A DNA stretch of 64,000 bases. Source: an uncultured Woeseiaceae bacterium (lineage in GTDB: Bacteria > Pseudomonadota > Gammaproteobacteria > Steroidobacterales > Woeseiaceae). Below the pieces are notes generated by a model. That model searched no databases, was not told where the DNA came from, and worked only from the letters and a program-made list of their open reading frames with translations. The stretch lies in assembly GCA_945787845.1 (NCBI GenBank), contig CALZJH010000008.1:1-64000 (forward strand), in the 5' to 3' direction. Below are positions 1 through 64,000 of the stretch, one piece after another. Both the position numbers and the translations under genes were made by a program. The first letter of the stretch is position 1; every line of letters begins with the position of its first letter.

Positions 1-40
1 GCCCAAGCAGGCAAAGGGTTGTGAGGGTTCTGGACCACAT
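1..40 (-). CDS. partial CDS start, putative exported protein
   Basis: Reading leftwards from an ATG at 40, thirteen codons give MWSRTLTTLCLLG before the window edge. A short positively charged start followed by a hydrophobic run looks like the beginning of a signal peptide. It diverges from the rhodanese gene at 147. In other gammaproteobacteria the neighbourhood yibN-secB is followed by gpmI and an envC-like murein hydrolase activator, and a signal-bearing start would suit the latter better than gpmI. No clear ribosome binding site is visible and the frame stays open further upstream, so this is tentative. Confidence 0.3.
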   Translation of the reverse strand, partial: MWSRTLTTLCLLG

Positions 41-88
41 GGGCGCCGAGTGTAGCGTTTCGAGGCTATTCCCTCTCGCCCAAACGGG

Positions 89-94
89 TATAAT
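89..94 (+). promoter_or_regulatory. candidate -10 box (TATAAT) upstream of yibN
   Basis: A perfect TATAAT lies 52 bp before the yibN start. No convincing -35 hexamer is found 16-18 bp upstream, so it is only a candidate. Confidence 0.3.
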
Positions 95-146
95 CCCGGT
101 TTTTAGACTCTTCGAGGCGCGAATCTCGCGCCGAAACTGTTGATTC

Positions 147-611
147 ATGGACAAAATTCTCGAATTCACGGGCAGCCATCCGTTGCTGGTGTCGGCACTG
201 ATGGTCAGCTTTTTCGTTGCCGTCTTCATGGAGTTGCGCCGCAAGGCCAGCGGCACGATCAATATTGACACCACTGATGCCGTCAGGCTGATCAACAACG
301 ACGCCCTGGTTCTCGACTTGCGCAGTGCCGACGCGTACGGCCGCGGGCATATTGTGAGCGCACGTAGCATTCCGCACGATGAGCTGGAGGCGAAAATTTC
401 GTCGGTCGCCAAGGACAAGGCCACGCCGATCGTGGCCGTCTGTGACAACGGCATCTCCTCGACGCGCTCCGTGAATTTCTTGCGGCAACAGGGATACGAA
501 AGTGTCTACGGCCTCAAGGGCGGTATGAACGGCTGGTCCCAGGCGGGCCTTCCGGTCGTCACGGGCAAGAAAACAAAGAGCAAGTCCGGTAAAGGCAAGA
601 AACGCGGCTAG
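147..611 (+). CDS. yibN: membrane-anchored rhodanese-like protein (YibN type)
   Basis: 154 aa. Residues about 13-30 form one N-terminal membrane helix. Residues about 40-137 are a rhodanese domain with the active-site loop VAVCDNGISS, where Cys99 would carry the persulfide. The C-terminal tail is a run of Lys/Gly/Ser. The family handles sulfane sulfur at the inner membrane; the exact acceptor is unknown. In many gammaproteobacteria yibN is followed by grxC and then secB. Here secB follows directly after 66 bp and no glutaredoxin gene is present. The ATG at 147 is the only start that includes the membrane helix. Confidence 0.85.
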   Translation: MDKILEFTGSHPLLVSALMVSFFVAVFMELRRKASGTINIDTTDAVRLINNDALVLDLRSADAYGRGHIVSARSIPHDELEAKISSVAKDKATPIVAVCDNGISSTRSVNFLRQQGYESVYGLKGGMNGWSQAGLPVVTGKKTKSKSGKGKKRG

Positions 612-677
612 ACGCGCTTGCATTTGAACGTATGATTCGCTCAAGCGGGTCTGATAATTGAGATAACAGGAACCATC

Positions 678-1160
678 ATGGCAGAGCAGGAACAGGTTGT
701 TGACAAGCAACTGGCAATCACCAAGATCTACATAAAAGACTTTTCATTTGAGTCACCGCAAACACCGCTGGTGTTCAAGAGCGGTGACTGGAAGCCGCAG
801 ACCAACCTCAACCTGCGCAGTTCGCACACGGCCATTGAAGGTGAGGGTGCTACTCACGAGATCGTTCTGACCATTACGGTTGAGGCCAAAGAAGACGACA
901 AGACGCTGTTCCTCGTCGAGCTTGCCCAGGCGGGCCTCTTCGAAATTACCGGTTACGAAGGCGACGAGCTGGGGGCTATTCTTGGCAGCTTCTGCCCGAA
1001 CATTCTGTTCCCGTATGCACGCGAGGCCATGGCCTCGATGATCCAGAAGGGCGGCTTCCCCGAATTCGTGCTGCAGCCGATCAACTTCGATGCGCTGTAC
1101 ATGCAATCCAAGCAACAACTGGCTGACCAGGCGGCAGCCGCTCCGGCGGAGACACACTGA
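678..1160 (+). CDS. secB: protein-export chaperone SecB
   Basis: 160 aa, the usual SecB length. The body matches the SecB fold throughout: an N-terminal IYIKDFSFESPQTPLVF strand, the acidic central region, and the C-terminal FPYAREAMASMIQKGGFPE segment. SecB is a cytosolic tetramer that holds precursor proteins unfolded and hands them to SecA. An AGGA ribosome site precedes the ATG. The stop codon TGA at 1158-1160 overlaps the next gene, gpsA, as is common for this pair. Confidence 0.97.
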   Translation: MAEQEQVVDKQLAITKIYIKDFSFESPQTPLVFKSGDWKPQTNLNLRSSHTAIEGEGATHEIVLTITVEAKEDDKTLFLVELAQAGLFEITGYEGDELGAILGSFCPNILFPYAREAMASMIQKGGFPEFVLQPINFDALYMQSKQQLADQAAAAPAETH

Positions 1161-2182
1161 TCAACGACACGGCACCGAAAACCATCGCCGTCATTGGCGC
1201 GGGCTCCTGGGGAACCGCGCTCGCGCTGCAGTTTGCGCGCGTGGGCTGCGAGGTGCGCCTCGGTGGCGTCGTTGAGCTCGACCTGCTCGAGACCATGGTC
1301 GATGAGCGCGAAAACAAGCGCTACCTGCCAGACGTGCCGTTTCCGGACAACCTGAAGGCGTATCCCGATCTCGAGGAATGCCTGCAGGGCGCCCGGGATA
1401 TCCTGGTCGTGGTTCCCAGCCATGGCCTGCGCGACACGCTGACCCGGATCAAGCCGCTGCTCGGCCCGGACTCCAGGATTTGCTGGGCGACGAAGGGCTT
1501 TGAACTCAGCACCGGCAAGCTGCCGCACCAGGTCGCTGCCGAAGTGCTTGGGTCCGACATTCCGGTCGCCGTGCTGTCCGGCCCGACCTTCGCCAAAGAG
1601 GTCGGCGAAGGGCTGCCAACCGCGATGACGATTGCGTCGCATGACCACGAATTTGCGCAGGCGCTCGCCGTGGCGATATCCAGCGACAACTTCAGGGCCT
1701 ACACCTCCGACGACATTATCGGCGTCGAGGTCGGTGGTGCCGTGAAGAACGCACTGGCTATCGGTGCCGGCATGTCCGACGGGCTTGGCTTCGGCGCCAA
1801 CACGCGCATCGCCCTGATCAACCGCGGGCTCGTCGAGCTCATGCGCCTCGGCGTGGCCCTTGGCGCAAAGAAAGAGACCTTTATGGGACTGGCGGGAATG
1901 GGCGACCTCGTGCTCACCTGCACCGACAACCTGTCGCGTAACCGGCGCATGGGCCTGGCGCTCGCGGCGGGGAAGACCGTCGAAGAGGCGCAGGAAGAAA
2001 TCCAGCAGGTTGTCGAGGGTGTGAAGGCTGCAAAGGCCGTCCACGACGTTGCCGCAGAACTCGGCATCGAGATGCCCATCGCCAACCAGGTGTATCGCAT
2101 TCTCTACGAAGGCGTTTCGCCGCGCGAAGCCGTTGAGACGCTGATGCGTCGCGAACTCAAGCCGGAGTCAGACCACCACTAA
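1157..2182 (+). CDS. gpsA: glycerol-3-phosphate dehydrogenase [NAD(P)+]
   Basis: About 341 aa when read from 1157, matching the family length (about 330-340). It reduces dihydroxyacetone phosphate to sn-glycerol-3-phosphate for phospholipid synthesis. The N-terminal dinucleotide motif GAGSWGTALAL requires the frame to begin near 1157. The frame opens after a TGA at 1124-1126 and has no ATG, GTG or TTG before 1241, which lies beyond the Rossmann glycine loop. The likely start is CTG at 1157, overlapping the secB stop as CTGA, or ATC at 1160. A GGAG lies 5 or 8 nt upstream respectively. Other conserved segments include SGPTFAKEV, VEVGGAVKNALAIGAG and GMGDLVLTCT. Identity is certain; the start is unusual. 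Confidence 0.95.
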   Translation: MINDTAPKTIAVIGAGSWGTALALQFARVGCEVRLGGVVELDLLETMVDERENKRYLPDVPFPDNLKAYPDLEECLQGARDILVVVPSHGLRDTLTRIKPLLGPDSRICWATKGFELSTGKLPHQVAAEVLGSDIPVAVLSGPTFAKEVGEGLPTAMTIASHDHEFAQALAVAISSDNFRAYTSDDIIGVEVGGAVKNALAIGAGMSDGLGFGANTRIALINRGLVELMRLGVALGAKKETFMGLAGMGDLVLTCTDNLSRNRRMGLALAAGKTVEEAQEEIQQVVEGVKAAKAVHDVAAELGIEMPIANQVYRILYEGVSPREAVETLMRRELKPESDHH

Positions 2183-2254
2183 CAACTCGAAAGTAGCGCG
2201 CTCGATTTCCTCTACTACACTAAATTCATACTAAAAACCGGAGAGGGCGCTCAA

Positions 2255-3742
2255 ATGGATCGACGGAAATTCTGCAAGACCACGCTGGCTGCGAGCATTG
2301 CAGCCTCCATGCCTGTTCTTACGGCATGCGGCAAGAAAGCGCCGGTAGCCACTGTGGCGGACACCAGCATCAAGGGTGTGTCACTGGATGGCGCCGAGAT
2401 TGAACTGGAGAAGGCGGCGATCAGGGAGCTCGGCGACGCAATGTCCGGGCCCGTAATTCTCTCCGGCCACCCCGACTACGAGGGCTCGCGAAAGATCTGG
2501 AACGGCATGCACGACAAGCGGCCCGCGTTGATCGCTCGTTGCTTGTCGAGCGAGGACGTCGCACATGCGGTTAACTTCGCAAGAGACCGCGGTCTTCTCA
2601 CTGCCGTTCGCGGTGGTGGCCACAGCTGGCCCGGCAAGTCGATTTGCGACGACGGCATCGTTGTCGACCTGTCCCATATGACAAACGTCGAAATCGACGT
2701 CGACAACAAGATTGCCATGACGGCCGGTGGTGCATTACTCGGCCATCTCGACGACGCGGCACTGGCACAGGGTCTCGTCACCACCGCTGGTGTCGTCTCA
2801 CACACGGGCGTGGGTGGCTACACCACAGGCGGTGGCTTCGGTCGCCTGAATCGGAAATATGGACTTACTATCGACAACCTGCTCGGCGCGGAGATTGTCA
2901 CCGCGGACGGCCAGGTCCGCTACGTCAGCGCGGAGCAGGAGCCCGACCTTTTCTGGGCCATTCGTGGTGGTGGTGGCAACTTCGGCGCCGTGACACGGTT
3001 CGACTTCCAGCTGCACGACTTCGACCGCGACATCTACTCGGGCATGATTGTCTGGCCTGTCGAGCAGGCGCGCGAGGTGCTCGAGTTCTACGCGGACTGG
3101 CAGGGCGGTCTGTCGCGCGAGCTGTACACCGGGCCTGCGATGATTACGCATCCTGAGCTGGGCCACGTCATTGCAATGGAGGTCGTTTACAACGGTGATC
3201 CGGCGCAGGGAGAAAAGGAAATTGCTCCGCTGCGCGCGATCGGCAAACCCGCCGTCGACGCTATCATGGTGCAGGACTACAAGGTCATGCAGACACAGGA
3301 GGACGCAATGCTCGCACACGGCATTCGCTCGTACGCGAAGAACGCCATGATCGGTGAATTCTCGCAGGCGCTCGTCGATGATCTTGTTGATTCCTATATT
3401 GCCGACCCCCGCGCCGGTATCTTCACGCATACCTGCGGCGGCGCCGTCGCGGACTACGGCGCGACGGACACGTCGTTCCCGCATCGCGACACCCAGACCA
3501 TGATCGTCTTTTTTACGGGCTGGATGGACCCGGCGGAGGACGACGTCGGCAAGCAGATGTGCCGCGACTGGCACGCCGCACTCGAGCGTCATTCAATCGG
3601 CTACTACGACAATATCGAGCAGGACGGAGACACTCGCGTCGCGCGCAATTTCGGGCCCAACTACCCGCGCCTGCGCGAGATCAAGGCCGCTTACGACCCG
3701 GGTAACCAGTTCCGACTCAACAGCAATATCGAACCGGCCTAG
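2255..3742 (+). CDS. Tat-exported FAD-linked oxidase (berberine-bridge / 6-hydroxynicotine oxidase family)
   Basis: 495 aa. The N-terminus DRRKFCKTTL is a twin-arginine signal and is followed by the lipobox VLTAC (Cys25), so the protein is probably a Tat-exported lipoprotein. The FAD-binding PP loop VRGGGHSWPG carries His123, the usual site of covalent 8-alpha-FAD attachment. The second covalent Cys of bicovalent family members is absent (VSHTGVGGY). The C-terminal BBE segment ends YDPGNQFRLNSNI, as in the family. Substrate is unknown; relatives oxidise alcohols, sugars or alkaloids with O2. A strong GGAGAGGG ribosome site precedes the ATG. The last 4 bp overlap the convergent trmL stop. Confidence 0.85.
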   Translation: MDRRKFCKTTLAASIAASMPVLTACGKKAPVATVADTSIKGVSLDGAEIELEKAAIRELGDAMSGPVILSGHPDYEGSRKIWNGMHDKRPALIARCLSSEDVAHAVNFARDRGLLTAVRGGGHSWPGKSICDDGIVVDLSHMTNVEIDVDNKIAMTAGGALLGHLDDAALAQGLVTTAGVVSHTGVGGYTTGGGFGRLNRKYGLTIDNLLGAEIVTADGQVRYVSAEQEPDLFWAIRGGGGNFGAVTRFDFQLHDFDRDIYSGMIVWPVEQAREVLEFYADWQGGLSRELYTGPAMITHPELGHVIAMEVVYNGDPAQGEKEIAPLRAIGKPAVDAIMVQDYKVMQTQEDAMLAHGIRSYAKNAMIGEFSQALVDDLVDSYIADPRAGIFTHTCGGAVADYGATDTSFPHRDTQTMIVFFTGWMDPAEDDVGKQMCRDWHAALERHSIGYYDNIEQDGDTRVARNFGPNYPRLREIKAAYDPGNQFRLNSNIEPA

Positions 3743-4203
3743 GCACCGCCCGCGAAACCGAGCTGGCGCCAGGCCTCGTAAACCACAACCGCAGCCGAGT
3801 TCGAGAGATTCAGGCTGCGGTTGCCTTCCTGCATGGGCAGTCGCAGCCGCTGCTCCGACGGCAGCTCGTCGAGTACGGCTTGTGGCAGGCCACGCGTCTC
3901 GGGACCGAACAGCAGCGCATCGCCTTGCTTGAAGCGCGCTTCGTTATAGCGCCGCGAGTTGCGCGTCGACAGGGCAAACACGCGGGGATGGTCGAGGGCC
4001 GCAAGACAGTCACCGAGTGATGCGTGCGTTTGCACGCTGACGAATTCCCCGTAATCGAGTCCGGCTCGACGCAGGCGCTTCTCATCGAGATCGAAGCCGA
4101 GCGGCTCGATCAGATGCAGGCCGGTCCCCGTGTTTGCGCAAAGGCGAATGATATTGCCTGTATTCGGCGGTATCTCGGGTTCGTAAAGAATGACGGAGAA
4201 CAT
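3739..4203 (-). CDS. trmL: tRNA (cytidine/uridine(34)-2'-O)-methyltransferase TrmL
   Basis: 154 aa from the ATG at 4203; the frame is open 36 nt further up, but MFSVILYEPEIPPNTGN is the family N-terminus. SPOUT-class motifs are FGPETRGLP and the C-terminal knot RSLNLSNSAAVVVYE. The enzyme 2'-O-methylates the wobble nucleotide of tRNA-Leu isoacceptors with S-adenosylmethionine. It is divergent from the dihydroorotate dehydrogenase gene with only 20 bp between the starts, so any promoters must lie within neighbouring coding sequence. Confidence 0.93.
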   Translation of the reverse strand: MFSVILYEPEIPPNTGNIIRLCANTGTGLHLIEPLGFDLDEKRLRRAGLDYGEFVSVQTHASLGDCLAALDHPRVFALSTRNSRRYNEARFKQGDALLFGPETRGLPQAVLDELPSEQRLRLPMQEGNRSLNLSNSAAVVVYEAWRQLGFAGGA

Positions 4204-4223
4204 TGGGGTAGAATGCCGCCGCG

Positions 4224-5153
4224 ATGTCGAACAATCCACTACATACGGAGTTCTGTGGCCTGTCGCTGGCCACTCCTATCGTGCTTTTGTCCGGCTGCGT
4301 CGGCTTCGGCGAAGAGTACACGCGAGTTGAGGGCTATTCGAACGCAGACGTCGGCGCCGTGTGTCTCAAGGGCACGACCGGCGACGCGCGACTCGGCAAT
4401 CCCGCACATCGTGTCTACGAGACACCCGACGGCATGCTCAATGCCATCGGCCTGCAGAATCCCGGCGTCGACAAGGTCGTCGATGAGATTCTGCCCGGAC
4501 TGGATTTTTCCGAGACCCGGTTCATCGCCAACGTTTCGGGCTCCACCGTCGAGGAATACGAACGCGTGACAGAGCGCTTCGACGACTCAGAAATAGATGC
4601 CATCGAAATCAACATCTCCTGCCCAAACGTCAAGGAAGGCGGCGTGGCTTTTGGTAACGACCCGGAGATGTCCGCCCGCGTCGTCGCCGCCTGCCGGGCG
4701 AAGACAAACAAGCCGCTCATCACGAAGCTGTCGCCGAACCAGACCGACATCCAGACCAATGCGCGTCTGTGCATCGAGGCCGGCACCGATGGCTTCGCCT
4801 GCATCAATACGCTGATGGGCATGGCGATCGACGCCGCGTCACGCAAACCGGTTATTGGTAACGTGCAGGGCGGTCTGTCCGGCCCGGCCATCAAGCCCAT
4901 TGCGCTGTTAAAGGTGCACCAGGTTTACCAGGTGGCGAAGGCGCACAATGTGCCGATCATTGGGCAGGGGGGCATCACGACAGCGGATGATGCGATCGAA
5001 TTCATGATTGCAGGTGCGTCGACTGTGGGTGTCGGTACAGCTTTGTTCTATGACCCGCTGATCTGCAAGAAGATCAACGCGGGCCTTATGGATTACCTCG
5101 AGCGCAACGGCATGGCGCGTGTCAGCGAGCTTGTCGGATCGCTAAACACATAA
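4224..5153 (+). CDS. pyrD: dihydroorotate dehydrogenase, class 1 (1B-like)
   Basis: 309 aa with the (beta/alpha)8 FMN fold. The segment INISCPNVKEGG carries the catalytic base as Cys133, which marks class 1 (class 2 uses Ser). The FMN-phosphate region GQGGITTADDAIEFMIAGA and the substrate segment AIGLQNPG are present. It oxidises dihydroorotate to orotate in pyrimidine synthesis. Class 1B enzymes normally pair with PyrK, an iron-sulfur/FAD subunit passing electrons to NAD+; no pyrK is adjacent or elsewhere in this window. Most gammaproteobacteria have the membrane class 2 enzyme instead. The 3' end overlaps the GNAT gene on the other strand by 32 bp. Confidence 0.9.
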   Translation: MSNNPLHTEFCGLSLATPIVLLSGCVGFGEEYTRVEGYSNADVGAVCLKGTTGDARLGNPAHRVYETPDGMLNAIGLQNPGVDKVVDEILPGLDFSETRFIANVSGSTVEEYERVTERFDDSEIDAIEINISCPNVKEGGVAFGNDPEMSARVVAACRAKTNKPLITKLSPNQTDIQTNARLCIEAGTDGFACINTLMGMAIDAASRKPVIGNVQGGLSGPAIKPIALLKVHQVYQVAKAHNVPIIGQGGITTADDAIEFMIAGASTVGVGTALFYDPLICKKINAGLMDYLERNGMARVSELVGSLNT

Positions 5154-5589
5154 AGCGACTGAACGGGTCGGGCCGATACTCGGCGAACGGCCCGCAGAAC
5201 TCGAAGCCATTCTTCAGGTAGAGCGCGTGTGCCGGCTCGAATGCCGGTCCCGAGCCCGTTTCCAGGCTGAGCCAGACGTACTGGCGCTCGCGCGCGACAG
5301 CGATGATGTGGTGGAGCAGCATCGTCGCAACGCCTTTGCCAAGGTGCGGCTCGGCGGTCCGCATTGACTTGATTTCACCGTGCTTCGCGTTAAGTTCCTT
5401 GAGCGCGCCGCAGCCCAGCAACGCCTGACCCTCGCGAACGGCCCAGAACGTGATCTCGTCGGACAGAAGCTCGTCAATATCCAGGGCGTGAATACTATCG
5501 GGTGGTGAGTGTTCCGCCATGCCGGCGAGATGCTGTGTCAGGAGGGCCTGCACATCGGGTGCCAGGAGTTCGCCGGTGGAAATGATCAA
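5122..5589 (-). CDS. GNAT family N-acetyltransferase
   Basis: 155 aa. The acetyl-CoA pyrophosphate loop is visible as LGKGVATMLL, preceded by the strand GEIKSMRTAEPH and followed by YLKNGFEFCGPFAEY. Substrate is unknown. The start is TTG at 5589, overlapping the ntrC stop as TTGA, so translation is probably coupled to ntrC and the gene sits at the end of the glnA-ntrBC gene set. Its 3' end overlaps the last codons of the convergent dihydroorotate dehydrogenase gene. Confidence 0.85.
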   Translation of the reverse strand: MIISTGELLAPDVQALLTQHLAGMAEHSPPDSIHALDIDELLSDEITFWAVREGQALLGCGALKELNAKHGEIKSMRTAEPHLGKGVATMLLHHIIAVARERQYVWLSLETGSGPAFEPAHALYLKNGFEFCGPFAEYRPDPFSRFMCLAIRQAR

Positions 5590-6983
5590 TCGAGGTGCAG
5601 CGCCTTCATCTTGCGCGCGAGCGTGTTCCGCCCCCAGCCGAGCAGCTTCGCCGCTTCCTGGCGATGCCCGTTCGTACGCGCCATCGCCGTCTCAATAAGC
5701 GTCTTTTCAAACTCGGGCAATGCTGTTTCCAACAGCGGATGGTCGCTGTTCTTGATCTGGCCCTCGGCCCAGGCCGCGAGCAGGCGCGTCCACTCACGGG
5801 CGCCGCGCTGCGGCGACTCGGTCCCGCCGAGATCGCCCGGAATATCCTCTGCGGTGATTACGCCGCCCGGTGCGGTCACCGTCAGGCGGCGGGCCGCGTT
5901 AACGAGCTGGCGCACGTTGCCTGGCCAGTTGAAGGCCTGCAACGCATCCAGCGCGTCAGCATCCATGCTCTTGGCCGGCGCGCCGAGTTCCTGGCCAGCT
6001 TCGGCGAGGTAGTGCTGCAGGAGCAGCGGAATATCTTCGCGGCGCTGCCGCAGTGGCGGGGTGTTTATCCGAATCACGTTGAGGCGGTGGTACAGGTCTT
6101 CGCGAAATCGCGACTCCTTCACAGCACGCGCAAGGTCCTGGTTCGTAGCGGCGATGACGCGAACATCGACCTTGATCGCCGCCTGTCCGCCAACCCGGTA
6201 GAACTCGCTTTCTGCGAGCACGCGCAGCAGCCGGGTTTGCAGTCCGGGCGACATATCGCCGATTTCATCGAGAAATAACGTGCCGCCGTTGGCCTGCTCG
6301 AATCGTCCTATGCGCCTCGCGTCCGCGCCCGTAAAGGCGCCCTTTTCGTGACCGAACAGTTCAGACTCGAGAAGCTCCGATGCAATCGCCGACGTATTCA
6401 ATGCGACGAACGGCTTGTTCGCGCGCGGGCTGTGGTCGTGCAGCGCGCGGGCGACGAGTTCCTTGCCGGTTCCCGATTCGCCGGTGATCAGGACGGTCAT
6501 GCTGGATCCGGCAAGCCGGCCAATCGACCGAAAGACTTCCTGCATCGCGGGCGCCTGACCGATCATCGACGCCATCGAACCGGGTGCCTCGATCTGCGTC
6601 TCACCGTGTCCATTCAGCCGGGCAGCTTTGCGCACAAGTTCGACGGCCTCGTCGATATCAAAAGGCTTCGGCAGGTATTCGAACGCGCCCCCTTTGTAGG
6701 CAGCCACCGCGTTCTCCAGGTCGGAGTGTGCGGTAATCACGATGATGGGCAGGTCAGGGCAGGTTCCCTGCAACCGCTCCAGCAGAGCAAGGCCGCTCAT
6801 ACCGGGCATGCGCACATCGGTAATGAGGACGTCGGGCTGGCCGTCGCCGAGCGCGTCGAGCAGGTGCTCTGCTCGCTCGAAAGAGCGCGTTTCCATTTCG
6901 GCTTGCTTCAGCGCCTTCTCGAGCACCCAGCGAACGGAATCGTCGTCGTCGACGATCCAGACATTGAGGGGCCGTTTAGCCAA
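5586..6983 (-). CDS. ntrC: nitrogen regulation response regulator NtrC
   Basis: 465 aa from a TTG at 6983, with GGTGG 6 nt upstream and overlapping the ntrB stop; a GTG/ATG-type start further up at 7016 would add 11 residues. Domains in order: receiver ([11 protein letters not shown], phospho-acceptor Asp56 in LITDVRMPG); sigma-54 AAA+ domain with Walker A GESGTGKE and the sigma-54-contacting loop GAFTGA; and a C-terminal Fis-type helix-turn-helix ending [20 protein letters not shown]. Phosphorylated NtrC activates sigma-54 promoters under nitrogen limitation. The likely target, the glnA promoter at 10138-10264, is in this window. Confidence 0.95.
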
Positions 6984-8067
6984 CGCTTGCCACCTGCTCC
7001 AGCGGGATTCGAACAATAAACAGGGTACGGCCCGGTCGACTGTCGAATTCGATCAGGCCCCCGTGTCGGCTAATCAGCTCCTGCGCCGCCGGCAATCCCA
7101 GCCCCGTCCCCTCTGGCCTGCTCGTGACAAGCGGGTAGAAAATGGACGCCTGCAAATCCGTCGGTATGCCCGGTCCGTCATCTTCAATTTCTATGCTCGC
7201 AATGACGCGATGGCGTACGTCGCCGATCGTATAATTGGTGACCGCCCGGCTGCGCAAGGTAATCGTGCCCTGCCCGTCAAGTGCCGCCGTAGCGTTGCGT
7301 ACCAGGTTGAGCAAGGCCTGGATCATCTGGTCGCGATCGAGGTCGATCAGCGGCAAGCCAGGATCGTAGTCCCGTTGAATAGTGACACTCCTGTGGTCCT
7401 CGGCCTCGACGAGGCGTACGACGTATTCGAGTAGCTCGTGCACGTTAACGGGTGCTTTCCTGGGTGGTCCGCCAGGTCCGAGCAGGGTGTCGACCAGCCC
7501 CGCAAGCCGATCCGTTTCGCTAATAACGACATCGGTGTATTCGCGCAGCTCCGCCTCGTCAAGCTGGCGCTCCAGCAATTGTGCAGCACCGCGAATTCCT
7601 CCAAGGGGGTTCTTTATTTCGTGCGCCAGCTGGCGAATCATCTGGCGGCCGGCGCCATGCTGAATCAATAGTGCGTTCTCACGAGTGATCTGTGTACGCC
7701 GTGTGACATCGGCAATCTCGACGAGCAGCGTAGCGTCACCGATGGACACCGGCGACACATGACAGTCGATGGTGCGCTCATCGGCATGCACTTCGGACGG
7801 CGCCAGTTTCATTTCGTTGGCGTAGTGATCACCGGTCGTCGCCACGCGCGCCAGGATTTCCCGCATCTCGGGTTCGTCGTCCACAAGCTGCAGCAGCGAC
7901 TGGCCGCGGGCGCGCCGCCGGCTGATGCCAAGAATGTTCTCGGCGGCCGGGTTCAGGTCAACGATAAGCAGGCTTTCGTCAAGCAGAACGATGCCGGACG
8001 TCAGGCTGTCGAGGATGTTGCGGGAGTTGGTGTTGAGCGGTCCGCCGCTCGAGCCGTCGTCGCTTAG
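6976..8067 (-). CDS. ntrB: nitrogen regulation histidine kinase NtrB
   Basis: About 363 aa if it begins where E. coli NtrB would (349 aa). A PAS domain (NILDSLTSGIVLLDES) is followed by the H-box with the phosphorylated His in LAHEIKNPLGGIRGAA, then the ATPase boxes (N: LVRNATAALDG; G1: EDDGPGIP; G2: GTGLGLPAA). It controls NtrC phosphorylation according to PII status. The start is a puzzle: no ATG, GTG or TTG occurs between the end of the upstream DUF4124 gene and a GTG deep inside the PAS domain. The only ATG (8304) lies far inside the upstream gene and would add about 79 arginine-rich, shadow-like residues. The coordinate used is a CTA overlapping the upstream TAA, as a placeholder. Confidence 0.92.
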   Translation of the reverse strand, partial: LSDDGSSGGPLNTNSRNILDSLTSGIVLLDESLLIVDLNPAAENILGISRRRARGQSLLQLVDDEPEMREILARVATTGDHYANEMKLAPSEVHADERTIDCHVSPVSIGDATLLVEIADVTRRTQITRENALLIQHGAGRQMIRQLAHEIKNPLGGIRGAAQLLERQLDEAELREYTDVVISETDRLAGLVDTLLGPGGPPRKAPVNVHELLEYVVRLVEAEDHRSVTIQRDYDPGLPLIDLDRDQMIQALLNLVRNATAALDGQGTITLRSRAVTNYTIGDVRHRVIASIEIEDDGPGIPTDLQASIFYPLVTSRPEGTGLGLPAAQELISRHGGLIEFDSRPGRTLFIVRIPLEQVASVG

Positions 8068-8579
8068 TTGACGGTGCTTTGCTGAACGTAGAAGCGGTTC
8101 GTTCGGGTGCGAATCAGCATCTTGCCCGTCTCGTCCAGAACCTCGGCCTGCAGATTGTGTACGCCCCGCCAGACTTCCTGGAGCTGGAAACTGGTGCCGT
8201 TCACCATCCGCGGGTTGCCGTCGAAATACACCCGAATCTGGTGACCGGGCTGCAACCCCGGACTCAGGGACAGCGACACGTTGAGTACGCCCTCTATGTT
8301 CCATAGCGTCTCTTCGGCGCCAGGCGAGGCGACCTCGAAACTTTCGTAGCGCGGCGTTGCGGCGGCGTCGTCAGCGTCTGCATCGGCGCCCGCTGTGGCG
8401 CGGCGCCGCGACAGCGACTGGCTCGTATTGGGTTCGTCAATAACGATGCGTGTCGCACCGGGCTCCGGGCGGTCTGAGTAGTGGACCACGCCCTCTTCAT
8501 CCGTCCACGTCCAGGTGTCTGCCGCGGCAACGGTCGTTGCGAGCAGCCCCAGAAGGACGAGAATCGTTCGTGTTTCCAT
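8064..8579 (-). CDS. DUF4124 domain-containing exported protein
   Basis: 171 aa. A signal peptide (METRTILVLLGLLATTVAAAD) is followed by the DUF4124 motif TWTDEEGVVHYSDRPEPGA. A central Ala/Asp-rich linker leads to a C-terminal beta-sandwich-like region (IRVYFDGNPRMVNGTSFQL, VEVLDETG-like strands). Function is unknown; such proteins are periplasmic. It sits between glnA and ntrB, where many gammaproteobacteria have a similar gene, and its stop TAA overlaps the presumed start of ntrB. Co-transcription with glnA and ntrBC is likely, but a role in nitrogen control is not established. Confidence 0.88.
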   Translation of the reverse strand: METRTILVLLGLLATTVAAADTWTWTDEEGVVHYSDRPEPGATRIVIDEPNTSQSLSRRRATAGADADADDAAATPRYESFEVASPGAEETLWNIEGVLNVSLSLSPGLQPGHQIRVYFDGNPRMVNGTSFQLQEVWRGVHNLQAEVLDETGKMLIRTRTNRFYVQQSTVN

Positions 8580-8619
8580 AAAGTTAGCATAGCAGCGCAG
8601 GCATGTTTCCGGCTAGTGA

Positions 8620-8645
8620 CCGGGCGGCGAAAAGTGCCGCCCGGT
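8620..8645 (-). terminator. GC-rich hairpin downstream of glnA
   Basis: A roughly 9-bp stem (ACCGGGCGGC pairing with GCCGCCGGT, one bulged base) encloses a GAAAAGT loop, 16 bp past the glnA stop. No T-run follows in the direction of transcription, so it may be a partial terminator or an RNA-processing hairpin that lowers read-through from glnA into DUF4124-ntrBC. Confidence 0.4.
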
Positions 8646-8660
8646 TCACAGTTTTGACTT

Positions 8661-10070
8661 TTACAGGCTGTAATACATGTCGAATTCGACCGGATGTGTC
8701 GCCATGCGCAGGCGCGTGACGTTTTCCATCTTGAGGTCGATATAGGCGTCGATGAGGTCATCGCTGAACACGCCGCCCGCCTTGAGGAAGTCGCGATCGC
8801 TGTCGAGTGCGCTCAGCGCCTCTTCCAGCGAGAACGCAACCAGCTTGAGTTCTTTCTCTTCCTCCGGTGGCAGGTCGTAGAGATCCTTGTCCATGGCATC
8901 GCCCGGGTGAATCTTGTTCTGGATGCCGTCGAGGCCAGCCATCATCAGTGCAGCAAATGCGAAGTACGGGTTAGCCGTTGAATCCGGGAAGCGAACCTCG
9001 ATGCGGCGGCCCTTCGGGTTGGCGATGTACGGGATACGAATCGACGCCGAGCGGTTACGTGCGGAGTAGGCGAGAATGGTCGGCGCTTCGAATCCCGGAA
9101 CCAGGCGCTTGTAGCTGTTGGTCGAGGGGTTCGCGAAGGCATTGATGGCCTTGGCGTGCTTGATGACGCCGCCGATGTAATACAGCGCGGTCTCGGACAG
9201 GCCGCCGTAACCGTCACCGGAAAACAGGTTTTCGCCGTCTTTGAACAGGGACTGGTGAACGTGCATGCCGTTGCCGTTGTCATTCACGAGAGGCTTGGGC
9301 ATGAATGTCGCCGTCTTGCCGTACGCGTGCGCCACGTTGTGCACAGCATATTTCATGACCTGGACTTCGTCGGCCTTCCTCACCAGGGTGTTGAATTTCG
9401 TGCCGATTTCGCACTGTCCGGCCGTCGCAACCTCATGGTGATGCACCTCGGTGGTCACGCCGAGCTCTTCGATCGCGAGACACATCGAGCCGCGAATGTC
9501 GTGCAGCGAGTCAACCGGCGGAACCGGGAAGTAGCCGCCTTTGACTGTCGGGCGGTGTCCCGTGTTGCCTTCTTCGTAGCTTCGGTCGGTGTTCCATGCG
9601 CCTTCTTCCGAATCGACCTTGTAGAAGCAGCCCTGCATCGTGTCGTCCCACGTCACATTGTCGAAAACGAAAAATTCATTTTCCGGTCCGAAGTACGCCG
9701 CATCGGCGACGCCTGTCGACTGCAGGTAAGCTTCGGCACGCTGTGCCAGGGAGCGGGGACAGCGATCGTAGCCCTGCATGGTCGAAGGCTCGACGACGTC
9801 GCAACGGATGTTCATCGTCGGCTCATCGGGGAAGATATCGATGACCGCCGATGCCGGATCGGGCATCAGGATCATGTCGGACTCATTGATGCCCTTCCAG
9901 CCGGAGATCGACGAGCCGTCAAACATCTTGCCGTCCTCGAACACATCATCATCGATTGTGTGCGTGGGCACCGTTACGTGTTGTTCCTTACCAATCGAGT
10001 CTGTGAAACGAAAATCGACAAACTTGACCTCTGCCTCTTTGATTAAGGCCATTACCTCTGCGGCTGTCAT
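8661..10070 (-). CDS. glnA: glutamine synthetase, type I
   Basis: 469 aa, the standard dodecameric GSI-beta length. It forms glutamine from glutamate, ammonia and ATP. Visible signatures: [12 protein letters not shown] near the N-terminus, the metal/glutamate segment [13 protein letters not shown], the ATP region [19 protein letters not shown], and Tyr398 in [10 protein letters not shown], the adenylylation site used by GlnE. The ATG at 10070 has a GGAGG ribosome site. The upstream region contains a sigma-54 promoter and two NtrC sites, indicating induction under nitrogen limitation. DUF4124, ntrB, ntrC and a GNAT gene lie downstream on the same strand. Confidence 0.98.
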
Positions 10071-10137
10071 GGGTTTCCTCCGGTTTTCATGCAGTCAAAA
10101 AAAGTGGCCGCAACGTGCGGCCCGTTGCTCTGTGTGA

Positions 10138-10154
10138 TTGCACGAAGTGTGCCA
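10138..10154 (-). promoter_or_regulatory. sigma-54 (-24/-12) promoter of glnA
   Basis: On the minus strand the sequence is TGGCACACTTCGTGCAA. It has GG at -24 and GC at -12 with 10 nt between them, against the consensus TGGCAC-N5-TTGCA. The predicted start of transcription is near 10128, giving a leader of about 58 nt before the glnA ATG. The match and placement with respect to the two NtrC palindromes make this one of the clearest regulatory sites in the window. Confidence 0.88.
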
Positions 10155-10216
10155 AAATGGGGCGCACGATAAGCGCTTGTTTTTTAAAAATAAAAAGACT
10201 CGGCCCCTGCCGGGCT

Positions 10217-10233
10217 CGCACCATTATAGTGCA
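10217..10233 (-). promoter_or_regulatory. NtrC-binding site (promoter-proximal)
   Basis: CGCACCATTATAGTGCA fits the NtrC consensus TGCAC-N7-GTGCA with one mismatch in the outer base. Its centre lies about 97 bp upstream of the predicted glnA transcription start. The second site is 31 bp further away, about three helical turns, which puts both on the same DNA face. Confidence 0.85.
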
Positions 10234-10247
10234 TTTGTCCGGCGCTG

Positions 10248-10264
10248 CGCACCTTTTTGGTGCG
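10248..10264 (-). promoter_or_regulatory. NtrC-binding site (promoter-distal)
   Basis: CGCACCTTTTTGGTGCG is a near-perfect palindrome, CGCAC-N7-GTGCG, centred about 128 bp upstream of the predicted glnA start. Spacing and position resemble the two strong enhancer sites of E. coli glnAp2. The rest of the 302-bp intergenic region 10071-10372 holds the glnA leader and the glyQ promoter; no credible gene was found in it. Confidence 0.85.
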
Positions 10265-10335
10265 CCTGCCGGGGCCTGGTTTCCCGACGGCGCGTGGCTG
10301 TGGCAATGGGCGCGCAGCGGAGCCCCAAAACTCGT

Positions 10336-10341
10336 TATACT
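10336..10341 (+). promoter_or_regulatory. candidate -10 box of glyQ
   Basis: TATACT lies 31 bp upstream of the glyQ ATG. The matching -35 region is poor, so activity would need checking. Confidence 0.35.
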
Positions 10342-10372
10342 GCGCGCCTTTATCACCACCTGAAACGCCTGA

Positions 10373-11302
10373 ATGAATACGGACACATCGCCCTCAGCGC
10401 TGAGCTTCCAGGACCTTATCCTCAAGCTGCAACAGTATTGGGCAGAGCGCGGCTGCGTCGTCATGCAGCCCTATGACATGGAAATGGGTGCGGGCACTTT
10501 CCACCCGGCGACGTTCCTGCGTGCTGTCGGCCCGGAGCCCTGGTCGGCTGCGTACGTTCAGCCCAGCCGCCGGCCGACGGACGGGCGTTACGGTGACAAC
10601 CCGTTTCGCCTGCAGCACTACTACCAGTACCAGGTTGTGCTCAAGCCTTCGCCCGACGACATACAGGAAATGTACCTGGGCTCACTTGAGGCCATCGGCA
10701 TCGACCCGACCGTGCATGACATCCGCTTCGTGGAAGACAACTGGGAATCACCGACGCTGGGCGCCTGGGGTCTCGGCTGGGAGGTCTGGCTGAACGGCAT
10801 GGAAGTAACCCAGTTCACCTATTTCCAGCAGGTTGGCGGACTCGAATGCCGGCCCGTGACCGGCGAGATAACCTACGGTCTCGAGCGCCTCGCAATGTAT
10901 CTGCAGAACGTGCACAGCATTTTCGATCTTGTCTGGACGGACGGGCCGCTCGGTCGCATTACTTACGGGGACGTTTATCACCAGAACGAGGTCGAACAGT
11001 CTCGCTACAACTTCGAGGAGGCCGACATCGATGCGCTCTTCAGCGCATTCGATCATGCCGAAAAGGAGTGCGAACGGCTGATCGAGCTGGGCCTGGCGCT
11101 GCCGGCCTACGAACAGATGTTGACTGCATCGCATACCTTCAACCTGCTCGATGCTCGCCAGGCGATATCGGTAACCGAGCGCCAGCGGTTCATCCTGCGC
11201 GTGCGCACGATGTCACGATCCATTTGCGAAGCCTATTACGCGAGCCGTGAGTCGCTCGGCTTTCCCATGGTCGAGTCTGTTGCCAAAGGAGCGTCGTCAT
11301 GA
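10373..11302 (+). CDS. glyQ: glycyl-tRNA synthetase, alpha subunit
   Basis: 309 aa. This is the catalytic class II subunit of the alpha2-beta2 bacterial glycyl-tRNA synthetase. Motifs include [22 protein letters not shown] near the N-terminus, [16 protein letters not shown] (class II motif 2 area) and [10 protein letters not shown] (motif 3 area). It ends in an ATGA overlap with glyS, which would keep the two subunits in step. Confidence 0.98.
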
Positions 11303-13386
11303 GCAAGGCCGACGATTTTCTGGTCGAGATCGGCACGGAGGAGTTACCACCCAAAGCGCTGCGTTCATTAATGGAAGCCTTCGGCGCCAACCTCGAAGCG
11401 GGTATTGACGATGCGCGTCTTCCGCACGGCGAGGTTCGCGGCTATGCGAGTCCACGACGTCTCGCGGTGGCGGTTGAGAATCTCGCACGATCCCAGGGTG
11501 ACCGGAGTGTCGAGCAAAAGGGCCCGCCGGTCCGCGTTGCATTCGATGCCGACGGTAACCCGACGCCGGCCGCAACGGCGTTCGCAACAAAATGCGGCAC
11601 GACGATCGAGAAGCTCGACCGAATCGAGACCGAAAAGGGCGAATGGCTTGTCTTTCACACCGTTGAGAAAGGGAAAACTGCCGCCGAGCTGTTGCCGGAC
11701 ATCATAGAGCGCTCCCTTGGGTCGCTGCCGATTCCGCGGCGCATGCGGTGGGGCGCCGGCGATGCCGAGTTCGTCCGGCCGATTCACTGGGTCGTTCTCC
11801 TGCACGGCGAAGACGTTGTTGATGCGTCTGTCATGGACATCGCGGCGGGACGCGTAAGCCGCGGTCACCGTTTTCACTCTTCCGGACCCGTTTCCATCAG
11901 CGCGCCCGATGACTATCTCGGCGCACTGGAAAAAGACGGCTTCGTCATTGCCGATTTTGCGCGACGCCGCGAGATGATTATCGAGGGCGTCGATGCTGCC
12001 GCGGAGCGCGTGGGTGGAAACATCGTCGATGGCGAAGATCTTTACGATGAAGTTGCCGCACTCGTTGAGTGGCCGGTTCCCATCGTCGGCGCGTTCGACG
12101 AGGTCTTCCTCGAGCTGCCGCGGGAAGTTGTCATCTCGACATTAACCGGGCACCAGCGCTACTTCCCGGTTGCCGACGACCGCGGCACGCTGCTGCCGCA
12201 CTTCGTCACCGTGGCCAACCTCGAAAGCAAGGACCCGGAGCAGGTTATCGAGGGCAATGAGCGCGTCATTCGTCCGCGCCTTGCCGATGCGGCATTTTTC
12301 TGGGACAGCGACCGCAGGAAAACGCTGGACGCACGCCAGGAGACATTGCGTGACGTTGTCTACCAGCAGGGGCTCGGCAGTGTCTTCGACAAGAGCCAGC
12401 GCACGGGACGCCTCGCGGCATGGCTCGCAGACCAGCTGGGCGCCGAGACCGCCATCGTGGAGCGTGCCGCGTCACTCGCCAAGTGCGACCTGGTTACGGG
12501 CATGGTCGGCGAGTTTCCCGACCTCCAGGGAACGATGGGGCGCTACTACGCTCTCGCTGGCGGCGAGCCTGATGCTGTTGCGAACGCGATTGGCGAACAG
12601 TACCTGCCGCGCTTTGCTGGCGACGAGCTGCCCGAGTCGCTGCCGGGCCAGATGCTCGCTGTCGCGGACAAACTCGACACCCTCGCGGGCGTCTTTTCCA
12701 TCGGCAAGAAGCCGAGTGGCAATCGCGACCCGTTCGGGCTGCGGCGCGCGGCGCTTGGTGTCGTGCGCATTCTCATCGAGCGCGGTATCGACGTCGACCT
12801 GAAAGCCATGATCGCGAAGGCCGTCGCGGAACAACCGGACAACAAGACGCCGGCAGACGAGCTGCATACCGACCTCTATGGTTTCATCACGGATCGCTTG
12901 CGCCGTTACTTCCTCGATCGCGACACGGGTCTTAGCGTGGAAACCTTTGAGGCCGTGATGCTTCGCCAGCCGGTATCGCTCGTGGACTTCGACCGCCGGC
13001 TTGCCGCCGTGCAGACCTTTGCCCGGCTAGACCAGGCCGAGAGCCTGGCGGCTGCGAACAAGCGCATCGCGAACATCCTGCGCAAGGCCGGAGACCCCGA
13101 GGGGCTCGTGGTGTCGACCGGGCTGTTCGAACTCGACGCGGAGCGGGCGCTCCACAACGCGCTCGAGAACGCCCGCGAAAAGGTCTCCCCAATGCTCGAA
13201 CAGCGTCGATATGCCGAGATCCTCAATAAACTGGCAGACTTGCGCGACCCCGTCGACCGGTTTTTCGACGATGTCATGGTCATGGCAGATGATGATGCCG
13301 TCAGAAAGAACCGTTTGGCGCTCTTGGGCGAACTTCGGGCCCTTTTCTTGGACGTTGCCGACATATCGCGGCTTTCCTTAGGCTGA
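11299..13386 (+). CDS. glyS: glycyl-tRNA synthetase, beta subunit
   Basis: 695 aa, the usual beta-subunit length. The N-terminus [18 protein letters not shown] is the family signature. The central region holds [20 protein letters not shown] and the HD-like part; the C-terminus is the tRNA anticodon-binding DALR region. It supplies tRNA recognition for GlyQ. The ATG overlaps the glyQ stop by 4 bp. Confidence 0.98.
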
Positions 13387-13387
13387 T

Positions 13388-13948
13388 ATGCCAGGGCGGG
13401 TGGGTTCAAGGGGGCTTCTGATTCTTGATCGCGACGGTGTGATCAACCAGGACTCGAGCGACTTCGTGAAATCGCCCGCCGAGTGGCTGCCGCTGCCCGG
13501 GAGCATCGAAGCGATCGCGAAACTCAGCCGCGCCGGCTACACCGTGGCGATCGCGAGCAACCAGTCCGGGCTGGCTCGCGGCCTGTTCGGGCGCGACGCG
13601 CTGAGAGCGATGCACCGCAAGCTTCGAAGCCTCGTCGCGGCCGAGGGCGGAAAGATCGCCCGTATCGTCGTTTGCCCGCATGGCCCCGATGATGGCTGTA
13701 CCTGCCGCAAACCCATGCCGGGTCTGTTGCTGCGCCTGGCGCGGCACTTCGACACGAGCCTTGCCGGCGTGCCGGTCGTTGGCGACTCGCTCCGTGACCT
13801 GCAGGCGGCGGCGCGCGCCGGGGCCGACCCGGTGTTGGTGCTGACGGGCAACGGTGAGCGGACGCTGCGCGGACTGCCACAAGAACTGCAGCACGTGCCG
13901 GTCTACAACGATCTCGCCGCATTCGCCGCCGACGCGGTCTGCGGGTAA
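13388..13948 (+). CDS. gmhB: D-glycero-beta-D-manno-heptose-1,7-bisphosphate 7-phosphatase
   Basis: 186 aa of the HAD superfamily. The nucleophile motif is LILDRDGVIN, motif 2 is ASNQSG, and the zinc-binding insertion is CPHGPDDGCTCRKP, which distinguishes GmhB/HisB-type phosphatases. It removes the 7-phosphate in ADP-heptose synthesis for the lipopolysaccharide inner core. It begins one base after the glyS stop and is followed after 4 bp by a plsC-like gene, a glyQS-gmhB-plsC order seen in related bacteria. Confidence 0.92.
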   Translation: MPGRVGSRGLLILDRDGVINQDSSDFVKSPAEWLPLPGSIEAIAKLSRAGYTVAIASNQSGLARGLFGRDALRAMHRKLRSLVAAEGGKIARIVVCPHGPDDGCTCRKPMPGLLLRLARHFDTSLAGVPVVGDSLRDLQAAARAGADPVLVLTGNGERTLRGLPQELQHVPVYNDLAAFAADAVCG

Positions 13949-13952
13949 CTCT

Positions 13953-14705
13953 ATGATGATCTGGCTGCGCTCACTCCTGTTCCTGACGTTTGGCTTCACG
14001 ACGGTGCTGATTTACGCGACCTTCATCATGCTCCTGTTCTGGGCGCCGCGGTCCTGGCGCCGCGCCGCAGTGGTTCAATACTGCAACCTGTGTCTCTGGG
14101 CCGGAGATTTTTTCTGCGGCATGAAGGTCGTCGTGGAGGGCACGGAAAACATCCCGGCCGAGCCCAGCGTCATCATGATCAAGCACACGACGACGCTGGA
14201 AACCTACGGTCACGTACCGATGTTTCCGCCCACCGCGTGGGTCGTGAAGCGGGAACTGATCTGGGCGCCGATCTTCGGCTGGGCCATCGGGCTGGTGCTT
14301 TCGCCCATCGCGATTAAGCGCAGCGCGCGCGGCAACGCGGTCAAGCAGGTTATTAGCAAGGGCAAGGAGAAGCTCGCCAGCGGCATATGGGTGACGATTT
14401 TTCCGGAGGGCACGCGCATGCCTCCGGGCGAGACCCGCAAGTACGGCGTGTCCGGCGCGGCGCTCGCGCAGGAGGCAAACGTCATGATCGTTCCGGTTGC
14501 GCACAATGCCGGCGATCTTTGGCGTCGCCGCGAGTTCATCAAGCGGCCGGGAACGGTGCGCTTCTGCATCGGCCCGCCGATTAGCGCGCAGGGCCGCCCG
14601 CCCAAGGAAACCAACCTGATCGTGCAGGACTGGATCGAAAACAAGATGAAGGAAATCAGCACGGCTTACCAGGACAAGCAGAAACCCAATGAACCGATTG
14701 ACTAA
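13953..14705 (+). CDS. PlsC-type 1-acylglycerol-3-phosphate acyltransferase family protein
   Basis: 250 aa from ATG 13953 (a second ATG follows at once); the frame is open further upstream but lies over gmhB. One N-terminal membrane helix (about residues 5-28) is followed by the acyltransferase domain. The first block reads IKHTTTLETYG, an HX4E in place of the usual HX4D; the third block FPEGTR is intact. It probably transfers an acyl chain to a lysophospholipid at the inner membrane. The HX4E form also occurs, to my knowledge, in some proteobacterial homologues next to gmhB, so it need not mean loss of activity. Confidence 0.85.
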   Translation: MMIWLRSLLFLTFGFTTVLIYATFIMLLFWAPRSWRRAAVVQYCNLCLWAGDFFCGMKVVVEGTENIPAEPSVIMIKHTTTLETYGHVPMFPPTAWVVKRELIWAPIFGWAIGLVLSPIAIKRSARGNAVKQVISKGKEKLASGIWVTIFPEGTRMPPGETRKYGVSGAALAQEANVMIVPVAHNAGDLWRRREFIKRPGTVRFCIGPPISAQGRPPKETNLIVQDWIENKMKEISTAYQDKQKPNEPID

Positions 14706-16341
14706 ACCCCTGCGCAGCGCTGTCGCACTGCTTGTTGTTGCGCTGCTCGCGTCATGTGCCTCCGCACCGCCCCAAACACTGGACGAGTCGCTGGACCTGA
14801 TTCGCAAGCGCGCGTTGCAGCGCCATGTGGCCTGGCTGGCTCACGACGATCGCGCCGGTCGCATGACAGGTGAGGCCGGGTACGATCATGCTGCCGCCTA
14901 TGTCGCCGAACAGTTCGAGTCGATGGGCCTTGAGGCCGCCGGCAGCGACGGATGGTTCCAGCCCGTCGCGTTGCGATCCTACAAACCAAAAGAGGAGTCG
15001 GCGAAACTCGTTCTGCATGGCGCGCAGGGAGACGAAGCGCTCGTCTACCGCGATGACTTCTCCGTATCCGCAGACCCGGTTGCGGCATCAACGAGCGTTC
15101 GGGGCGAAGTGGTTTACGTGGGTTACGGGGTGCATGCACCGAAGCTCGGCTACTCGGACTACGACGGCATCGATGTGTCGGGAAAGATCGTTGCGCTGTA
15201 CGGCGGTGCGCCCGAAGCTCTCGCAGGCGAAGACCGGGCGTTCTACGCGTCGTCGCTCGCAAAGCGGAAAGAGGCCGTCGCGCGCGGCGCCATTGCTACG
15301 ATATCGCTTCGATCCCGGAAGGCCGAGGAACGCCGCCCCTGGGAAGAGTCGAAAGCGCGCATCGGCAAGCGTTCACGCATGACCTGGGTCAACGGCGCCG
15401 GTGAAGCCGCGGATTACCTGCCACAGCTAAGGGGTGGCGCGTACCTGAGTCCCGACGCCGCGACCCGCCTGTTTGCCAACGCGCCGCTGAGTTATGAGGC
15501 GTCTCTCGACGCAGTGTCGGCCGGGGAGGTCGCTTCCGCGCAGCTTGGAGTTGAGGTCACGATCTCGGCCGAGTCGGTGCACGAGACACTGAGCAGTCCG
15601 AATGTCGTCGGGCTCGTGCGCGGGTCAGATCCGGTGTTGGCCGACGAATACGTTGTCTACACGGCGCACCTCGACCACCTGGGCACCGAGGAGAAAGACG
15701 GCGAGACGCAGGTCTATAACGGCGCTTATGACAACGCGATGGGCGTCGCGCTGATGCTGGAGACCGCGCGCGCATTCGCCGCCTTGCCGCCGCGCCGCTC
15801 GATCCTGTTCGTTGCGGTAACGGCGGAAGAGCGCGGCCTGCTGGGTTCGGACTTCTTCGTCAACAACCCTGTCGTGCCGCCGGGATCCATTGTTGCCAAC
15901 ATCAACCTGGATATGCCGCTGTTCCTCTACCCGGTCGCTGACCTGGTCGCGTTCGGCGCCGAAAACTCAAGCCTGCAGTTCGTTGCCGAAGCGTCCGCGG
16001 AAGCGGAGGGCTTCCGCTTCGCGCCAGACCCCATGCCTGAAGAAAACCTGTTTGTGCGAAGCGACCAGTACTCGTTTGTGCGCAAGGGCATACCGTCAAT
16101 ATTCCTGGTTCCAGGGTTTACGTCACTCGATGGCGATGTCGACGGGGAGGCGCTTTTTCGGGAACACCTCAAAGAGCATTACCACAAGGCGAGCGACGAC
16201 CTGAGTCGGCCCATAGACTGGAAGTCAGCGCTTCGCTTCGCCCGAGCGCATACGCGTATCGGCTATACGGTTGCCAGCGAGACCGGCAGGCCGACGTGGC
16301 TGGAAGGCAATGTATTCGGCGTGCGTTTCGCGACGCCCTAG
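14689..16341 (+). CDS. M28 family metallopeptidase, lipoprotein
   Basis: 550 aa. A lipoprotein signal peptide ends LLASC (lipobox Cys23). A PA-like inserted region (residues about 130-260) precedes the M28 zinc domain. Zinc ligands are recognisable in YTAHLDHLG (His327), NGAYDNAMG (Asp), VTAEERG (Glu-Glu, catalytic and metal), NINLDMP (Asp) and the late HYHKASDD (His). Likely an aminopeptidase on the outer membrane or in the periplasm. Its start overlaps the upstream acyltransferase by 17 bp. Its end overlaps the convergent small lipoprotein gene by 4 bp. Confidence 0.9.
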   Translation: MNRLTKPLRSAVALLVVALLASCASAPPQTLDESLDLIRKRALQRHVAWLAHDDRAGRMTGEAGYDHAAAYVAEQFESMGLEAAGSDGWFQPVALRSYKPKEESAKLVLHGAQGDEALVYRDDFSVSADPVAASTSVRGEVVYVGYGVHAPKLGYSDYDGIDVSGKIVALYGGAPEALAGEDRAFYASSLAKRKEAVARGAIATISLRSRKAEERRPWEESKARIGKRSRMTWVNGAGEAADYLPQLRGGAYLSPDAATRLFANAPLSYEASLDAVSAGEVASAQLGVEVTISAESVHETLSSPNVVGLVRGSDPVLADEYVVYTAHLDHLGTEEKDGETQVYNGAYDNAMGVALMLETARAFAALPPRRSILFVAVTAEERGLLGSDFFVNNPVVPPGSIVANINLDMPLFLYPVADLVAFGAENSSLQFVAEASAEAEGFRFAPDPMPEENLFVRSDQYSFVRKGIPSIFLVPGFTSLDGDVDGEALFREHLKEHYHKASDDLSRPIDWKSALRFARAHTRIGYTVASETGRPTWLEGNVFGVRFATP

Positions 16342-16757
16342 CGGCGCGCGGCACGGGCGATTTCGCGAAGCTCGTCGGCCTGGCCCGGTTCGAGTTCGTA
16401 CAAAGCCTTGATCCGACACCCCCGGAACGTGTCCATGCCTGGATACAGCCCTCGCGAATCACGACGGATGTCCGGCTCCACGCGACCGTCATCGCGCCGA
16501 TAACAGCGAGAGTAATATTCGAGCAGGTAGTCCTGTCGACGCGTGCTGACGATGACGTACGTGTCGTTGACGTCTCTCGCCATCAGCTGCTCCATTGTGC
16601 GGACCTTGTCCACCTGGGGAAGCTCGTTCACTTCGATAAAGTCGACGATCGCCGACTCTTCCCGCGGCTCTTCGGGGTCGCCGGGTGCGGCACAGGCCGT
16701 GATCACAATCGCGAGAGATACGATGGCCGTACTTCTTGTCTGTCTAGCGATTCTCAT
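16338..16757 (-). CDS. small lipoprotein, DUF6491-like
   Basis: 139 aa from ATG 16757; the frame is open to 16781 but the signal peptide starts at MRIARQTRSTAI. The lipobox is VITAC. The mature part has ELPQVDKVRTMEQL, a central strand region DTYVIVSTRRQDYLL, and Cys residues in YYSRCYR and FRGCRIKALYEL that could form a disulfide. This pattern resembles DUF6491 lipoproteins of gammaproteobacteria; the assignment is from memory of the family and is not certain. Function unknown. The start overlaps the end of the GST-like gene by 14 bp. Confidence 0.75.
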   Translation of the reverse strand: MRIARQTRSTAIVSLAIVITACAAPGDPEEPREESAIVDFIEVNELPQVDKVRTMEQLMARDVNDTYVIVSTRRQDYLLEYYSRCYRRDDGRVEPDIRRDSRGLYPGMDTFRGCRIKALYELEPGQADELREIARAARR

Positions 16758-17679
16758 ACAGGGCCTCCACCCAGGAAACAACTCGCGGATAGGTCTCTAT
16801 CCAGCGCTCGATTTCCGCGCGCATTTCAGCCGGCGCCCGGTCGCGCTCCACGCGAACGTGGTCGGCCTTGCCGCCACCGTATGCCTCGGGCATTAACCAC
16901 AAACCCGTAAAGGCCGCGAAGGCGAGGTCCGTGTAGTTGATCTCCGAGCCGCCCAGCAGGGAGGCGCGACCGTCTTCAAGCCGGGTCTCCGCGTCGGCCA
17001 GCACGTCCTCGATGCGCGCAACCGAACTGGCAAAGTGCGTGTCGTTGATCTTGAAGGACAGGCGAATCAGCACCGCCTGGAGCGGGAATAGAATGCGCAA
17101 CAATGCGCGCTGCCATGCGGGGGTTGCCGGGCTGTTGGCGCCCCATGCCTGCAGCGCAAGGTCGCGGTCATGGAGGATATGGTAGTACACCCAAACCTGC
17201 AGACTCACGCCGTAAAGATCGAGGCGGCGCTCAAGCTCGACACGCTCCGCCGTCGGCTCCAGGAATGCCGCTTTTTCGGGGTCTTCGTGAAGATAGCGGC
17301 CGTAGACGTAGCGCAGTATGTCGGACGAATTGCCGATCACCGAGCGCACACTTCCGGTCCTGGCTTTCAGCTGCGGGACCGTGCGGCCGCGGAAGAAAGC
17401 GCCGAGGGTTCCGCCCGCCGGTTTCTCTGTGTACTCGATACCGAGTTGGTCAAAACTCCAGCGCACTTTCTCGACAAAATGGCTCGCCGAGATAGTCGCA
17501 AGCTCGAGGTCCGGCCTTTTTTCGGGCGCGAGAAAACCGCTGAGCGTGATCGTCCAGCGGCACAGCAGCAGCAGGATGACGACGCCTGCCGCTGCCGGGA
17601 CTGACAGCCCGTACCACGCAACGAAGATGGGTGCGATAAAAACGAATACCGCGAATACGAGGTTGCGAGTGTCGGTCAT
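16744..17679 (-). CDS. membrane-anchored glutathione S-transferase-like protein
   Basis: 311 aa. Two N-terminal hydrophobic helices (about residues 6-45) precede a GST-type region: the thioredoxin-like part includes SASHFVEKVRWSFDQLGIEYTE and the substrate-side SSDILRYV (the usual glutathione gamma-Glu contact, ES, reads SS here), followed by the all-alpha C-terminal domain. The catalytic Cys/Ser position is not clear. Activity may therefore be altered. It starts 4 bp after the M13 peptidase stop and overlaps the small lipoprotein gene downstream, forming a three-gene minus-strand unit. Confidence 0.8.
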   Translation of the reverse strand: MTDTRNLVFAVFVFIAPIFVAWYGLSVPAAAGVVILLLLCRWTITLSGFLAPEKRPDLELATISASHFVEKVRWSFDQLGIEYTEKPAGGTLGAFFRGRTVPQLKARTGSVRSVIGNSSDILRYVYGRYLHEDPEKAAFLEPTAERVELERRLDLYGVSLQVWVYYHILHDRDLALQAWGANSPATPAWQRALLRILFPLQAVLIRLSFKINDTHFASSVARIEDVLADAETRLEDGRASLLGGSEINYTDLAFAAFTGLWLMPEAYGGGKADHVRVERDRAPAEMRAEIERWIETYPRVVSWVEALYENR

Positions 17680-17683
17680 GTCG

Positions 17684-19726
17684 CTACCAGATCTTCACAC
17701 GCTCTTCGGGCGGCAGATACAGCGCATCGGACTCGGTCACATTGAACGCCTCATACCATTCCGGCACGTTACGCACGGGGCCGTTGGTCCTGTAAATTGC
17801 CGGCGAATGCGGGTCTGTTGCAATCTGCTGGCGCAGCGCTTCGTCGCGAGTGATGCCGCGCCAGACCTGGCCAAACCCGAGGAAGACGCGCTGCAGGCCC
17901 GTGAAACCGTCGATCACGGGTGGCTCTTCACCGTTGAGCGACATCTTGTATGCCAGCAGCCCGATCGTTATGCCACCGAGGTCGCCGATGTTTTCGCCCT
18001 GCGTGAACTCACCGTTGACGGCCAGGTCCTCGAAGGGCATGAAGGCGTCGTATTGCGCGATCAACGCACTGGTGCGCTCTTCAAACTCCGCCCTGTCCTT
18101 GTCGGTCCACCAGTTGCGCAACACGCCGTTGCCGTCGAAGGTGCTGCCCTTGTCGTCGAAGCCATGGCCGATTTCGTGGCCGATGACGGCGCCGATCGCG
18201 CCGTAGTTCACGGCGTCGTCAGCGTCCAGATTGAAGAAGGGCGGCTGCAGGATCGCGGCCGGAAATACGATCTGGTTCATCGGCGGATTGTAGTAAGCAT
18301 TTACGGTCTGCGGATTCATGAACCATTCCTGGCGATCGACGGGGCCGCCCTGCCGATCAAGCTGGCGCTCGTATTCGGCGTAGGCCGCACGCTCCACATT
18401 GCCGTAGTAGTCGTCAGGCTCGATGGCAAGTGCCGAGTAATCGCGCCACTTGTCGGGATAACCGATCATTGGCGTAAATTTCGAGAGCTTGTCGAGAGCC
18501 TCCAGCTTGGTCTCTTCGCCCATCCATTCGAGCTCCTTGATGCTCTTCTCGTAGGCTTTGACGAGATTGCCGACCAGCTCGAGCATCTCCTCTTTCGCTT
18601 CGGGTGGGAAATGCTCCTTCACATAGACCTTGCCGACGACTTCGCCGAGGATCCCGTCAACCGTGGATACGGCGCGACGCCAGTCGGGCCGCTGTTCTTC
18701 GGTGCCGGACAGGACCTTCCCGTAGAATTCGAAATTCTGCTGGTCGATAGCGCGCGTAAGACGGCCTGCCGTATTGTTGAGCGCGCTCCAGGTCAGGTAG
18801 GTCTTCCAGGTGTCGAGATCGGTATCGACGATGATGCCGTCGAGCGCCTTCAGATAGTCGAGCGTATACACGACGATTTCCGGCAGGTCCTGGATGCGAA
18901 GCTCAGCCAGGTAGGCGTCCCAGTTGAAGCTGGGCATGATCTCCGGGAGCTCCGTTAGCGCGAACTTCTTGTAGTTGCCGGCGTAGTCGCGCGCCTTTTC
19001 CTTGGTCATGTTCTCGGCCGCGAGGCGTGTCTCGAGCGCCATGATGGTCTGCGCCGCGGCGGCGCCACCGTCAAGGCCGGCGACGTCGAACATCTTTTCG
19101 ATGTGTGCGACGTACTTGGCACGAATGTCCTCGGAGTTCTCATCGTCCTTGAAGTAGTACTCTCGATCGGGCAGCCCGAGGCCGCTCTGCGAGAGCAGCA
19201 CTGCGTATTGTGTCGGGTCGAGAAAGTCTGTGAGCTGTTGGGCGCCAAGGGGTGCGTCAAGGCCGCGCTTTAGCGCGCTGGCGAAATAGGTCGCTAACTC
19301 ATCCCGGCTCGAGATCGCATTGATGCGATCGAGCTCTGGCTGGAACGGCTCGAGGCCCCTTGCATCACGTGTGTCCCAGTCGAGGAACGAGTTGTACAGG
19401 TCACCGACCTTCTGCTCGTCCGTGCCCTTGGCAAAGTCGCCGGTCGAGGACCGTTCGATAATCGCTTTTACAGCCTCCTGCGATTCGTCGCGGAGGATGT
19501 TGAACAGCCCGTAGCGCGCCTTGTCGGCCGGCATTTCCGTTTCTTCTACCCATGTTCCGTTCACGTAAGCGAAGAAGTCGTCGCCGGGCTTCACGCTCGC
19601 GTCCATGCCCGCCATGTCTATGCCGGATATCAGGGTTCTGGATTCTTCAGTCGCGGGCTGCGGCGCCTCCTGGCTGCAAGCGGCAACAAGCAGCAGCGCT
19701 GCCGCGCCGATGATCAGTCTGTTCAC
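17684..19726 (-). CDS. M13 family zinc metallopeptidase (neprilysin-like), lipoprotein
   Basis: 680 aa from a GTG at 19726 with AGGGG just upstream; the open frame extends 31 codons further but without a signal peptide. The lipobox is LLVAAC. The M13 fold is complete: zinc motif VIGHEIGHGFDDKG (HExxH), the third ligand in ENIGDLGG, NAYYNPPMNQIVFPAAILQ ahead of it, and the C-terminal SPAIYRTNGPVRN. It is expected to cleave peptides in the periplasm or at the surface. It shares a minus-strand unit with the GST-like and small lipoprotein genes. Confidence 0.94.
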   Translation of the reverse strand: MNRLIIGAAALLLVAACSQEAPQPATEESRTLISGIDMAGMDASVKPGDDFFAYVNGTWVEETEMPADKARYGLFNILRDESQEAVKAIIERSSTGDFAKGTDEQKVGDLYNSFLDWDTRDARGLEPFQPELDRINAISSRDELATYFASALKRGLDAPLGAQQLTDFLDPTQYAVLLSQSGLGLPDREYYFKDDENSEDIRAKYVAHIEKMFDVAGLDGGAAAAQTIMALETRLAAENMTKEKARDYAGNYKKFALTELPEIMPSFNWDAYLAELRIQDLPEIVVYTLDYLKALDGIIVDTDLDTWKTYLTWSALNNTAGRLTRAIDQQNFEFYGKVLSGTEEQRPDWRRAVSTVDGILGEVVGKVYVKEHFPPEAKEEMLELVGNLVKAYEKSIKELEWMGEETKLEALDKLSKFTPMIGYPDKWRDYSALAIEPDDYYGNVERAAYAEYERQLDRQGGPVDRQEWFMNPQTVNAYYNPPMNQIVFPAAILQPPFFNLDADDAVNYGAIGAVIGHEIGHGFDDKGSTFDGNGVLRNWWTDKDRAEFEERTSALIAQYDAFMPFEDLAVNGEFTQGENIGDLGGITIGLLAYKMSLNGEEPPVIDGFTGLQRVFLGFGQVWRGITRDEALRQQIATDPHSPAIYRTNGPVRNVPEWYEAFNVTESDALYLPPEERVKIW

Positions 19727-19834
19727 TGTTTTTCCCCTATGAATAGTAGTGCGCAACCGGCCTGCGCCGGTCGTCTTCGGGTTCGTTATTTGTGACTCGT
19801 TACAAGTGAGATAATTCACTCTTCATGAAGCGGC

Positions 19835-22312
<2,478 letters not shown>

Positions 22313-22368
22313 AAATCGCGGGCCATAAGTACCCTCAAAGCTCTATTTTTTAAGGTATTTCAGGGCTT

Positions 22369-23430
22369 TCAGGGCGCACTCAGCACGCCCTGTTCCACGT
22401 GGAACACCGTGCTGCCTGGCGGGACGCTCAGAACGTCTCTTTCCAGGCTCGTCGCGATAACCTGGCAGCCGAGTCCCGCAACGGCATCCATGAGTCTGGA
22501 TAGAGAATTAGCATCCAGCTCCGCCGCCGGATCGTCAAGAAGCAGCAGGAGCGGCCGCTCGAGCGCCGTTTGCGCTGTCTCGGTCGCCGCCAGAATCATG
22601 GCGCTGGCCAACAGCTTCTGCTGGCCGCGAGAAACCAGCTTGCGGGCCTGCCGCTCATCGTAGCGAATCTTGAGGTCGGCCCGGTGCGGCCCGTGCTGCG
22701 ACGCCCCCTGCTGCAGATCCCGCTCCAGCCCCTCTTCGAGCGATTGTTCCAGGCTCTTGTCCTTGCCCCACCCTGCCTGGTACTCAAAACCGAGCTCTGT
22801 GCCAAGCAGGCCCTGCCCGTATTCACTGAGGCTGTCGATCGCAACGTCCAGCGCTCGGCGCCTGGAATGGTCCAGCGCCTCGCCCAGCTCTGCGAATTCT
22901 GCGTTCCAGCTTCGAATCGCCGCCGGCGCCGCGCGTGACTTGAGCGCCGCGTTCCGCTGTCTCAGCGCCCGGCGGAAGCGTCGCCAGGCCTCGAGGTGGT
23001 CATGTTCCACGTGGAACGCCACCCAGTCCAGGAAGCGCCGCCGCAGCTCGGGCCCGCCCGCGACAAGATTGTGAACCTCCGGATCGATGACCTGTAACGG
23101 GAGCGCATCCGCCAGGGCCGCTACTCCACCGTCGCTGCTTCCGTCAACGCGCACTTCCAGGCCATCCTTGCTGTTTCGCACGCCCAGCTTTTGCGACCGG
23201 GACTCCCGCTCCGTTTCACCGAACAGCACAAACTCCGATTGCCCGTGCCGAACCAGGTTCGCGGTTGAAGCGCCCCGAAAGGATTTCCCGCGGCCCAAAT
23301 ACGCCAACGCCTCCAGAAGACTTGTCTTCCCGGAGGCGTTCGCACCGAAGATCAGGTTGAATTCCCGGCCAAATCCCAGCTCTGCATTTTCGAGACAGCG
23401 GAAATTCGAAACCCTGAAACGTCGGATCAT
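22369..23430 (-). CDS. recF: DNA replication/repair protein RecF
   Basis: 353 aa. An SMC-like ABC ATPase with Walker A FGANASGKTSLLEALAYLG, the signature region SRGQQKLLASAMILA and Walker B LLLLLDDPAAELD. It assists RecOR in loading RecA at gaps. The ATG is 13 bp after the dnaN stop. The coding sequence carries two parS-like palindromes, at 23003-23018 and 22391-22406, read in frame as AFHVEH and VFHVEQ. Confidence 0.97.
   Translation of the reverse strand: MIRRFRVSNFRCLENAELGFGREFNLIFGANASGKTSLLEALAYLGRGKSFRGASTANLVRHGQSEFVLFGETERESRSQKLGVRNSKDGLEVRVDGSSDGGVAALADALPLQVIDPEVHNLVAGGPELRRRFLDWVAFHVEHDHLEAWRRFRRALRQRNAALKSRAAPAAIRSWNAEFAELGEALDHSRRRALDVAIDSLSEYGQGLLGTELGFEYQAGWGKDKSLEQSLEEGLERDLQQGASQHGPHRADLKIRYDERQARKLVSRGQQKLLASAMILAATETAQTALERPLLLLLDDPAAELDANSLSRLMDAVAGLGCQVIATSLERDVLSVPPGSTVFHVEQGVLSAP
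22391..22406. promoter_or_regulatory. parS centromere site (perfect)
   Basis: TGTTCCACGTGGAACA is a perfect 16-bp palindrome and an exact match to the broadly conserved chromosomal parS. It lies in the last codons of recF. ParB (gene at 56152) would nucleate here. Confidence 0.92.
23003..23018. promoter_or_regulatory. parS centromere site (15/16)
   Basis: TGTTCCACGTGGAACG differs from the perfect parS palindrome at the last base only. It lies 612 bp from the first site, in the middle of recF and about 1.6 kb from the oriC candidate. Confidence 0.88.
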
Positions 23431-23443
23431 CGAGTCCTGAAAC

Positions 23444-24538
23444 CTAGAGCCGCATTGGCATCACGACGAACGTGCAGTCTTCGTTACCCGGTTGCCGGAT
23501 CAGGCAGCTCGAATTGCTGTCCTGCACGGACAGCGTCACTTCGTCACTTTCGACGGCGCCCAGCGCGTCCAGCAGGTAATTCACGTTGAAGCCAATTTCG
23601 ATGTCCTCTCCGCTGTATTCCACCTCCAGCTCTTCCTCGGCCTCTTCCTGTTCCGGGTTGTGTGCCTGCAGCACCACACCGCTATCTCGAATTACCAGGC
23701 GGATACCGCGATACTTTTCGTTGGACAGAATCGCCGTACGCTGCAGTGCGCCCCTGAACGCACCGCGATCCGCCTTGAGCTCATTCGACGACTCTTTCGG
23801 AATAACGCGCTCATATTCCGGAAAGCGCCCGTCTATGAGCTTCGACGTGAACCGAATCCCGTCGAGCTGTATTCGTATGTGATTCGCCCCCAGCTCGATG
23901 TTGAGGTCTCCCTCACCGGTCATCAGGCGTTGAAGCTCGAGTACGCCCTTGCGCGGCACGATCACCTGCTGGTCATCAATCTTGCCATCCACTTCCGCCT
24001 GGCACAGCGCCAGCCGGTGCCCGTCCGTTGCGACCGCGCGCAGATGACCGCCACCGGTCTCAAGCAACATGCCGTTGAGGTAGTACCGAACATCCTGCTG
24101 CGCCATCGAGAAATGTGTTTTCTCGATCAACCGCCCCAGCGCCTCCTGCGAAACGGAAATCGCCTGACCCGCCTTGATGTCCTCAACCACCGGGAACTCG
24201 GCAGCCGGCAGCGTCGCGAGGTTGAACTTGCTTCTTCCGGCTCGAACCGCGAGTTTCTCGCCGCTCACGCTGACATGAATATCCGACCCTTCCGGCAGCG
24301 CCCTGCAGATATCCAGAAGCTTCCGGCCCGACACCGTAATCTCCCCACCCGAATCTGTCTCAACATCGGCCTGTGCGACGAGCTCAACTTCCAGGTCCGT
24401 CGCCGTTACCGACAGCTGGCCATCCCTGGTGATCAACAGGATATTCGACAAAATCGGCATTGTTTGCCGACGCTCTACAACGCCGATAACGGCTTGTAAA
24501 GGCTTCAACAGCGCTTCCCGGGCTGCGGTAAACTTCAT
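23444..24538 (-). CDS. dnaN: DNA polymerase III sliding clamp (beta subunit)
   Basis: 364 aa, the usual length, with the three repeated clamp domains. The start chosen is ATG 24538 (MKFTAAREALLKPLQ) because AGGTGG lies 5 nt upstream; a GTG at 24547 would overlap that ribosome site. The C-terminus NEDCTFVVMPMRL is the typical clamp ending. It tethers polymerase III to DNA. It follows the oriC candidate and precedes recF by 13 bp. Confidence 0.98.
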   Translation of the reverse strand: MKFTAAREALLKPLQAVIGVVERRQTMPILSNILLITRDGQLSVTATDLEVELVAQADVETDSGGEITVSGRKLLDICRALPEGSDIHVSVSGEKLAVRAGRSKFNLATLPAAEFPVVEDIKAGQAISVSQEALGRLIEKTHFSMAQQDVRYYLNGMLLETGGGHLRAVATDGHRLALCQAEVDGKIDDQQVIVPRKGVLELQRLMTGEGDLNIELGANHIRIQLDGIRFTSKLIDGRFPEYERVIPKESSNELKADRGAFRGALQRTAILSNEKYRGIRLVIRDSGVVLQAHNPEQEEAEEELEVEYSGEDIEIGFNVNYLLDALGAVESDEVTLSVQDSNSSCLIRQPGNEDCTFVVMPMRL

Positions 24539-24746
24539 AGGTTCCACCTGTTAATAAATATTGGAAAATTATAATTTATAGTTATTATTAGGCAAGCAAA
24601 CACCTGTGCATAACTTTTTTATATGTAATTAATTCAACAACTTACAATCAAATTTCGGGGCTAACAGATCGCTGGTGACCGGTAGGCCCTCTGTGCATAG
24701 CCTGTGGATAATATTTCGACCGCGAGTTTTCCACCACTTATCCACA
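24539..24746. other. oriC candidate (dnaA-dnaN intergenic region)
   Basis: This 208-bp region is much richer in A+T than its surroundings, notably at 24548-24600 and 24611-24660, which would suit a DNA-unwinding element. DnaA boxes on either strand: TGTGCATAA at 24605-24613 and TGTGGATAA at 24703-24711 (both exact TTATnCACA in reverse), TGTGCATAG at 24692-24700 (one mismatch), and TTATCCACA at 24738-24746, touching the dnaA stop codon. The flanking genes and two nearby parS sites support an origin here, though initiation was not tested. Pseudomonads keep origin sequences on both sides of dnaA, and one box also lies upstream of dnaA here. Confidence 0.75.
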
Positions 24747-26084
24747 TCATCCTGTCAGAGTTCTCAACAAATTCAAATAGTCGTCATCGATACGCTTATC
24801 CGTTTCTCGAAGTGACTCGATACGTCGGCATCCGTGCAGGACGGTGGTGTGGTCCCGACCACCAAACGCATCCCCGATTTCGGGCAGGCTGTGGTTCGTA
24901 AGCTCCTTCGCCAGGGCCATGCCAAACTGCCGGGGTCGCGCGATTGAACGGCTGCGTTTTTTAGACAAAAGGTCTCCGACCCGAATCTTAAAATAGTCCG
25001 CTACGGTTTTCTGAATGTTTTCGATCGAAACCAGCCGTTCCTGTAGAGCAAGCAGGTCCCGCAGCGCCTCCTTGGCGAAGTCCAGGTTGATCGCGCGCCC
25101 GGTGAAGCGATAATTCGCGATGACGCGCCGCAGCGCACCTTCAAGTTCACGGACATTCGAGCGGATTCGCTTGGCGATGAAGAACGCAACCTCATCCGGC
25201 AACTCAACGCCCTCCGCCTGTGCCTTGCTGATCAGGATTGCCACGGACGTCTCGAGCTCGGGTGGCTCGATAGCAACAGTCAGGCCCCAGCCGAAGCGTG
25301 ACTTCAACCGCTCCTCGAGACCATTTACCTCCTTGGGATAACGATCGCAGGTCAGGATAATCTGTCGCTGTCCTTCCAGCAGGGCATTGAACGTGTGAAA
25401 AAACTCTTCCTGAGATCGCTCCTTGCCGGCAAAAAACTGAATATCATCAATGAGTAAGGCGTCCAGTGAGCGATAGGACCGCTTGAATTCGGAGATCGTA
25501 TTGTGCTGTAGCCCCTTCACCATATCGCTGACAAATCGCTCCGAATGGACGTAGCTGACCCGGGCCGCGGGATCGGCCTTAAGCATGGCCCTGCCGACGG
25601 CATGCATCAGGTGTGTCTTGCCCAGCCCGACACCGCCGTAGATAAAAAGCGGGTTGTAGGACTTGCCGGGGTTCTCGCCGACCTGGCTTGCCGCAGCGCG
25701 CGCGAGCTGGTTGCTCTTGCCCTCGACAAAGGTCTCGAAGGTAAACAACGGGTTAAGGCGGGAGACGATAGGAGTCCGACTCGACGCCGTGATGGCGGCA
25801 GGCTGCGGCCGGGCGCCAGCGGGCGCGGGTGCCTGGACCGCACGCGAGCCAACTTCGACGACCACCTCCGTGCCTTGACCATGATCATCGACGAGCTGGA
25901 GGATGCGCTCCATATGATGCTGCTGGACCCAGTCAATCACGAAGCGGTTGGGCGCCAGGAGACGCAGAACACCGCCGTCATCCACGGCCTGGAGCGGCCG
26001 GATCCACGTATTGAATTGCTGTTCCGGCAGCTCTGCCTGCAGGACGCGAATGCACTGGTTCCATAGCGTCGATTCAGCAGACAA
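24747..26084 (-). CDS. dnaA: chromosomal replication initiator DnaA
   Basis: 445 aa from TTG 26084, which has GGGGA 5 nt upstream and gives the family-like N-terminus [15 protein letters not shown]; another TTG at 26123 would add 13 residues. Domain I is followed by a Pro/Ala-rich linker (about residues 75-110), the AAA+ domain with Walker [11 protein letters not shown] and Walker [10 protein letters not shown], and the DNA-binding domain with the DnaA signature [15 protein letters not shown]. It opens oriC. A DnaA box at 26181-26189 upstream of the gene suggests self-regulation. Confidence 0.98.
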
Positions 26085-26180
26085 GATAATCCCCGGGGCG
26101 GCGCGCTGCGCGCCGAAACACAATTAGACGATGAACGACGAGGCAGTCTATACCGTATCCTGTGGTCTCGCCAGATGCAG

Positions 26181-26189
26181 TTATCCACA
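26181..26189 (+). promoter_or_regulatory. DnaA box upstream of dnaA
   Basis: TTATCCACA, an exact consensus box, lies 97 bp upstream of the dnaA start in the dnaA-rpmH intergenic region (26085-26340). Likely used for dnaA autoregulation, or as a part of a second origin element. Confidence 0.65.
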
Positions 26190-26229
26190 GGCCCCACGAG
26201 CCCGAAAATCCAATGTTTACATTAGTCTA

Positions 26230-26258
26230 TTGACACTGTCTGGGCATCTGCGTACCCT
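26230..26258 (+). promoter_or_regulatory. sigma-70 promoter of rpmH-rnpA
   Basis: TTGACA (26230-26235), a 17-bp spacer and TACCCT (26253-26258). Transcription would begin near 26265, giving a leader of about 75 nt before the rpmH ATG. Confidence 0.65.
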
Positions 26259-26276
26259 TGCCGCCCTTCTTGAAGC

Positions 26277-26299
26277 ACGGCCTCGAACAGGCCGTTTTT
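26277..26299 (+). terminator. hairpin plus T-run in the rpmH leader
   Basis: ACGGCCT, loop CGAAC, AGGCCGT, then TTTT forms a 7-bp GC-rich stem followed by a T-run, the form of an intrinsic terminator for plus-strand transcription. It lies between the rpmH promoter and the rpmH start, so it may be an attenuator rather than the end of another transcript. Confidence 0.6.
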
Positions 26300-26340
26300 G
26301 ACCAGATTTTAGGCCCTTGCAGGGGGCACCGGGAAAGGCT

Positions 26341-26475
26341 ATGAAACGCACATATCAGCCCAGCAAGATCAAGCGCGCACGCACCCACGGATTTCGTGCC
26401 CGTATGGCGACGAAAGCCGGGCGTCTCGTCCTGAAGCGCCGCCGCGCAAAAGGCCGCGCACGGTTGACGCCGTAA
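26341..26475 (+). CDS. rpmH: 50S ribosomal protein L34
   Basis: 44 aa: [18 protein letters not shown] at the start, then a Lys/Arg-rich body ending RARLTP. Length and sequence are typical of L34. It lies in the standard place next to dnaA and ahead of rnpA, with the gene start 82 bp after the -10 box. The stop TAA is at 26473-26475. Confidence 0.98.
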
Positions 26476-26516
26476 CCCACCCGGCGTCCGACGCGACGAC
26501 GAGTAACAATCCAGGA

Positions 26517-26900
26517 TTGACGAGCAGCCAAGGCAACCGGTTCACAAAACAACACCGGCTCCTTGATGCGGCGGCTTTCGGCCGCGTGTTCGACAAGGCA
26601 ACCCGCAGCCGCGACAAACTATTTACCGTGTTATGTCGGCGCAATCAGACAAGCATCGCGAGGCTGGGTCTGGCAATCTCCAAGAAGCATTGCCGACGCG
26701 CTACGGCACGCAACCGTATAAAGAGAATTATTCGAGAGTCTTTTCGCCAGCAACAGCCGCTGCTATCGGGACTCGACATTGTGGTGATCAACCAGCCCGG
26801 TGCCGCGACGGCAACCCGGCAGGAACTCGCCGACAGTCTCGATAACCACTGGCAGCGTTGTAGCAAAGCGAAAACCCAAGGACCACGAACGAATGGATAA
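26517..26900 (+). CDS. rnpA: ribonuclease P protein component
   Basis: 127 aa from TTG 26517; no ATG or GTG is available at the right place. The RNR motif region ATARNRIKRIIRESFR and the early RLLDAAAFGRVFDKATR segment identify it. It binds the RNase P RNA and aids 5' maturation of tRNA precursors. The stop overlaps the yidC start (ATGGATAA). The yidD gene that normally lies between rnpA and yidC is missing. Confidence 0.95.
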   Translation: MTSSQGNRFTKQHRLLDAAAFGRVFDKATRSRDKLFTVLCRRNQTSIARLGLAISKKHCRRATARNRIKRIIRESFRQQQPLLSGLDIVVINQPGAATATRQELADSLDNHWQRCSKAKTQGPRTNG

Positions 26901-28611
26901 TCAACGACTCCTGATCTGGGCATTGTTTGCTTTCCTGGCCTGGATTACGTACCAGACGTGGGTGGAGGACTACGCTCCGAAGCCCGTGCGGCCGACCGCG
27001 GAGCAGGCCGCAGAATCGCTCACCGCGCCGCCCGAAGTCGTTGGTGGCAGCGATGAACTCCCGGAAATCTCCGACACCGGAACCCCTGACGCACTTCCGA
27101 CCACGCCCGACGTCGCGAGCGAATCCCCTGCCAGCGCCGCGGCACCGACAGTTACCGTCAGCACGGATGTCTTTGATGTCGTGATCAGCGCGAAGGGCGG
27201 CACGCTGCTGGGCGCGACACTCAGGAAATACCCGGTTGCAAAAGACACACCCGATGTTCTCGTGCAGTTACTGGCGACAGAAGGCAAGGAATTCGGCCTG
27301 ATTGAGTCGGGCGTCCGAGCTGCCGACGGCGCCGCCGAGGCGACGCACCTTGAGACCTTTGCGTCGGCGCGCAGCCGTTACGAGCTGGGTGATGCAGACG
27401 AACTCGTTGTCCCGTTGACCTGGCAGGACCCGAGCGGCGTGACTGTAGAAAAGCGTTTTCGCTTCACGCGCGGCAGCTACAAAATTGGGCTGGAGCAGGT
27501 CGTCACCAATGGCTCGGACGCACCGTGGCGTGGCGCCGAGTATGTTCGTATCAAGCGGCATTCTGCCGAGCAGGAAAGGTCGATGTTCGATGTCGACTCG
27601 TACTCGTTTATCGGCCCGATTGTTTACGACGGCGACAAGTCCGAGAAACTGAAGCGCGATGACCTTATAGAAGACGGGAAATACGAGTTCAGCGCACAGC
27701 AAGGCTGGATCGGGTCGATCCAGCATCACTTCCTGAGCGCCGTGGTGCCAACGCCGGGCGTTGACTACAAGTATGACGTTGCCGTTAGCGGCGACGTCTC
27801 GACCAGCAGCAGCATCCGCCGCAGCCTGGTTTCCATCGCGCCGGCTGCGAGCGAAACCTTCACGACGACCCTGTTCGTCGGTCCGAAATTGCAGGACCAG
27901 CTCGAGGAGATCGACAAGAGCCTCAAGCTTACGGTCGACTACGGCTGGCTGACGATTATTTCGCAACCGCTGTTCTGGCTGCTGAGCTTCGTCCATGGCT
28001 ATGTCGCGAATTGGGGCGTCGCGATCATCATCGTGACCCTCCTGATCAAGCTCGCGTTTTACAAGCTCACCGAATCCAGCGGCCGCTCGATGGCCAAGAT
28101 GCGCCAGATTCAGCCGCGCATGAAAGCGTTGCAGGATCGTTACAAGGACGATCGCCAGGCGCTAAGCCAGGCCATGATGGAGCTCTACAAACGCGAGAAA
28201 GTAAACCCGGCGGCGGGCTGTTTGCCCATCCTGATACAGATGCCGTTCTTCCTCGCGTTCTACTGGGTGCTGCTCGAGAGCGTGGAAATGCGACAGGCAC
28301 CTTTCGCGCTCTGGATTACCGACCTGTCGACGCGCGACCCATACTTCATCCTGCCGCTTATCATGGGCGCCGCGATGTTCGGGCAGCAAAAGCTGAACCC
28401 GGCACCGGCCGACCCGGTGCAGGCGAAGGTTATGCAAATCATGCCGGTCATGTTTACGGTGTTCTTCGCCTTCTTCCCGTCAGGCCTGGTGCTCTACTGG
28501 GTCACGAACACCCTGCTGTCGATCGCCCAACAGTGGAACGTCAACAGGGTCGTCGAGGCCGAGTCGAAGGCGCAAAAGGGTGGCAAGAAAGGCAGCAAGA
28601 AGAGCGATTAA
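26893..28611 (+). CDS. yidC: membrane protein insertase YidC
   Basis: 572 aa from ATG 26893 (MDNQRLLIWALFAFLAW), overlapping the last 8 bp of rnpA. The first membrane helix is followed by a Glu/Pro/Thr-rich linker and the large periplasmic P1 beta domain (residues about 80-345), then the conserved 60KD_IMP core with five helices, including PAAGCLPILIQMPFFLAFY and the final FPSGLVLYWVTNTLLS. A basic tail ends KKGSKKSD. It inserts membrane proteins alone or with SecYEG. Confidence 0.97.
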   Translation: MDNQRLLIWALFAFLAWITYQTWVEDYAPKPVRPTAEQAAESLTAPPEVVGGSDELPEISDTGTPDALPTTPDVASESPASAAAPTVTVSTDVFDVVISAKGGTLLGATLRKYPVAKDTPDVLVQLLATEGKEFGLIESGVRAADGAAEATHLETFASARSRYELGDADELVVPLTWQDPSGVTVEKRFRFTRGSYKIGLEQVVTNGSDAPWRGAEYVRIKRHSAEQERSMFDVDSYSFIGPIVYDGDKSEKLKRDDLIEDGKYEFSAQQGWIGSIQHHFLSAVVPTPGVDYKYDVAVSGDVSTSSSIRRSLVSIAPAASETFTTTLFVGPKLQDQLEEIDKSLKLTVDYGWLTIISQPLFWLLSFVHGYVANWGVAIIIVTLLIKLAFYKLTESSGRSMAKMRQIQPRMKALQDRYKDDRQALSQAMMELYKREKVNPAAGCLPILIQMPFFLAFYWVLLESVEMRQAPFALWITDLSTRDPYFILPLIMGAAMFGQQKLNPAPADPVQAKVMQIMPVMFTVFFAFFPSGLVLYWVTNTLLSIAQQWNVNRVVEAESKAQKGGKKGSKKSD

Positions 28612-28618
28612 GCACGAC

Positions 28619-29833
28619 TCACTCTGCCAGCCGCGTGCGTACGCGAATCTCATGGTGCAGCGTCTTGTGCACGGGGCAGCGGTCCGCGATCTCGACCATG
28701 CGCTGTCGTTCTGCATCGCTTAAGTCACCTTCAAGCACCAGTTCGCGCTGGAATTCGTGGATCATGCCGTCCTGCTGTTCGCAATCCACACAATCGTCCG
28801 CATGAACCCGGCCGTGGCTGACACGTACCGTCGCCGCGTCGAAATTCAGCTTCTTGTGCTCCGCGTACATGCGCAGGGTCATTGACGTGCAGGTTGCGAG
28901 CGACGCGGCGAGCAGGTCGTAGGGCGTCGGGCCGAGATCCGTGCCGCCGACCGCCCTGGGCTCGTCCGCCAGCAAATCGTGTTGACCCGCCTGTACCTCC
29001 GTCGCAAAGCCGTTGGCAACGGTGCGCGCGACGACCTCACCGCTTGTTGCCTGCAGTCCTGCGCGCGGTTCCACTTCGGGCAAATACCGCGTCGCCCAGG
29101 CGGCAAGCATCTCGCCGACGTAGCGGGAGTCCTCGCTTCGCGAGAGCAGGTGATCCGCTTGGTCGAGACTGACAAAGCTCTTGGGGTGTTTTGCCGCGAT
29201 GAACAGCGCCGACGCGTTGTCGATCTCGACGATGTCATCGAGCGGTGCGTGCATGATCAGAACCGCCTTGCGCAATGACGCCACGGCGGTCGGCAGATCG
29301 TGTGCCGCCAGGTCATCGACAAACTCCTTGCGGATTCGAAACGGGCGCCCGCCCAGCTGCACATCTGCGATGCCGTCTTTCGCGAGCGTTTCTTCGGCAC
29401 CCGCGAGCATGTGTCGCACATGCTCGGGATCGGCCGGGGAGCCAATGGTCGCGACAGCCACGGCCGACGGAATGCTGGCGCCGGCCTGCAGTACGGCTGT
29501 TCCCCCGAGCGAGTGACCGAACAGAATCTCGGGTGCGCGGTGTTCCTTTTCGAGCCACGCCGCGGCCGCCAACAGGTCGGCCACGTTGCTCGAGAAGTTC
29601 GTGTCCTCGAAGGCGCCCTCGCTTTGCCCGAGCCCGGTGAAGTCGAAGCGCAGTACGGCAATGCCTGCGTCGTTCATGGCGCGGGCGATATTCGTCGCCG
29701 CCTTGAGGTTCTTCGAACAGGTAAAGCAATGGGCAAACAAAGCAAATGCTCGCGGCGCCCGGTCGGGCATGTCGAGAATGCCGGAGAGCTTCTTGCCCTC
29801 GGCGTTGGGGAAGGACACGTTTTTGCTCTGCAT
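28619..29833 (-). CDS. bifunctional alpha/beta hydrolase - OsmC family protein
   Basis: 404 aa. Residues 1-255 are an alpha/beta hydrolase with nucleophile Ser108 in FGHSLGG and the catalytic His probably in DQADHLL. Residues about 270-404 are an OsmC/Ohr domain with the peroxidatic pair Cys315 (SLATCTSMTL) and Cys386 (DRCPVHKTL). This fusion is a known family. It may couple ester or peptide hydrolysis with removal of organic peroxides, but no substrate is known. It is convergent with yidC (7 bp between the stops) and divergent from mnmE. Confidence 0.9.
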   Translation of the reverse strand: MQSKNVSFPNAEGKKLSGILDMPDRAPRAFALFAHCFTCSKNLKAATNIARAMNDAGIAVLRFDFTGLGQSEGAFEDTNFSSNVADLLAAAAWLEKEHRAPEILFGHSLGGTAVLQAGASIPSAVAVATIGSPADPEHVRHMLAGAEETLAKDGIADVQLGGRPFRIRKEFVDDLAAHDLPTAVASLRKAVLIMHAPLDDIVEIDNASALFIAAKHPKSFVSLDQADHLLSRSEDSRYVGEMLAAWATRYLPEVEPRAGLQATSGEVVARTVANGFATEVQAGQHDLLADEPRAVGGTDLGPTPYDLLAASLATCTSMTLRMYAEHKKLNFDAATVRVSHGRVHADDCVDCEQQDGMIHEFQRELVLEGDLSDAERQRMVEIADRCPVHKTLHHEIRVRTRLAE

Positions 29834-29862
29834 AACAAAGGCACCTGTGGTTTTATACGGCT

Positions 29863-31194
29863 ATGAAACTGGAAGCGGACACGATAGTTGCCCAGGCGAC
29901 GCCACCGGGCGTCGGCGGCATCGCTGTTGTCCGCATCTCGGGAGACCAGACCGAGACCATAGCGAGAACATTACTGGGTAGCTTACCTGAGCCCCGCACG
30001 GCGACCTATCGAATGTTCCGGAACCGTGCAGGCACAAAGCTCGACGCCGGCCTGGCGCTGTATTTCCCGGCGCCCGCGTCGTTTACGGGAGAGTCCGTGC
30101 TGGAGCTCCACGGTCACGGCGGGCCCGTGGTCGTGTCGCTCCTGGTCGATGCGATTGTGGAGCTCGGCGCACGCCACGCCGAGCCGGGGGAGTTCTCCAA
30201 ACGAGCGTTTCTCAACAACAAACTCGATCTTGTGCAGGCGGAGGCTATCGCGGACCTGATCGGTAGCGGGACTGCCCAGGCGGCTCGCGCCGCGCTTCGC
30301 TCCCTGTCCGGCGCGTTCTCGAGAGCCGTCGACGCATTGGCCGAGCAGCTTGTGCGGCTGCGCATGCATGTCGAGTCGGCCATCGATTTTCCGGAAGAGG
30401 AAATCGACTTCCTGTCTGACGACGCGCTCCGCAAACGAATCGAGGAATGCGATGCGGCATTTCGCAGCATTCAGGCGGAAGCAAAACAGGGTCGCGTGCT
30501 GCGTGACGGCTATCGTGTTGTCATCGTCGGCAAGCCCAACGCGGGCAAGTCCAGCCTGTTGAACCTGCTTAGCGGCCAGGACGCCGCCATCGTTACGGAG
30601 GTCGCGGGCACGACGCGCGACATCCTGCGCGAACAGATCGACATCGACGGCCTCGCCGTCGAGCTTGTGGATACGGCCGGCCTGCGCAACGACCCGGACC
30701 GCATAGAAGCAGAGGGCATTCGCCGGGCTCGCGCCGCGCTTGCCGATGCCGACGCGGCGCTCTGGATCCAGGACGCGACCGATGAAGACCAGGCAGAGCA
30801 CAAGGAAAACCTGCCCGACGGCATTCCGGTCACGATCGTGCACAACAAGATCGACCTGAGCGGGCATGAGCCCGGGCTGGTCGGTGGCGAGGTCTTTCTG
30901 TCGGCAGAAACCGGCATGGGTATCGATGCGCTGCGGCGGCGCCTGCGCGACCTGGCCGGCTATGAAAACCAGGGCGAGGGCGCCTTCACGGCGCGCCGCA
31001 GACATATTCGCGCCCTGCAGAAAGCGGCCGACCATTTCGCTACCGGCAGGACAGCGCTCGAAGAGACCAAAGCCGGTGAGCTGCTGGCCGAAGAGCTGCG
31101 GCTTGCACAACAGGCGCTCGGTGAAATCACGGGCGCGTTTTCTGCGGACGACCTGCTCGGGAAAATCTTCTCCGAGTTCTGCATTGGCAAGTAA
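29863..31194 (+). CDS. mnmE: tRNA modification GTPase MnmE
   Basis: 443 aa. An N-terminal folate-binding domain (DTIVAQATPPGVGGIAVVR) is followed by the helical domain and an inserted GTPase domain with G1 GKPNAGKSS (about residue 223), switch GTTRD, G3 DTAGL and G4 NKID. The C-terminus ends FCIGK, whose Cys is characteristic. With MnmG (gene at 41092) it makes the cmnm5 group on wobble U34. It follows yidC in the usual order, interrupted only by the reverse-strand hydrolase gene. Confidence 0.98.
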   Translation: MKLEADTIVAQATPPGVGGIAVVRISGDQTETIARTLLGSLPEPRTATYRMFRNRAGTKLDAGLALYFPAPASFTGESVLELHGHGGPVVVSLLVDAIVELGARHAEPGEFSKRAFLNNKLDLVQAEAIADLIGSGTAQAARAALRSLSGAFSRAVDALAEQLVRLRMHVESAIDFPEEEIDFLSDDALRKRIEECDAAFRSIQAEAKQGRVLRDGYRVVIVGKPNAGKSSLLNLLSGQDAAIVTEVAGTTRDILREQIDIDGLAVELVDTAGLRNDPDRIEAEGIRRARAALADADAALWIQDATDEDQAEHKENLPDGIPVTIVHNKIDLSGHEPGLVGGEVFLSAETGMGIDALRRRLRDLAGYENQGEGAFTARRRHIRALQKAADHFATGRTALEETKAGELLAEELRLAQQALGEITGAFSADDLLGKIFSEFCIGK

Positions 31195-31206
31195 GGCGGA
31201 GTCTTC

Positions 31207-32961
31207 ATGTACAGACCACAAAGACTCTTACTGAGCGCCCTGGCCACCGCACTGGTTGCCTGTGCACCGATCGATGATGCGGCTGACGCGAGCGCTGCGC
31301 TTGACGCGCTGCTCGAAAAACATTGGGCTACCGCTGAGGCCGAGAAAGTATTCTTCCGCACGGACCCCGATGGCTGGCGCATGGACGGCAGGCTCTCGGA
31401 GCACTCTGCGGAGGCGCGGGCGAGGCGGGCGCGCTTCAACGACGAGGTGCTTGCGGAGCTCGCCGCTATCCGTCTCGAGGAGCTCGATGCGAAGGACAAA
31501 ATCTCGTATCGCATCTTCAAATATGAACGCGAGACCGAGCGTGAAAGTTACCGCCAGCTCGAGCACTACTTTCCGTTCACCAGCCTGTTCGGTTACCACA
31601 CGTATTTTGCGGAGTCGCCGGCCAGTACGTCGTTCCTCGGCGCAAGCGACTACGACGATTACCTCGTCAGCCTCGCGGACTTCACGCGCTACAACCGCGA
31701 ACATATCGCCGCGTTACGAGAAGCCGTCGACGCGGGTTACACGCACTACTGCGGCAGCATCTCGGACTATGCGCAGACAATAGCGGCACACATCGTTACG
31801 ACGCCCGAGGACAGCGGGCTGTATGTTCCGTTTACGAGGTTTCCAGGGAACGTCGGTGACGACGCGCGAAGCACTTACACAATGAAGGGCGTGGAACTCA
31901 TTAATGATGTCATCGTTCCGGGGTACCGGGAGCTGCTGGCGCTCTTCAACGACGAGTACCTGCCGGCGTGCCGGGCTGAGCCGGGCATCACGTCCTTGCC
32001 CGGCGGCGAGGACTATTACCAGTACCTGATTACGTATTTCACCACGACAGACATGACGGCGGCGGAGATACATCACCTCGGCCTGTTGGAGGTCGAGCGC
32101 ATTCGCGCCGAGATGCAGGGGATCATCGACGCAGTCGGTTTCGACGGCGACTTCGATGCGTTTGTCGAATTCCTGCGCGAAGACCCCCGTTTTTACGCAA
32201 AGACGGCTGACGAGCTTCTCGGCCGGGCCGCGCTCATCAGCAAGACGGCCGAAGGAGAGCTGCCCCGCTTCTTTACGCGCTTGCCGCGCGCGACCTACAA
32301 GATCGTCGGCAACCCGACCCGGGGTGCGTACTACATGGCGCCCAGCGGTGATGGCACGGACTCGGGAACCTACTTCGTCGAGATCGGCGACCTGAACAGC
32401 GAGCCGCTGTACGCGCTGGAGGCGCTGTCGCTGCACGAAGCGGTGCCGGGCCATCACCTGCAATCCACGCTCGCACAGGAACTGGACCTGCCGGCGTTCC
32501 GGCGTGATCTCTACCACTCGGCGTTCGGCGAGGGTTGGGGCCTGTATTCGGAGCGGCTTGGCAAGGAAATGGGCTTCTATCAGGACCCCTACAGCGATTT
32601 CGGGCGGCTGAGTTACGAGGCCTGGCGAGCGTGCCGGCTGGTCGTGGATACCGGGCTGCATGCGTTTGGCTGGTCGCGCCAGCAGGCTGTGGATTTCATG
32701 CTCGAGAACACGGCGCTGAGTGAGGCGGACATCAACAAGGAGGTCGACCGCTATATCACCTGGCCCGCACAGGCGCTGTCGTACAAAATTGGCGAGCTGA
32801 AAATCCGCGAGCTGCGGGCGAGGGCAGAAAGCGAGCTTGGCTCAGCGTTCGACATACGGCGCTTCCACGACATGGTTGTGGGGAACGGCTCCCTGCCGAT
32901 CGCGGTGCTTGAGGACATGGTTGCCGACTGGATAGCCGCCGAGGGCGCCGCGGCTCGATAG
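31207..32961 (+). CDS. DUF885 family protein, putative lipoprotein peptidase
   Basis: 584 aa. A signal peptide ends in lipobox ALVAC (Cys19). The family's signature, LSLHEAVPGHHLQSTL, contains His410-Glu411 and His415-His416, resembling a gluzincin zinc motif; a Glu-rich helix about 30 residues later (FGEGWGLYSERLG) would supply the third ligand. DUF885 proteins are thought to be metallocarboxypeptidase-like enzymes; activity here is inferred. GGAG lies 6 nt ahead of the ATG, 12 bp after the mnmE stop. Confidence 0.87.
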   Translation: MYRPQRLLLSALATALVACAPIDDAADASAALDALLEKHWATAEAEKVFFRTDPDGWRMDGRLSEHSAEARARRARFNDEVLAELAAIRLEELDAKDKISYRIFKYERETERESYRQLEHYFPFTSLFGYHTYFAESPASTSFLGASDYDDYLVSLADFTRYNREHIAALREAVDAGYTHYCGSISDYAQTIAAHIVTTPEDSGLYVPFTRFPGNVGDDARSTYTMKGVELINDVIVPGYRELLALFNDEYLPACRAEPGITSLPGGEDYYQYLITYFTTTDMTAAEIHHLGLLEVERIRAEMQGIIDAVGFDGDFDAFVEFLREDPRFYAKTADELLGRAALISKTAEGELPRFFTRLPRATYKIVGNPTRGAYYMAPSGDGTDSGTYFVEIGDLNSEPLYALEALSLHEAVPGHHLQSTLAQELDLPAFRRDLYHSAFGEGWGLYSERLGKEMGFYQDPYSDFGRLSYEAWRACRLVVDTGLHAFGWSRQQAVDFMLENTALSEADINKEVDRYITWPAQALSYKIGELKIRELRARAESELGSAFDIRRFHDMVVGNGSLPIAVLEDMVADWIAAEGAAAR

Positions 32962-33114
32962 ATCGACTTACGCACCATTGCCGCAGCGCCATGCCCGCAA
33001 GCAGGTGGCCAGATTGTGTACCGGTTCACAGTCAACAGCCTGCGCAGCGATTACCCTCCGCGTTGTTATTCACAAGTGAGCCGCAGCTCCCAGATGGGGC
33101 GGCAAGGATGAATT

Positions 33115-33696
33115 ATGTTAAAACGACTATTGGGCATCGCCCTCTTGTTTTCCGTGTCACCGGCGCTCGCGGGTGGCTTGAGCTACAACTTCGTCGAGCT
33201 TGGTTATCAAAACGCCGAACTTGACGACGATTTCGCCGGCATCAGCGTTGATGGCGACGGCTACGGCATCAGCGGCTCCTTCGAGGTCGGCGAAAGCTGG
33301 TTCATCGCAGCCTCGTACGGCACGCTGGATTTTGACTTCGGTGTAGATCTTGATCAGCTGTCGATTGGTGGCGGCTTTTACATGGACTTGTCCGATCGTG
33401 CCGACTTTTATGCCGCGATCTCTTATATCCGGGCCGAAGTATCAGCACCCGGGTTCGGCTCAGCCGACGAAGACGGCTACGGCGTCGCCGTGGGCCTGCG
33501 CGGAATGGTTACGGATAAGGTCGAGCTGAACGGCAGTATTTCGTACGCCGACCTCGGCGATGGCGCTGACGGCACGGCTTTCGGTGCTGGAGCGCTGTAC
33601 AGCTTCACAGACACCTTCGCGCTAGGAGTCAACATCGAAACAGATGATGACGTCACTGTTTACGGCATTGGCGGCAGGTTCTATTTCGGTAACTAA
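33115..33696 (+). CDS. outer-membrane beta-barrel protein
   Basis: 193 aa with a cleavable signal peptide (MLKRLLGIALLFSVSPALAG). The mature part is made of alternating polar and hydrophobic strands with Asp/Gly turns (for example GGGFYMDLSDRADFYAAIS) and ends GIGGRFYFGN, as in small 8-stranded porin-like barrels. Function is unknown. AAGGA precedes the ATG. The 153-bp gap before it holds nothing recognised beyond this ribosome site. Confidence 0.8.
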   Translation: MLKRLLGIALLFSVSPALAGGLSYNFVELGYQNAELDDDFAGISVDGDGYGISGSFEVGESWFIAASYGTLDFDFGVDLDQLSIGGGFYMDLSDRADFYAAISYIRAEVSAPGFGSADEDGYGVAVGLRGMVTDKVELNGSISYADLGDGADGTAFGAGALYSFTDTFALGVNIETDDDVTVYGIGGRFYFGN

Positions 33697-33707
33697 TCGA
33701 AGAACGC

Positions 33708-33741
33708 GGGTCCGGTGCGCTAGTCCACAGACACCGGGCCC
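33708..33741. terminator. hairpin between convergent genes
   Basis: GGGTCCGGTG (33708-33717) pairs with CACCGGGCCC (33732-33741), 10 bp with one G-T wobble, loop 14 nt. It spans the gap between the barrel gene and the stop of the minus-strand hydrolase. It has no T-run but could end transcription from both sides. Confidence 0.45.
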
Positions 33742-34487
33742 CCGGCTTCCTCCAAAAACCTGATCGCCTTCGCAAAGTCGGAGCGCCGCGGCATGCTGTG
33801 GCCCATGTTGCGAATGATCATGAGCTTCGTCTGGTCGATCCCGGCGCGGCGGTAGCCGCGATAGGTCTTCTTGACGGGCTCGAGCGCCTGGTCGCGAGTG
33901 CCCGTGATCAGCACGTACCGGTTTCTTTTCATCAACTCCGCGTTCGGTGATTCCTCCAGGTGCCAAAGGTCGGCGCCGCAGAAGAACAGCCCGCCGCTGA
34001 AAATATCCGCGTTGTCGATGACGGCCATGCTCGCAACCCGGCCGCCGCCGGAAAAGCCGCTCAGGTACACGCGCGCACCATCAATCTCATAGTCTTGCTT
34101 CGCGAGCTCCACGCTCAGCAGCGACAACAGCACCCGTCGTGGCACCCTGGTCCGGTTTCCGGACTGGTCTGCGCCGACCCAGATCATGTTGTGCTCATTC
34201 ATCACGCTGCGCCATTCTTTCGGCATTGCGCCGGAACGTGTCGGGCTGATGTAGACGAGCAGGCCCGCGGGTTTTTCCGGGCTGTAGTCCGGGGGCACAA
34301 AGTACTGCCAGGTGACGGCTTCGTCCGCATCGAACAGGTTCTCATAGCGCGACGACCGGTCACCAAGCACCGCGGCAGCCTCGTGGGTTCTCGAAAACGA
34401 CCCGGTCTGTGCCGGGGGCTGGTCGTCGATCGCCGTGCCGGTCAGTACGACGAACAGGAAGGCAGCGGTTACGACCCGGGAAAAGAT
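33720..34487 (-). CDS. exported alpha/beta hydrolase-like protein
   Basis: About 255 aa if it begins at 34487; the first canonical start is GTG 34370 (216 aa). The frame between them encodes IFSRVVTAAFLFVVLTGTA, a good signal peptide, and lies 10 bp after the preceding gene, as the rest of the operon is packed. No ATG, GTG or TTG is present there, so an ATC (34485-34487) is suspected. The mature part resembles esterase/PHB-depolymerase-like folds: GLLVYISPT, nucleophile Ser in LSGFSGGGRVASM, Asp in LITGTRDQALE and His in RNMGHSMPR. Substrate unknown. Last gene of the six-gene minus-strand cluster. Confidence 0.8.
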   Translation of the reverse strand: MFSRVVTAAFLFVVLTGTAIDDQPPAQTGSFSRTHEAAAVLGDRSSRYENLFDADEAVTWQYFVPPDYSPEKPAGLLVYISPTRSGAMPKEWRSVMNEHNMIWVGADQSGNRTRVPRRVLLSLLSVELAKQDYEIDGARVYLSGFSGGGRVASMAVIDNADIFSGGLFFCGADLWHLEESPNAELMKRNRYVLITGTRDQALEPVKKTYRGYRRAGIDQTKLMIIRNMGHSMPRRSDFAKAIRFLEEAGGPVSVD

Positions 34488-34497
34488 GGCAGCGGCC

Positions 34498-35898
34498 CTA
34501 GTCCGCGGGCGGTACCCGGAAGCGCGGCTCTGTTATCGACATCTCGGTGACCTCGCCGTACTTCGCGACCTGGTCGCGAATCGTGGCCGCGTCGCCGATG
34601 ATGACGAACACAAGGTCGTCGGGCTGCGGATAGACCTCACTGATCGCCAGCGCGACGGACTCGGCGGCTGCGGCCTGCAGTTCGGAGCCGTAGTCATCGA
34701 TGTATGAACGATCGAGTCCGTTCAGCTCGAGGAACGCCAGCATGCCGGCAAGCGACGAAGCCGTCTCGAGGCGCGGCGGAAACTGTCCCATGATGTAATT
34801 TCGCGCCGAGATCATCATGTCGTCATCGAGGCCTTTGTCCTGCAGCCTGCGCAATACGCTGATGGCGAGGTCGATCGCCTCGACGGTCGTACTCGTTTCC
34901 GTGAAGGAGCGAACGGTCACCGGGCCGGGCTGTGTGCGCTGGTCGACGACAGAACGGGCCCTGTAGGTCAGCCCGGCGTTGACGCGCAACTCCGTCACAA
35001 GCATCGACGTGAAGCGGGCGCCGAAGACGGTGTTGGCCAGGCTGAGCTCAGCTCTGCGCGGGTAGCTGAGAGCCACGCCGACGTTGCCAAACCAGAAATA
35101 GGACTGCGTCGCGCCCGGCTTGTCGATCAGCAGGACGCGCCCGCCCGGCGCTTTGGGCGGTGCCGGAATATCCTCGAGCGCCGCAGCGGCGGGCCCCCAG
35201 CGTCCAAACTCGGCCGCAAGCCGGGCCTTCATCGCGGCAGCATCAAAGTCGCCGACGACGGAGATAATGAGCCGGTCGCCACCAAAGTTATTGGTGTAGT
35301 ACTCGAGGACGTCATCACGTGTGATATTCGCCAGTGACGACTCGCTACCCGTCGTTGGCCTGCCGTACGGATGATCACCAAAGATAAACGCGTTGGCATA
35401 GTGCGGCATCAGCGCATTCGGGTCGCCGTCCTTGGCGGCCTTAATCAGGCCGATCGCCCGGGTCTGCTCTTTCTCGAGCTCGTCGGCCGCCAGTGTCGGT
35501 CTTTGCAGGACGTCGGACACGAGCGCCAACATAAGCTCGGCATCTCGCGACAGAAACTCTGCGGCAACCGATGTCGAATCAACGTCTGCACTGACCGACA
35601 GGCGACCGCCGACGTTCGCCGAGGCGCTCGCGAATTCCGCGGCGTCGCGATTCCCGGCACCTTTTTGCATCACCGCTGCGAGTAACTCGGCTACGCCGGC
35701 CTTGCCTTCCGGGTCGGCGACGCTGCCGCCACGCACCTCGGCACGCAGCCCGATAAGCGGCACCTCGTGTTTCTCGCTGAGGAGCAATACGGTGCCGTTT
35801 TCCAGCACGATCCGCTCGTAGTCGGGCAGCGTAATGTCCTGCGACCAGGCCGGGCCTGCGATGAGCAGCGCCGCCACCGTGAGAAGAAAATGCCTCAT
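34498..35898 (-). CDS. M16 family peptidase homologue lacking zinc ligands
   Basis: 466 aa with a signal peptide (MRHFLLTVAALLIAGPAWSQ). Both M16 half-domains are present, but the HxxEH motif is replaced by GVAELLAAVMQKG, so it should not bind zinc. The C-terminal half retains the arginine/tyrosine-type segment NAGLTYRARSVVDQR that closes over substrates. Such inactive subunits pair with active ones (as in PqqL-like or mitochondrial processing peptidases). Its ATG overlaps the stop of the active M16 gene (ATGA), so a heterodimer is expected. Confidence 0.88.
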   Translation of the reverse strand: MRHFLLTVAALLIAGPAWSQDITLPDYERIVLENGTVLLLSEKHEVPLIGLRAEVRGGSVADPEGKAGVAELLAAVMQKGAGNRDAAEFASASANVGGRLSVSADVDSTSVAAEFLSRDAELMLALVSDVLQRPTLAADELEKEQTRAIGLIKAAKDGDPNALMPHYANAFIFGDHPYGRPTTGSESSLANITRDDVLEYYTNNFGGDRLIISVVGDFDAAAMKARLAAEFGRWGPAAAALEDIPAPPKAPGGRVLLIDKPGATQSYFWFGNVGVALSYPRRAELSLANTVFGARFTSMLVTELRVNAGLTYRARSVVDQRTQPGPVTVRSFTETSTTVEAIDLAISVLRRLQDKGLDDDMMISARNYIMGQFPPRLETASSLAGMLAFLELNGLDRSYIDDYGSELQAAAAESVALAISEVYPQPDDLVFVIIGDAATIRDQVAKYGEVTEMSITEPRFRVPPAD

Positions 35899-37577
35899 GG
35901 ACCCTCCTTCTCAAGCGGCGCGCGCAGGACGCCAATCGTCATGTTATTGCGACGGAACACCTTCGCGGCGACGGCCTGCAGGTCGGCAGCGGTCACCGCG
36001 GCGAGCTGCTCCGGGACGGCAAACAGGTTTTCATAATCGCCGGTAAAGACCTCGTAGTTGCCGAGCACAGACGCCTTGCCGTCAATGGTCTGGAGGCTTC
36101 TCCAGAACGACGCGATGCGCAGGTTGCGGGCTTTCTCGAGCTCCTCGGCCGTTACACCCTCGGTCGCGGCCTCGTCCAGCATGCCGAGCAGGCGTGCCTC
36201 GACAGCGGCGGGGTCGCCGCCGGGCGGCAGGGTCATCGCGAAGTAGGCGACGCCGGGATCGAAGCCGCCGGACTGCCAGGCACCGATGTTGAGCAACATC
36301 TGCTCTTCTTCGACCAGGACCTGGTGCAGGCGCGATGACGTTCCTTCGGCCAGTATGGCGAGCAACAGTTCGAGGTAGAGCGTTTCGGGCTCGCCTTCGG
36401 CGCTCGCGTGAAACGCCATGTGCAGCAGCGGTGTTTGCGCGTCCGTCTCAACAAGCAGCCGACGTTCGCCTTCCTGCGGCGGCTCGACCGTGGTAATGGC
36501 GGGTGGGGGATGCTGCCGCGGTATGGGCGAAAAGTACTGGTCCGCGAGCAGGTAAATCTCCTCGGGCGTCACGTCCCCGGCGAAGATCATGGTCAGGTTG
36601 TTGGGCGCGTAATAGGTCTTGAAAAAGTTCTCCAGATCCTGCTGCGTCCAGTTCTCTATGTCAGATGGCCAGCCGATGACCGGGTTTTGGTAGGGGTGAG
36701 CGACGTAGGCCGCTGCGCGAACCTGTTCGTAGAGGCGTCCGAAGTTGTCGTTATCGATACGCAGGCGGCGCTCCGAATACACGGTCGAGCGCTCCGTCTC
36801 GACAACATCCGGGTCAATCGCGAGATTTTGTAGCCGATCGCTTTCGAGCTCGAGGATCGTCTCGAGTGCCGAGCGCGGGAACCAGTCCATGTACACGGTC
36901 AGGTCATTGCTGGTGTAGGCGTTGTTGGCGCCACCGGCGGCTTCCATTTCCTCGTCGAAGTCGCCCTGTGCGCGGGACTCGGTGCCGTTGAACATCATAT
37001 GTTCGAAAAAGTGCGCTATGCCCGTGATGCCCGGGTATTCGTCGCGGCCGCCGGCGCGCACGAAGTTGTACATCGCGACGTTGGGAATGTCGTGATCGGG
37101 CCAGACGATGATCTCGAGCCCGTTTGGCAAATTAAACGATGTGATTTCCCGCGGCACTACAGCCTTGGCCGAGAAATCAAAGACCGGCTTGAGGGGGATT
37201 TCCTCGAGCACGAGGGGCGGCGGCGGTTCAAATTCCGGCAGCAGCTTTTCGCCGATGACGGCGGCGACTCCCAGGACGGCCAGTACCGCAAGCGCGGCGT
37301 TGAGTTTCTGCCCGGTTTTGTAAACGATCGACTGGGTCTGGTCGACATCGATGCCCTTCTTCAGGCCCTCCGGCGTGATCTCGTAGACCCAGGCAAAGAT
37401 GAGCGCAACAGGGAAGCCGATCGCCAGCAGAAGCAAGATGTAATCGCTGACCCACGGCGACAGCCCGAGCCCGCTGACCATGTGGCTGATGATCCAGACG
37501 AACAGCCAGCTGGCGACGGCATAGAGGAGCGCGACCTTGATTACATTGCGTCGCCGAAGTTCGGAGAACAGGGACAT
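35895..37577 (-). CDS. membrane-anchored M16 zinc peptidase with N-terminal multi-helix domain
   Basis: 560 aa. Residues 1-115 form a membrane module: FSELRRRNVIKVALLYAVAS, a second helix DYILLLLAIGFPVALIFAW and the tag YEITPEGLKKGIDVDQTQS, then a third helix (about 93-108). That module usually precedes TPR or cyclase-type domains in gammaproteobacteria. Residues about 145-560 are an active M16 peptidase with His189, Glu192 and His193 in HFFEH and the third ligand Glu269 in ERSTVYSER. The peptidase would face the periplasm or cytoplasm depending on topology; three helices favour the periplasm if the N-terminus is cytosolic. Coupled to the inactive partner downstream. Confidence 0.88.
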   Translation of the reverse strand: MSLFSELRRRNVIKVALLYAVASWLFVWIISHMVSGLGLSPWVSDYILLLLAIGFPVALIFAWVYEITPEGLKKGIDVDQTQSIVYKTGQKLNAALAVLAVLGVAAVIGEKLLPEFEPPPPLVLEEIPLKPVFDFSAKAVVPREITSFNLPNGLEIIVWPDHDIPNVAMYNFVRAGGRDEYPGITGIAHFFEHMMFNGTESRAQGDFDEEMEAAGGANNAYTSNDLTVYMDWFPRSALETILELESDRLQNLAIDPDVVETERSTVYSERRLRIDNDNFGRLYEQVRAAAYVAHPYQNPVIGWPSDIENWTQQDLENFFKTYYAPNNLTMIFAGDVTPEEIYLLADQYFSPIPRQHPPPAITTVEPPQEGERRLLVETDAQTPLLHMAFHASAEGEPETLYLELLLAILAEGTSSRLHQVLVEEEQMLLNIGAWQSGGFDPGVAYFAMTLPPGGDPAAVEARLLGMLDEAATEGVTAEELEKARNLRIASFWRSLQTIDGKASVLGNYEVFTGDYENLFAVPEQLAAVTAADLQAVAAKVFRRNNMTIGVLRAPLEKEGP

Positions 37578-37587
37578 GGCGGCTATT

Positions 37588-38766
37588 CTAGCCGAGCAGG
37601 CCCTCTCGACGATACAGGCGCGCGCAAACCCAGGTCAGGACCACGCCGATAAGCAGCGTGCTGGTGACCGATATGGCGACGTGCAAACCGTTGATGGGTT
37701 CGTTCTTGACCATGTCGACGAGCAGCAGGTGCTGGCTCAGTGACGGCACAAACATGAACTCGGTGCGCGGCCTCAGCGTCAGGATGCTGACGATCAGGAT
37801 CGGCATCGTGGGCGCAATCAGCACGACGCTCAGCCAGGTCTGCGCTTCGCGGTAGCTCTTGGTAAACGAGGCCACCAGTGTCATCAGGGCCGCGCCGACC
37901 AGGATAAAGGGCAGGAAAATCGCCAGCGCGGCGAGCACGACGTCGGGCCCGAAATTCGGCGTCATGCCGAGCTGTTCGAGGGGCATGAACTTCAACGAGA
38001 AGTAAAACGCCGTGAGGCTCAGCATCAGCGACAGCGTCATGAACAGGCAGGTTGCGGCGATCTTGCCGTAGATCAGCTGGTCGCGAGTCACGGGCAGCGA
38101 CAAGAGCGGCTCGAGGGAGCCGCGTTCACGCTCACCGGCGGTTGTGTCGATGGCCAGGTACATGCCGCCCATGAGCGCGGCAAAGACGAAAAAGTAACTC
38201 ATCATCCCCAGCAACATGGCCGAGCGCCCGCTGGGCGTCGAGACGTCGACCTCGTCGATGTTGATCGGCTGGAGCGCACGCGGATTGATGCCACGCGCGA
38301 CCACCCGGGTACCGGTGAGCAGCTGCTGGTAAGCGCGCAGCGCATTGCGTGCCCGGCGCGCATCGCGCTCGGCATCGGAGTTGGCCTGGTCCGAGACAAG
38401 TTCGACCCGGGCCGGAACCATGGCCGCGAGCTGCTCGCCAAACTCGGCCGGAATCACCAGCACGACATCGTGCGTACCAGCCTTGACGGCCTCCATCGCC
38501 GCGGCGGTGTCTTCGGGACCGTCGATAGCGTCGATGTTCTGGCTGTGCAGGAACGACACGAGGTTTGGCGCGTGCTCCTGGCCGATGACGGGCAGCTCAA
38601 GCGTACTCTCCGCGCTTTCGAACGAGCGTTCGATCGACAGGTTGATAACGAAGGCAAACAGCACCGGACCGAAGATCGGGCCCATGAGCAGCGCCGAGCC
38701 CAGCGTGCGGCGATCGCGGAAGTTATCGAGAACCTCCTTGAGAAAGACCGTGAACAGCGTGCCCAT
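37588..38766 (-). CDS. ABC-2 type transporter permease (NatB-like)
   Basis: 392 aa. One N-terminal helix (about 20-40) is followed by a large extracytoplasmic domain (about 45-180) and five or six further helices, among them LLGMMSYFFVFAALMGGMYLAID and IFLPFILVGAALMTLVASF. The segment ERERGSLEPLLSLPVTRDQLI is typical of ABC-2/NatB exporters. Substrate unknown. The start shares one base with the ATPase stop (TGATG), and the M16 gene starts 10 bp after its own stop. Confidence 0.88.
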   Translation of the reverse strand: MGTLFTVFLKEVLDNFRDRRTLGSALLMGPIFGPVLFAFVINLSIERSFESAESTLELPVIGQEHAPNLVSFLHSQNIDAIDGPEDTAAAMEAVKAGTHDVVLVIPAEFGEQLAAMVPARVELVSDQANSDAERDARRARNALRAYQQLLTGTRVVARGINPRALQPINIDEVDVSTPSGRSAMLLGMMSYFFVFAALMGGMYLAIDTTAGERERGSLEPLLSLPVTRDQLIYGKIAATCLFMTLSLMLSLTAFYFSLKFMPLEQLGMTPNFGPDVVLAALAIFLPFILVGAALMTLVASFTKSYREAQTWLSVVLIAPTMPILIVSILTLRPRTEFMFVPSLSQHLLLVDMVKNEPINGLHVAISVTSTLLIGVVLTWVCARLYRREGLLG

Positions 38767-39494
38767 CAGTCGGGCTCCACCCTGTGGATCGCTTTCACGA
38801 ACGCGTCCTCGATATCGTCACAGCCCGTGCGTTCACGGATGCCGTCGATAGAGTCGTCGATAGCGACCCGGCCGTGCGCGATGATGCAGATGTCGTCACA
38901 GAGGGCGGCGACCTCCTGCATGACGTGGCTGGAAAACAGCACACAGCGGCCGTCGTCTTTCAACTTGAGAATCAGCTCGCGCAGCGAACGCGTCGCCATG
39001 ACGTCGAGGCCGTTGGAAGGCTCGTCGAGAATGACGTTTTGCGGATTGTGCACGAGCGAGCGAGCGAGGGAGACCTTGGTGCGCTGGCCCTGCGAAAACC
39101 CCTTGGTGCGTCGCTCCGCGAAGTCCGCGATCTCGAGAAGCTTCACGATCTGGTCGACACGGTCATCGATCTCGGACTTGTCGACGCCGCAAAGCCGCGC
39201 GAAGTAGGCGATGTTCTCGCGTGCGGTCAGGTGCGGATACAGGCCCGCGCCGTGCGGTAATGCGCCGATGCGCTTGCGCGCGGCAAGGCTGTCGGTTACG
39301 ACATTGGCGCCGTCAATCGAGGCGCTGCCCGAATCAGGTTTCAGTACCGTGTAGAGAACGCGCAGCGTCGTCGACTTGCCCGCGCCATTGGGTCCGAGCA
39401 GCCCCGTGATCTTGCCATCGGGGGCGTCGAAGCTCACGCCACGGACGGCATGCACCTTGCCGAAAGACTTGTGAATGTTGTCGACCGTAATCAT
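38766..39494 (-). CDS. ABC transporter ATP-binding protein (NatA-like)
   Basis: 242 aa with all ABC motifs: Walker A GLLGPNGAGKST, signature FSQGQRTKVSLA (SQGQ in place of SGGQ), Walker B NVILDEPSNGLDV and the switch His in LFSSHVM. It pairs with the ABC-2 permease that follows. Its start overlaps the preceding hydrolase gene by 4 bp (ATGA). The exported substrate is unknown; the neighbours suggest peptides. Confidence 0.92.
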   Translation of the reverse strand: MITVDNIHKSFGKVHAVRGVSFDAPDGKITGLLGPNGAGKSTTLRVLYTVLKPDSGSASIDGANVVTDSLAARKRIGALPHGAGLYPHLTARENIAYFARLCGVDKSEIDDRVDQIVKLLEIADFAERRTKGFSQGQRTKVSLARSLVHNPQNVILDEPSNGLDVMATRSLRELILKLKDDGRCVLFSSHVMQEVAALCDDICIIAHGRVAIDDSIDGIRERTGCDDIEDAFVKAIHRVEPD

Positions 39495-40963
39495 GGCGCC
39501 GGCCCGGAAAAGTCGAGGAAGAAAGGCATCACGAAATTACGCTCCATGCATTCGGGATCGACAGCGCCCGGGTCCGCTGCCTCGACGAAGTCGGCAATGA
39601 GGCGGCTCGTGCAGCCGACCGCGATCTGCCCATGCCCCTGGTGCGTGCCGACCAGGGGGAGAAAATTGGTGAGATCGGCCGCGGCAAGAACGGCATAGCG
39701 CGGCGGCGTTATCGGGTCGGCGTCACCGGAGAGCAGAAGGAACGGCAGGTCGGTCGCGAGCGGCACTTTGAATTCGGTGTCGATAGGGCCGGCCGGCCAG
39801 GAGGCACAGATCGCCTCGAGCGTATCGAGCTGGTAGGAGCCCATGTAGCTGGCGTCGATGCCGTCGTAGTCGATGATTGTCCTGTCGAGGAACGGTACGT
39901 CTTCGGTGCACATCACGGCGTTGTGCATGCCGAGAGCAAGCATGTCCGACATCTGCAGCGCGGTCATCATGTACTGCCCGGCGATGGGCGCCCAGTTGCC
40001 CTGGCCCGCCTCGTGAATAAACAGTGGCAGGAGGGCGATCGTTGTCGGGCTGTATGCGAGCAGCCGAACCGCCCCGGCGAACTGGCCTTCGCCCAGCGAA
40101 ATGACCTCCGTGCGCCCCGTGTTGGGGTGTGGCACGGAGACTTCCACCGGACCCTCGCGCAATTGCGTGACGATGCGGGCAAAGGTCGCCGCAAGATCGG
40201 GGAAGCGCTCGTTACAAGCTGCGTCCCCGGTGCAGCGCGCGAGGATGTTGTCCACGGCCCTCTGGCTTTCCGTCGCAATTTCCGGACCCAGCGACAGTTG
40301 TGGCGGCACGACGCCGTCGATCACGACCGTGCGCGTGGCCTCCGGATAGCGCCTGGCGAAATGTTGGGCCACGCGCGAGCCGTAAGACACGCCGTAGAGG
40401 TTCAGCGCCGAGTAACCCAGCGCGACACGTACGGCTTCGAGATCCGTTACGGCGACGCTGGTCGTGAAATAGCGAGGATCGTGCGGCAGTTTTTCAAGAC
40501 ACTCGTCAATGAACTCGATCGTGTCTTCAAGATTGAATTCGGCTTCGAAAATAAGGGCGTCATCGTCGATCGGGCAGTCCATGCGCGCCGACTCGCCCGT
40601 GCCTCGCTGGTCTACAAGCAGGATGTCCCGATTGCGGCGCAGCGGCTCGAATGCGCCTCGCATCATCGCGTAGAACTCGACGGTGCCCTGGCCGGGCCCA
40701 CCGGCAATCGGCACGACCGGGTCCGTTTCCGGGCTCAGGTTCAGCGCGGGGACGACGGCAACGCGCAGCTCGATCGGCGGTGAATCGGGGTCCGCCGGAT
40801 TGAGCGGCCTCTGCAGCGTGCCGCAGCGGGCCTTGATACTCGGGTAACCCGGTCCGGCGCTGATACGACACTCCTCCAGCGCCAGGGATTGCGCCCCGGC
40901 CGTGGCACACAGGCACAGCAGGGCAAGACCGCTGGTCAGTGTGCGAAGGATGATTCTGGTCAT
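39491..40963 (-). CDS. exported alpha/beta hydrolase, S33/tripeptidyl aminopeptidase-like
   Basis: 490 aa with a signal peptide (MTRIILRTLTSGLALLCLCATAGA). The catalytic Ser193 is in NLYGVSYGSRVAQ, Asp in SGDADPITPP and His in THQGHGQ. The oxyanion region PIAGGPGQG and DQRGTGES are typical of prolyl/tripeptidyl aminopeptidases. Several Cys (CRIS, RCGTL, MDCP) suggest periplasmic disulfides. It is the first gene of the six-gene cluster and overlaps the ABC ATPase by 4 bp, implying that peptide cleavage and the transporter are produced together. Confidence 0.88.
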   Translation of the reverse strand: MTRIILRTLTSGLALLCLCATAGAQSLALEECRISAGPGYPSIKARCGTLQRPLNPADPDSPPIELRVAVVPALNLSPETDPVVPIAGGPGQGTVEFYAMMRGAFEPLRRNRDILLVDQRGTGESARMDCPIDDDALIFEAEFNLEDTIEFIDECLEKLPHDPRYFTTSVAVTDLEAVRVALGYSALNLYGVSYGSRVAQHFARRYPEATRTVVIDGVVPPQLSLGPEIATESQRAVDNILARCTGDAACNERFPDLAATFARIVTQLREGPVEVSVPHPNTGRTEVISLGEGQFAGAVRLLAYSPTTIALLPLFIHEAGQGNWAPIAGQYMMTALQMSDMLALGMHNAVMCTEDVPFLDRTIIDYDGIDASYMGSYQLDTLEAICASWPAGPIDTEFKVPLATDLPFLLLSGDADPITPPRYAVLAAADLTNFLPLVGTHQGHGQIAVGCTSRLIADFVEAADPGAVDPECMERNFVMPFFLDFSGPAP

Positions 40964-41022
40964 CGACGGTCCGTCGGCTAAGCGAACGCGCTATCTTGGA
41001 CAAAGGCCTGAAGTTAGTAAAG

Positions 41023-41051
41023 TTTCCGCAGGGGCTAATAAACGATAGAAT
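41023..41051 (+). promoter_or_regulatory. candidate promoter of mnmG
   Basis: TTTCCG, a 17-bp spacer and TAGAAT, 41 bp before the mnmG ATG. The -35 is weak, so confidence is low. Confidence 0.35.
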
Positions 41052-41091
41052 CCGCGCCCCACGCGGTCAGAAACTGGTTAAATATTGATCA

Positions 41092-42933
41092 ATGTCCCGT
41101 TTGTATGACGTCATCGTGATTGGCGGCGGTCACGCCGGTACGGAAGCCTCCCTGGCGGCCGCGCGGGCGGGTGCGCATACGCTTCTTGTGACGCACAAGA
41201 TCGCGACCCTGGGGCAGATGAGCTGTAACCCGGCAATCGGCGGTATCGGCAAAGGGCATCTGACCAGAGAAATCGACGCCCTGGGCGGTGCGATGGCGCA
41301 GGCGATCGATCGGGCGGGTATCCAGTTCCGCACCCTGAATGCGTCGAAAGGGCCGGCCGTCCGCGCGACGCGGGCGCAGGCGGATCGCGAGCTTTATCGT
41401 GCGGCGATCCGGCAACGCCTGACAACGCAGCCCAACCTGGAGATCGCAGAAGCGGCCGTCGATGACCTGATTATCGAGGGCGGGCGAGTCGCCGGCGTCG
41501 TCACCGACAGCGGCGACAGGCATGCTGCGAAGGCCGTTGTGCTGACGACCGGTACCTTCCTTGGCGGCCGCATCCTCGTCGGGAAAACCGAAGAAGCCGG
41601 TGGGCGCGTCGGCGACGCGCCGTCGATACGTCTGGCACAGCGCCTGCGCGAGATGCCGTTCAGCGTCGCGCGCCTGAAGACCGGAACACCGCCGAGGCTT
41701 GACGGCAGGACGCTCAATTACGAACTAATGCAGGAACAGCCGGGCGATGTACCGATGCCGGTGTTTTCGTTCCTGGGTTCGCGTAGCCAGCACCCGCAGC
41801 AGGTGTCGTGCCACATCACCAAGACGACCACAGAGACGCACGACATCATTCGTGACTCGCTGGATGAGTCGGCGATGTTCTCGGGTCTCATCGAAGGTGT
41901 CGGGCCGCGCTACTGCCCCTCGATCGAGGATAAGGTCGTGCGCTTTGCTGACAAGGCTTCGCACCAGGTATTTGTGGAGCCAGAAGGCCTGGCGACGGAC
42001 GTCGTTTACCCGAACGGCATATCGACCAGCATGCCGCTGGCCGTGCAGGAGCGCTTTGTGCGCTCGATTGTCGGCTTCGAGGCCGCCGAGATTACACAGC
42101 CCGGCTACGCGATCGAGTACGACTACTTCGATCCGCGCGACTTGCGGCCAACGCTCGAGACGAAGCCCGTACAGAACCTGTACTTCGCGGGGCAGATTAA
42201 CGGCACCACGGGCTACGAAGAAGCCGGTGCCCAGGGCTTGCTGGCCGGCATCAATGCCGCGCGCCGGGCGCACGAGCTCGACGAGTGGTTCCCGCAGCGC
42301 CACGAAGCCTACCTCGGGGTCCTTATCGACGACCTGATCACGCGCGGCGTGTCCGAACCCTATCGCATGTTCACAAGCCGGGCCGAGTATCGCCTGCTGC
42401 TGCGCGAGGACAATGCCGACCTGCGGTTGACGGAAAAAGGACGAACGGTGGGACTGGTCGACGAAGACCGCTGGTCCGCCTTCAATGCGAAATACGAGGC
42501 GGTCGTGGCGGAACAGGATCGACTGGCCAGCATGTCCGCGAACGGCACCAGGGCGGCTGCGCTGCTCAAGCGTCCGGAGTTTGGCTACGCCGAGGTTGCG
42601 GAGCTCGTCGGTCACAGTGAGGCGCTGGCCTCAATGCACCCCGAGCAGCGCGAACAGGTCGAGCTGCAGGTCGAGGTGCAGGCGAAATACGCGGGCTATA
42701 TCGACCGGCAGGAGCGTGAGATAGCGAAACACGCCAGGCAGGATTCACTCCGCCTGCCGGTTGACATGGACTACGAACGCGTCGACGGGCTCTCCAACGA
42801 GGCGCGGCAAAAACTCGTGGCGGCACGCCCGGCTACGCTCGGCCAGGCGTCGCGGCTCGAAGGCATGACCCCGTCGGCCGTGTCGCTGATCCTGGTTCAT
42901 CTCAAGAAGAGGCAGCTGCAGAAAAGCGCCTAG
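41092..42933 (+). CDS. mnmG: tRNA uridine-5-carboxymethylaminomethyl modification enzyme MnmG
   Basis: 613 aa. The N-terminal FAD motif is [18 protein letters not shown], followed by [14 protein letters not shown]. The family pattern [11 protein letters not shown] and the region [19 protein letters not shown]-like ([19 protein letters not shown]) are present, and a C-terminal helical domain binds MnmE. It works with MnmE to modify U34 of tRNAs. In most bacteria rsmG follows directly; here an oligopeptide operon and other genes intervene and rsmG is at 54779. Confidence 0.98.
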
Positions 42934-42975
42934 TGCGTCGCAGCGTCCGGGCGCACAGTCAGGTATCCTCACGCC

Positions 42976-44586
42976 ATGAATACGCTACGCATACTTGGTC
43001 TGTGCCTGGTGTTCGCTGGTCTCTACGCCTGTGGCGGGACAGACGAACCGGTCGGCCCCCCCGACACGCTGCAGCGCGGCCTGCCCACCGATGCGGAAAC
43101 GCTTGACCAGCATAAGGCCCGCAGCATCCAGGCAGCCGATGTGTTGCGCGATCTCAGCGAGGGCCTCGTCGGGTATTCGGCCGATGGCCAACTGATTCCA
43201 GCCGCGGCGGAAAGCTGGGATGTGTCGGGGGATGGGCTGCGGTACACGTTTCACCTGCGCGAGGGACTGCGCTGGTCCAATGGCGATGCGCTGGTTGCCG
43301 GCCACTTCGTCGCCGGTATGCGGCGGCTGGTCGACCCGGCGACCGCGGCCGTGTACGTGGACCTGCTGTCCGGGATAGAAAATGCGGCGGCCATTTCGGC
43401 CGGCGACATTCCTGTGTCGATGCTCGGCGTCGAGGCGCCTGACGACAGGACGCTCGTGATCCGGCTGGCGCAGCAGGCGCCGTATTTCATCAGCCTGCTG
43501 TCGCACCCGAGCACCTTTCCGATTCACCCGCCGTCCATCGCCGAGCACGGCGACGCATTTGCGCGGCCGGGTCGCATGGTGTCGAACGGCGCCTACAAGC
43601 TGGACGCCTGGGTGCCCGGCGCACTGATCGCGCTGAAACGTAACGAGCATTACTGGAACAACGCCGCGACGGCAATCGACGCGGTCAACTACCACGTCCT
43701 GGTGCAGGATACGGCCGAACTGAATCGTTACCGGGCCGGGGAGCTGCACACGACCAGCACCGTGCCGCCGGACGCGTTCGCGCAGGTTCGCGCACAGTAC
43801 GGCGACGAACTGCACGTTGCGCCGTATCTTGGCGTGTACTACTACGGCTTTAATCTGACCAAGCCGCCGTTCAAGGACAATCCGGCACTGCGCCGGGCAT
43901 TGTCGATGGCCGTCGATCGTGAACAACTTGCCGAGAAGGTCGTCGGCCGTGGCGAAGCGCCTGCATACAGCTGGGTGCCGCCGGGCGTGAATAACTACGA
44001 GCCGCCGCTGTCGAGTTTTGCCTCGCTAGGCAAGGGAGAGCGCGAGCAGCTTGCGCGCCGTCTCTACAGGGAAGCCGGCTACAGCGAAAATAATCCGCTG
44101 CGCGTGGAGATCCGCTATAACACCAACGACACGAACCGGAAGATTGCCGTGGCCATTCAATCGATGTGGCGCGATGTGCTGGGTGTCGAAACGGTCCTGA
44201 TCAACGAAGAGTCGCAGGTGTGGCTCGCCAACATGCGCCAGGCGGAGGTTACGCAGGTGTTCCGCGCGAGCTGGATGGGTGACTACAACGACGCGCACAC
44301 GTTTCTCAGCATCCTGCAGACTGGCAATGCCATGAACATGCCTCGCTATGAGGATGAGGAGTATGACGACCTGATGGAGCGCGCGGCGGCGCAGGGCGAC
44401 GAGAAGCAACGCCGGCTGCTTCTCGAGGAAGCCGAGCGCCACATGCTTTCGGATCATCCGGTCATACCGCTCTATTTCTACGTTTCGAAGCATCTCGTCA
44501 GCCCCCAGATCGAGGGTTGGGGAGACAACGTTCTTGATTACCATTACTCTCAGCAGCTGAGTTTCAAAGCGGCAGACAGTCAATAG
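42976..44586 (+). CDS. oppA: oligopeptide ABC transporter substrate-binding lipoprotein
   Basis: 536 aa. The signal peptide ends in the lipobox GLYAC. It is an SBP_bac_5 (cluster C) protein: DVLRDLSEGLVGYSADGQLIPAAAESW near the N-terminus, FHLREGLRWSNGD, and YYYGFNLTKPPFKDNPALRRALSMAVDR in the body. It captures peptides in the periplasm for OppBC. First gene of the importer operon, 42 bp after mnmG, so read-through from mnmG is possible. Confidence 0.93.
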   Translation: MNTLRILGLCLVFAGLYACGGTDEPVGPPDTLQRGLPTDAETLDQHKARSIQAADVLRDLSEGLVGYSADGQLIPAAAESWDVSGDGLRYTFHLREGLRWSNGDALVAGHFVAGMRRLVDPATAAVYVDLLSGIENAAAISAGDIPVSMLGVEAPDDRTLVIRLAQQAPYFISLLSHPSTFPIHPPSIAEHGDAFARPGRMVSNGAYKLDAWVPGALIALKRNEHYWNNAATAIDAVNYHVLVQDTAELNRYRAGELHTTSTVPPDAFAQVRAQYGDELHVAPYLGVYYYGFNLTKPPFKDNPALRRALSMAVDREQLAEKVVGRGEAPAYSWVPPGVNNYEPPLSSFASLGKGEREQLARRLYREAGYSENNPLRVEIRYNTNDTNRKIAVAIQSMWRDVLGVETVLINEESQVWLANMRQAEVTQVFRASWMGDYNDAHTFLSILQTGNAMNMPRYEDEEYDDLMERAAAQGDEKQRRLLLEEAERHMLSDHPVIPLYFYVSKHLVSPQIEGWGDNVLDYHYSQQLSFKAADSQ

Positions 44587-44628
44587 GAAGCGGGCGAGAC
44601 CGCATCCGGGCCGCACTGGATAAAGAAC

Positions 44629-45552
44629 TTGCTGCGATACACCTTGCTCCGCATCCTGGGAGCAATACCAACGCTGCTGTTGGTGATTGCTCTTGCGTTC
44701 CTGATGGTGCATGCCGCGCCGGGCGGGCCGTTTAGCAGTGAGCGCGTTCTGCCGGAGCACGTCGAGAAAGAGATCGAAAGGCGGTATCACCTCGACGAGC
44801 CGCTGCCGAAGCAATTCCTGCGCTATGTGTCCGGGTTGTTGCAGGGCGATCTCGGGCCCTCGTACAGTTACCGAGACTACGACGTTGACGAACTCATCGC
44901 CGATACCTTTCCCGTTTCGCTGAAGCTCGGCGCGCTGGCCATGGCGCTCGCACTACTGCTCGGCGTCTCCGCCGGCACCGTGGCGGCCCTGCGCCAGGGA
45001 GCCTGGCTGGACAAGTTCGTCATGGGCTTTTCGATGACGGGGATTTCCATCCCCGTATTTGTCGTCGCGCCCGTACTCGTGTTGTTTCTCGCCGTAAAAC
45101 TGCAGTGGCTGCCGGCAGGATGGACGAGCGAGGTCGGCCTGAAGCGCCTCTTTCTTCCGGTCGTGACGCTGGCGCTGCCACAAATTGCGTACATCGCGCG
45201 CCTGACACGCGCGAGCATGATCGACGTGCTGAACCGGGATTTCATTCGCACGGCGCGCGCGCAGGGGCTCGGCACGGCGACGGTCGTGCGCGTGCATGCG
45301 CTGAAACCGGCCATGCTGCCAGTGCTCTCTTACATGGGTCCGGCGATCGCAGCCGTGTTGACTGGCTCCGTCGTGGTCGAAGAGGTCTTCGGCATACCCG
45401 GCCTCGGCCAGCAGTTCGTGCGGGGCGCCTCGAACCGGGACTACACGCTGGTGCTGGGCATCGTCGTGTCCTACGCGACGCTGATCATTTCGCTGAATCT
45501 AATTGTCGACATTCTCTATGGCGTGATCGACCCGCGGGTGCGGTACCGGTGA
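44629..45552 (+). CDS. oppB: oligopeptide ABC transporter permease OppB
   Basis: 307 aa from TTG 44629, a non-ATG start with GGA a little upstream. Six membrane helices of the BPD_transp_1 fold; the EAA loop is in LTRASMIDVLNRDFIRTARAQGLG. The N-terminal helix RYTLLRILGAIPTLLLVIA and the Leu/Gly region HLDEPLPKQFLRY are typical of OppB/DppB. Its stop overlaps the oppC GTG. Confidence 0.93.
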   Translation: MLRYTLLRILGAIPTLLLVIALAFLMVHAAPGGPFSSERVLPEHVEKEIERRYHLDEPLPKQFLRYVSGLLQGDLGPSYSYRDYDVDELIADTFPVSLKLGALAMALALLLGVSAGTVAALRQGAWLDKFVMGFSMTGISIPVFVVAPVLVLFLAVKLQWLPAGWTSEVGLKRLFLPVVTLALPQIAYIARLTRASMIDVLNRDFIRTARAQGLGTATVVRVHALKPAMLPVLSYMGPAIAAVLTGSVVVEEVFGIPGLGQQFVRGASNRDYTLVLGIVVSYATLIISLNLIVDILYGVIDPRVRYR

Positions 45553-46364
45553 GCGCCAATCGCAGTATTCGCGTCACGGCCGGCATCCTCATTACGATTG
45601 CGCTGGTGGCACTGGTCGGCCCGTGGATCAGTCCGCACGATTATGTCACCACCAACTTTGACAATCCGTTGGCGCCGCCATCACTCGGCGACATGCACCT
45701 GTTCGGTACCGACGACCTCGGGCGCGACCTGTTCGTTCGCACGATGCTGGGAATCCGGATATCCCTGCTGGTCGCAATTGTGGCGAGCTTCGTCAGCCTG
45801 GTCATTGGCGTGGCATACGGCGCGATCGCGGGTTTTGTCGGCGGCCGCGTGGATGCCGCGATGATGCGCTTTGTCGATACCCTTTACGCGCTGCCGTTTA
45901 TTTTCTTCGTCATCCTGCTCATGGTCGCGTTCGAGCGGAACTTCCTGTTGATCTTCGTGGCGATCGGCGCGATCAACTGGCTCGACATGGCGCGCATCGT
46001 GCGCGGCCAGACGCTGAGCCTGCGTGAGCGCGAGTTCGTCGAGGCGGCGCGGCTGACCGGTGTCAGCACCCTGCGCATCGTGTTTCGTCACATCGCGCCG
46101 AACCTGATCGGCATCGTGATCGTGTATGTCACGTTGACGATCCCACAGGCCATTCTCGTGGAGTCTTTCCTGAGCTATCTCGGCCTCGGCGTGCAGGAAC
46201 CGCAGACGTCGCTCGGTGCGCTGGTCGAGGCCGGCGTTACGCTAATGGAGCGGGCGTCGTGGTCGCTGTTAATTCCGGCAACGCTGCTGGCGCTCATCCT
46301 CATGTGCTTCAACTTTCTTGGCGATGGACTGCGCGATCAATTCGATGCGAGGAACCTGTCGTGA
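45549..46364 (+). CDS. oppC: oligopeptide ABC transporter permease OppC
   Basis: 271 aa from GTG 45549, overlapping the oppB stop as GTGA; the frame runs open further upstream over oppB. The N-terminal helix, the marker FGTDDLGRDLFVR and the EAA loop LREREFVEAARLTGVS are typical of OppC/DppC. It ends in another GTGA overlap with the fused ATPase gene. Confidence 0.93.
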   Translation: MSANRSIRVTAGILITIALVALVGPWISPHDYVTTNFDNPLAPPSLGDMHLFGTDDLGRDLFVRTMLGIRISLLVAIVASFVSLVIGVAYGAIAGFVGGRVDAAMMRFVDTLYALPFIFFVILLMVAFERNFLLIFVAIGAINWLDMARIVRGQTLSLREREFVEAARLTGVSTLRIVFRHIAPNLIGIVIVYVTLTIPQAILVESFLSYLGLGVQEPQTSLGALVEAGVTLMERASWSLLIPATLLALILMCFNFLGDGLRDQFDARNLS

Positions 46365-48082
46365 GCCTGCTCGATGTACAGGGACTGACGATCCGCTACG
46401 GAAGCGACACGGTGGTTGACGGCGTCGACCTCTACATCGACCGCGGTGAATCCGTTGGCCTGGTTGGCGAATCCGGTTCGGGAAAGTCGCAATCGGCACT
46501 GGCCATACTCGGGCTGTTGCCAAGGCAGGCGGAGGTCAGCGGCAGCATCCTGTTCGATGAGCAGCAGCTGCTGGGGGCGAGCGAGCAGGAGCTCGACACG
46601 TTCCGGGCGCGCCGCATCGGCATGGTGTTTCAGGACCCCATGCAGGCGCTCAACCCGTACCTGCGCATCGGCGCGCAATTGCGGCAGATCCTGCTCAGTC
46701 ACGGCCGCGCCGATAAAGCGGCAGTTGATGCGAGTGTGCTCGAGATGCTCGCGAAGGTCGGCTTGCCCGATCCCGAGAGGCAGTACCGCGCCTATCCGCA
46801 CGAACTGTCAGGCGGTATGCGCCAGCGCGTCATGCTGGCCTCGGCGTTGATCGTCGAGCCGGACCTGCTGATCGCCGATGAGCCCACGACAGCGCTCGAC
46901 GTCACGGTGCAGGCTCAGATCCTGGACCTGCTCGAGGATATTCGCGACGACACGGCGCTGCTGTTGATTACGCATGACCTCGGCATCGTGGCAGGTCATT
47001 GTGAGCACATGATCGTGCTCGACAAAGGCCACCTCGTTGAGCAGGGACAAACCACCACGCTGTTTGCGGCGCCGGCGCACCCCCACACGCGGACACTGCT
47101 GGATGCCGCGCCACGTGTCGATCGGGGCGACGTGCCGACATCCGCCACCGGCAGCACGATCCTCAGCGTCAGCGGTGCGTCGGTTGAGTACCGTGACCTG
47201 ACAGCGGTCAGAGATGTGAGTTTTGCGGTCCGGGAGGGCGAAACCGTTGCGGTCGTAGGCGAGTCCGGCTCCGGCAAGTCGAGCGTCGTGCGCGCGATGC
47301 TGGGGTTGGTACCGCTCTCGGCGGGGCGCGTCGTCTATGCGGGCGAGAGCCTGGAAGGGCCGGTCGAGCGCCGGCTGAAGTCGCAGCGGCGGGATCTGCA
47401 GCTCGTTTTCCAGGACCCGGTCAGCGCGCTGAATCCGCAAATGCGCGTGCGCTCGATCGTCGCTGAACCCTTGCTCGTGCACGAATCGTCAATGACGGCG
47501 GCGGCAAGGCTGGAACGCGTGACCGCTATCCTTGAGAAGGTGGGGCTGAGCGAGAGGTTCCTGGAGCGCTTCCCGCACCAGCTCTCGGGGGGCCAGGCGC
47601 AGCGCGTCGCGATCGCGCGCGCCCTGATACTGGAGCCGAAGGTTCTCGTGTGTGATGAAGCCGTCGCAGCGCTCGACGGGTCGGTGCGCCGCCAGGTGCT
47701 CGAATTGCTGCGCGCGGTGCAGGCAGACACCGGCCTGTCCATCATCTTTATTTCACACGATCTCGCGGTTGTGCGGTCGATCAGTCACCGCGTGCTCGTC
47801 ATGTATCTTGGCAAGCTCGTGGAGGCGGCTGACAGCGGCACACTGTTTACTTCGCCGCGACACCCGTACACGCAGGCGCTACTCGATTCCGTGCCGGTCC
47901 CGGACCCTGTTGTCGTAGCAAAACGGGCGCCCTTGCGTGGAGAGGTGCCGTCACCTGTGAACCCGCCGCCGGGCTGCGTGTTCCATCCGCGCTGTCCGAA
48001 AGCCGAGGCGAAGTGCAACAGCACGGCGCCGGATCTGCGCGATGTCGCCGGGTCCAGCGTGGCCTGCCATTTTCCGAACTGA
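46361..48082 (+). CDS. fused oligopeptide ABC transporter ATPase (OppD-OppF)
   Basis: 573 aa from GTG 46361. Two complete ATPase halves are joined: the first has Walker [14 protein letters not shown], signature [13 protein letters not shown] and Walker [13 protein letters not shown]; the second has [26 protein letters not shown] and [12 protein letters not shown]. In the second Walker B the usual Glu-Pro is Glu-Ala, with Glu kept. The OppD/F C-terminal cysteine motif [14 protein letters not shown], which binds an iron-sulfur centre in some members, ends the second half. One polypeptide would supply both nucleotide sites for OppBC, as in YejF or GsiA. Confidence 0.92.
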
Positions 48083-48088
48083 GTCCCG

Positions 48089-49411
48089 CTAACGGACTGC
48101 GCCGAACGGAATCGGAATCGGCGCACCGTTGACATTGAGCAGTCCCTTTTTCATCTCGGCGTTCATGACATAGGCGTCGCCGCGCTTGACCAGGAACCCG
48201 CTGCCGATCGCCATGGCGGTATTCGGCTGTATCTCTACCAGCATTTCGACAAGCGCTTCCGGGATGGAGACGTCGACGGTGGCCTCGGTGGTCATCAGCA
48301 AGGACGTCCAGGCGAAGTCGGCCGGGTCGCGTTCTTCAAACGAGAACATCATCTTTGACGTCATCGTGCCCTGCGGCAACGTAAAGTCGAGCCGATTGAA
48401 GTTCATCTCGAACCCGGCCGCAAACAGCTGCAGCGCGTCGCCCTCAACCGCCGCATAGACCGCCATCGGGTCCTGTGAGCCGCTGATACTATCGAGCGCG
48501 CGCTGCAAGCGCGCGAGGATCTGTGCGTCAGCGCCGGCCAGCTCGAAGTCCATGTCGAACGAGGCCTCGCCGAACTGCGGAAGGTCCTTGAACAGCATGC
48601 TGATGGTGGCGTCCGCATTCACGTCGTCACCGTCGAGCGCCGAGCTGGCGTCGACGGTCATGCTCTGCATGCCGCCGACCGCCGTCGAGCCGACCCTGAC
48701 CTCAAAGTCGTTGAGCTTCAGGCGCATCGTGCCGACGGCGAGACCAAAGTCGGTTGGCTCCTGGGACCCGTTAAACGTCACGCCGCCGATGGACACGACC
48801 TGGCTGCCATCGTCAACCGAGATCGAGCCCACGCTTCCTTCGAATGAGGCTTCGCCCGTCTTCGGGTTTGTCTTTACCTTGATGTCGGTCGAGCCCCAGG
48901 TCGCAAGCTCCCCACCGTCCTGGTGCGAGCCGGCTTCGAGGATGTAGTTCGAGAGCAGCTCGCCGCCGAGCCCAACCTTGCTGTAAATCGTGCCGGGGAT
49001 GTCCACGGCCTCTCCGTCAGAGAACTCGACCCGCATCGTGGACACGGCGCTGCCGAGCCCCGGCGCAAGCGAGCCCTGTTCCCGAGACATGGAGGACACC
49101 GGAAACAGTCCGTGATCGAGCTTGGTGTTGATGACGAGCACCGGCAGGTCGCTGCCAGAGCCGGCGGTGCCGGTCGTGGTCTGCACCAGGGTCTTAAGCT
49201 CGCCATCGTTGAGCTCGATGCGATGCTGGCCCTCGGATGAAAACCATCCACGCCTGAAGTTCTCGGATGTCACGCGGATATCACCGCTTTCCTGGGCCGC
49301 CCAGTTCAGGTTCTCGTCCATGGACTTTTCGGCCAGGCGCCCGACGATGGCAGGCGATACCAGGACAACCAGGGCGAGGAGAATGAGTACGACAACAACA
49401 CCTTTTTTCAC
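48089..49411 (-). CDS. DUF945 family (YdgA-like) protein
   Basis: 440 aa from GTG 49411, with GAGGA 6 nt upstream. A signal-anchor helix (VKKGVVVVLILLALVVLVSPAIVG) is followed by a long beta-rich body with TLVQ-type repeats, as in YdgA/DUF945 proteins of gammaproteobacteria. It ends VNGAPIPIPFGAVR. Its cellular role is not established. It is convergent with the peptide-importer operon and divergent from the cytochrome gene. Confidence 0.82.
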   Translation of the reverse strand: MKKGVVVVLILLALVVLVSPAIVGRLAEKSMDENLNWAAQESGDIRVTSENFRRGWFSSEGQHRIELNDGELKTLVQTTTGTAGSGSDLPVLVINTKLDHGLFPVSSMSREQGSLAPGLGSAVSTMRVEFSDGEAVDIPGTIYSKVGLGGELLSNYILEAGSHQDGGELATWGSTDIKVKTNPKTGEASFEGSVGSISVDDGSQVVSIGGVTFNGSQEPTDFGLAVGTMRLKLNDFEVRVGSTAVGGMQSMTVDASSALDGDDVNADATISMLFKDLPQFGEASFDMDFELAGADAQILARLQRALDSISGSQDPMAVYAAVEGDALQLFAAGFEMNFNRLDFTLPQGTMTSKMMFSFEERDPADFAWTSLLMTTEATVDVSIPEALVEMLVEIQPNTAMAIGSGFLVKRGDAYVMNAEMKKGLLNVNGAPIPIPFGAVR

Positions 49412-49583
49412 AGTAAATCCTCTGTTTGAAGCGCCGGAAGATGCCGATGCTAGCATGGGCACCGGCCGCAACCCGGCATGAGTGCTAGAAATCAGCGGCC
49501 AGTGTCACTACCATAGCGGCCTCACTCGCAATCCCTGCCTCGGCCGGGGTTTGGAACAACCGAAAATTCAAGTGATTACGAAC

Positions 49584-50186
49584 ATGAAGATCGTAGCTAG
49601 CGCCGCGACACTGCTGCTTGCAGTGGCCTCTATTACGCAGCCCGCATACGCCGAGGGCGATGCCGCGGCTGGCAAGGAACTCGGATACACCTGCCTCGGC
49701 TGTCACGGCATCGAGGGCTACCGCAACGCCTACCCGTCCTATCGCGTGCCGAAACTCGGTGGGCAAAAGGCCGCCTATATTGAGATCGCCCTCAAGGGCT
49801 ACCGCGATGGCGCCCGCAAGCATCCGACGATGGTCGCCCAGGGAACGAGCCTGACCGATCAGCAAATCGCCGACGTGTCGGCTTACCTGGCCAGCATCGG
49901 CGGCGACACGGTCGCGGCCGGCGGCACACAGGGCGCGTCATTCGACAAGGCGGCAACCTGTGCGGCCTGCCATGGCCAGAACGGCATCAGCATCAGCGCG
50001 GTATGGCCTACGCTGGCAGGTCAGCACGAGGACTACCTCCTGAATGCGCTCAAGCAGTACCGCGATGGCACGCGCACGGATCCTGTCATGACGGCACAGG
50101 CGGCGCTGATCGCCGAGGAAGACCTGGCGAAGCTGGCGATGTACTTCTCGAGCCTCGAAGGCCTTGAGACCACCAAGCCTGAATAG
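49584..50186 (+). CDS. diheme cytochrome c4-type protein
   Basis: 200 aa from ATG 49584; the frame opens earlier but the signal peptide is KIVASAATLLLAVASITQPAYA. Two heme c motifs, CLGCH and CAACH, lie in two similar halves, each followed by the LAGQ/LGGQ and YLLNALKQYRDG-type segments with a Met in each half (PTMVAQG, PVMTAQA) that can act as axial ligand. A periplasmic electron carrier, probably feeding a terminal oxidase. Confidence 0.92.
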   Translation: MKIVASAATLLLAVASITQPAYAEGDAAAGKELGYTCLGCHGIEGYRNAYPSYRVPKLGGQKAAYIEIALKGYRDGARKHPTMVAQGTSLTDQQIADVSAYLASIGGDTVAAGGTQGASFDKAATCAACHGQNGISISAVWPTLAGQHEDYLLNALKQYRDGTRTDPVMTAQAALIAEEDLAKLAMYFSSLEGLETTKPE

Positions 50187-50202
50187 CCGCGCACAAATCA
50201 CG

Positions 50203-51141
50203 ATGCTCAACGATGGCGTTCTCGCCATCGACACGGAGTACCTCCGGCCGCTTCAGGATGCGAGCCATCTCATCGTCGAAGGTGGCCGGGCCGCTTTCGT
50301 GGACACCGGCGCGAACGACGCCGTTCCGCTGCTGCTCGATGCGCTGCGGCAGCAGGACCTCGACGTCGGCGACGTCGATTACGTTTTCCTGACCCATATT
50401 CATCTCGATCATGCCGGCGGGGCCGGCCTGCTTATGCAGCAGCTGCCGAACGCCCGCTGCGTCGTGCATCCGCGCGGCGCGCCGCACATGGTGGACCCGG
50501 AGCGGTTGATCGCGGGAACGATCGCTGTCTACGGCGAAGATCGCATGCGCGCGATGTACGGCGACATCGTTCCCATCGACGAGTCTCGCGTGGCGATTGC
50601 CGATGACGAAGCGCGTTTCGAGCTCAACGGCAGGGTGATGCATGCGCTGCACACCGAGGGTCACGCCAGGCACCACTACGTTCTCAATGATCCGGCGTCG
50701 CGCAGCGTATTTACTGGCGACAGCTTCGGCATCTCCTATCGCGAGTGCGACACGGCCAACGGCGAGTTCATCTTCCCGACGACAACCCCCGCGAGCTTTG
50801 ATCCCGACGAGGCGCACAAGTCGGTGGACCGCATCATGGGCTGCGAGCCCAGACAGCTGTTCCTTACCCACTACAGCCGGGTGCGCGATCTTGACCGCCT
50901 GGCGGGCGACATGCATGCGGGCATCGATGCCTATGCGGACATTGCGCTCCGGCACCAGGCGGAACCGAATCGCGGTGAGCGCATCCAACAGGCAATGGAT
51001 GATTATCTGAGTCGGCGCCTGGCGGAGCACGGCTTCGCCGGCGATCGCGACGCGATGCGGTCGGTGCTCGAGATCGACATCGAACTGAATGCCCAGGGCC
51101 TGGTGTCATGGCTGCAGCGACTGGAGAAAAACAATGGATAA
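50203..51141 (+). CDS. metallo-beta-lactamase-fold hydrolase
   Basis: 312 aa from ATG 50203; a TTG at 50164 inside the cytochrome gene is less likely. The metal motif LTHIHLDHAGG gives His65, His67, Asp69 and His70, with further ligands in LHTEGHARHHY and TGDSFG. There is no signal peptide. Substrate unknown; relatives are glyoxalase II-, lactonase- or sulfatase-like hydrolases. It overlaps the reductase gene that follows by 8 bp (ATGGATAA). Confidence 0.87.
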   Translation: MLNDGVLAIDTEYLRPLQDASHLIVEGGRAAFVDTGANDAVPLLLDALRQQDLDVGDVDYVFLTHIHLDHAGGAGLLMQQLPNARCVVHPRGAPHMVDPERLIAGTIAVYGEDRMRAMYGDIVPIDESRVAIADDEARFELNGRVMHALHTEGHARHHYVLNDPASRSVFTGDSFGISYRECDTANGEFIFPTTTPASFDPDEAHKSVDRIMGCEPRQLFLTHYSRVRDLDRLAGDMHAGIDAYADIALRHQAEPNRGERIQQAMDDYLSRRLAEHGFAGDRDAMRSVLEIDIELNAQGLVSWLQRLEKNNG

Positions 51142-52132
51142 GTTTCGTGCATTTCGCATCGACGAACAGGACGGGAAGATCAGGGCCGGTTTCCAGGAGC
51201 TCGGCATTGACGACCTGACCGAGGGCAATGTGGTGGTGCGCGTCACGCACTCAACCATCAATTACAAGGACGCCCTGGCTGCCACGGGTAAAGGGCGGAT
51301 CTTGAGAAAGTACCCGCTGAATGGCGGCATTGACCTGGCAGGCGTGGTCGTTAGCTCCGAGGACGCCGACTTCCAGCCCGGCAGCCATGTCCTCGTCAAT
51401 GGCTGCGGGTTGTCGGAGACCGTCGATGGTGGCTACTCCGAGTATGCGCGCCTCGACAGCAGGGCACTGGTCGCGATTCCGGACGGCGTGAACTGCGCAG
51501 ACGCTATGAAGATCGGGACGGCGGGTTACACGGCCGCGCTAGCGATCCATCGCATGGAGCAAAATAACCAGAGCCCTGAGCTTGGGCCGATCGTCGTCAC
51601 GGGCGCGACAGGCGGCGTGGGCAGCATCGCTATCGACATGTTGGCGGGGCGCGGCTATGACGTTGTGGCCGTGACCGGCAAGTCGACCGAGGAGGCTTAC
51701 CTGAAAGGTATCGGGGCACAACAGATCTTGCTGCGCGACGACATCGATTTCGGCAAGCGGCCGATGGAGAAAGCCAAATGGGCGGGAGCGATCGATAACC
51801 TCGGCGGTGATTACCTGGCATGGCTGCTCCGTACGACAGATTACGGCGGCAATATCGCCAGCATCGGGCTGGCGGCCAGCCACGAACTGCACACGACCGT
51901 GATGCCGTTCATTCTCCGGGCCGTATGCCTGCTGGGGATCAACTCGGTCGATACACCGCGCGACCTGCGCCGCACGGTCTGGGACCGTATCGGTGGCGAT
52001 TTGAAACCGCAGCACCTCGATGCAATCGGAAACCGGACGATCTCGTTTGACGAGTTACCCGCGGCGTTCGATGCGTACATCGATGGCACGGTAACGGGCC
52101 GCACGATCGTCGAAATTTCTCCGGAGCGATAG
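51134..52132 (+). CDS. acuI: acrylyl-CoA reductase / YhdH family zinc-free MDR oxidoreductase
   Basis: 332 aa from ATG 51134. A medium-chain dehydrogenase/reductase fold with the NADPH-binding loop VTGATGGVGSIAIDML and the family strings STINYKDALAATGKG and GGYSEYARLD, which match YhdH/AcuI. AcuI reduces acryloyl-CoA to propionyl-CoA, an end step in dimethylsulfoniopropionate and related metabolism. The symbol is assigned by family and the role is inferred. Confidence 0.85.
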   Translation: MDKFRAFRIDEQDGKIRAGFQELGIDDLTEGNVVVRVTHSTINYKDALAATGKGRILRKYPLNGGIDLAGVVVSSEDADFQPGSHVLVNGCGLSETVDGGYSEYARLDSRALVAIPDGVNCADAMKIGTAGYTAALAIHRMEQNNQSPELGPIVVTGATGGVGSIAIDMLAGRGYDVVAVTGKSTEEAYLKGIGAQQILLRDDIDFGKRPMEKAKWAGAIDNLGGDYLAWLLRTTDYGGNIASIGLAASHELHTTVMPFILRAVCLLGINSVDTPRDLRRTVWDRIGGDLKPQHLDAIGNRTISFDELPAAFDAYIDGTVTGRTIVEISPER

Positions 52133-52136
52133 CCTC

Positions 52137-54119
52137 ATGGCCCTGCACATTGAGATACGAGCGCTGATCGTTGTTGCGGCATTGCTGGCGGCCGTTGCGG
52201 CCGCCGCTGACACCGTCGAACGCCGGGTCATGAACAACGGCAACCTGGTTCTCGAGGATGTCCCCGAGATACCACAAGACCTGCGGCGCGAACTCTACCG
52301 CTGGCAGGAAGTCCGGTCTGCTGCGCTGCGCGCCTTTACCGCGGACGGCAAAGGCATCTACGTCTCGACGGGTTTTGGCAGCGTTGATGCGTTGCACAAG
52401 ATTGAAATGCCGATGGGCGCACGCAAGCAGCAGACGTTCTACCAGGAACCGGTAGGCCAGGTGAGGCGCCGGCCGGGGTCAGAGCAACTGGTGTTTACCC
52501 GTGACGCAGGGGGCAGCGAGTTCGCGCAGATCTTCATGCTCGAGCCGGAGAGTGGTGAGGCGGTGATACTCACCGACGGCGAGTCGCGCAATGGCGGCAT
52601 GGTCTGGGATCGGCGCGGTGAACGATTTGCGTTCCAGAGCACACGTCGCAACGGAGCCTCCAATGACATCTGGATTGCGAATCCCGACGCAGCGGCAGAG
52701 CCCGAAATTGCCGTTGAGGCCAGCAACGGGCACCTCTGGATTCCGTCCGAGTTTTCGCGCAACGGCAGTCGGCTGCTCGCCCTGAGCTACGTCAGTGTGA
52801 CCGATTCGCGGGCCGCGGTGGTCGATCTCGACTCCGGCGCCGTGACCATACTGGCCGGCGGGGAAGGCAGCGAGAGCGTCAACCTGCCGGTCGCATTTGA
52901 CGATGACGGTGAGGGTTTCTGGATGATTACGGACCAGGGCAGCGAGTTCAACCAGCTTGCCTGGCAATCGCTCATCCCCGGTTCGAAGCCCGAAATCGTG
53001 ACCGCATCGATTCCCTGGAACATCAGCAACGTGGTGATCAGCCATGACCGGAAGCGCATGGCGTTTGTTGCGAACGAGAACGGCAACTCACGTGTTTACC
53101 TGATGGATCCCGCGACCCGCGAGTACCGCGTCGTTGACAAGATACCGACGGGACTCGCCTACGGTCTGCTTTTCAGTCCGGATGACCGCCAGCTTGGCAT
53201 GACCCTGAATGCGACACAGGCGCCGAGCGACGCGTATTCCCTTAAGCTCGGCCGCGACCCGCTCAGGTTCGGACGGCTGGTCCGCTGGACCGAAAGCGAA
53301 GTGGGCGGCCTCGATTCGTCGCGGTTCGTGGTGCCGGACCTTGTCGAATACCCGACGTTCGACGGCCGTCGGATTCCAGCCTGGATTCACAAGCCGCGAG
53401 AGGGTGGGCCGCACCCGGTCATTATTCGCATTCACGGCGGACCGGAAGGACAGGCGCGGCCGGTTTTCAGCGCCACCTATCAGCTGTGGGTGGCGCGCCT
53501 GGCCGCTGCCGTAATCCAGCCGAATGTGCGCGGTTCCACCGGCTACGGCAAATCCTATGTGTCGCTCGATAATGGTTTCCGGCGCGAGGACGCGGTGCGC
53601 GATATTGGCGCCTTGCTCGACTGGATCGAAACGCAACCAGACCTCGATGCCAGTCGCGTGGTCGTGTACGGCGGTAGTTATGGCGGTTACATGGCCCTGG
53701 CGAGCGCCGTGCATTTCAGCGATCGGCTCAAGGGTGTCATCGACAATGTCGGAATCAGTAATTTCGTTTCGTTCCTCGAAAATACGCAGGACTATCGACG
53801 CGATCGGCGGCGCCAGGAGTATGGCGACGAACGGGATCCGGAGATGCGCGCGCACCTCGAGCGCATCAGCCCGCTGAATAACGTGTCACGCATCTCAGTG
53901 CCCATGTTCATTATCCAGGGACAAAACGACCCCCGCGTTCCCGTGACCGAGGCAACGCAAATGGTCGAGGCGCTGCGCGAACAGGGCGGGTCGGTCTGGT
54001 ACATGAACGCCCTCAACGAGGGGCATGGTTATCGGAAACGCGAGAACCGCGACCTCATGCAGCAGGCGATGATGATGTTCCTCGAAGAACACCTGGCGGC
54101 CGGGAACGACGGCCCCTGA
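52137..54119 (+). CDS. S9 family prolyl oligopeptidase, exported
   Basis: 660 aa with an N-terminal signal-like helix (LIVVAALLAAVAAAAD). The first 400 residues are beta-propeller repeats (WIPSEFSRNGSRLLALSY, LLFSPDDRQLGMTLN). The catalytic alpha/beta hydrolase domain has nucleophile Ser514 in YGGSYGGYMALAS, Asp in QGQNDPRVPV and His in NEGHGYRK. It cleaves short peptides, often after proline or dipeptides. It starts 4 bp after the reductase. Confidence 0.93.
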   Translation: MALHIEIRALIVVAALLAAVAAAADTVERRVMNNGNLVLEDVPEIPQDLRRELYRWQEVRSAALRAFTADGKGIYVSTGFGSVDALHKIEMPMGARKQQTFYQEPVGQVRRRPGSEQLVFTRDAGGSEFAQIFMLEPESGEAVILTDGESRNGGMVWDRRGERFAFQSTRRNGASNDIWIANPDAAAEPEIAVEASNGHLWIPSEFSRNGSRLLALSYVSVTDSRAAVVDLDSGAVTILAGGEGSESVNLPVAFDDDGEGFWMITDQGSEFNQLAWQSLIPGSKPEIVTASIPWNISNVVISHDRKRMAFVANENGNSRVYLMDPATREYRVVDKIPTGLAYGLLFSPDDRQLGMTLNATQAPSDAYSLKLGRDPLRFGRLVRWTESEVGGLDSSRFVVPDLVEYPTFDGRRIPAWIHKPREGGPHPVIIRIHGGPEGQARPVFSATYQLWVARLAAAVIQPNVRGSTGYGKSYVSLDNGFRREDAVRDIGALLDWIETQPDLDASRVVVYGGSYGGYMALASAVHFSDRLKGVIDNVGISNFVSFLENTQDYRRDRRRQEYGDERDPEMRAHLERISPLNNVSRISVPMFIIQGQNDPRVPVTEATQMVEALREQGGSVWYMNALNEGHGYRKRENRDLMQQAMMMFLEEHLAAGNDGP

Positions 54120-54120
54120 A

Positions 54121-54726
54121 TTACTGCGGCAGCGGCACCAGGAAGTCTGCGAAAGTCCCCACCAGCATCAGCAACCAGAGGACACCGCCGACAACCATCC
54201 AGGCCCAGTTCGCTCCCGTAAGATTCGAATTGGTGTCGCCCCCCTCGTCACTGGACGCAACGTTGATCGCTTTCTGTGCGGGCAGCAGCAGGAAAGTCGA
54301 CAGCACGACGGTTGTCATCGGCACGAGCCCGCTCAATAACGGGGACTCCTCGTAAGAGACCATAAAGCCGAAGACGTTGCTGCTGATGACGAGCAGAACG
54401 AACACCGTCGCAAGCAAGGCTGGCTGCCACGTGTGGCCGCGGTCCTGGTTCTTGAGGTTCTCCTGTACGTCCGTGAACAAAGCGTGGGTGAAGAAGACAA
54501 AGAAGATGCTCCTGGCCGGCGCCCACAGGTCGTCGTTGTCGTCTTCCTTGATCTGCCGCCAGTTCCGGTAGAACCAGTAGTAGAAGTAGTAGGTGGTTGT
54601 CAGCAGTGACAGCAGCAGGAATTTTCTGGGTGACACAACATAGTAGCGAGGCAGGTCCTTGTTAGGGACCGTAAGGTCTGCCTCCGGCGGCGCATAGATC
54701 GAATCGGACAACGGCGTCTTCTCCAT
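54121..54726 (-). CDS. conserved membrane protein of unknown function
   Basis: 201 aa with about four to five hydrophobic helices. The N-terminal segment YYVVSPRKFLLLSLLTTT, followed by YYFYYWFYRNWRQIK, is a pattern met in small proteins of unknown function resembling DUF4234. A Gly/Asp-rich loop precedes the last helix. No enzymatic motif is visible. The stop is 1 bp from that of the convergent S9 peptidase. It is divergent from rsmG, with 52 bp between starts. Confidence 0.75.
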   Translation of the reverse strand: MEKTPLSDSIYAPPEADLTVPNKDLPRYYVVSPRKFLLLSLLTTTYYFYYWFYRNWRQIKEDDNDDLWAPARSIFFVFFTHALFTDVQENLKNQDRGHTWQPALLATVFVLLVISSNVFGFMVSYEESPLLSGLVPMTTVVLSTFLLLPAQKAINVASSDEGGDTNSNLTGANWAWMVVGGVLWLLMLVGTFADFLVPLPQ

Positions 54727-54778
54727 TCTGTTCGTTGCAGGATCAAACCGATACTATTCACTTTTGCCGCGAAACAAC

Positions 54779-55360
54779 ATGTCAGACTTCACAGACCACG
54801 CGGAACAATTTGACGCGCTCCTCGACGAGCTCGAGCGCTGGAATCGTAAGGTCAACCTGACCGCGATCCGCGACCGGGACGAAATGGTTACCGCCCATAT
54901 CGTCGACAGCCTTGTCGCACGACCGCTCCTCGAGGGCGAAACGATCCTCGACGTTGGCACGGGTCCCGGCTTTCCGGGGCTGCCGCTCGCAATTGTCGAG
55001 CCCGATCGCGAGTTCACGCTGCTCGACAGCAATAACAAGAAGATCATGTTCGTCCAGCATGTGGCCGGATTACTGGGCCTTTCCAACGTCAGGGCCGTGA
55101 AAGGCAGGGGTGAGGACTATGCACCCGGCCACCGCTTTGATACCGTGATTGCCCGGGCGCTGGCCGCATTGCCGCGTCTCGTGGAAATCGCCGGACATCA
55201 CGTAAGAGAGGACGGGGTGTTTGTAGCGCTGAAGGGGCGCTACCCGACGGAAGAACTAGAAGAACTAACGGCTCCGTGGAGCTACGAAGTCGAAGAATTA
55301 GACGTGCCGGGCCTCGAGAGCGGCTCACGGCACGCGGTGCTATTGCGACGGGCAGGATAA
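54779..55360 (+). CDS. rsmG: 16S rRNA (guanine(527)-N7)-methyltransferase RsmG
   Basis: 193 aa from ATG 54779 (a TTG at 54764 would add 5). SAM-binding motif ILDVGTGPGFPGLPLAI, with WNRKVNLTAIRD and VALKGRYPTEE also matching the family. The N-terminus is about 14 residues shorter than E. coli RsmG, which loses part of the first helices. It methylates G527 of 16S rRNA. The stop TAA is immediately followed by the parA ATG. Confidence 0.96.
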   Translation: MSDFTDHAEQFDALLDELERWNRKVNLTAIRDRDEMVTAHIVDSLVARPLLEGETILDVGTGPGFPGLPLAIVEPDREFTLLDSNNKKIMFVQHVAGLLGLSNVRAVKGRGEDYAPGHRFDTVIARALAALPRLVEIAGHHVREDGVFVALKGRYPTEELEELTAPWSYEVEELDVPGLESGSRHAVLLRRAG

Positions 55361-56146
55361 ATGACGCGAATAATTGCTGTGGCAAACCAGAAAGGCGGGG
55401 TGGGCAAGACCACCACCTGCGTCAACCTGGCCGCGTCCCTGGCCGCGACGCAGCGGCGCGTATTGCTCGTCGACATGGACCCGCAGGGCAATGCCACGAT
55501 GGGCTGTGGCGTGAACAAGATGGAGCTCGAAAACTCGGCGTGCGACGTGTTGCTCGGCGACGCGACCGCGGCCGATACGATCGTCTCCGCACCCGAGGGC
55601 GGCTTCGCGATTCTGCCCGGTAACGAGGAACTGACGCTGGCCGAGGTCAACCTGTTGCAGGAAATCGGCCGCGAGATGAAGCTCAAGAAGGCGCTCGCGC
55701 CCGTGGCCGGCCTGTACGATTTTATCCTGATCGACTGCCCGCCCTCGATCAACATGTTGACCGTGAATGCGCTGACCGCCGCCGACGGCGTGCTGATCCC
55801 GATGCAGTGCGAGTACTACGCGCTCGAAGGGCTGTCGTCGTTACTCAATACGATTGAACAGGTGCGAGATTCGGTTAATGCGGAGCTCGAGGTGTTCGGC
55901 ATCCTGCGAACGATGTTCGATCCGCGCATCAATCTTTCCAACGAAGTCTCGCAGCAGCTCATCGAGCACTTCGATCGCAAGGTCTTCCGCACGGTTGTGC
56001 CGCGTAACATCCGCCTCGCCGAGGCGCCGAGTTTCGGGCGGCCCGCGTTGATCCATGACCGGTCGTCGCGCGGCGCCATCGCTTACCTGGCCCTCGCCGG
56101 GGAAATTCTGCGCCGCGAAGATGCGCGCGTAGCCGAGGCTGTATAA
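55361..56146 (+). CDS. parA: chromosome partitioning ATPase ParA (Soj)
   Basis: 261 aa. Deviant Walker A KGGVGKTTTCVNLAASLA, Walker B region DFILIDCPPS and LVDMDPQGNATMG. The ATP-dependent dimer binds DNA nonspecifically and moves ParB-parS complexes from the origin. The likely parS sites are at 22391 and 23003 in recF. It begins right after the rsmG stop with no gap. Confidence 0.98.
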   Translation: MTRIIAVANQKGGVGKTTTCVNLAASLAATQRRVLLVDMDPQGNATMGCGVNKMELENSACDVLLGDATAADTIVSAPEGGFAILPGNEELTLAEVNLLQEIGREMKLKKALAPVAGLYDFILIDCPPSINMLTVNALTAADGVLIPMQCEYYALEGLSSLLNTIEQVRDSVNAELEVFGILRTMFDPRINLSNEVSQQLIEHFDRKVFRTVVPRNIRLAEAPSFGRPALIHDRSSRGAIAYLALAGEILRREDARVAEAV

Positions 56147-56151
56147 CGAAT

Positions 56152-57048
56152 ATGACCCCCAAGAAACGACTAGGCCGCGGCCTCGACGCGCTCCTGAGTA
56201 AGCCGGCAGCCAAATCGCCGGTTGCAACCACCAACGACGAGCCCGCGGGCGGCGAGGTGCTGCGGCAGCTGCCGGTCGAGCTCCTCCAGCGGGGCCAGTA
56301 CCAGCCGCGCGTGGATATGCGGCAGGATTCGCTCGATGACCTCGCGGCGTCCATCAAGGCGCAGGGCGTGGTCCAGCCGATCGTGGCCCGACGCATTTCG
56401 GGTAAGGGCAGCGAGCAGCGCTATGAAATCGTCGCCGGCGAACGCCGCTGGCGCGCCGCACAGCTGGCGGGCCTGGCTGAGATTCCCGCGGTCATTCGCG
56501 AAATACCCGATGAGGCGGCCATTGCCATGGCGCTCATCGAGAACATCCAGCGCGAGAACCTGAACCCGCTCGAGGAGGCGCGCGCGCTGGACCGACTGAT
56601 CCGGGAGTTTGACCTGACGCACGCGGAGGCGGCCAAGGCCGTGGGGCGTTCACGCGCCTCGGTCAGCAATCTGCTGCGCTTGCAGGAGCTGTCGGACAAG
56701 GTGAAGCCCTTGCTCGAAGATCGGCAGCTGGAAATGGGACACGCACGTGCGCTGCTGTCGATTTCAAACGCGACGCAGCAGTTCGACGCCGCGCGCCAGG
56801 TTGTCAGGAAAGGCCTGTCGGTGCGTGAAACCGAGCGGCTCGTGAGGCGCATGCTCGAGGGCGATAAACCGAAGCCCGCCAAGAAGGCCGCGAGCAAGGA
56901 TGCGGATATCCGGCGCCTTGAAATCGAGGTGTCCGAAAAGCTCGGCGCGAAGGTCAATCTGGACCACACGTCCAAAGGCGCCGGCAAGATCGTCATCAGC
57001 TACAACAGCCTCGACGAACTCGACGGCATCCTGAAGCACATCAAATAA
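56152..57048 (+). CDS. parB: chromosome partitioning protein ParB (Spo0J)
   Basis: 298 aa. The CTPase domain has the C-motif RYEIVAGERRWRAAQLAGL and the ENIQRENLNPLEEA box; a helix-turn-helix follows (LTHAEAAKAVGRSRASVSNLLRL), then a basic linker and a C-terminal dimerisation region. The N-terminal RLGRGLDALLSK binds ParA. The TAA stop (57046-57048) overlaps by 2 bp the left inverted repeat of a mobile element. Confidence 0.98.
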   Translation: MTPKKRLGRGLDALLSKPAAKSPVATTNDEPAGGEVLRQLPVELLQRGQYQPRVDMRQDSLDDLAASIKAQGVVQPIVARRISGKGSEQRYEIVAGERRWRAAQLAGLAEIPAVIREIPDEAAIAMALIENIQRENLNPLEEARALDRLIREFDLTHAEAAKAVGRSRASVSNLLRLQELSDKVKPLLEDRQLEMGHARALLSISNATQQFDAARQVVRKGLSVRETERLVRRMLEGDKPKPAKKAASKDADIRRLEIEVSEKLGAKVNLDHTSKGAGKIVISYNSLDELDGILKHIK

Positions 57049-57070
57049 TTCGGTACCAGTTACCTTAATT
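57047..57070 (+). repeat. left inverted repeat of the RAYT element
   Basis: Core CGGTACCAGTTACC with AATT at both ends. It differs from the right repeat at one position (57065, T versus the G expected from the reverse complement). Confidence 0.85.
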
Positions 57071-57722
57071 AGCCCTTCGGTCCAGGGCGCTTCTTTCGAA
57101 TCCGGCGGCCGGTAAGTGCTTCGAGATCCCTGACGAACCTTGCGTCGCTGTCCGGACGACCGGATAGAGTCTGCCGGCGGAGGTCGTTCAGCTCTTCGAC
57201 AGCCTCGGTTTCGCCAAGGTACTCACGCCAGTTCGAGATGATGTTCTTGGTTTTGCTGCAATCGATTAGAGGGTCGTTCGTGAGGCCAAGGTTTGCTCGT
57301 GCGCTGGACCAGGGCCAATCTAGCGGGCTCTCACAGAGCCGCGCCCTAACAGGATTGAGTTCGACGTAGCGCATGGCGGCGAGCGCGTGCGCCTCCTCCA
57401 TAACGACAGAATAGAACCGCTCCTGCCACAGGTGGCCACGCCACTCGTATCTCTGATTGGTACGCCGGGCATACCGGCGGTGAAGAGGGGCGAAGAAGCC
57501 GGAGAGACTCTCTTCTGCGCCGGGCACGACCACAGCATGGACGTGATTTGGCATTAGGCAATATGCCCAGACCTCAATCCCGGCCCCGCTTAGCCCCCGC
57601 TTCATCAACCGCAGGTAGGCAAGATAGTCTCTTCGGTCGAAAAAAGTTTTCTGTCGCCGGACTCCGCGCTGGGTAACGTGGTGTGGATAGCCCGGCACGA
57701 CCAGCCTCGGAAATCTCGGCAT
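57069..57722 (-). CDS. RAYT transposase (Y1/HUH, IS200-like)
   Basis: 217 aa from ATG 57722 (MPRFPRLVVPGYPHHVTQRG); a GTG 15 nt upstream would add 5. The HUH pair is in CLMPNHVHAVVVP, and the family segments RNQRYE-like (RRTNQRYEWRGHLWQERFYS) and RYVELNPVRARL are present. The catalytic tyrosine would be in the helix after MEEAHALAAMRY. RAYTs cut and join single-stranded DNA at palindromic repeats. It probably acts on the three repeats around it. The stop (57069-57071) overlaps the left repeat. Confidence 0.92.
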   Translation of the reverse strand: MPRFPRLVVPGYPHHVTQRGVRRQKTFFDRRDYLAYLRLMKRGLSGAGIEVWAYCLMPNHVHAVVVPGAEESLSGFFAPLHRRYARRTNQRYEWRGHLWQERFYSVVMEEAHALAAMRYVELNPVRARLCESPLDWPWSSARANLGLTNDPLIDCSKTKNIISNWREYLGETEAVEELNDLRRQTLSGRPDSDARFVRDLEALTGRRIRKKRPGPKG

Positions 57723-57810
57723 CCTGATAGCACCCACAGCGTCATCAGCTATAAGAAATACGCGCGCGACGCCATGAGATCACCTGACAATACTGCTGAG
57801 ATCGATCAGA

Positions 57811-57828
57811 TACGGTAACTGGTACCGA
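57811..57828 (-). repeat. internal copy of the RAYT repeat
   Basis: TACGGTAACTGGTACCGA, identical to 57846-57863 and in direct orientation 35 bp apart; part of the pair a RAYT would recognise. Confidence 0.85.
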
Positions 57829-57842
57829 CTGGCGTTGGAGAG

Positions 57843-57866
57843 AATTACGGTAACTGGTACCGAATT
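57843..57866 (-). repeat. right inverted repeat of the RAYT element
   Basis: The right end, containing the core CGGTAACTGGTACCG with AATT at both ends; its last two bases form part of the EAL gene's TAA stop (57865-57867). Confidence 0.85.
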
Positions 57867-59028
57867 AGGCGGCGGAGTTGGGGGTCTGCTCTTTGGAGCT
57901 GTAAACGCGGCGGATGATGCTCGGAATGACGGCTTCGGAAATCAGGAAGCCCTGCATCTTGTCGCACTCGATCGTCTTCAGGAACTCGAAGGTCGCCTGA
58001 TCCTCCACGCCTTCGGCACAGACTGACATGCCCAGGCTATGGGCCAGCCCGGTCACGGCCGCGAGAACCGCCATGCTGACGGTGTCTTTTTGGGCCTGCT
58101 TCAGGGCTGAAGCATGAATCTTGATCTCGTCGAACGGCAGGTGCTCGAACGTCCCCAGCGACGCGGCGGCTACCCGGAAATCATCGAGGCAAATGCGGAA
58201 GCCGTGGTTGCGCAGCGACTTGATCGTGGCGAGATGGGGCGCCGTTGGGTCAGCGAGGTCCTGTTCGATGACCTCGAACGTAAAGCTTGCGCAGTCGAGC
58301 CCGGCCTCTTTTACGATGTCGCGATACGTGCTCGCGAGACCCCGGTTGTTGAGCTGGCTCGACGCCAGGTTGATGCAGGAGTTGAGGACGATCCCCTGGT
58401 TTCGCCAGGTCACCTGCTGCCGGGCCGCCTCTCGCAAGACGAATTCGCTGAGTTTGCCCATCAGGCCGAACGCCTCGGCCTCCGGGAGGAACTCGAGCGG
58501 CCCGATCAGGCCGTGTTCGGGATGATGCCAGCGAATCAAGGCCTCGGCTTCGCGGGTGAGCCACTCCTTGCCGGCATTGCGCTCCACTTTGGGCTGGTAG
58601 CGCAGGACGATTTCGCCATTTTCGAGGGCGTTTTCGAGGTCCTGGCGCGATACGCGCAACATGCGCCGGCGGCAGCGTCGTGCCGAAGCGCTGAGCTTGT
58701 CAAAATCGAAACTCTGCCCGACCCACTCGATATTGTCGAAGCCGGCCAGCTCATCGACGAGTTCGGCCTGGTGGCTGCTGCGCAGAGAGGCCCGATCGGC
58801 GGCAATGATGACCCCGAACGGCGCGCGGTCGCTGGCACCCTTTAGTGTTCGCAGGGCTTCCGCGGTGACGTCAGCCTCGGTCAGCAGAACGATTCGACGG
58901 GACTGACCGAGCATGAGCTCGGCGAGCTTCCCGGCGCTGGCGAAAAAGCTCAGGGTAAAGCTCATTTCCCGGACGACATCCATCAGGGTCCGGTTGGCAC
59001 GAATGGTCTCACTGGCAATCAACAGCAT
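57865..59028 (-). CDS. pseudo-receiver / EAL domain protein (c-di-GMP phosphodiesterase family)
   Basis: 387 aa from ATG 59028, where a receiver-like fold begins (MLLIASETIRANRTLMD); the frame is open to 59163 without a better start. The receiver lacks the acidic pocket and phospho-Asp (RIVLLTEADV). The EAL domain keeps EALIRWHHP, Asn in INLASSQL, Glu in FEVIEQD, Asp-Asp in CLDDFRVA, Lys in IKIHAS and AEGVED, but loop 6 DDFGTG reads DDFRVA and IKID reads IKIH. It may still cleave c-di-GMP weakly or only bind it. The stop lies in the right repeat of the RAYT element. Lies between the RAYT unit and the atp promoter. Confidence 0.82.
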   Translation of the reverse strand: MLLIASETIRANRTLMDVVREMSFTLSFFASAGKLAELMLGQSRRIVLLTEADVTAEALRTLKGASDRAPFGVIIAADRASLRSSHQAELVDELAGFDNIEWVGQSFDFDKLSASARRCRRRMLRVSRQDLENALENGEIVLRYQPKVERNAGKEWLTREAEALIRWHHPEHGLIGPLEFLPEAEAFGLMGKLSEFVLREAARQQVTWRNQGIVLNSCINLASSQLNNRGLASTYRDIVKEAGLDCASFTFEVIEQDLADPTAPHLATIKSLRNHGFRICLDDFRVAAASLGTFEHLPFDEIKIHASALKQAQKDTVSMAVLAAVTGLAHSLGMSVCAEGVEDQATFEFLKTIECDKMQGFLISEAVIPSIIRRVYSSKEQTPNSAA

Positions 59029-59181
59029 AGCGTTAAGTAAAGTGCGAGCAACGCTCTCTTTATACGTTGAGACCGCGATCCCATATGTGCTCTGTGTCGC
59101 ACTGGGAGAAATCGGCCGAAACCCCATCAAATTCCGAGAAAAAAGGCATTGGACCGGCCCCATTTTGGACGGGGTTTTTGG

Positions 59182-59210
59182 TTGCCTTGCCCCATAGCGG
59201 CCTCTATAAT
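59182..59210 (+). promoter_or_regulatory. sigma-70 promoter of the atp operon
   Basis: TTGCCT, a 17-bp spacer and TATAAT, about 106 bp before atpI. The 287-bp gap 59029-59315 holds this promoter and the leader of the EAL gene; no other feature was seen. Confidence 0.75.
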
Positions 59211-59315
59211 GCGCACGCTATTCGCAGGCCCGCCTGGAAGAATCACATCACATGCGCCACCCCCGCCGGCCAGTACCGATGGAAGTGGCGTTTTTAGTGC
59301 CGGAGGCATAGAGAA

Positions 59316-60546
<1,231 letters not shown>

Positions 60547-60591
60547 ATATTTTTGCCTTAAATTTAACAAGTAGGACTTGATCCTCCGTAG

Positions 60592-60873
<282 letters not shown>

Positions 60874-60932
60874 AAACGACCTGAATCCAATCACCCGAGC
60901 ACTGCAGTTAATCGCGGTGCCAGGAGAAGAAT

Positions 60933-61403
60933 GTGGACATTAATATGACCCTCATCGGCCAGACGATCGCCATGATCGTGTTCGTCTGGTTCTGCATGAA
61001 GTTCATCTGGCCGCCGATTCTGAGCGCACTTGAAGAGCGCCAGCAGCAGATCGAAGAAGGTCTTGCCGCGGCCGACAAGAGCCAGGAAAAACTGGTCGAG
61101 GCGCAGGCCCATGCCGACGAGATCGTCAACGAGGCTCGCCAGCAGGCGACCGGCATTCTTGACCAGGCTCATGCCCGCGCCAACGAGATCGTTGCCGATG
61201 GCAAAGATGCCGGCGTCAAGGAACGCGAGCGTCAGCTTGCCGCGGCCAAGGCCGAGATCGAGCAGGAAGCCAATAAGGCTCGCGAAGAGCTGCGTGGCCA
61301 GGTTTCGGCGATTGCCATCGCGAGTGCCGAGAAGATCCTGAAGCGCGAGATCGACGACAAGGCGCACGACGACATCCTGGGCAAGCTTGCGCAGGAGATC
61401 TAG
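60933..61403 (+). CDS. atpF: ATP synthase F0 subunit b
   Basis: 156 aa from GTG 60933, chosen because AGGAG lies 6 nt upstream (an in-frame ATG at 60945 is too far). A single N-terminal membrane helix (about residues 5-24) is followed by a long charged coiled coil (EERQQQIEEGLAAADKSQEKL). It forms the peripheral stalk dimer. Followed 3 bp later by atpH. Confidence 0.97.
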   Translation: MDINMTLIGQTIAMIVFVWFCMKFIWPPILSALEERQQQIEEGLAAADKSQEKLVEAQAHADEIVNEARQQATGILDQAHARANEIVADGKDAGVKERERQLAAAKAEIEQEANKAREELRGQVSAIAIASAEKILKREIDDKAHDDILGKLAQEI

Positions 61404-61406
61404 GCC

Positions 61407-61970
61407 GTGGCTGACAACAACACAGTAGCAAGACCCTATGCCCAGGCGGCGTTTGAGGTCGCGCAGGAAAGCAACGCCCTGGCGGAGCTTTCCGAGTCTC
61501 TCGCGGCAGCGAAGGCGCTGCTGGAAGACGGTCAGGTCGCCGCGTTCCTGTCTCGCCCGAAGCTGTCCGACGAGGAGCGACTGACGTTCCTGCAAGGGCT
61601 GTTTGCCAAAGCCGTTGGGGAAGGCTCCGTGTTTGCCGGCGGCAGCCAGCACGGCACGAACTTCCTGAAGCTCCTGTTCGAAAACGGCCGCGTGGGCGTG
61701 CTGCCCGAAATTGCTGAGCACTTCGAGGCGCTCAAGGCGAAGATCGAGAACAGCGTCGACGCCGTTGTGACGTCGGCTGCGCCGCTCAGCGACGACCGCA
61801 TGCAGGAAATCGCCGCGTCGCTGAAAGCCCGACTGGGTCGTGAAGTGAAGCTCACATCGGAAATAGATGAAAACCTCATTGGTGGTGCTGTGATCCGCGC
61901 CGGCGATGTCGTAATTGATGGATCACTGCGTGCAAGGCTAGAAGGCCTCGCACACGCATTGGTCAAATAA
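61407..61970 (+). CDS. atpH: ATP synthase F1 subunit delta
   Basis: 187 aa from GTG 61407, slightly longer than E. coli AtpH (177 aa). The N-terminal RPYAQAAFEVAQES and the C-terminal VIRAGDVVIDGSLRARLEGLA are the family signatures. It links the F1 head to the b stalk. The ribosome site lies inside the end of atpF. Confidence 0.97.
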   Translation: MADNNTVARPYAQAAFEVAQESNALAELSESLAAAKALLEDGQVAAFLSRPKLSDEERLTFLQGLFAKAVGEGSVFAGGSQHGTNFLKLLFENGRVGVLPEIAEHFEALKAKIENSVDAVVTSAAPLSDDRMQEIAASLKARLGREVKLTSEIDENLIGGAVIRAGDVVIDGSLRARLEGLAHALVK

Positions 61971-61982
61971 AAGGAAAAGGAA

Positions 61983-63524
61983 ATGGCACTCAAAGCTTCT
62001 GAAATCAGCACGCTGATTAAAGAACGCATCGAGAACTTCGAGGCTTCCGCGGAAGCGCGTGACGTCGGCACCGTAATCGCGGTAACCGACGGCATTGTGC
62101 GCATCCACGGTCTGGCCGACGCTCGCTACGGCGAGATGCTCGAGTTCCCGCAGAACACCTTCGGTATGGCGCTTAACCTCGAGCAGGACTCGGTGGGTTC
62201 GGTTGTCCTGGGTGACTACAAGCACATCTCGGAAGGCGACACGGTCAAGACGACGGGGCGCATCCTCGAGGTGCCGATTGGTGAAGCACTGCTGGGGCGC
62301 GTTGTCGACTCGCTGGGCAAGCCGATTGATGGCAAGGGTCCGATCGAAACAGATCTGTCTGCGCCGATCGAGAAGGTTGCGCCGGGCGTTATTGAGCGCC
62401 AGTCAGTCAGCCAGCCGGTGCAGACCGGGCTGAAGTCAATCGACTCGATGGTGCCGATTGGTCGTGGCCAGCGCGAACTGATCATTGGTGACCGCCAGAC
62501 GGGTAAGACCGCCGTTGCCGTCGACACGATTATCAACCAGCGTGGCACGGGCATTAAGTGCATCTACGTCGCTATTGGCCAGAAAGCCTCTTCGATCGCG
62601 GGGGTTGTGCGCAAGCTCGAAGAAGAGGGCGCACTGGAGCACACGATTATTGTTGCCGCGGCGGCGGCCGACAGCCCTGCGATGCAGTACATCGCACCGT
62701 ATGCCGGCGCATCGATGGGCGAGTACTTCCTCGATAAGGGCGAAGACGCGCTGATTATTTTCGACGATCTCACCAAGCAGGCGTGGGCCTACCGCCAGGT
62801 ATCGCTGCTGCTGCGTCGTCCGCCGGGTCGTGAAGCCTACCCGGGTGACGTTTTCTACCTGCACTCCCGCCTGCTCGAGCGCGCATCGCGCGTTAACGCC
62901 GAGCACGTGGAGAAGGTGTCGGGTGGCAAGGTCAAAGGCAAGACGGGCTCGATGACGGCACTGCCGATCATTGAAACGCAGGCCGGTGACGTATCGGCCT
63001 TCGTACCGACGAACGTAATTTCGATTACCGACGGCCAGATCTTCCTGGAGACCGACCTCTTCAACGCAGGCATCCGCCCGGCCATCAACGCTGGTCTGTC
63101 GGTATCTCGTGTAGGTGGCGCGGCACAGACCAAGATCATCAAGAAGCTCGGCGGCGGCGTGCGCCTCGCACTCGCTCAGTATCGCGAGCTTGCGGCCTTC
63201 GCACAGTTTGCATCTGACCTCGACTCAGCAACCCGCCAGCAGCTCGAGCGTGGTGAGCGCGTGACCGAGCTCATGAAGCAGAAGCAGTATTCGCCGCTGT
63301 CGGTCGCCGAAATGGGACTGTCGCTGTTTGCAGCCAATGAAGGCTTCATTGACGGCGTTCCGGTTGCCAAAGTCGTTGACTACGAAGAGGCCCTGCATGA
63401 TTTCGCTCGCGCGAACAACCAGGCGGACCTCGACGCAATCAACGCATCGGGCGATTACAACGACGACATCGCAGCAACCCTCAAGGGAATCTGCGAAGCG
63501 TTCGCTGAGAAAGGCGCTTACTAG
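61983..63524 (+). CDS. atpA: ATP synthase F1 subunit alpha
   Basis: 513 aa, the same length as E. coli AtpA. Walker [14 protein letters not shown], the DELSEED-like regulatory and signature regions [19 protein letters not shown] and [17 protein letters not shown] are intact. It forms the non-catalytic sites of the F1 hexamer. GGAAAAGGAA precedes the ATG. Confidence 0.99.
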
Positions 63525-63593
63525 GAGTTGGACTCGTAATTGTAGTCCTACACGAATCAGCCATGTCCAAATCGAACAGAATAGAGAGCTAAT

Positions 63594-64000
63594 ATGGCCG
63601 GCGAAAAGGAAATCCGCTCAAAGATCGCTTCTGTAAAGAACATGCAGAAGATCACGAGCGCGATGGAAAAGGTCGCGGCGAGCAAGATTCGCAAGGCCCA
63701 GAAGCAGATGGAAGCGTCGCGTCCCTACGCAGAGCGCATCCGTCGTGTGGTTGGCCACCTTGCGTACGCCAACCCCGACTACAAGCACCCGTTCCTGACC
63801 GAACGCGAAGTGAACCGAGTCGGATACATCGTCATATCGACAGACCGCGGTCTTTGCGGTGGCCTCAACGCGAACCTGTTCAAGACGGTGATCGGCGAAA
63901 TCGCCGATGCACAGGATAAAGGTGTCGAAGTCGACCTGGCGCTTGTCGGCGCGAAAGCTGTTGCCTTCTTCCGCCGCATGGGCGGTAACGTTGTCGGTAC
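63594..64000 (+). CDS. atpG: ATP synthase F1 subunit gamma (partial, cut by the window end)
   Basis: First 135 residues only. [20 protein letters not shown] and [17 protein letters not shown] are the conserved N-terminal helix of the rotor, and [12 protein letters not shown] is the family signature. The rest lies beyond the window; the atpD and atpC genes would be expected next. It follows atpA by 69 bp. Confidence 0.97.

Follow-up and report, generated by a model that had tools for sequence, protein, structure and literature searches.

Two separable peptidase modules, an S33-ABC-2 exporter trio and an M16B heterodimer, joined at one locus in a genus of Woeseiaceae

The locus that lies between mnmE and mnmG in the window (the whole stretch of 64,000 nucleotides analyzed here, from a Woeseiaceae-type bacterium of marine sediment) combines two known kinds of module, brought together a single time in the common ancestor of a genus. 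One is a trio of genes for an S33 peptidase, an ABC ATPase and an ABC-2 permease, and the other is a pair of genes for the subunits of an M16 peptidase. The first-pass annotation had taken these five genes, together with an adjoining exported hydrolase, for a single unit with one function. The tight packing holds up, but the six genes do not form a unit: a survey of the neighborhood finds them apart in related genomes, the very outcome that the annotation had named as its refutation. The locus is a lineage-specific variant of known parts and not a new six-gene pathway, and its packing does not imply a single function.

Composition of the locus

The features of the locus and its flanks, by position in the window, are as follows.

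29863..31194, plus strand: mnmE, flanking gene and conserved neighbor (NF003661, 453 bits)
33720..34487, minus strand: exported alpha/beta hydrolase, private to the window's genome at this place (weak Peptidase_S9/PHB-esterase similarity)
34498..35898, minus strand: M16b, inactive partner subunit (PDB 3amj_B, "inactive subunit," 3.2e-38)
35895..37577, minus strand: M16a, active-type M16B peptidase subunit, predicted to be membrane tethered (Pfam M16 and M16_C)
36999..37013, minus strand: HxxEH zinc motif of M16a (residues 189-193)
37218..37577, minus strand: residues 1-120 of M16a, an N-terminal module with three long helices predicted
37588..38766, minus strand: ABC-2 permease, NatB-like (Pfam ABC2_membrane_3, 5.2e-29)
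38766..39494, minus strand: ABC ATPase, NatA/DrrA-like (Pfam ABC_tran, 1.2e-32)
39491..40963, minus strand: S33/TAP-like serine hydrolase with a signal peptide (Pfam Abhydrolase_1 and TAP-like C-terminal domain)
41092..42933, plus strand: mnmG, flanking gene and conserved neighbor (TIGR00136, 842 bits)
42976..45552, plus strand: first genes (OppA-like and OppB-like) of an oligopeptide importer next to mnmG (NCBIfam)

The five ORFs from the S33 peptidase to M16b were confirmed on the minus strand, and the gene families and gene order proposed earlier were borne out by Pfam, NCBIfam and PDB searches. The S33 protein carries both the Ser-Asp-His triad and the TAP-like C-terminal domain of an S33/TAP serine peptidase. 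Its best PDB matches, Hip1/CaeA (Hip1 7sfm, 7.8e-18), cover residues 21 to 434, and the triad is conserved among homologues at Ser193 (50/51), Asp416 (50/51) and His444 (51/51). The protein thus shares an intact triad with Hip1/CaeA and other TAP-type serine hydrolases (MEROPS S33), but the similarity is low, and in contrast to them it is the fixed partner of an ABC-2 exporter.

Membership of the exporter in the ABC-2 family is clear by Pfam. The ATPase matches the DrrA subfamily model at 1e-67, which is under the model's cut-off, and no NatA- or NatB-specific model was matched, so that the NatAB assignment is made by resemblance; NatAB-like is our own label for both proteins. The permease belongs to the same superfamily as the NatAB-type exporters and the NF041647 permease/CPBP family, which it matches at 218 bits against a cut-off of 435. 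A soluble domain is predicted after its first helix in a low-confidence model (pLDDT 60), and a fold search gave weak matches to ABCH and NosDFY that are little informative. Unlike members of the CPBP family, the window permease (392 amino acids) ends without a CPBP protease domain, as do the trio permeases of other lineages, which end near 390 to 400 amino acids. These lengths led us to reject the idea that the ancestral permease was fused to CPBP and that M16 took the place of this fusion afterwards; the 652-amino-acid open frames of loci L181 and L200 are ordinary permeases with an extra open frame upstream. The ATPase and permease also differ from these known systems in being preceded by an S33 peptidase. 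A PADLOC search for defense systems gave no specific match in the locus, with only a generic TAP-like model on the S33 protein. The first module is best explained, judging from sequence similarity, as a putative exported S33/TAP-like serine peptidase made together with a NatAB-like ABC-2 exporter.

The second module is an M16 pair with one active and one inactive subunit, as had been read earlier. M16a carries the motif HFFEH at residues 189 to 193, with Glu269 located 76 residues past the second histidine, and H189, E192, H193 and Glu269 are invariant in all 91 sequences compared. M16b lacks HxxEH and carries instead the R/Y pair, R305 and Y312, in 89/91. For both subunits the best PDB match is the SPH2681/SPH2682 M16B peptidase of Sphingomonas sp. 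A1 (PDB 3amj; 6.6e-74 to 3amj_C for M16a), which likewise has adjacent active and inactive subunits, with HxxEH-E76 on one and R/Y on the other. Foldseek places the AF2 model of M16a on 3ami_A with a TMt of 0.91, which gives the M16 fold of the catalytic subunit. By homology, the pair is assigned to the SPH2681/SPH2682-type M16B heterodimers; the zinc site would then lie on M16a, and M16b would form the half of a clam-shell chamber that bears R/Y. The Sphingomonas protein is an active heterodimer with substrates that include insulin, dynorphin A and bradykinin (2025 review, PMC12731061).

In contrast with SPH2681/SPH2682, the M16 pair of the window sits behind the S33-ABC-2 trio, and its M16a has an N-terminal three-helix membrane module, which is the novel element of the locus; such a membrane tether appears to be new on an M16B-type peptidase. 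AF2 places helices at residues 12-37, 41-66 and 85-112, ahead of the M16 fold, with low to moderate confidence in this region. No Pfam model covered the module (residues 1 to 120 of M16a) in the proteins scanned. The same module, with the common motif "SELRRRNV...EITPEGLK," occurs on eight further proteins of the window's genome (L129-L136), which are of TPR type, with a Pfam check made on two of them. Fused M16a stands apart from the unfused form by a distinct break in both score and identity, and it is confined within the family to the window's genus, where 21 of 27 genomes have it, versus 0/34 outside. The operon M16a of L014 (8196-9668) has an ordinary short N terminus without the three helices, which indicates that the tether is dispensable. 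Positive residues at the N terminus of M16a argue that the M16 domain should face the periplasm, with the predicted chamber anchored in the inner membrane.

Packing of the genes and the sixth gene

In the window, the S33 and ATPase genes overlap by 4 bp, the ATPase and permease genes overlap by 1 bp, the permease and M16a genes are 10 bp apart, and M16a and M16b overlap by 4 bp, exactly as in the first-pass annotation. Its fifth junction, of about 10 bp from M16b to the hydrolase, depends on an ATC start at 34487. Overlaps of 1 to 4 bp are conserved inside the trio and inside the M16 pair across diverged genomes; in most trio loci the S33/ATPase overlap is 4 bp, and that between ATPase and permease is 1 or 4 bp. 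They come back in dozens of diverged genomes, which is far from what chance would give. The permease-M16a spacing is not conserved and ranges from 9 to 585 bp among the operon loci; within the clade it exceeds 131 bp in one locus only. In L148, an unrelated ORF of 156 amino acids with a META domain (HslJ-like) is inserted at this point. Tight packing is therefore a property of each module, and the 10-bp spacing of the window is the short end of a loose junction. Internal promoters and terminators within the locus did not rise above chance level.

The sixth gene is a real member of a hydrolase family, with homologues at 30 to 39% and a match in 8 of the 147 genomes of the order, the window's own genome included. 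It is absent beside M16b in all the relatives read and would be a later, private addition to the locus. Over 34370-34535 on the minus strand, its frame offers only the ATC at 34487 ahead of the signal-like segment, with no ATG, GTG or TTG, and the first canonical start, GTG at 34370, would remove that segment. The cause may be a non-standard start codon, an assembly frameshift or coupling to M16b.

Distribution and history of the two modules

M16a retrieved 80 loci, and in nearly all of them its gene is accompanied by that of M16b. The trio adjoins this pair in Woeseiaceae-type genomes only; in most of the bacteria read, the pair stands without it. Conversely, the trio occurs without M16 genes in the other genera of the family that were read, in two genomes of the window's own genus (G306 and G367) and in other Gammaproteobacteria. 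In other families of the order it again has no M16 neighbors, and the M16 orthologues are on other contigs. Across the phylum sample, the closer relatives of the permease retain the S33 and ATPase genes in the same order; the more distant ones (L190-L199 and L201) consist of an ATPase and a permease, like the NatAB-type exporters, with no S33 detected in flanks of 1.5 kb. As a set of three genes, the trio is old both in the order and in other Gammaproteobacteria, and M16 genes do not usually accompany it.

The converse case is L167 (G412:C48), from a genome of the same genus (1.5 Mb, 90% complete), which has mnmG, M16a, M16b and mnmE with no trio; no S33 match was found in that genome. In a tree of the concatenated trio, the M16-bearing loci fall in one clade of 22 leaves, of which 21 have M16; the exception, L149 (G367), is nested within the clade, and G306 (L146) is outside it. 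Several nodes near the base of this tree are modestly supported (FastTree values of 0.55 to 0.8). In the M16 tree, the pairs of the genus are monophyletic and stand beside pairs from other families of the order. The simplest reading of these trees is that M16 and trio were probably joined once, and that the pair and the trio were each lost once, the latter in G412. The joining is best dated to the ancestor of the genus once the G306 lineage had split off, and no repeated joining was seen among the relatives read. The modules are separable both ways, the pair having been lost once and the trio once. Only the window's genome has the hydrolase at this place, and conservation of all six genes as a set was rejected.

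The flanks of the locus are also partly conserved. In the oligopeptide importer (OppA-like, OppB-like and following genes, spanning 42976-46364 of the window), NCBIfam gave 9e-118 for OppA, under the cut-off, and 5.5e-118 for OppB, over the cut-off. An OppA-like match adjoins mnmG in 33 of the approximately 42 loci having both mnmG and S33, and some of the others are cut by contig ends. A gene for a small outer-membrane beta-barrel protein lies at 33115-33696 of the window, and seven relatives (L014, L117, L140, L144, L149, L154 and L156) have the same gene between M16b, or the permease, and mnmE. A DUF885 gene at 31207-32961 is convergent with the operon. A DUF885 gene also lies directly upstream of the M16 pair in L160 and L020; DUF885 was tried as a recurrent partner of M16 and rejected, at 1/80 loci only.

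Possible functions of the joined modules

The architecture of the locus, its active-site residues, and the history and separability of the modules are shown by the results above. For cellular location, substrates and cooperation between the modules, the reading that we infer, and to which we give an even chance, is that two independent modules joined at one locus serve periplasmic peptide breakdown. The M16 peptidase would cut longer peptides in the periplasm, the S33 peptidase would trim its products, and the adjoining Opp importer would take up the result, while the ABC-2 exporter would expel some substrate. The Woeseiales are peptidase rich and likely take part in protein turnover in sediments (PMC7082342). 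Together with the Opp importer beside mnmG and the lack of a conserved precursor, this favors breakdown linked to scavenging; the scavenging or processing role offered earlier as an alternative stays plausible, with some support from the importer. An exporter is, however, not a need of scavenging and counts against this model, and the linkage of Opp to mnmG could be old synteny without functional meaning. The short M16a of L014 and the M16 pair kept without the trio in G412 also count against it, as they indicate that neither the tether nor cooperation between the modules is essential.

A functional link between the modules may also be lacking altogether, the two being neighbors by accident between mnmG and mnmE or merely sharing a transcript. 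The single joining event, the variable junction with its unrelated META-domain ORF in L148, and the separability in both directions all agree with this. We hold it to be rather unlikely, since the arrangement was kept in 21 of the 22 genomes of the clade across considerable divergence, with the gap between the modules held to 131 bp or less in all but one. At the other extreme, a tethered M16B chamber would be physically attached, within the inner membrane, to a complex of S33 and the NatAB-like exporter and would cut peptides on their way out of the transporter. Such an arrangement is doubtful; if true, it would be an export-coupled periplasmic peptidase built by domain shuffling in one genus.

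Slightly less probable still is a role in envelope defense, where the exporter and peptidases would serve to clear peptides that are antimicrobial or misfolded, and not to nourish the cell. An exporter of the NatAB/DrrA-like family and the predicted periplasmic location of the M16 and S33 peptidases are in line with it, but the module has no regulator or sensor gene, and the nearby Opp importer suggests nutrition. The packing of an M16 heterodimer with an ABC exporter had earlier brought to mind a RiPP-like system for peptide maturation and export. In such a system M16 would cleave a leader, the ABC-2 exporter would export the peptide and S33 would trim it. The subtilosin cluster also has an ABC exporter. 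There, the M16B pair AlbE/AlbF carries out the maturation of subtilosin (PMC12731061). Unlike the Alb genes, the window set has no precursor and no modification enzyme among its six genes (the flanking genes searched were mnmG, mnmE, DUF885, the outer-membrane protein and the oligopeptide-importer genes), and its trio and pair are separately inherited. Over all operon loci, their three gaps held 141 ORFs of at least 20 amino acids, and no small ORF among these was conserved from locus to locus; matches came from the outer-membrane protein gene, from near-identical records and, in the M16b-mnmE gap, from short fragments that a few loci share. The sole sizeable ORF in a permease-M16a gap, that of L148, is the META-domain protein and not a precursor. 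The predicted topology of M16a, moreover, puts the chamber outside the inner membrane. Maturation and export is for these reasons the least credible of the readings weighed here.

Breakdown of periplasmic peptides by two joined modules thus remains our preferred reading. A limited search of the open-access literature gave no description of the whole gene set, in agreement with the first-pass annotation, or of the conserved S33-ABC-2 exporter trio that is picked out here. Beside this trio the locus places a heterodimeric M16 peptidase, apparently tied to the membrane by a module that it has in common with TPR proteins. Close relatives with the trio alone, with trio and pair, and with the pair alone provide a natural experiment on the role of the M16 pair.
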